A DNA stretch of 31,143 nt from positions 3,984,229 to 4,015,371 of the forward strand of contig FN649733.1 of the NCBI GenBank assembly GCA_000310025.1, given 5' to 3'. A program made the position numbers and the translations under genes. Within the stretch, counting starts at the first letter, position 1; each line of letters opens with the position of its first letter. This document shows positions 1 through 31,143 of this stretch, piece by piece. The notes beneath the pieces are model-generated. The model was not told where the DNA came from. It searched no databases and saw only the letters and a list, made by a program, of their open reading frames with translations. Source of the DNA: Ectocarpus siliculosus. Lineage: Eukaryota; Sar; Phaeophyceae; Ectocarpales; Ectocarpaceae.

Positions 1-530
1 CCTATTCTATCAATCCAAACAAAATCCTTTCCCCCTTTTTAAAACCACTTCCTACTCCCCAAAAAAGAAACCGTCCTTTCCTTTTTATTCCATCCCCAAA
101 AAATCCCCCTAAACTCCCCTTTAATTTTCCCCACCCAATCAATAAAAATTCCCCTCTCTTTTTCTAACCACGAAAATTCCGCAATTCAAAAAACACGTTT
201 TTCCCATTAAAACCCCAAATCAAATTAAAACTTTTCTTTTTCTTCTTCACCCTCCAAATTTTTTCTTCAACTTTCTAAAAGCCCAATTCCCCCGTCCCAA
301 AATTTACCTTAAACTTTTTCCCCCCCACCAATTGTCCAATAAAGAAAACCCTAAAACCTTATCCTTTTTTTAAAAATCCCAAAAATTCCAAAACCCCCTT
401 AACCCTTGTTTAATTCCCTAAAATTTTTTTTTTCTCTCCCGCCAAAACCACAAAAAATTTTCCCCTAAAACCCCTTAAACCCCCCCTTTTCAGCCTTTTC
501 ATTTTCTCGGATTTTAAACCCTTTTCCCCC
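1..530 (-). mobile_element. Corrupted partial copy of the window's LINE
   Basis: This stretch aligns over its whole length with about 16971-17497, the 3' coding part of the LINE annotated below, in the same orientation. Positions 42-60 equal 17012-17030 exactly, and the rest matches as a G-depleted version. I count only 14 G in 530 bases, whereas the aligned LINE is not G-poor. Lost G becomes A, C or T, usually copying a neighbour, which suits poor base calls better than a defined mutation process. The copy stops at a run of 17 G. Real coding content cannot be judged here. Its presence is well supported; its letters are not reliable. Confidence 0.8.
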
Positions 531-547
531 GGGGGGGGGGGGGGGGG
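531..547. repeat. G17 homopolymer at LINE 5' boundary
   Basis: Seventeen consecutive G separate the LINE copy on the left from ordinary sequence on the right. Because the LINE lies on the minus strand, this run is at its 5' side, where a target-site duplication would be expected. The intact LINE at 16826-20165 has an 8-G run at the same relative place (20175-20182). The true length of such a run is uncertain in any sequencing read. Confidence 0.85.
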
Positions 548-764
548 CTGTTTTCGTCGTCGTGCGCTTCAAGCTCGCGCTGCCGGTGATGTAATGCCTC
601 CCTCAGCAATTGAGACTGCCAAATCCAACAAGCAAGACGTAGACTATTCACGATGTTCGCGCCAACAAAACACGACACTTGAACGTTCGTGCCGCCGTAC
701 TACAACACAGAGCTTGTTCGTACACGTATTAATAGTGCTTTGCAGCGTACAGACAGCAGTACCG

Positions 765-940
765 TCAAGTGCGCGAGACGCGCAGGCGTTCGATCGACTC
801 TTCAAGCAATATTTGACCCACAGCCAAGCGGCTGCCGATTCCGAAACTCATGCTTAGGGAAAACGTTTCGTCGAGCGCTGTCTTTCCTTGCACGTAAAAG
901 TCGGGTTTCCCCGCACCGTCTTGCTTGTGGAGCGAACGAC
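765..940 (-). other. Possible coding exon, unrecognised
   Basis: A minus-strand open frame follows an acceptor-like site (a T-run ending in AG at 942-941) and runs to a stop at 765. The peptide has ordinary composition, for example KPDFYVQGKTALDE and RLAVGQILLEESIERL, and looks more protein-like than its other frames. It could be a terminal exon of the gene just upstream at 1012-3208, but the phase does not match: the upstream donor leaves two bases and this frame also needs two before its first full codon. I do not recognise the product. Confidence 0.2.
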
Positions 941-1011
941 CTAAAAAAACCGATCGCACGCCTGTCTGTGCGTTCCCCCGCACTCAACGGTATTAACTCA
1001 GTCTGGCCTAC

Positions 1012-3208
1012 CTGCGTGTGGACAAGCCCAGGACAAGCGACATCACCCCCCCGATCGCGCCGTAGAAGTCCACCGTCTGCACCCCCTTGTTCAGGGCGAT
1101 TCTGTAGGTTCTGTGAGAGACGTCACACACGATGACAACGAGGAGGTGGGGGGGATCAGCCTGTACTGACCCTCCGTACAATAATGTATGAACGCCTGTT
1201 GAAGAGATGGGGACAGGCAACCCCTCGCTATTGCGAACGATCAAGCAGAGGTCAGGCCCTGTTCTCTCTAGACCTGCATGAAAATACGTTGGCACCCGCA
1301 AGACGAAAAGAAACCCAGCTGCAACAGCCCGGTGACCATCTGGCATACTTCTACAGTAGTACAAGCAAAAAAAAATACAAAAAATGTCAAGGCAGCAGCA
1401 GTTTCGCCCGCACCGGTCTTCCAATCCATCGAGGTCGACGGTCTGCATCTTGAAGCACATCATGGGTACGGTCATTATGACACCGGCCCCGCCCCCAAGG
1501 CCAGCGAAGCGTGGCCACTGCTTGAGCACCAGAGATGAGACGCTCCGACTGGATTGTGGAAGAAGGGAGTACCATCGTGTGTAACAGGAGGGGGCAAGAG
1601 GAGGGACGGCCGCTGTTGAGGATCTGGGGCAACATGGGCGTGTGTGTTGGGAACACGAAGATGGGTGGGAGTCGGATGCCGGTGAAATTCACACGCTCGT
1701 ATTTAATCCTTGAATGTGGAGTTAGGCCACTTGTTAAGCTGTCCTTTTTTGGGCTGTCTTTTTCTCAAAAAGGGACAACTGGCCAAAGAACCACTTGTTA
1801 CGTTGTCTTTTTTTGCATTTTTGGACCTTCGAAAAAGGGACAGAAGAAAAAGACAGCGCCATCCTGTCTCTTTTCGGGCAACTTTGTGACAGGATGGGAC
1901 TGTCTTTTTTGTTGCCCTTTTTCTGTCGCAACACATGACACTTGCCCACAAACTTGAATATCTCGACGGATGATCCCCGCAAACTCTAACGGTATTCGCA
2001 CGAGTCGTGTCATGTGACTGGTACGGAGTCAGTAGCCTCGGCGATAGACGTAATGTTGTCATTCGGCTGACCAGGTGGACAACCCGATGTGTGCGGCAAA
2101 CAAGCGGCAAACGAGCCGAAAGAGCCTGGACGCACCAGCGGTGGGTCTTTTTGGTGCACAGTCAACTTTTGCGAACCCAACTTCTGGGCGACCTATAGCG
2201 TCCTGGTTTGTATCAATCACCACACAAGACGAATCAGACGAACAGCTCATGGCGGATACCTTTGTCATCGCTGTTGCTTCGGTGTGTGACGAGGGAGTAT
2301 CGATGAACCAAAGTTGCAACACGGGAAAAAGAACAAAAAATATGCTTGGAGACGCGGCGGGTCATTTTTCCCGCTTGTCCACCACTCTCGCGCTCACAAC
2401 CTCTGACCGCCCGTCAGCCTCCTGGTCTGTATCAACCACCACACAAGACGGACCATACAGACAGGCACACAAACAAACCGACAGACGCATATATATGTAG
2501 AAAACAGGCAGACGGATAGACGGACAGAGTCTCACTCTGGGGAATTGAGCCACACGCCCAAGGAAGCAACGGAGCCGACAGTGCTCCAAAGCTACCGCCG
2601 CAGCCGTACACAATAGTTGGCAAAGGCGGAAACACACGCGGATGGGCGGCGAGGCACAAGGAAGGGTGAGTAGAAAGGGAGGGAGGGCGCAAGGCGGAAA
2701 GGCAAGGGGTGTCACGCAGACTACGCGTGATTTGGGTGTATATCGTTTTGAAGGAATGCGAGTTTCTTTGCCCATCTAGATCATTACGTGTCTATACGAA
2801 TTGCACACATACGACGCACAACAACAATGGCGTATGGAAGACTAGCAGAGGAAGGACAATCGGACTGGTCGGCGAAGCCCGACGAAAAAGAGCCAGTTAG
2901 GAAGGCAGCACATTATTATTGAATATGGGAATTGTTCATGATTGTGCACATTGAGTAGTGTAATAAGGCTGGGAAAAAATACAAGGAAGCACATTGATTG
3001 GTGAGCAACACGGATCGAACCCACGGAGAGACCTATGCAACTTCCACAACTGGACGATTACACTACTACTTCATGGTTGTCTCACCTGCACATTCTTGAG
3101 GAGAACATGAGAAGTAAGGGCGAGGCCGGGGTACTCCGGCATGTCCTTCGCGACGGACTCATCGTACTTGGAGAGGTCAGCGCGCTTGTTCAGATCTGCG
3201 AGGGGCAT
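1012..3208 (-). CDS. Small putative membrane protein, partial gene model
   Basis: Three minus-strand exons are supported. The first, 3208-3086, begins with ATG and encodes 41 residues (MPLADLNKRADLSKYDESVA..., ending HVLLKNVQ), then a CAG|GTGAGA donor in phase 0. Another, 1517-1414, starts after AAGCAG and encodes WPRFAGLGGGAGVIMTVPMM..., ending DGLEDR across the splice. The next, 1110-1012, follows TCTCACAG and encodes TYRIALNKGVQTVDFYGAIG..., ending at CGCAG|GTAGGC in phase 2. The last junction is phase-consistent, giving GLEDR-TYRIALNKGVQ. The Gly-rich hydrophobic stretches (FAGLGGGAGVIMTV and GAIGGVMSLVLGL), separated by a charged segment, suggest two membrane passes. An exon between 1517 and 3086 may be missing, and the 3' end is not found; it may lie in the corrupted LINE region or have been lost. 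I cannot name the family. It is divergent from the kinase gene at 4851. Confidence 0.45.
1727..1925. repeat. Nested direct and inverted repeats (fold-back region)
   Basis: A perfect 10-bp inverted pair, CCATCCTGTC (1859-1868) and GACAGGATGG (1888-1897), is nested inside a second pair, AAAAAGACAG (1847-1856) and CTGTCTTTTT (1900-1909). To the left, the phrase CCACTTGTTA followed by a TGTC/T-run unit occurs twice (about 1728 and 1791), and T-run/A-run GGGACA arms face each other around 1740-1779. The block lies in the presumed intron of the small membrane protein gene. It may be a degenerate fold-back element. Confidence 0.6.
2197..2231. repeat. Direct repeat, copy 1
   Basis: A 35-bp stretch containing CCTGGTTTGTATCAATCACC recurs at 2416-2450 with 32 of 35 positions identical. 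Similarity extends weakly leftward, so a somewhat longer segment was probably duplicated about 220 bp apart. Open frames on both strands cross both copies, but neither resembles a known protein. Confidence 0.7.
2416..2450. repeat. Direct repeat, copy 2
   Basis: Second copy of the 35-bp direct repeat at 2197-2231, with three substitutions. Just downstream, 2460-2530 is rich in CAGACA/GACGGA-like short units, a low-complexity stretch. Confidence 0.7.
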
Positions 3209-4850
3209 GCTTCTGTCTGCTGTTGACGTATTTGGTTGTGTCTGGCAAGTGCAGTGGTCAGCTGGCTCTGCTCATGCATGTATGAGGCAGAGCTCTCCTC
3301 AGCTCCTCAGTTTGGTCGTGCGGCAAATTCGGAATGCCGCGCAAAGTAATACGAAACCTTTTCTCGCGCGCGCCAAAAGACGAGAGGGGGAGTGTACAGC
3401 AGCTCGTACAGCGTAGGAGAGTGGAGAATCCTCAAAAGCGTTGAAGTGTGCTCTCACGTTCTCACAAACACATGTGCCAATGGTATAGTCATTTGTTGTT
3501 GTGCTGTCACACCTATCGAGAAGAGCAGAATCTGCGACACACATATTTGGCGAAATCGCTACTGCTAGGAGACTTAGCATGCCACACTGACTCGGGTTGA
3601 TTCAGTTCATCCGGCTGCTCCTGCTGAGCCCAACTAAGTTTCTCGGAAGAACGCGAAGAAGAGAAAAAATAACTGCATGATGAGTTAATATGACACCTCA
3701 CGCAGCGTTCGATGGCTCATCATACATCATCCACGCTGCTGCTGCTGCTGCTGCTGTACCATACGGCATGTGGGTCTGTAGAGGGGATTGACACGAGTAC
3801 TATGACACCCGACGACCGGAGAACACGAATTGGAACACACTCTGCTTGTTGCACAACATACTACATGAAGCATTTATGATTATTTTCTGTGAGAATAAAA
3901 TCACCGACCAACTGGCAACAGCAGCCGCAGCCGCAACAGCAACTGCATCATCAGCGGCAGCACCAGAAAAGAAAGAAAGTTATCACCGCAGCATCTTATT
4001 TATGCACTATTGTATGGACGTCAACACAACATGTATGTATGTGTGGGGAAGCGCTGTCCGTCTCTCTCGCTCCAACCTATGTAGTAGAGACCGGCGCTAG
4101 CGCTCGGTGCCCGTTGGGATCGGTCTGCTGCACCGCCCTTTGGAAGGGGCGGCGACTTTTGGACAGGTGGGGACTTGCCATCTCCGCTCTCACCCATTTG
4201 CACCGTTGGCTCGGTGGGTTTGGCATCAAGGCCGGTGACACATGCTGCCCCACTGCTGCCATGCGCGCGCTACAGCGCTGCACAGCTGTGCATACTGTAA
4301 GTAGCTCTGTGTGCTGATGTTCGTATGCCATGCCTATGGGATCCCCCCACAAGGTTGCTACTCTGCTTACAACAAGAGAGGCAAGGCGGGGCGGGGAACA
4401 CACAGGTTCATTGTAACCACGGTTGAGCGGATAAACACTTGTCTCGAGCTTGTAATCCATTCCCTGCTCCGGCGGAACCAGAACGATTCCGATATCCGTG
4501 ATTGGCCGGCGCTATCGGGGCAATACCCCGACGCGCCGATATACGATACTGTATACCCCCACCGTTGAGAGCTGTGACACGTTACTTTTTTTTTTGAGGT
4601 TCCGTACACCGATTCAGGGCTGCATACAATACACGAAAAAAATGCGGGACCGCGTGTGCAGGGCACACCTCCCACACGACCACAACCAATCGAGGGACAC
4701 AGCAAGAGCGAGCGTCTGCGCCCCCTTCCCAACCCCCCCCTCCCGGCCTCCCCCGAGCACGAGTGCCGTGTACGTCAGTGCAACGAGCGCGTTGTAGCAC
4801 ACCTCTTCTGCTGCGCGACGGTTGCATTTTGGGAAAGTGGCAGCATCAGC
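3209..4850. other. Intergenic region between divergent genes
   Basis: This 1.6-kb stretch separates the minus-strand start at 3208 from the plus-strand kinase start at 4851, so it should hold both promoters. It contains a (GCT)7 tract at 3735-3756, a CAG/GCA-rich stretch around 3915-3965, a T-run at about 4585 and a C/T-rich stretch (4720-4755) shortly before the kinase ATG. No supported gene was found. I could not identify a convincing TATA box or other core promoter motif. Confidence 0.6.
3735..3756. repeat. (GCT)7 trinucleotide microsatellite
   Basis: Seven perfect GCT units plus one base. It lies in the intergenic region and is not in a supported coding frame. Confidence 0.9.
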
Positions 4851-7800
4851 ATGACTCGGTCAAGGTTTTTCTCTTCAACCGAGGAGAGCAGAAAGAGCGT
4901 GTTCGACGCTGCCCCTCCTGCTGCTGCTGCTGCTGCGGTTATCTCAGCGACCAGCAGGAGCAACAAGGGTACCAAGGTGGCCAGCAGCGGCAGCGGCAGC
5001 AACAGCGGCCCTGCGTCGCGGTGGCGGCGTCGCCTGCGTCGAAGCCACGCGCACGATTTCAACGAGACAGCAGCAGCAGCATCAGCATCAGCAGGAGGAG
5101 CAGCAGTTGTCCCCGAGAAGCCGGTGATCGCAGCAGCCCTCAGCCGAGACTCCCTCCTGGGGTCGGGTTGCCTCACAGAAGCCCCAAGCTCTCGCGGTAC
5201 GTCAGCGGAGACTCTGTCCACATGCAGTCCGGGCCTCGAGTCTATTGCAGATGGCGGTCTGGACGTGGACAGCTTCGATCTCGATGGCTCGGAGAGTTGC
5301 TGGCTCGAGGCGGAGCTTCCGCCCCTCCAGCTGCCAGCTGCTGCAGCTGGCGCAAATTCGCACCAGCAACGAAAAGAGCAGCAGCAGCAGCAGCAGCGGT
5401 ACGTCGGCCCGCTCGAGCTCCACGTGAAGGACTTCGAGTGCGGCGAGTGTGTTGGAAAGGGGTCCTACAGCAAGGTGTTTCTGGGCTCCCACGCGCCGAC
5501 TGGGACGGAATGGGCGCTCAAGGTCGTCTCCAAGCGGAAGACATTCGAGACAAGAGAGAATCTTATGCACTTGCGCGAGGAGCGGCACATCTCCACCAAG
5601 CTTCAAGGCAGTGATTTCCTCGTGCGAACGGCAGGGACGTTCCAAAACCCCAGGAGGTGTGTGTGTGTACGTACGCGTCCCTTAGTGCCGCGTAGTGCCA
5701 TTGCAACGGCTATGTAGCAGTGCACAGGCAGGTGGTCCTGTTGCGCAGAGATGGTGGTTCTACGTACGCGTTTAGATCGTTTCCGACAAGGCTGCTGTTG
5801 TTTGCCTCTCGTGGGATCTAATTTACTTTTGGGAAACATAACAGATGATTATCCGCCTCTTTTTGTCACCTTTATTTCTGGTCGGTACAGCAGTGTTTTC
5901 AGGGTGGTGCCCAAGCACCTGTAGCAATACCCCGGCATGGGCGTGTGATGATGCAGAGCAGAGCACGATGGGGCAACCCCGCTCTTACCAACAGCGCCTC
6001 TTGCTTGGCGAGCAGTTCGTCCGCTCCCTGTTATGTACGTAGACAACAAATGTTCAGCGCTGGCTTCGAATATGAATACTTTTGATCACGCCTTCTTTTG
6101 CGCTTGCCCAAATTTGCAACTTTGTGGACCCTGAATCTCGATGTACAGACTACAGACCCAATGATACCGGTAGTACTGCTCTACCACGGATGTTTGTGGT
6201 CGAAGAATTTTTTGCCGACGGTGCTCATGCAGGCAAAGCCTCGTAGTGTACCTACCACCTGACCGCACACCCGCCCTTCTGTCTCATAAAGCGGCGTCGC
6301 GAAACTTTTCAGTCCTTCGCACAACCAACGAGGTGCAGCAGCAGGATGACGAGGATTGTTTTTTGGTCTCGAGCTTGAAGTTTGGTCTGCTGACGGCAAC
6401 AACCACAACACCACAAAACCGCTTTTCGTCTCTACTACCCGCTCTACCCTCTGCCTACACATTTTGTTCTTACACATTTTTAATGTGAAGACAACAACAA
6501 CACATTCATGTTCCAGCTGTCTCTTTCAATCAACATCCAGAACAGCAGAACAGTCTTTTTTTAGAAATTCACATACACGAGAGAAAGACTGCCCGTTCCA
6601 GATACCACATCAGTCTTGGGATGAGCATGATATCGTTCAACAGAGAAGAATGTCTTTGGTGTGTTGCTGTTGACCATTTGACGAGCGTAGTTGCTCGTGT
6701 GTCATGAGCTGTACGTACCTACGTACCTACCTCTTCGTGCGTGTGCTTGCTTCCAACCTTCGTTGATACATCCAAGATTGGCGATGGTTTGCAAAGATGG
6801 TTGCATTTTCGCGCATAAAAAGACGATCTTTCTCCCAAGAGTTCAAGCGCGTCATGCAGGTTGTTGGTTTCTTCGGCAACAACGTGTCTTCAACAGCAAA
6901 AGTTGTTGGAATTTGGAAGCAACTCATACCCATACATGAAAGCTCGTGTATGAATGTGCAGGTATAGCAACGGGCCTGTGTTTTTGTTGGGGGGGGGTTG
7001 CGGCAGCACCGTCGCGATACGGTTTTGGAAGTTCGGGGTTTGCCTGGATGTACCAGACAGCGGTGTTGGCGTTGTAGCAACTTGTCGAAGCGACCCTCTC
7101 CCGGGGGGGCAGCATGTTGATGATGCATGGCTCGTATCTTGGCAAAGGTGAAGAGAGAGATGACTCATTGTTCTGTTGCCACGGACAAAGAATATCAATT
7201 TCGAAATACAGAGTCGTTGACGCTCGCATCAGCGCTCGTTCTGCTCACCCATTCTTGTACAGATGGTATCATTTTGTGGATGTCGCTGGCACCGACCTTC
7301 TCGTTTGTATGTGTGTGAATCCACAAATAGACAAGATATGCGCCTTGCATGCGTTCCTGCCTAGTTCGGTTCAAAGTCAAGTGTACAAGACGTACGTATG
7401 CATACAAGGCGTCGTTTTCGTTTCCCCGACATGCGCGCTCAAGCACTCGTGTGTATCATCTTGTACCTAAGCTGTGTCGCCCGAAAAGGTAAGCCTCTTG
7501 TGTTCAGTCGTCTCCTCCCCTGCCTGCTACCCTTCCTATCCCCAAACAGAGACACAGCAACTGCTGTATTCCCAACCAAAACGTGCTAGAAATACGATAC
7601 CAGACCATCTGTTGCGCTTCTCAGCAGTCTTCTGCCATCCCTTTCTCTCTTTCTCTCTTGTAGTATAGCGTTCCTGCACACTGACCGCTACTATTATACT
7701 GTATCGTTCTCGTCTCTTCCTCCCCTGGTGTTCTCAGTGTGGTGTTTGCGATGGAGTATCTGCCAGGAGGCGACCTGTATCAGCGATTGTCGGACAAGGG

Positions 7801-9298
7801 CACGCTGTCGCTCAGGGAGACCGTGGCATGGACGGCGCAAGCGGTGCTAGCCATCGAAGACCTGCACGCGAAAAACATCGTACACCGAGACGTTAAGCCA
7901 GGTTGGTCGACAAAGAGAAGCTAACCTGTGCAAGAATTGGGGCACCGCGCAAACATGCATACTTCCTTATTGGCGGAAGGGGGGAGGGTTGACTGTCGTA
8001 CACTATTATTGCGGAGGTTGATGCCCAAAATACAACAAGTTTTTAACAGAGACACAGCAGCAGCAATGTGGCCATGGAATATGTTGCACTAGCCCTATAT
8101 TTACCCTATCCCCCCCTTACCCCCCCCCTCCCCCCACTCTTAACAGAGAACTTCCTCATGGGCAAGTCCGGCACGCTTAAGCTCACCGACTTCGGCTTCG
8201 CGCGCGAGCTCGCACCAGACGAGCGGCTGTACTCGCAGTTCGGGACCCCGGAATACGTTGCGGCAGAGGTGCGTGGGTTGTTCCATGAAAAACTAAACTG
8301 GCTTCGTGTCTGCTGTTGATTCGGGACATTCGCTCGATCAAGATCAACATCGGGCATAGTAACAGCTTGCTTGCAGTAGTGATAGTGGATGAAACAAAGT
8401 GCGTCCTTGGAGGTGGAAGGGTGTGCTGTAGAGAACGCTGAGAAACGTTCCATTGAGTTGGTTCTCTTTTGCGCAGTCCTAAAAGAGGTGCTCTCCCTTT
8501 CGCCGTCCATCATCAAAAACCAACCTGCGTACGGTCTGGCAGGTGCTGAGCGGCGGCGGCCACGGCATGCCCGTCGACCTGTGGGCCCTGGGCGTGCTCA
8601 TCTACGAGCTACTGGTTGGGCAGACGCCGTTCAAGTCGCCGAGCGTCGAGGAGATGTACGAGCGCATTGCGGCCGGCGACTACGCCTTCCCGAAGCCCCC
8701 CGCGAGTCCGGCCTGCGCTGCCGCAGAAGGTTCCTCCTCCAACTCCTCCTTGAAGTTGTGTTTGTCATCGAAGGCGGCGGGCAAGTCTGGTTCGTCGTCG
8801 TCGAACGTCCACAAGGGTGGGGTGCAGAAGCAGTCGTTTTCGTTGAAGAAGTCGGACTCTTGTCTGTCGGCGACGGCGAGCAAGAAGGGCGGCCTGGCGA
8901 CGGCGGTAGGCCCCAACGGGGCCGATCACACGCGACAACAAGCGGAACCGGCGAAGAGTAAACAGGCGCAACGGCAGGAGCAGGGCACGGCCGACAGCAA
9001 TAACACCTCTGGTGGTGGGGCGCAGGACCCCGCCGCCCAGTCCCTCGTCAAGGCTCTCCTCTGCCTCGACCCAAGCCGCCGGCCCAGCCTCCCCGAGGTT
9101 AAGCGCCACCCGTTCTTCGCCGGGGTCGACTTCGACGGCCTCCGGGCGGCGGTGCGGGCCCAGGCGGATCGGGAAGAGGAAGAGGCCGTCGTTGCAGCGG
9201 CCATCGAGGGCGGCGACGTCTGGGTCCGCGGCCAGCCGGTCGTCTGCCAGTCCGACGAGATGAACGATAACTACGGCGGTGTCTTCGTCGGGTTTTGA
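4851..9298 (+). CDS. AGC-type serine/threonine protein kinase
   Basis: Exons are 4851-5656, 7738-7901, 8147-8268 and 8543-9298. All junctions are GT..AG with matching phase and together give 615 codons plus TGA. The start is the first in-frame ATG of the open frame. Residues 1-190 are low complexity (Ala, Ser, Gly, a polyQ tract near the end). The kinase domain starts near 194 (DFECGECVGKGSYSKVF). It has a glycine loop at 202-207, catalytic Lys224 (ALK), helix-C Glu243, HRDVKPEN with Asp320 and Asn325, and DFG Asp338. The activation segment is SQFGTPEYVAAE, where Ser353 occupies the activation-loop phosphosite position of PKA; subdomain VIII reads AAE instead of APE. After DLWALGVLIYELLVGQTPF, a Ser/Lys/Gln-rich insert (about 419-527) interrupts the C-lobe before DPSRRPSLPEVKRHPFF (Arg544). 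The protein ends in FVGF, like the terminal FxxF of PKA. It should phosphorylate Ser/Thr in the cytosol or nucleus; substrate unknown. The AGC assignment rests on GTPEY, HPFF and the tail. Confidence 0.9.
5657..7737 (+). other. Kinase intron 1
   Basis: This 2.08-kb intron starts at a GTGTGTGTGTGT donor and ends at TTCTCAG. It splits an AG|T serine codon, so that NPRS joins VVFAMEYLPGGDL, exactly at the kinase hinge region. It contains alternating GTAC/CTAC steps around 6710-6730 and a G7 run near 6990, but I see no gene inside it. Confidence 0.8.
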
Positions 9299-10132
9299 AG
9301 AGTGTGTGTTTCCTGCCCCGTGAAAGGCTGCGGGCGAGGTGGAGGGGGGAGCACTCTTCGGTTGGGGTCGTGCGGGTGTGCGTCGTCCAAGTAGATGCGG
9401 ACAGGACAGCAAAGACTTGCTGTTATTTTGTTTTATTTTACCTGCTTGTTTTGTTTCGGGTATGGGTTGTTTTCTTGTAGGCGAGGTGGGAGGAAGTTGA
9501 CGTGTATTTCGACCCTTGTCTTTTGTCACCTTAACTTTGTTCGTTTTGTCGTCCTGGGTGTGCTTGCGATGTAAGTGTTCCGAATACCTTGTTGAGTTTT
9601 TGGGCGGTAGAAGTAGTATTTATTTAGCCTCGGCTGCTTTTGGAGGTGGAAGATGTTTTGGAGGGGCAGGAACGATTTCGTTGTTGCCTTGTCCCCCTAG
9701 GAGATATTAGTTGTTGTGGAGAGGCAGAGGGCAATAGCTAGCAATAGCGAAGGAAGGCCACGATCAGATCATCAGCCTTCAATTTTCAGCCCTTGGCGTG
9801 CTGATAGGTTGTTTGCTGTCTGCTGATGAAGAGTCAGGGACTATGGTGGGGAGCTGTCGCTACGCCATTGATGTCATTCCCCGGGGAATGGACCTGCCCT
9901 ATCTAGTGCAAGGACTGTGTCTCCTTTTCTTATCTGTCGAGTCTCGTGTTGCGTTGTTTGACCTCCCCTCTCCGTTTATCGTGTACCCCGTGTCTGCTCC
10001 TTGTCGTCTATTTAATTCTCCCCTGTTTTCCTTCTCTGTGATATGTCTCCTGAATTGTCTCGATTTTATTTTTTCCCTACGACTTGTTGCTCGTGTCTAA
10101 TCCTCGTAGAAGTTTCGCCTATAACGTTTTTC

Positions 10133-10190
10133 CGGGGTCTGGGGGTAGTAGGGGGGTCCGAGGTCTGGGTATGGTAGGGGGGGGGTCTCT
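10133..10190 (+). other. G-quadruplex-prone tract
   Basis: Within 58 bases the plus strand has repeated runs of three or more G (GGGG, GGGGG, GGGGGG, GGG and GGGGGGGGG) separated by short loops. That satisfies the usual four-run G-quadruplex pattern. It lies about 0.85 kb after the kinase stop, so it could be in its 3' UTR or terminator region. Confidence 0.6.
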
Positions 10191-10799
10191 GCTCTGCTCT
10201 TGCCTTTTTGCCTTCCCGTCTCAACGTTTCTTCCTTCGGCAGCTATCTCTGTTATGGGTGCATCTGTACATCTGGCGATAGAGGAAGGGCAACAGGAACA
10301 AGAAGTCATTTTGTGCTGGTTGCAACGCGTTGGTCGGGAGTGGGGGGGGGGGGCAGAGTGTTCCAAGACAACGGCGAAGATGGCAAAGAGAATTAATTGG
10401 CTGGTTTTTTTTTTTCGTTCAAAGATGTTCATATTAATCGGGGGATCGGTATCTTGGTTGCAGTCTGGCTTTGCCGCGAGCCGTGTACGTGCGCTCTTGG
10501 GTCTTTGTTGTGAAAACGTACGCTTCGTGTATCCCGGTGTGACACTTTCGATCGTGGAGCAATAGGCTGCAGCACAGGGTGTGGCCCACACGGAGGCTGG
10601 GCTAGAAAAATGTGATTGATGGGAAGGATTGATGGGAGGGTTCTCTGTTCTATTCTACCGCCATTTTTATTGTTCTGTTTTTCTTTCCACATCCGTGGGC
10701 AGAGGAAAAGTATCGCCATTTTGTTCTACCCGCGCACGCCGCACGCACGCGTGCATGCCGTTGTGCATTACTTGTGCACCCAATCTGATATCGACTTTT

Positions 10800-10865
10800 C
10801 GGGCGGTTTTGGGAGGGTTTTTGGGCGGGGGATGGGGGGGGGGGGGAGTCGAGGGGATTGGGAGT
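10800..10865 (+). other. G-quadruplex-prone tract
   Basis: A very dense G-run cluster: at least six runs of three or more G within about 65 bases, including one run of 12, with loops of one to seven bases. Same strand as the kinase and the other G-rich tracts downstream of it. Confidence 0.65.
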
Positions 10866-11985
10866 CGGTGTGCATCAGGCCGGTTGTATTTAGGAGGTGG
10901 CCTTGGGCAGGAGGAGACGGCAAAAGGAATGCTCATGATGCCGGAGCGAATTCCTTTCTTGCTCTGCAAAGTGTTTCGCAAGGGCACTGTGCTATTGCGG
11001 GGATGGGGAGTTAGTTTCTGAGAGCATTGTTATGGGGATTGCTTCTCAGTTCGTTTGGTTTTGTTTTCTTTCGGCTGAAAATCGAATATAGATCAACGAG
11101 AGTTAATTGATTTGACACATTTGTCCATAAGGTAGGTAGTCACTTCTTAGAGCGACGAATGACTTAGATATCTGTCGGTCCCGGTTGGAGCCTTCAGCTT
11201 ATTGGTGGGGCGGTGGGGGGGGGCAAAAGGTGGCGTGTGGACAGTCCGTTTAGAACACCAAGAGTCGGCCTGTCGGCAAAAAAACGTATAGAGTGGAAAC
11301 AAAATTCGCGACGATGAGCGTGAGCAGGAGTCTCGTCTCTCACCATAAAACAGACGACTGACTGCGTTTGCGTCAGGGTTTGATGTATTCAGTAAGCAGA
11401 CATGCTGAACATTAGAGGGTGGGTGGGTTGGAGTGTGGGCGAGGGGGGGGCGGAGGGTGGTGCGGGGCACTGACCGTTGGCCATCTATCCCCTTCAACAG
11501 TAAATACATGATTTTATACCCTCATTTGATATGCGGGTCAGGGGGAAGCCGGCGGCAGTCGTGTATGTGATTGTAGGGTAAAGTAAAGGGTGTGATGATG
11601 GACGATCAAGTCAAGTGGACGGTTGGTTGAACGTTGCGTGCGTGGAACGGTTGTGTCTTTGCATGCCTGCAGGTAACAACGTATCCAACGGCTGGAACTG
11701 GTGGGGGAGACGGAGGAAGTAGTGTAGGCAATAGGCTTATACCTGCCGTTCGTTGAAAACGGAGTTCGAGTGACTTGTTCCTGTTGCAGATTTTTGAAGC
11801 AAATGCCGGTGGAGAGATGACACAAGAGAGAAGAGACGATTTGCGGAGAAGGTCGATTGTTGCCCAGGTACAGGCAGTGCATCAACACTATCGCCGAGTT
11901 GCCGCCATGGCTAGGTCGCCAGCAGTAGCGGTGAGGGTATTATAAAAAAAGTATTGAAAAGTAATATCATACCATATCAAAAGGA

Positions 11986-12005
11986 CATGGATGGATGGAT
12001 GGATG
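11986..12005. repeat. (ATGG)5 microsatellite
   Basis: Five perfect ATGG units in the gene-poor region downstream of the kinase. Confidence 0.9.
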
Positions 12006-14302
12006 AAGTGCGTTGCGTGCATCGTTGTACATTCGAGGTACGGTACCCAACTAATGGGATGATAATATAAAATACGAAAATTATGTCATGATGTCATGGT
12101 CTGACAAGTGCTGGTGGGAAATCGAGGCCGTGTGAACCTTATCTTTCCGTTTCAACGGGAAAAATATCGTGCACTCGACAGCAGTCACTACTGTCCACAG
12201 AGCAGCAATAACCAACCACCTGGTGAACCTACATATGCATAGTCTACAGGTGATCCGTCGTGGATGACGTTTGTTTGTTGTTGGTGGAGGAAAAGATAAG
12301 AGCAGACGAACGTGGACGTACATGCACGATCGATCGTCGTTGTATTTCTCGTGCACACCACGCGCTAATAACTCACTCTGCGAGCACATGCCAAGGAAGT
12401 TGACATTGAACCCAGTTGGGGAAGCTTACTCGTTCTCATCAAGTGTAGGAAGAAAGGACGGTAATTGATGAAAAAAATTAGTCAGGGAACTTTGCAACAC
12501 CTTCCTGCAACCACGGAGGAAGAGCCAAGCAAGAGAACACGATTGATTGATTCTCAACAATCAATCACGGATGGCACACGCTGGAGACACGAGCGAGCTA
12601 CATAAAATATAGAAATGCCCCACGGTATGTATGTATGAATGTATGTGTTGTATTGTATGTTTGCAACACCCGGCAATGTGACGGCAAGAAAGGCACTAAA
12701 ACAAACTCAACGCGAGATGTTCAGTCGAAAAGTTGGAGCATTTCTCACTTGTTGGATTCCCCCTGGAACACAAGTGCGATCAAGACACCTCATGCACGAG
12801 GTAAAAAACATTTTAAAAAACCCATTCCATTGGTTCATTTTTCATTTTTTTAGGCTACACAAATCAAACAGGATCAATGTACGGCGCAGAGTGGTTTTCG
12901 CCCGTACGCATTCAGCATCGTTGACAATGTATGATGTATGTGACGACACTTACTTGCGTCTAATCCACTTCCTCCACGCTGCCACATTTATCCCACGACA
13001 ACAAGACTGACTCTGACAAGGCGAGGCAGAAGCCTCCGGAACGGACTCGCTTTGGTTGTCCAATGGTCAGTTAGTTAGGCAATACACTAAACTACTGATT
13101 GCGAAGCACCAGAGGCTCGTTAGCCCCAAAAGTAGTTTCCATTCCCAACACCACTATTAATACTGCTGTACACACAACAAACTTGGGTACCGCGCAAAGT
13201 AAACCTCTATGAGGCACCACTCACGAACCCGGAGAGAAAAAACACCACGGGTGGCAAGACGCCAGACCCTGATACTACTCAGGTCAATGACCGACCGACA
13301 GACCTGTTGACTGGTAGTAGTGTCTGTTGAGGTCATGCCTGTCTACATGTGTGCAGCCGGACGGGGCGGAGAGGGCGGAGGTATCCACTACGGGCGCTTG
13401 GAATGCCCCTCCTTTTCCGTCTGTTCCACCAGTAGACGTCTAGTACTACGGCAGAGACCACCCTACCTAGCTGTTGCACGCGTCTCTAAAAACTAATCCG
13501 ATTGAGCGTACGTAAAGTAGTGTGCGTTTCCGCCGGGAAAAGAGAACCGTGAGCACAAACTACTGCCTTGATAAACATCCAGTACTAGCAACGCATGTCC
13601 TTGACTATTGCAAAAAAAAAAAGCGCTTTGTTTGGCAACTATTATTTTATTTTTTTCTTGATACAAGTATGACACAACCAATCCATCTCTATCTGAGAAA
13701 AGAGTCTAAGATAGATTAGCAATGAATCCACAGCATTGCAATGCAAATGTGGATACCGCCGGAGGTTACGCTTCGTGCCGAAGCAACGGAAAATCACAGC
13801 AGCACCAGATATCATATCAACAAATCAACAACGGTTGGTCGTCTTGTCAATGCTAGTGGAGCACCCAAACCGAGGGTCACCTAAGGCGCAACGTGACCCC
13901 CTCAGCCCAATCCTTTTTCTTCTCCTCCGGCTGCTGCTTTCCCTAAGGATTGAGCTGACCTGCAGAATAGGGAGGAATGTACACAAACACAGAGAAAATG
14001 GGACGTGAACTTGGAGAATGTTCTTTCTCTTCATGCGGTCGTCGCCACGACCGCAACTAATGGTACATACTGCTTTGACAACCTACATTACGGAGAAAAT
14101 ACTCTTCTGCCGCGCTGCACAAGTTCGTCAGGGCCAACGGTGCCTCGTCATCGGGGGCGCTGGAAGTAAGTAAGTGTGGCCAGCTGGTGACAACCTCAAG
14201 GTCTTGGGGACCCATTTCGCTTTGGACTTACTTGGGGTAGGGTCGTCAAGGAGCCGGTTGGCAATTCGCTTCGTAACTCCGTTCTTCATATTCTTCGGCA
14301 TA

Positions 14303-14465
14303 CAGTAGGTGTCCCGGTATAGTGCCGGTATGTGTCCAGGCGATTTGACCGGCACTATACCGGGCACCGGCACTATTCAGAATTGTGCCTCAATAGTGCC
14401 AAACCGGCACTATTCAGGGCCTGAAAATCCCTCTATAGTGCCGGCTTGGCACTATTCAGGACTGT
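14303..14465. repeat. Left subterminal repeat array of the TIR element
   Basis: Contains at least seven copies of GGCACTAT or its complement ATAGTGCC, several as head-to-head pairs such as AATAGTGCCAAACCGGCACTA. Such clustered motifs typically serve as transposase-binding sites, which is inference here. Confidence 0.75.
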
Positions 14466-15377
14466 TCGACTTCAGAGTGCAGCGCATGCTCTTTGCGGGG
14501 CTGACAGAGTACCAAACGAACGATATTTGGATCAATCGTGAGGTGGACGACGTGGGCGGGCTTCATTAAGTTTCGTGAGGCTCTTGGACTGTCGAAAACA
14601 CGGCATTGGTAACATTAAAATTAACTTGATAGACCAGATAGATTTGTTGCACGGCAGTTGTTCTCTTCCCACCTCACTCAGCGCAAGCACTCGCTAGTAA
14701 AACGTTGCTGCTGCCTTTCAACCGCAGACCGTGCTGCCCGATAAAAGTGCATCTCGCTATCACATTATTATGTGTTGTTTGCCACAAGGCCGTAGCACTA
14801 TTCAGGCAACCTCAAAGGCACCCCTCGACAGCGAAAGAAAGACGCTCATGCACGCACCCGATGTACATTTGGAGGTAAAACATGGATGGATGTAGTGCTC
14901 CTTACATGAGCACACAAAAGCAGATGCAACCTAAAAAACGGGTGAAGAAGATAACGAACTCCCCTGTTCCTTCGATAAAAAGCTAGAGAGAATACCAAGC
15001 CTTCAGAAGCAAGAAAAACGACTGGCCAACCAAATACGTCAGTCTCAGTGCGGTCAAAAACAGAAAATATTTGTTTCTCAAGGCCGTGAGAGGGTGTCAT
15101 GGAGGAGGCTGAGCTATTCTCTGGAAAAAGACAGAAGAAATGGTAGCAACAGAGAGAGGAGAACTACGTGACTGCCAAGGCTTACTACTTTGAACACGCG
15201 ATCGTTTGGGAGTGTTTTCATCCTTCCTTAGAAGTATTTTATTAACTATTGTTACACAATATTGGGCTTTCATCTCTAGATTCTGCGCCGCTGCGGCATT
15301 TGTTGTGAGGAAGGTCATCTCGCTTGAAACTCTTGTTGTTCCCCTCAACGCCATATTTTCCTCCTGCATCATCACTG

Positions 15378-15692
15378 CTATCCTTGGCTATATTTTCCAT
15401 GTCCGTCGTCACTACCACCATCTTCCTTTTCGCTCGCCTCACTACTGAAATCCCAGCCTATTGGTGGAACCTGGTCGATCGGTATACCGTGACATTTGAA
15501 GACGTCACGCGTACCGAGAGAAACCGAGCTATACTTGTAGCTCGAAGGGAAACCGTCTCCGAATCCTGTCGGCGTGGAAGGCTTGAGGCGAAAAAAGGCT
15601 GTGTGTGGGGTCTGAACCGGCACTATTGACGGGTTCGATAGTACCTGAACCGGCACTATAGCGGGCAGCCCTGAATAGTGCCAAACCGGCAC
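15378..15692 (-). pseudogene. Protein-like frame carried by the TIR element
   Basis: After the repeat array, the minus frame reads TGFGDGFPSSYKYSSVSLG and then KCHGIPIDQVPPIGWDF before becoming Ser/Asp/Glu-rich and stopping. It has the look of real coding sequence but I recognise no family. It might be a transposase relic, a captured host exon or chance. A second frame (minus 15097-15375) continues nearby with NKILLRKDENTPKRSR and may belong to it. Confidence 0.2.
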
Positions 15693-15783
15693 TATTCAGG
15701 CCTGTGTCTGTGTCGATAAATTTTACCGGCACTATACCGGATGTTGGCACTATTCAACCGGCACTATATCGGGACACCTACTG
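15617..15783. repeat. Right subterminal repeat array of the TIR element
   Basis: Mirror of the left array. It carries at least seven copies of GGCACTAT or its complement, including the same AATAGTGCCAAACCGGCACTA arrangement found on the left, and ends in the terminal inverted repeat. The arrangement is not an exact inversion of the left end, so the motifs rather than the whole arm are conserved. Confidence 0.75.
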
Positions 15784-16129
15784 TACCGTACAAACCCTCA
15801 CCATTCCCCCTTCAAGCGCTAACAATGACTTTGAGTTGTTGTTCAAATGCAACTCACAAAACAAGGAACTCCTGTGTGATCGTTAGCCCCGTGTATTCAT
15901 CCGATGTACTCCGGGTGCCATGCTACACGAACACTTGGGTATATGTTTAACCCACCATCACCATCCGGGGCCACACACAAGGGCGGTGTTGTGCACATTG
16001 GAGTTTGTTTTTCTCCGTGTTTCCTCCTGCGGTGCTTGTCTTCAACTGATAAGCGCTAGAACCGTTCAGCAGTCTCCTCCCTCTTTTACAACACCATGCG
16101 CTTTCCACAAGGAAAGTGCAAGCCTTTCT

Positions 16130-16210
16130 ATCGGGAAGAGATTCGAACCCATCACCTACGTAAGAGTTCGAAGGCTTCACGACGTTATCAACTGAAATAC
16201 TCGGCCAATG
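16130..16210 (-). tRNA. tRNA-like sequence, probably a pseudogene
   Basis: On the minus strand, TGGCCGAGTAT resembles an A box. It is followed by a D-loop-like CAGTTGATAACG, a loop CTTCGAA between partly pairing arms, and a clear B box GGGTTCGAATC ten bases before CCCGAT. The two ends can pair at about five of seven positions. The anticodon stem and T stem have several mismatches, so a functional tRNA is doubtful. The loop would place TCG as anticodon (arginine), but that is tentative. It lies downstream of the EsV-1-7 gene in the same orientation and could be the head of a tRNA-derived SINE. Confidence 0.35.
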
Positions 16211-16375
16211 GGTCGGTCGAGAACACCCGGCTGATGCCTTCACCGCACATATATACGAAAGAGGTGGGTGAAATCGACGCCCAATAATTGGGCCGTTGGC
16301 AAGCACTAGCAGCATTGAAGAACCACGCACACACAAACAATCACCTCCGACCCTCATTCGTCCAGCTTGCGTAGC

Positions 16376-19300
16376 CTAATCAGACTTCGCCTCCTCCCCA
16401 ATATTTCTGGCTCGTGGGACGAAGGACTCACTTTCGAGGGGCATCCCTTGGTCAGGTTCTTGCTTGACTGGCGCTTGCACCGACGGGACGTCACCGGGTT
16501 GGCGCGGGCGCTTTTTGGTCCTTGGGGGTATCCTGTCAGGGGCGTTCCTAGCACGCTTGCCTTGGGTCTTGGCATAGACAGCGTTTATGTTTATCATCCC
16601 GGGTCTAGCGTGCTGGCTACAGAATTCCGGCCGGGTTGAACCTTCCGCGCAGTAGTACGGCCTCTTGAAGCAGGTGGGGTGGGCGCAGCTTCGGCATCGC
16701 ACGTTGACCATTCCGTCTTCTGCGTGCCGGCTGCAGAATGCTGGTGTTTTTGTTCCCTGAGACACAAATTGCCGAAGCAGCTGGAACGATGTGAGTGACG
16801 TGTGCCGGGTGAGGCGAGGGGGGGGGGCGTACTCTTATGTTTTGCATGCCTTAGCGGTTAGACCATTGACCACGCGTCCTCGAGAGGACGGAGCACTGTT
16901 CCCACAGGACCGATCACCGATGGCCAATCGTCCCTTCCTACTTTGCCAAAGGTGGCTCAAAAATGTCTTCCCTAGTCTGTCTATCCCAACGATATCCCTT
17001 CCCGCCTTCTCAAACCACTTCCTACTCCCCAGTACAGCTACCGTCCTCTCCTCTCTATTCCATGCCTCAAACATCTCCCTGTACGTCCCTTGTATTTTTC
17101 CCAGCTCAGTCATGTACACTTCCCTCTCCTCTTCGTACCACGGACATCCCGCGACTACATGAACACGGTCTTCGCATTCGAAGCCGCAATCACATTTGAA
17201 CTTGTCGTCTTCGTCGTCTACCGTCCTATGTCTTCGTCGACGTTCTCGAAGGCCTATGTCCCCGGTCCTGAATTTGACCTTCAGCTTTGTCCCTGCATCC
17301 ATTGGTCCATGTAGGTAATCCTTGAACCCCATTCCTTCTTTCAACATTCCGTACGCTTCTAGACCCTCCTTATCCTTGGTTTATTTCCTTAGATTCTGTT
17401 CTTCTCTCTCGGCACAAGCAGCAGATATCTTCTCCTTGAACCCCTGTAGACCCTCCGTTTCCAGCGTGTCATCTTCGTCGATGTCTAACCCCTTCCATAT
17501 GTCCTCTACAACCTTGACCCATTCCGTGGGTTGTCTACCCCTCTTTTTGTTTTCCCACTTCGCCTCCCATACTATTTTCGGCAACCTCTCCTCTCCCATC
17601 CCGCACATGCGATACTGCCATGTCAGCTTCCTTGCGTCTCTTCCCGACCGTAGGGATTGGATCCCCAATTCTGCCCTTACGGCTGCATTACTTGTGCGCT
17701 TGGAGCATCCTAGGATGATTTTCGCTGTTTTCATCTGCGCCGCCTCGAGTTCTTTCACTACCTTCTTATTTCCTTCCCATACTTCTCCGGCGTTCTCTAG
17801 CGGCGGTACGATTACGCTCTTCAAAACCGTCAACGTGATGCGTGTATCGAGGTGCCGGTTTGCGAGTATTGGGTGTAGCTTCCCTGCTCGTGCTTTGCCC
17901 TTTTCTGCTACCTTGGACATGTGTGCATTCCACGAGCAGTCGTTTGCGATCTCTACTCCGAGGTATGTGTACTGGTCCACTACTGCAACCTCCTCCATCC
18001 CCCACTTCCATCTATGTTCTACTGGTTCCTCCCTGCCCTCGTTGCATACCATGACGGCACTCTTCTTAACGTTGGCAGACAATCTCCACTTATCAGTAAA
18101 CTTCTTCGCCGCGTCAATTTGTAGTTGCAGTCCCTCAGGGGTGTCCGACATACCAACAAAATCATCCGCAAACAGCATTCCTGACACCGAAGTTTCCGTG
18201 TCCCCTACTTTTACTCCCTTCCGGACTGCCTCTACGACTTCCAACAGATCGTTGATGAGCACCTGGAACAATGTTGGGGACAGCGTGCAACCTTGTGGGA
18301 CCTTCTGCTCAATGTCGAAGAACTTAGACAGTTCTCCGTCTAGCATGACCGCGCTTTTCGCACACTCTGTCATCTTCTTCAGCACCCTCCACATTTTCCC
18401 CTTGATCCCGTACTTGGACAATTGTTTCCACAGCCCATTTCTCCATACGGTATCGTATGCCTTTTTCACGTCCAGGAAGAAGCAGTACGTCGGCTTTCCC
18501 GCCCTCTTTCTACCTTGGATGATTCTCCCTACCGTGAATGCGTGGTCTACGCACCCCCTCTTCTGTCGGAAACCTGCCTGGCCCTCACTAATGCTACGTT
18601 CCTTCTCCAACACTCCCATTTTCCTATCGTTCAGCAACTTACAAAACACTTTTCCTACTGTGTTCAACAGTGTGATACCCCTGTAGTTTCCTAGGTCAGT
18701 CTTGTCTCCTTTCTTAAACAAGTTCACAACCTTCCCTCCATCAACTTGGCGCATACTGGTTTTTCCACACCCAGTTGTACAGCAGTACCATCAACTGGAT
18801 CATCCCCTTCCCCCCAAACTTCATGAACTCGTTGACTATCCCATCCGCCCCTGCTGCTTTGTGGCACTGCAACTTGTTCACGCACGCCTCAACCTCGTCC
18901 ACAGTGAACTCCTTTTCTAGTTCTACGTTCCCAACGTCTGCCTTCGATGTCTCTTCTTCTTTCTGGGCCCATGCGTCCACCTCCTTCTTAAACACTGGGT
19001 CAAAACTTCATTCTCCGAAGGCACTCCAAGTCTCTTGTAGTGTCCTGCTAGAACTTCCCTTTTTCCCTTCCGACTGCTGACTAGTCCACCTTTCACACCT
19101 CGCAAAGTTGCTACCCCTGTATCCCCCCCTTGCGCGGTCTTTTTTACCATCCCACTAATCCCTTCTCACATCTGCTTGGCGTTCCCCTCCAGGCCTCCGT
19201 TGGCCTTCTGCACTACTTCGTCCCAAATTCACTTTTTCTTCTTTTTCACTAGTCCCTTCACCTGTTTCCTCTTGGCCCTGTACTTTTCCCAACTCTCCTC

Positions 19301-21786
19301 AGACCCCTCACTCAGGTACTGCTTGAAGACTTCTTTACGTTCCCCTATTTCTTCTTTCAGCTCGTCATCCCACCACTTAGCCGATACCCCACATCGTACC
19401 ACCTTCTTTCCCACTACTCTCTCTGCCGTTATGCTCACTATGGACTCCCATCCTTCAATCACCCTGTCCCCTGCTGCTTGTACGTCTACCTGTCCGTCTT
19501 CGACGCTTCTCAGCAGTTTCCTGAAGGGTTCTACACTACCAGCCAGTCGTTTCTGGAATTCATCCAGTGTCCCCTCGTCTCCCAAACGCTCTACTTTCCA
19601 CCGGAAAACTTTCCTCTGTTTCTTACTCTCCGTCTTTCTAGATCGGTCGATGTTTGCCCATACGAGGAAATGGTCGATCGAACCTATATGTATCGCACTT
19701 ACGTGCAGCTCTGGGATCTGTGTGCTCCCCCTATCTACCAGGATGTAGTCGAGGATCGTATTCATTGCAAACTGCCCTTTGCCTGGTGAACTCCGGCTTA
19801 TCGCATTCCCTCCTACCGTTCAACACCATCAGCTCGTTGCTTCCCAAGAATTCAAGCATCCTCACTCCGTTCTCATTCACTTTGTCTTCTCCGTGCTGCC
19901 CGATCGCCTGCCCTCTACTGGAAGCTTTCCCTACTCTGGAGTTGAAATCACCCACCATGACAACTTCTCCCTTCCTACTGAACCTCTGGACATCTTCCCC
20001 AATTTGTCCGAAGTTCTCCTGCGCCTTGCTCGCGACTTTCTTCGACGACGGTGGGACGTATACGTTCCCTAGAAACAAATCTTTCTCACCCCGCTCCCCA
20101 GGTATCTTAAGCCATAGGCTTTCCTCGAACTCCGTTTTCACCACTACTTCCACCACGTCAAACAAGTGAGGCGAGGGGGGGGTCTATGTTCTATCGTTGC
20201 CGCTGCTGCCGTATCCTTGGCACACCTTAGTGCAGCACTGGTGTGGAATTTGCCTCGGAGTGGAAGCTAAACAATTCACGTGTATGGTAATATTTAGTAG
20301 CAAAGCGGAAGTACACAACAGCAGGGAGGTGGCGCGTTTCGCAGGACGATTATATATTTGATTGAATTAAGGGGTGGGAATTTCGGACAAGATTTGGGTA
20401 TTTTTTTTTCCGGATAGCGCAGACTGAAACCCCAACTTGCAATTGGGGAATATCTCTTCGTTCCGAGGCACGCCGCACTGCAACGGCACTAAATAGAGTA
20501 GACTGTACCACTGCTTGCTGGCTGCTCGTCAGGCCTACTTAAGTTGAAAGCTTTGCAGGGACCGCTGTCTGCAAACGGTACGGTGTCGGGGATATGCATC
20601 ATTGCTTGATACTTGTGTGCCACAGTACCAGTAGCATCATAAGTCACGCATTCCCCTCTGTAGTCGATTGCAGCAACACAACAAGTCGTCTCTGTGTGAT
20701 GCGTAGGCACAAATACACTTTCATGTGTTCTACATGTGTAGCCTAGGGATGACAGGTTGAGAGTTGAGGACACTTGTCCTAGATACACAGCAGTGGGTAG
20801 AAGCTTGCGTGCAGATTTCGAGCAGGGAGACTCTGAATACGTCAGAGAGATTGTCGGAATAGTTGCGGCGAAACTTTCGTGTTTGTCCGAACAGACCCCG
20901 CGAGACCAATACAGCGAGTAGATCTCGGGAGAACCCTGCTTTGACGGTTCGTGTGATTTTGTTTTTTGTTTTCGAGATGAGACACAAGCGTGCTATCGCC
21001 CCTTGTGCCCACTCCACTTATGCACCATCAAAACGTGACGCGGGAGTCAGTCAGTAATCAAACATATTTCTTTGCTTCTTCGTTCCGAGGCACACATCAA
21101 GTTGCACCCGCACTCGAAGTGTAACCTCTCTCTGTGTAGGCTGCTGTACAACCACAGCTGCTGTACAACCACAGCCTACGAAGCGACCGCAGCACACAGC
21201 ACACACCCGCTGCTGCAGAGACGCTTATCCCCCAGATACGGTACCACGGAGGCGTCGTGCACTATTTACTCACTTGGGGGCCGAAAGATGCGCGGGTTGT
21301 GCAAAGTGGATGTTCGCATTTCCTGCTGCGAACGTTGATCATCCCCTCCTTCGCATGCTCCTGGCAGAACTCTGCCCTCTTGGAGCCGCCCACGCCAAAG
21401 TTCGGCTGTTTGTTGCATCCGAGATGGCTGCACACCCTGTCGAGAACGTTACTCATTCCCTCCTTCGCGTGCACGGTGCAGTATTCCGCCTTCTTGGTGC
21501 CTGTGCAGCCGAAGGATGCCAGCTTGTCGCACTCGTTGTTGACACACCTCCTGCTGATGACGTTCACCATGCCCCTCTTCGAGTGTTTCACGCAGAAAAT
21601 CGCGGTCTTGGTGCCTTGAAGGCCGTAAGACGGGGTTTTCGAACAAGCCAGGTGGCCACACCTCCTGTTGAGAACGTCTACCATCCCGGGGTGCCTATGC
21701 TTGGCGCAGTACTCCGGTTTTTTGGACCGCGCCGTGCCGTATGTGGGCATTGTGGTACACTGATGCTGTGCGCATTCTCTACGCAT
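16376..21786 (-). CDS. EsV-1-7 repeat protein, six repeats
   Basis: Two exons, 21786-21274 and 16756-16376, encode 297 residues. Exon 1 holds four complete repeats with the family spacing C-X4-C-X16-C-X2-H-X12: C5/C10/C27/H30, C43/C48/C65/H68, C81/C86/C103/H106 and C119/C124/C141/H144. The fifth starts at C157/C162 and is cut after SFGPQ by a GTGAGT donor. Exon 2 begins after TGTGTCTCAG with GTKTPAFC, so splicing restores exactly 16 residues between C162 and C179, followed by H182. The sixth is C195/C200/C217/H220. The tail (233-297) is basic and Pro-rich, with a nuclear-localisation-like PPRTKKRPR (248-256) and a SUMO-like VKQE (268-271). The family is named after a protein of the brown-algal virus EsV-1 and includes the Ectocarpus developmental regulator IMMEDIATE UPRIGHT; biochemical role unknown, metal binding plausible. 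The first repeat begins right after the ATG, which supports this start. The 4.5-kb intron hosts a LINE. Confidence 0.88.
16809..16825. repeat. LINE target-site duplication, 3' side
   Basis: GTGAGGCGAGGGGGGGG, identical to 20166-20182. The flanking bases differ outside these limits (GCCGG here, AACAA there), which fixes the ends. Two further G's follow here and may belong to the element or the tract. Confidence 0.85.
16835..17347 (-). pseudogene. LINE C-terminal region with zinc-knuckle-like motif
   Basis: This is in the same frame as the reverse transcriptase, just beyond its TAA stop. Cys and His residues are spaced as C-x-C-(x)8-H-(x)4-C (KCDCGFECEDRVHVVAGC), the arrangement found after the RT in many LINEs. 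The rest is Arg/Glu-rich. It reaches almost to the 3' end of the element. Confidence 0.75.
17381..18754 (-). pseudogene. LINE reverse transcriptase core
   Basis: A 457-residue frame containing the RT fingers and palm: NLFKKGDKTDLGNYRGITLL (11-30), SEGQAGFRQKRGCVDHAF (56-73), motif A FFLDVKKAYDTVW (Asp95), motif B VPQGCTLSP (152-160), catalytic FADD (195-198), and a thumb region after YLGVEI. The catalytic aspartates are intact. An upstream frameshift at about 18755 separates it from VWKNQYAP, and a TAA at 17383-17381 separates it from the in-frame C-terminal part. The frame is therefore a well-preserved part of a dead element. Codon use is unlike that of a low-complexity host intron. Confidence 0.9.
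19731..20165 (-). pseudogene. LINE endonuclease domain, N-terminally truncated
   Basis: The frame begins at the insertion boundary without a proper start. It retains the YVPP strand and the GDFN motif (VMVGDFNSRV) of the exonuclease-endonuclease-phosphatase fold that nicks target DNA. The sequence then shifts frame near 19780, where the domain should continue as NTILDYILVDRG in the neighbouring frame (19765-19229). Without its first catalytic strands it cannot be an active nuclease. Confidence 0.85.
20166..20182. repeat. LINE target-site duplication, 5' side
   Basis: GTGAGGCGAGGGGGGGG, the partner of 16809-16825. It directly abuts the truncated endonuclease frame. Confidence 0.85.
21136..21179. 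repeat. 17-bp tandem duplication inside short inverted arms
   Basis: GCTGCTGTACAACCACA occurs twice in tandem (21140-21156 and 21157-21173), and the block is bracketed by GTAGGCT and AGCCTAC. It lies in the EsV-1-7 intron about 95 bp inside the donor. Confidence 0.75.
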
Positions 21787-23487
21787 CGTTTTTATGTGTG
21801 TAATCCAGCTTCTTGTGCGTGCACGTAGTTTCTTCGTAGCCGGAAACTCCCACAGCTCCTATTTGGTCGGCCTGAGCACGGGAGGGAGGGAGGGAGGGAC
21901 GCAGCCGGTGGAACTTTGGTTAGGGTCCATTGCCGACAGGTTGTGTGGAGACGCACGCTTTGGTTGGGCTTGGGGTGACAAAAGACACAACAAGTAATAG
22001 CTGCGTGCTTCACATGTATGTATGGTCCAAAATGGGATGGTAGATATCATGGGCGATTCTCTGTCATGCGTGTGATGGGCAAGCAGTCAAACTCGTTATG
22101 ATCAATGATACATTAAGGAATAATAAATACACACACAGAAAGACTACCCATTCGAGATATACCCACAGTCATATTACATCGGGTATGCATGCGGAGGGCT
22201 GACTCTACCCCAACCGGGAAGTCGAAGTGTGAAGGACAGAACACGGTATTCTTCGTACGTGCAATATGCAACCGCCGTATGGGTACTGTAAAAGGATATC
22301 ACGCATGGGTATCATCACCACCACGCTCCCTGAAAATACGTCAAAACGCGCCACACCACCCTTACTCTAGAGGAACATGAACGAGATACGGCTGGAGTCC
22401 AAACAACAATTGTACCGTATGTGCATCCAGCGGCATGGAGCGGCACGGCGGCAAGTTGTCTACACTGCTGTCTTTGCAGGCATCCTCTTTTCGGTAGAGA
22501 AATGCAATCACCGCTTGCTTACCCGACGTGAACAGATGCGTCGTATAGCTCTAGGGGTTTCTGGAGTTCCCGTCTCCCAGCGCGCCGAGCCTGATGTGCT
22601 GTGTTAGCTGGATCAACTGCTGACAGAGGTGTGAGCGGGACAGCAGAGCACCGTCCGTGCATTGCACATGTGTGTATATTGTGACATAATGATTCGCCGG
22701 AGCCCCCACAAGGATCCCGCAATTGCGTGTGCCGTTGTCGCCTTGTCTTCCCATGAGATTTGGAGAACGGGAGCGCGTGTTGGGCACATATGCACCATGC
22801 TCGTTCGTCTCGCTAGACGTGTTTGTGCCCCCCCCGTCCTGTTCTGACGCAGGTGGGTGTCTTTGTCAGGTTCAACACGTTTGAATCTTGTCCGATCTGG
22901 CGTCCACACACAACATGCGCGGACAAATAGCATAATTCCTCCGCAATCCGCAATGCACGCGTACTCGTATACCCCGTGTGGTGGATATGTGGATGATTTA
23001 CAAAACGGACCTACGTGAGACCATTCAGTCAGTCATTCACGCTGACTGGGTGGTCTGGTACGGAAGGCCCTTTAGCGAACGATGAGAAAGGCGGGTGAAA
23101 AGACCGGCGCATCGTCGAACAATACAAACAACACTACCAAACTGTCTTGTTGAGCCTGTTACCCGCAGGGGAGATGTCCCTATATGCTGTCTGGGAAATC
23201 GTAGACATACAGGTACTTTCTGACGCTATGAATCCATTGCTAATCTGTCTCAGACTCTTTTCTATGATAGAGATGGTTTCGTTGCGTCATTTTAAGAAAA
23301 AAAAAAAAAAAACTCGGACATGTTGGACATGTGTGTGTGCAGGTGGCACACTCACGACGATGTCGTATGTACAGATTACAGCGTAGCATACAGCAGTTTA
23401 AGAATGAATGTGACTTCCCCTAGACTAGACTAAACCCCAATAAGGTTTATCCCTTGCAAGTAGAGGGACTATGGGATCGCAAGTTCT
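21787..23487. other. Region upstream of the EsV-1-7 gene
   Basis: It should hold the promoter and 5' UTR of the minus-strand EsV-1-7 gene near its left edge. It contains a (GGGA)5 tract at 21880-21899 and an A-run at about 23297-23312. Short open frames around 22519-22787 look only weakly protein-like and have no recognised motif. No core promoter was identified. Confidence 0.5.
21880..21899 (+). repeat. (GGGA)5, G-quadruplex-prone
   Basis: Five GGGA units give five G3 runs with one-base loops, a textbook strong G-quadruplex pattern on the plus strand. It is about 94 bp upstream of the minus-strand EsV-1-7 start codon, hence probably in its promoter or 5' UTR on the template strand. Confidence 0.85.
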
Positions 23488-23901
23488 GTGGTTGTCCGCG
23501 ACTCTGTCGATGCCGTCGTCGTGCGTCTGGGCGTCGCCTGCCCGTCTATTTGCGCGGTGAGCAATGTTACGGCCTACATCAGTGCGGCGGAGCGTAGTGG
23601 CTGGGATTTGTCCCAAGGGCATCTGTTTCCGGTCGTCCTGCCGGAAGGAACTCGGGGCTGCGCTCCGCTTACGGCGGTTCAGAGTTACGGTTGCCCTGCA
23701 AGGGTATTTGCGAGCGGCGGGACTGTCGCACCGCGACACTAGCACTCGTTCCGAGTCGGAGATTCTGTTGCGCAGTCGCTTGACGGAACGGCGATGGACG
23801 CGATCATGAAAATTGCCGGGTGGCGTACTGAGAGTGTAGCGAAGCTAACCTGCTACTTCTGTAATAGAAGACCACGAAGTCAGCCTCTGCTTGTTGGGTG
23901 A
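23488..23901 (+). pseudogene. Tyrosine recombinase remnant (Crypton-like)
   Basis: The first frame reads VTAYISAAERSGWDLSQGHLFPVV. After frame changes, ALQGYLRAAGL appears. From 23743 the frame HSFRVGDSVAQSLDG...IMKIAGWRTESVAK runs to a TGA at 23899-23901. HSFRVG supplies the HxxR catalytic signature, and GW in IAGWRTES is the second conserved box of tyrosine recombinases; the usual catalytic Tyr region after SVAK is degenerate (LTCYF). Crypton and related eukaryotic recombinases carry this kind of C-terminal domain. The frameshifts and the missing N-terminal half show that it is dead. No terminal repeats were found. Confidence 0.7.
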
Positions 23902-24549
23902 TTTAGCAGGTTGGACACGCGAGAACGAACTTAATGCGGAACAAAAAGGGTACCTCCTCCTGTAAAACAACAAAATGCCGCGGTTTGGCTGTCAAGAGAA
24001 CCGTGTTGGCAGTATGTGAAACCCGTGTCCAATTTGTTCACCAACTAAACTCTCACACCGTCAAGCTAGATTGCGGACGAACCCAAACCCCACTCAGGAA
24101 CTCATTCGTGGAATATTGGCTGAGACCTACAGTACGTAGGAGTGTTCCTTCTTAGGCAACACAACACAAAGAAAGCTGCCTGACTGGCGACAACTCCGCT
24201 AAAAAGATGGAGAACACATGGCTATGACGGGATGGACAGAGTACAATCCGGCCGTGTGTTCCTCCTCTTTCTCCTCTCAAACACAACGCCTGCGGTGACG
24301 CCATCACTGCTGTGCACATGTATGCCTGCCAAACTGCAGTCTAGGGCGAACATGAACAGCAGTGCTACTGAACTGGCATGATGAACACATGGATACCCAA
24401 ACACCGGTGAACGCCCTCCAAACCCACGACATAAAACACTCGTCATACTTAGCGCACCAAACCAAGGAACAACGAACGCGCACGACGTACTCCCCGCAAA
24501 AACCCACCGTCCGTCCCTCCGAGAAGAAAGGCCAGCGCTACAATCATTA
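23902..24549. other. Region downstream of the helicase stop
   Basis: This is presumably the helicase 3' UTR (minus strand, running leftward from 24549) plus spacer. I see no gene, repeat array or clear polyadenylation signal that I could defend. Confidence 0.5.
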
Positions 24550-27500
24550 TTATCCTTGTGCCGCTTCCTCCTCGTCCTCCTGTTCATCATCTTCCTCCTC
24601 GCTGTCTACCCATTCACCGTCTCCCCAGTCGCCGTCCCCCCAGTCATCCTCATCAAACTCGCCGCCGCCCAACACGAAATCGCCTTCGAAATCGTCGTCG
24701 TCCTCCGCACCTTCCGGCACGTTCACGATCGCCAGACCCCCGGCGACCTCAAACGTCTCAAGAACAGGTGCCGCTGCCTCTTTGCTAACGCTGTCGGCGT
24801 CACCGCCAGCAGCGCTCTTATCCGGCGACTGCTTCTTTTTCTGCCGAGACGAAGGCTCAACCGTAGCACCAGCAACAGCCGGTGCGCTGTCCGGAGATCC
24901 CCGTTCCCCTCGCAAGAACGCCTCGGCTTCCGCCATGATTTCGTCAGCGTCTTCAGCGTCGACGAAAACATCGCCGTCGTCCTCGGGACCCTCCGGCTGT
25001 CGGGGGGAGGTGGAGAACGGCGCTACTCCGTACGCCTCCGCTCCTCCCCGTGCTGCTGCTGCTGCCGCCGCCCCCCCCCCTTCCAAAAACGCCTTCGCTT
25101 CCGCCGCGATATCGTCGTCGATATCACCATCGTCGATATCATCAACGCCGTCTTGTTCCAGCGTTCCCGCCGACGGTTTCGACTTACCGATCGGGTCTCC
25201 CAAAAATCCCCTGTCGATCGAAGAAGAAGCCGCTCTCTTCCGTGGCAGCGGCGGCGGCAGGGGCTCAGCAGAATCATCTGCGACGACGACGCCTCCCCCC
25301 CCGGTAGCGGTTGCCTCCTCCCGCGTGTCACCACGCGCCCCCGCCGCTGCTACCGCCGCCCCTGCCTTGGCCGCTGTCACCGCTGCCCTCGCCGCCGATG
25401 CTACCGGGGGTTCCGTAGTAGAGACGGACCAGAACCGCCCCCCCTGGACCTCACAGTCGTCGAACGGCAGCCCGAGGCTCTTAGCGAACTTGCCCATGAC
25501 AAACTTCACGTCCGGGGTTGCCATGTTCACCACGATCCCCGGCCTTCCCGCTCGCCCGCACCTTTTCGTTTTAGTTGTTTTTTTGTGTGGGTGGAGGGGT
25601 GTCGGTCAGCCAAAGGCATGAAACGGGAAGGGGATTGTTGAGTCGGAAGTGTGCATAGCTGAAGGGGTTGGTTACTGAATTCGAGCCGAATCCAGTCTAG
25701 AAAAATCGGATTGGTTTTACGTAATTAGCACCAAAAGCGAAACACAGTGTCGAGGCTTTTCGTGGGGGGAGACGCTGCAGCTATTCTCTTAGGGTAGAGA
25801 TCCACAACACCCTGCCATCGCCGCGACCCAGAAGTGGAAAGGTGTATCACCGACGAGACGTTCTGACACGTCACAATTCTCGTTTACAAGCAACCAAACG
25901 GAAGAGAGAAAAACAAACACACCCTTTGAGGAAGGGAGATACGCTATCTATCTATCTACCGTGCCGGGCAGAGTTACAGCAGATGGGATGGGGGCACACA
26001 CGGTACATGCCTTCCTTCTCTTAAGAGACAGGCACGTGCTCTTCGCGTACCAACGCGTTTTTGTGGGTACAATAAGGCGCATACGCTGGCGCCGGCCGCG
26101 GAAGCATTGCCTCCTCCCAACAAAGCCGCAGCTCAAACAGTTACCGTACCTTCCCGCACGATGCACGTAGTGGTCAGCGTCGGTGGGGAGATCGTAGTTG
26201 ACAACGTGCGTGAGGTGGGCCACGTCCAGGCCTCTTGCTGCCATCTCCGTGGTCACCACCATGGCGATGCGTTTATCCTAACATACAAGACAAGGTAACA
26301 GCAGTAGCAGCACCGGACAGGAGTAGTTGGCAGAACCAAGTCAAGGAAGAGAAAGCAAACCGGCAAAATAAACACCAAGTGCGAGTTGGCCTAGACATCT
26401 CCTCACGAACAATATTTCTACAGCATGTGAGCGCTCGATGTGTTAAGCAAGGCGGCTCGTGCGTTCGCATACGCTTGGGGTATTGTATTAATTTCGTTTG
26501 CTAGATTGCCAGTTTGAATCGCATGCTCCACGTACAGTACAGTACAGTACAGTATCCCGAGATTCAACGCTGCACATGACGGGATGGTCGGGTAGCAAAC
26601 GGCACAAGCACCGTTTGGGGGGGTGAACTGAACGAGCATACTAGAGACAACATCTCTTGTCTTGTCATGGCAGAACAAACAAGGGTTTATATGTACATGT
26701 AGAGAGAAAAAACATGTCAACACACCTGTAACCGCCTCATTATCTCTGCACGGTCGTCCTTGGAGCTCTCTCCGGACAAAGGTGCCGCGATAATGCCCAC
26801 TGTCTCCAAGCGCTCCGTCAGCCAGTTCACCTGATCCATCGAAATACAACATGAAACACGACATGAAACATGGTCGACAATGTTGTAGTCGTCATCGTCG
26901 TTATCGTTGTCGTTGTTGTCGTGTTACGCAAGTTGATGCTGTTGCTGCTTTCGACTTGGCAAGCATCACACATACCTGGACACACCAAACGCTGCATGCG
27001 GGACCAATGTGCAACACGCGGCGCTTGCTCTTTCAGCAACAAACGAAACAGTTGAGACGTCATACGCCTCCGAGAGTGGGCCGAGAGAGGTGAGACCGCT
27101 TCATCCGCCACAAAAGGCCACCCAAGGAGGTTGTATCAACAAGGCAGGTGAATTTCCGTTAAGACAAAAAAGTGCCGTTGATTGAGGCTTCCCTTGCAAT
27201 GAAAGCCCCGCATTTGCTGCACCCGAAAAGTATCCTGTCGTGTCATGTGTTTCGGACAAGGATCACCACACGCCGGCACACTACGCTTACAACCAAAAAT
27301 GTGAAGAAGGGAGCACACACTGCGTTGGCAGGCCTTCTGTATAGATGAAGACGAAGCCCTTAGAGGATACCTACGATGACATATAATCGGTGTAAGGACA
27401 GACGCTACGTACAGCAGTAGATACATACGTGAACTGCAATACACAGTGGCTACGTCATCTGCACCTGTTCGGTTACAAATTCGCCAAACTAACACCACGG

Positions 27501-28653
27501 CGTCAAGCCAACAGATAAGAAATGGGTGGTTGGCTCCGCGATACGCCTACAATACACAACTACAGTACACACCTGTATGGGGTCGTTGACGAAGATCATC
27601 ACGCTCTCCGGGAAGGGCTGCGTGTTCAACAAGCGCCGTAGCGTGTCGAACTTTTTCACCTGAGTATCAAACAACAGCAACCACGACAGCACCAACAAGA
27701 GATTGCACAGGGAGGGCCGGGCGGGGCAGCACAAACAAAGCAGACTTCATCCAAACCGAAAGAATGAAAAACAACGGTTGTAGCGATGGCAACATCAACA
27801 ACACACAACTGAACGACACTAAAACACAGACACTCGCACGGATTGCCAGCAGCAACGTTCCTTATGGGCTCTCGGGCAACTGATGTACAACTACACGCTA
27901 GATATTCAAAGTCGGCCATGGCACCTTCGTTCGTGATACATGACCGCAAAAGTTCATTCGCGGGCGCGGCTGTATCGAGCGAAATGAGTACATGGTTGTT
28001 CCATTCTTGAGGATTCCATATGAAGAAAGGCCTGCGGCTATGGCAACAAATAATAGTCGTGGAACACCTTTCTGCCGTTGCGGCAAGAGCGAGGTGTATT
28101 CAGTAGGGTAGGTCTAGCCATTCTCAAGTGCCAAAACAAACCGCATCACCAATGGCACCACAAGGACAACACACGAGCAGCACCAACAAGGGCAGCCTAC
28201 ACCACCGTTCTAAGAGCACACGGGCTCGCTGATCGCCACAAAGTAAACAGAAGAGTCCACGCTACATATACATGGTACAGTAGAAGACTTCTACTCCTCC
28301 CCCCCTTCCACAAGCGGGCTTCTTGCTGTAGCTGCTTCGCTGTAGCTTCCTTCTCTCACACCGCCGTCAACACACCTTGGGCATGGTGACGATCGTGTGG
28401 CGGATGTTGGAGGGCAGACCGCCCCGCCGCTGACCGCTCCCCACACCCAAATCACCTCCGCCTACGAACAGCGGCTCCTCCCTCATGTAACGCTCAGAGG
28501 CTGCGGAGACTACCGGCGAACGGCCGGTTGCCGACGCGAACACCGCCTGCCGCCTCCCTGAAAGGCCAACGAGAGAGAGACAAAGAGCAGTTGAGAGAGC
28601 CGTTGAGAAAGAGCCGCTGTTGCTGTTGTCGGTGCCGCCGCCTTTGCTGCTGA

Positions 28654-28696
<43 letters not shown>

Positions 28697-30327
28697 ATTG
28701 CTAGGTCTCCGTACAAAAAAACGTCAAGGTCAAATCGTCATTGTCCTCACTTGGTTCCCCGTACGTTTACACTCGGGATTGGTCAGGTGGAAAGCGAAGA
28801 CTATGCTATAACGCTTCAACACGAACTGGTCATCAACATTGTTACGGTCCTGCCGTGCACATTGTCCCCATATTTGCCTTGTAGACGGCCGGCTACAAGC
28901 CGTTTTATCCGAGCCTCAACTGCGGTTTCACGTATGTGCCGAGTTCAACCTTCAACCAGACGCCTTCTTTCGCAAAACATAGCGGTGGTGGCGGCGACAA
29001 GAACGGCGACAAGAACGGCGACAAGCACAAAACCCATCACCTCTGGGAGTTGCATCCATGATGGCGTCTATCTCTTGGTCGTACGGGGGCCTGAGCAGCG
29101 CGTCCACCTCGTCCAAGACGACCGTTCTGACCATGCCCAGCTTCATCCTCCGGCGGTCGAACACCAACTCGCACAGGCGACCGGGGGTGGCGATGACGAT
29201 CTGCAAGGCAAGGCAAGGCGAGGCAAGGCAAGGCCAACAACAAATCAACAAATGAAAGGAAGAAAGCGATGGATGAGTTGGTGGCTACACAAGGACAGCG
29301 CGACAAATGGTCACCTGGCGCAAACGAAAAACAAAAGAACAGCAGAGGTTTCAAGCATGTCATTATTATTGGATCCAATCCATGTAGTAAAAATAGAAAA
29401 TACTGATGGATCCAACGTGTGAGCCAAGGGGGACAAGATTTGTACAAAGTTGATTGGCCAATCATGACATGACGACACTGACCGGAAACGCCGAACGCGA
29501 CAAGAGTCAGTCACAAAACAGTATGATAGCAGCAGCGACGACAACAACTACTATACAACTGCAACAAGATGATACAATGCCAAAAAAGAACGACAGCAAA
29601 AACAAAGCCGTGTGTCGAGCGTTCACAGATTAAATACCAGATTGCGCAAGCTTCCTCCTTCTGTCACCTCCGGCGGAGTGAATGCCAGACAAGAAAACAA
29701 ACACCTTCCGTTCGTCCATCACACTTCTTCTCCGATCGATCATTCCATCATTCATTAACCCTTGCAGCTGAACCCTTGCCGTAGCAGCGAAAGCTGTAAG
29801 AAAAGTAGCCCCGATCTGAAAAAAAAAAGGCAAGTATTGCCGTTCAGCCATTCACGGCTCTCCATTCTCACCTGCGGCTTGACCTTCTTGAACCTCTCCA
29901 CCTGCCTCAGGGCGTTGGCACCCCCGATGACCATGCTGCTACGGAGGCCGGTCCCTTGGATAAGCTTCTCGCACACGGAGAAGATTTGGCTAGCCAGTTC
30001 TCTGCCTGGGGCCACCACGACCGCCTGTGGGCACCACAGCAAAGGCACCACAAAACAAAACTTAGGTGCTGCATGCTGTAGAGATATAATACGCGGTGAC
30101 TACACTAGTTACGGGCGTCGTACAGGTTTCGGGGGGCAGAAAAGACCGAGAGGGGCGAAGAGGAGACGGCGAACTGGATGTGGATGGATTTCGCTTCGCG
30201 ACGGAAGAAGTTGCCGTTACCGTTGCCATTGCCACCACGACAGGACCAACGACGACAAAACTACCGGATAGCAACACCAGAAAGAGCAATGCCAACCACA
30301 ACAACAACAACAGCAAACACCCACACC

Positions 30328-30359
<32 letters not shown>

Positions 30360-30695
30360 AAACAACAAAAAACAAACAGCGAGCGAGGGCTTCCACGAAC
30401 GAACCTGCAGGGCGTTGCTGTCGGGATCGGTGGCCGCGATAAGCGGCAGCAGGTACGCCAGGGTCTTTCCCGAACCCGTGTGGGCGTGGATGATCACGTC
30501 CCGGTCTTCGGACAAGAGCCCGCGGATAGCGGAAACCTGGACATCCGTCGGGGAATCGATTCCCAGCTTCTTGATGTTCTTGAGAACGGTCCGGTCCTGG
30601 ATGCCCAGGTCTCGGAAGGAGAACGAGGCCTGCTGCTCGAGGGTCTCCATGTCGGCGATGTTGATCGCCGTGTAGGTCGGCTTCCTCTCCACCGC
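24550..30695 (-). CDS. DEAD-box ATP-dependent RNA helicase with acidic C-terminal tail
   Basis: Eight exons with GT..AG borders and consistent phases: 30695-30405, 30024-29872, 29200-29041, 28557-28376, 27659-27573, 26830-26726, 26277-26150 and 25561-24550 (705 codons plus stop). Motifs in order (numbered from 30695): Q motif with Gln53, Walker A AHTGSGKT 71-78, Ia PGREL 103-107, Ib TPGR 153-156, motif II DEVD 178-181, SAT 210-212, IV VMIFVND, V TTEMAARGLDV, VI HRAGR 365-369. The last exon continues CGRAGRPGIVVNMATPDVKF, so the acidic frame starting at 25533 is not a separate gene. The tail (about 420-705) is Ala/Asp/Glu-rich, with two AEA(K/E)AFL(E/R)G modules (about 520 and 577) and a W-G-D-G stretch (Trp676, 681 and 686). 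The protein should unwind or remodel RNA using ATP; target and compartment unknown. Motif II has Val for Ala. The coding start is uncertain: ATG at 30650-30648 is in frame, or an upstream exon exists. Confidence 0.92.
25944..25961. repeat. (CTAT)4 microsatellite
   Basis: Short CTAT repeat in helicase intron 7. Confidence 0.8.
26532..26554. repeat. (GTACA)n pentanucleotide microsatellite
   Basis: Four full GTACA units plus a partial unit in helicase intron 6. Confidence 0.85.
28655..28693. repeat. (GCT)13 trinucleotide microsatellite in helicase intron
   Basis: About thirteen uninterrupted GCT units in helicase intron 3, roughly 100 bp upstream of the exon 4 acceptor (28557); in the sense strand it reads AGC. 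Length variation is expected. Confidence 0.9.
28992..29028. repeat. 12-bp minisatellite, three copies
   Basis: The unit CGGCGACAAGAA occurs three times with the last copy imperfect. It lies 12 bp inside the donor of helicase intron 3. Confidence 0.85.
29203..29235. repeat. AAGGC pentamer array forming an acceptor pyrimidine tract
   Basis: Six AAGGC-like units (one GAGGC variant). In the sense strand of the helicase the array reads CCTTG repeats and runs straight into the TTGCAG acceptor of exon 3 (exon starts at 29200), so the microsatellite itself serves as the polypyrimidine tract. Confidence 0.85.
30318..30378. repeat. CAC/AAC-rich microsatellite
   Basis: CAC units followed by AAC units and A-rich interruptions, in helicase intron 1 just after its donor (30404). 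Confidence 0.85.
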
Positions 30696-31062
30696 CTGTC
30701 GAGCGGTCAACAGAGGAACAAAACCCGTGCAAGTACAACACAGACACACTTTGAGAATAATGCTAATATGGTGTGGTTTAGCTGATAAGCCGGTCAGCGC
30801 GGTCGATGCTACAAAGTAACGCACACGCAGCGATTTTGAGTTATTTCCCCAGTTGAAGCAGCCCTGTTTCAGCTTCTACAGCCAGAGCAAGGGCGTGAAA
30901 CCTCAATCCAAAACCGGCGATAAACATTAACATGCAAACAATGTTCCTTCTCTCGTCTTTCGGCGCCGGGCCGGTTAGCCCCGCTTCTTCAAACTATTAC
31001 ACCATACTGGATATCGCCACCGTCCCCGTGAAGATTTGACCGGTCGAAATCGGCGATGCCTT
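30696..31062 (-). other. 5' region of the helicase gene
   Basis: Holds the acceptor-like GCTCGACAG preceding exon 1 and possibly a missing first exon. A minus-strand ATG at 30933-30931 opens a short frame (MLMFIAGFGLRFHALALAVE) that could be a targeting presequence, but I found no convincing donor for it. Only 367 bp remain before the LINE-associated G run, so the promoter may include or abut the LINE copy. Confidence 0.4.
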
Positions 31063-31082
31063 GGGGGGGGGGGGGGGGGGGG
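31063..31082. repeat. G20 homopolymer at LINE 3' boundary
   Basis: Twenty consecutive G adjoin the 3' end of the LINE copy that continues beyond the window. The run corresponds to the G10 run at 16818-16827. Confidence 0.9.
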
Positions 31083-31143
31083 AGGCGTACTCCTATGATT
31101 TGCATGCCTTAGCGGTGAGACCATTTCCTCGAGAGGACGGAGC
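31083..31143 (-). mobile_element. 3' end of a third LINE copy
   Basis: AGGCGTACTCCTATGATTTG and the bases that follow match 16826-16893 with a few substitutions and a short deletion. The copy is in the same orientation as the other two and runs off the window. It lies about 390 bp upstream of the first recognised helicase exon. Confidence 0.88.

Follow-up and report, generated by a model that had tools for sequence, protein, structure and literature searches.

IMMEDIATE UPRIGHT (IMM) and EsV-1 gene 7 are members of the EsV-1-7 family. A role in early sporophyte development has been reported for IMM (PMC7457493, PMC12993054). One report counts 90 EsV-1-7 proteins in Ectocarpus species 7 and hypothesises that the family consists of zinc-finger transcription factors (PMC12629598), and the EsV-1-7 domain is described elsewhere as a possible zinc finger (PMC12477816). 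According to the latter source, at least one genic transposable element (TE) insertion is present in 81% of Ectocarpus genes and the median autosomal intron length is 524 bp. Here we analysed a window of 31,143 nucleotides of Ectocarpus siliculosus DNA, in which an initial annotation had proposed that two frames (21262-21786 and 16376-16765) are parts of one six-repeat EsV-1-7 gene whose intron holds a LINE.

On the minus strand of the window, predicted exon 1 (21274..21786, 513 nt) carries the start codon at 21786, repeats 1–4 and repeat 5 up to its 15th residue, and its frame breaks off mid-repeat at a GTGAGT donor. In exon 2 (16376..16756, minus strand, 381 nt including the stop codon), the frame resumes within the repeat, directly behind a CTCAG acceptor at 16757, and provides the rest of repeat 5, repeat 6 and a basic C-terminal tail. 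The predicted intron between them (16757..21273, minus strand) spans 4,517 nt, and the GTGAGT donor and CTCAG acceptor were seen at 21273 and 16757, both in phase 0 as proposed. Exon 1 is supported by the six-repeat translation, the match to PF19114 and an N-terminus, M-x-[RK]-E-C, that is also found in the paralogous loci L008 and L027; exon 2 is supported by its translation, PF19114 and a tail partly conserved in a further paralogue, L033. Translation of the joined frame gave a 297-aa protein with repeats starting at residues 5, 43, 81, 119, 157, and 195. The spacing C-X4-C-X16-C-X2-H-X12 was exact in all six repeats of 38 residues each, in repeat 5 only after exon joining, and all 24 Cys/His positions as well as both exon frames were intact. 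The joined protein matched the EsV_1_7_cys family (PF19114) with 290.6 bits in six stretches, the curated Pfam cut-off being 25 bits. The joined frame, the exact repeats and the architecture of L033 support the proposal that the two fragments are most likely two exons of one six-repeat EsV-1-7 gene with a LINE in its intron, the splicing of these 4.5 kb being predicted from sequence.

The intron contains a 5'-truncated, broken LINE in sense orientation (16826..20165, minus strand, ~3.34 kb), which ends 3' in GAGTACG(C)n; the C run makes its 3' breakpoint ambiguous, and its 5' breakpoint can be placed to within about 3 nt. It is flanked by an exact direct repeat of 17 nt, the target-site duplication, with an upstream copy at 20166..20182 and a downstream copy at 16809..16825 (both unstranded). 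The starts of these copies are 3,357 nt apart, in agreement with the 3.3 kb initially given for the retroelement. A reverse-transcriptase frame (17381..18790, minus strand, 469 codons stop to stop) matched RVT_1 with E = 6.1e-32. A partial endonuclease frame (19731..20183, minus strand), which opens in the upstream target copy, matched Exo_endo_phos_2 with E = 2e-4; this match was weak (21.6 bits, under the Pfam cut-off of 27.4), with the domain truncated in this copy, and the LINE coding region as a whole is split over several frames. All five LINE copies examined elsewhere (L018–L022) extended upstream past the start of the window copy, indicating that the latter is 5'-truncated. The presence of a LINE in the intron was thus confirmed by the RVT_1 match, the exact 17-bp duplication and the 5' truncation.

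Both in the window (16818-16827) and at L011–L016, the LINE copies were observed to terminate in C-rich runs that differ in length, rather than in A. LINEs insert by target-primed reverse transcription, their established mechanism. When six 3' ends including that of the window were compared, each showed GAGTACG, or a sequence close to it, and then a C-rich run, the flank beyond being N at L015. On the gene strand, the upstream target copy has 8 C and the LINE 3' end has 10 C; since the target is also a C run here, tail and target could have paired at insertion. Overall, the LINE was 97-98% identical to the copies compared, which were the best matches (40 of 2,684 and 40 of 136 candidates scored); the 40 places scored among the 2,684 comprised the window itself and 39 others. 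Its 3' 561 nt were 97.1-98.0% identical to five other copies and carried 7 private substitutions versus 3-6 in those copies, while its 5' 461 nt were 97.2-97.4% identical to five others and carried 5 private substitutions versus 1-4, with an additional 2 indel columns private to the window copy among 461 columns. Because the paralogues of the gene are about half identical at best, these values indicate that the LINE insertion was recent relative to the paralogues.

A second, older insert that was absent from the initial annotation was found in the same intron. This MITE-like dispersed repeat (20584..21238, unstranded, about 655 nt, ends approximate) has short imperfect terminal inverted repeats and was detected at 11 other near-full places with 74-84% identity (query 30-50 to 637-688), and in shorter pieces at further places (40 of 64 candidates scored). 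Comparison of its ends revealed no convincing target duplication around it. A 17-bp direct repeat at 20455-20471 and 21077-21093 was considered as its target-site duplication and dropped, because the dispersed element itself spans the upstream copy. A short dispersed repeat at 20348..20454 (unstranded) gave 11 matches of about 70-105 nt each at 76-83% identity (query 812-918). The intron measures 1,160 nt without the LINE and, by subtraction, about 505 nt without both inserts. Given the published TE-in-gene figures for Ectocarpus (PMC12477816), a LINE within an intron is to be expected, and the content of this intron is ordinary for such a genome.

These features would be explained by stepwise enlargement. 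A starting intron of ~0.5 kb would have interrupted the C-X16-C linker of repeat 5 and would have been enlarged first by the old MITE-like insertion; later, a 5'-truncated LINE would have landed at the C-run, leaving the 17-bp duplication. The spliceosome would remove the whole 4.5 kb, the fifth repeat would be restored and the 297-aa protein would be made, whereas failed splicing would end the frame three codons into the intron, giving 174 aa with four full repeats and no tail. We consider it very probable that this full explanation, namely one two-exon gene with a stepwise-enlarged intron whose splicing restores repeat 5, is correct. The gene could instead be a recent pseudogene, in which the LINE or the 4.5-kb intron blocks splicing, or polyadenylation within the LINE leaves the 174-aa product. 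Between 22600 and 15800, the gene strand contains a single AATAAA, which is located within the LINE (17385-17380), a stop codon follows three codons past the donor in unspliced exon 1 (VSK, then stop), family members with broken repeats or stops, such as L026, L028, L045, and L051, are present in the genome, and signs of selection against intronic TEs are reported (PMC12477816). However, AATAAA was not enriched in the window (14 versus 10.7 expected), and none of the 24 Cys/His positions nor either exon frame is damaged. Moreover, the LINE has differences of its own relative to the five copies compared at each end (7 in 561 columns; 5 in 461 plus 2 indel columns), indicating that some time has elapsed without visible exon damage, and intronic TEs, described as ubiquitous in Ectocarpus, are reported to affect expression minimally (PMC12477816). 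A pseudogene is therefore quite improbable.

The splice junction was examined by pairing the three GT dinucleotides that follow the second Cys of repeat 5 and precede the in-frame stop with the six AG dinucleotides located no more than 120 nt before the third Cys. Only one of these 18 pairs, 21273/16756, restored X16. Against an HMM of repeats from other loci, repeat 5 scored 58.6 bits when joined versus 17.4 bits when unspliced, the other five repeats scoring 43.6-63.3 bits, so that the claimed restoration of C-X16-C in repeat five holds. The scoring profile was built from 139 distinct repeats of L003-L010 and L024-L039, with L027 left out and the window excluded; it includes the other repeats of L029. 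X16 is kept by 49 splits, just one of which is GT...AG; this split scored 73.8 with the repeat profile, tied third behind a best split of 74.8. An alternative acceptor with an open, in-frame continuation (TTCCAG before 16780) would add eight residues to the linker (X24). Two isoforms could then arise if the acceptors at 16756 and 16780 were both used, and the fifth repeat, although weakened in the longer one, would still score 46.0 bits, which leaves room for such an isoform. On the other hand, the 16780 acceptor breaks the X16 spacing that all six repeats keep with the 16756 acceptor, and the whole-protein score was 300.4 bits with the former versus 309.7 bits with the latter (three other joins, 292.4-296.1 bits). 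Use of both acceptors is accordingly very improbable, and the single junction 21273/16756 remains our preferred model.

The strongest test of the one-gene reading is provided by L033 (G000:C15:2955500-2959000), a paralogous open frame predicted to be a gene. When the exon 2 tail was searched alone, L033 was the one other place with E < 0.001 (E = 3.3e-4; all seven candidates scored). Six repeats and the same C-terminal tail are present there in one uninterrupted open frame, without the junction intron and without the LINE. L033 and the joined product are colinear over residues 5-282, with 111 of 283 positions identical (39%) and no gap at the junction; the basic KKRPRQP stretch and the VKQE motif in the tail of the window gene are partly shared by L033, which has KRPR and PVKEE at the corresponding positions; the last 15 tail residues are unmatched. 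We take these tail motifs to suggest a nuclear, possibly SUMO-modified protein. As the counterparts of both halves form a single frame in L033, the halves are parts of the same protein architecture; the predicted intron was either gained in the window gene or lost in L033. The initial annotation had named orthologues with separate halves as evidence that would count against its reading; the opposite was seen in L033, which is a paralogue and not an orthologue and is the sole relative sharing the tail. That two independent genes or fragments lie 4.5 kb apart on one strand by chance is next to inconceivable: each frame does match PF19114 alone (206.2 and 87.4 bits), but the half-repeats are complementary, the splice signals fit, no in-frame ATG was found ahead of the first Cys of exon 2, and L033 carries the same parts in one frame.

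In the genome searched, an assembly of 492 contigs and 189.5 Mb, 162 matches to EsV-1-7 relatives were obtained, two of which are the exons of the window gene itself. All 150 scored repeat matches were over the cut-off; these were the best 150 elsewhere of 880 candidates, and none lay on the contig of the window (C8). Several paralogues have long arrays in one frame, with 16 repeats in L009 and 12 in L004. The EsV-1-7 arrays of L026, L028, L045, and L051 contain broken repeats or in-frame stops and are apparently decaying.

Interruption of the C-X16-C linker by an intron is uncommon, but the window gene is not alone in this: two other paralogues are predicted to have such an intron. In L027, which has five repeats, a phase-0 linker intron of 1,749 nt, whose removal restores X16, lies in the first; three of its 49 splits are GT-AG, and the best of these ties for the top score. 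In L029, which has twelve repeats, a phase-1 linker intron of 668 nt, whose removal restores X16, lies in the ninth. In the window gene, L027 and L029, the second Cys precedes the intron by 9.0, 7.0 and 9.33 codons, respectively (phases 0, 0 and 1). The three positions lie within 7 nt of one another in repeat register, although the cases kept come from a search for broken X16 linkers. At L029 (G000:C256:36000-40000, minus strand), an 11-nt direct repeat, TGTTGCAGGTA, was observed at both junctions of the 668-nt intron, and it looks as if this intron came with a target duplication; no direct repeat was visible at the splice junctions of the window gene or L027. Repeated gain of introns at nearly the same place in the linker is conceivable but rather doubtful. 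It is favoured by the lack of a linker intron in L033, the closest relative in architecture, and by the direct repeat at L029, while the absence of such a repeat at the other two loci and the restricted reach of the search speak against it; if true, it would make the linker a tolerated insertion site that splits tandem arrays into exons.

Linker introns were also scanned for in 57 paralogue stretches (L003-L010, L024-L072) together with the window, a sample that leaves out 13 listed clusters and the unlisted ones; the scans reach introns in the X16 linker or between flanking complete repeats only. The first scan gave 33 GT-AG joins versus 10-57 for six control dinucleotide pairs. GT-AG joins numbered 6 in the second scan versus a mean of 2.6 (31 of 255 other pairs reached 6), and 9 in the third versus a mean of 4.0 (22 of 255 reached 9). 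The scans performed no better than the controls because degenerate tandem repeats yield many false joins, and the case for the junction consequently depends on evidence from the locus itself and from L033. L027 was missed by the scans and was found in a listing of half-repeats; the window gene, L027 and L029 were each checked split by split. The other GT-AG joins from the scans were dropped on reading.

With three Cys and one His offered per repeat, the protein is most likely a putative nuclear multi-repeat zinc-binding regulator, matching the published hypothesis for the family. No PDB sequence match for the joined protein was found up to E = 1, and a single-sequence AlphaFold2 model of exon 1 alone was poor (mean pLDDT 39.2). 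An IMG/VR scan for viral origin with the joined protein, a method that reaches close relatives only, found nothing. In the window, no tRNA was found and no Rfam family reached its gathering score. The gene is flanked by a protein kinase gene (4578-9298, plus strand) and a DEAD-box helicase gene (25948-30875, minus strand), in both of which the domain is spread over several open frames, as in intron-bearing genes.

The significance of this locus lies in a corrected gene model and a further family member, not in a new mechanism or system. The model concerns a developmentally relevant family (cf. IMMEDIATE UPRIGHT) and covers a gene that might otherwise be annotated as a pair of truncated genes; its intron illustrates clearly how successive insertions can lengthen an initially ordinary-sized intron and leave the exons undamaged. 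The LINE resembles the RTE/RTE-X LINEs of Ectocarpus (PMC12477816) in its reverse transcriptase, its many copies, its intronic site and its 5' truncation, which is frequent among them; they also carry an endonuclease, for which the weak Exo_endo_phos_2 match is a candidate here. The gene itself is predicted to be an additional member of the known EsV-1-7 family with an uncommon exon split: it shares the tandem C-X4-C-X16-C-X2-H repeats of the brown-algal family, but unlike several paralogues, it carries an intron inside a repeat, and this intron holds two transposable elements.
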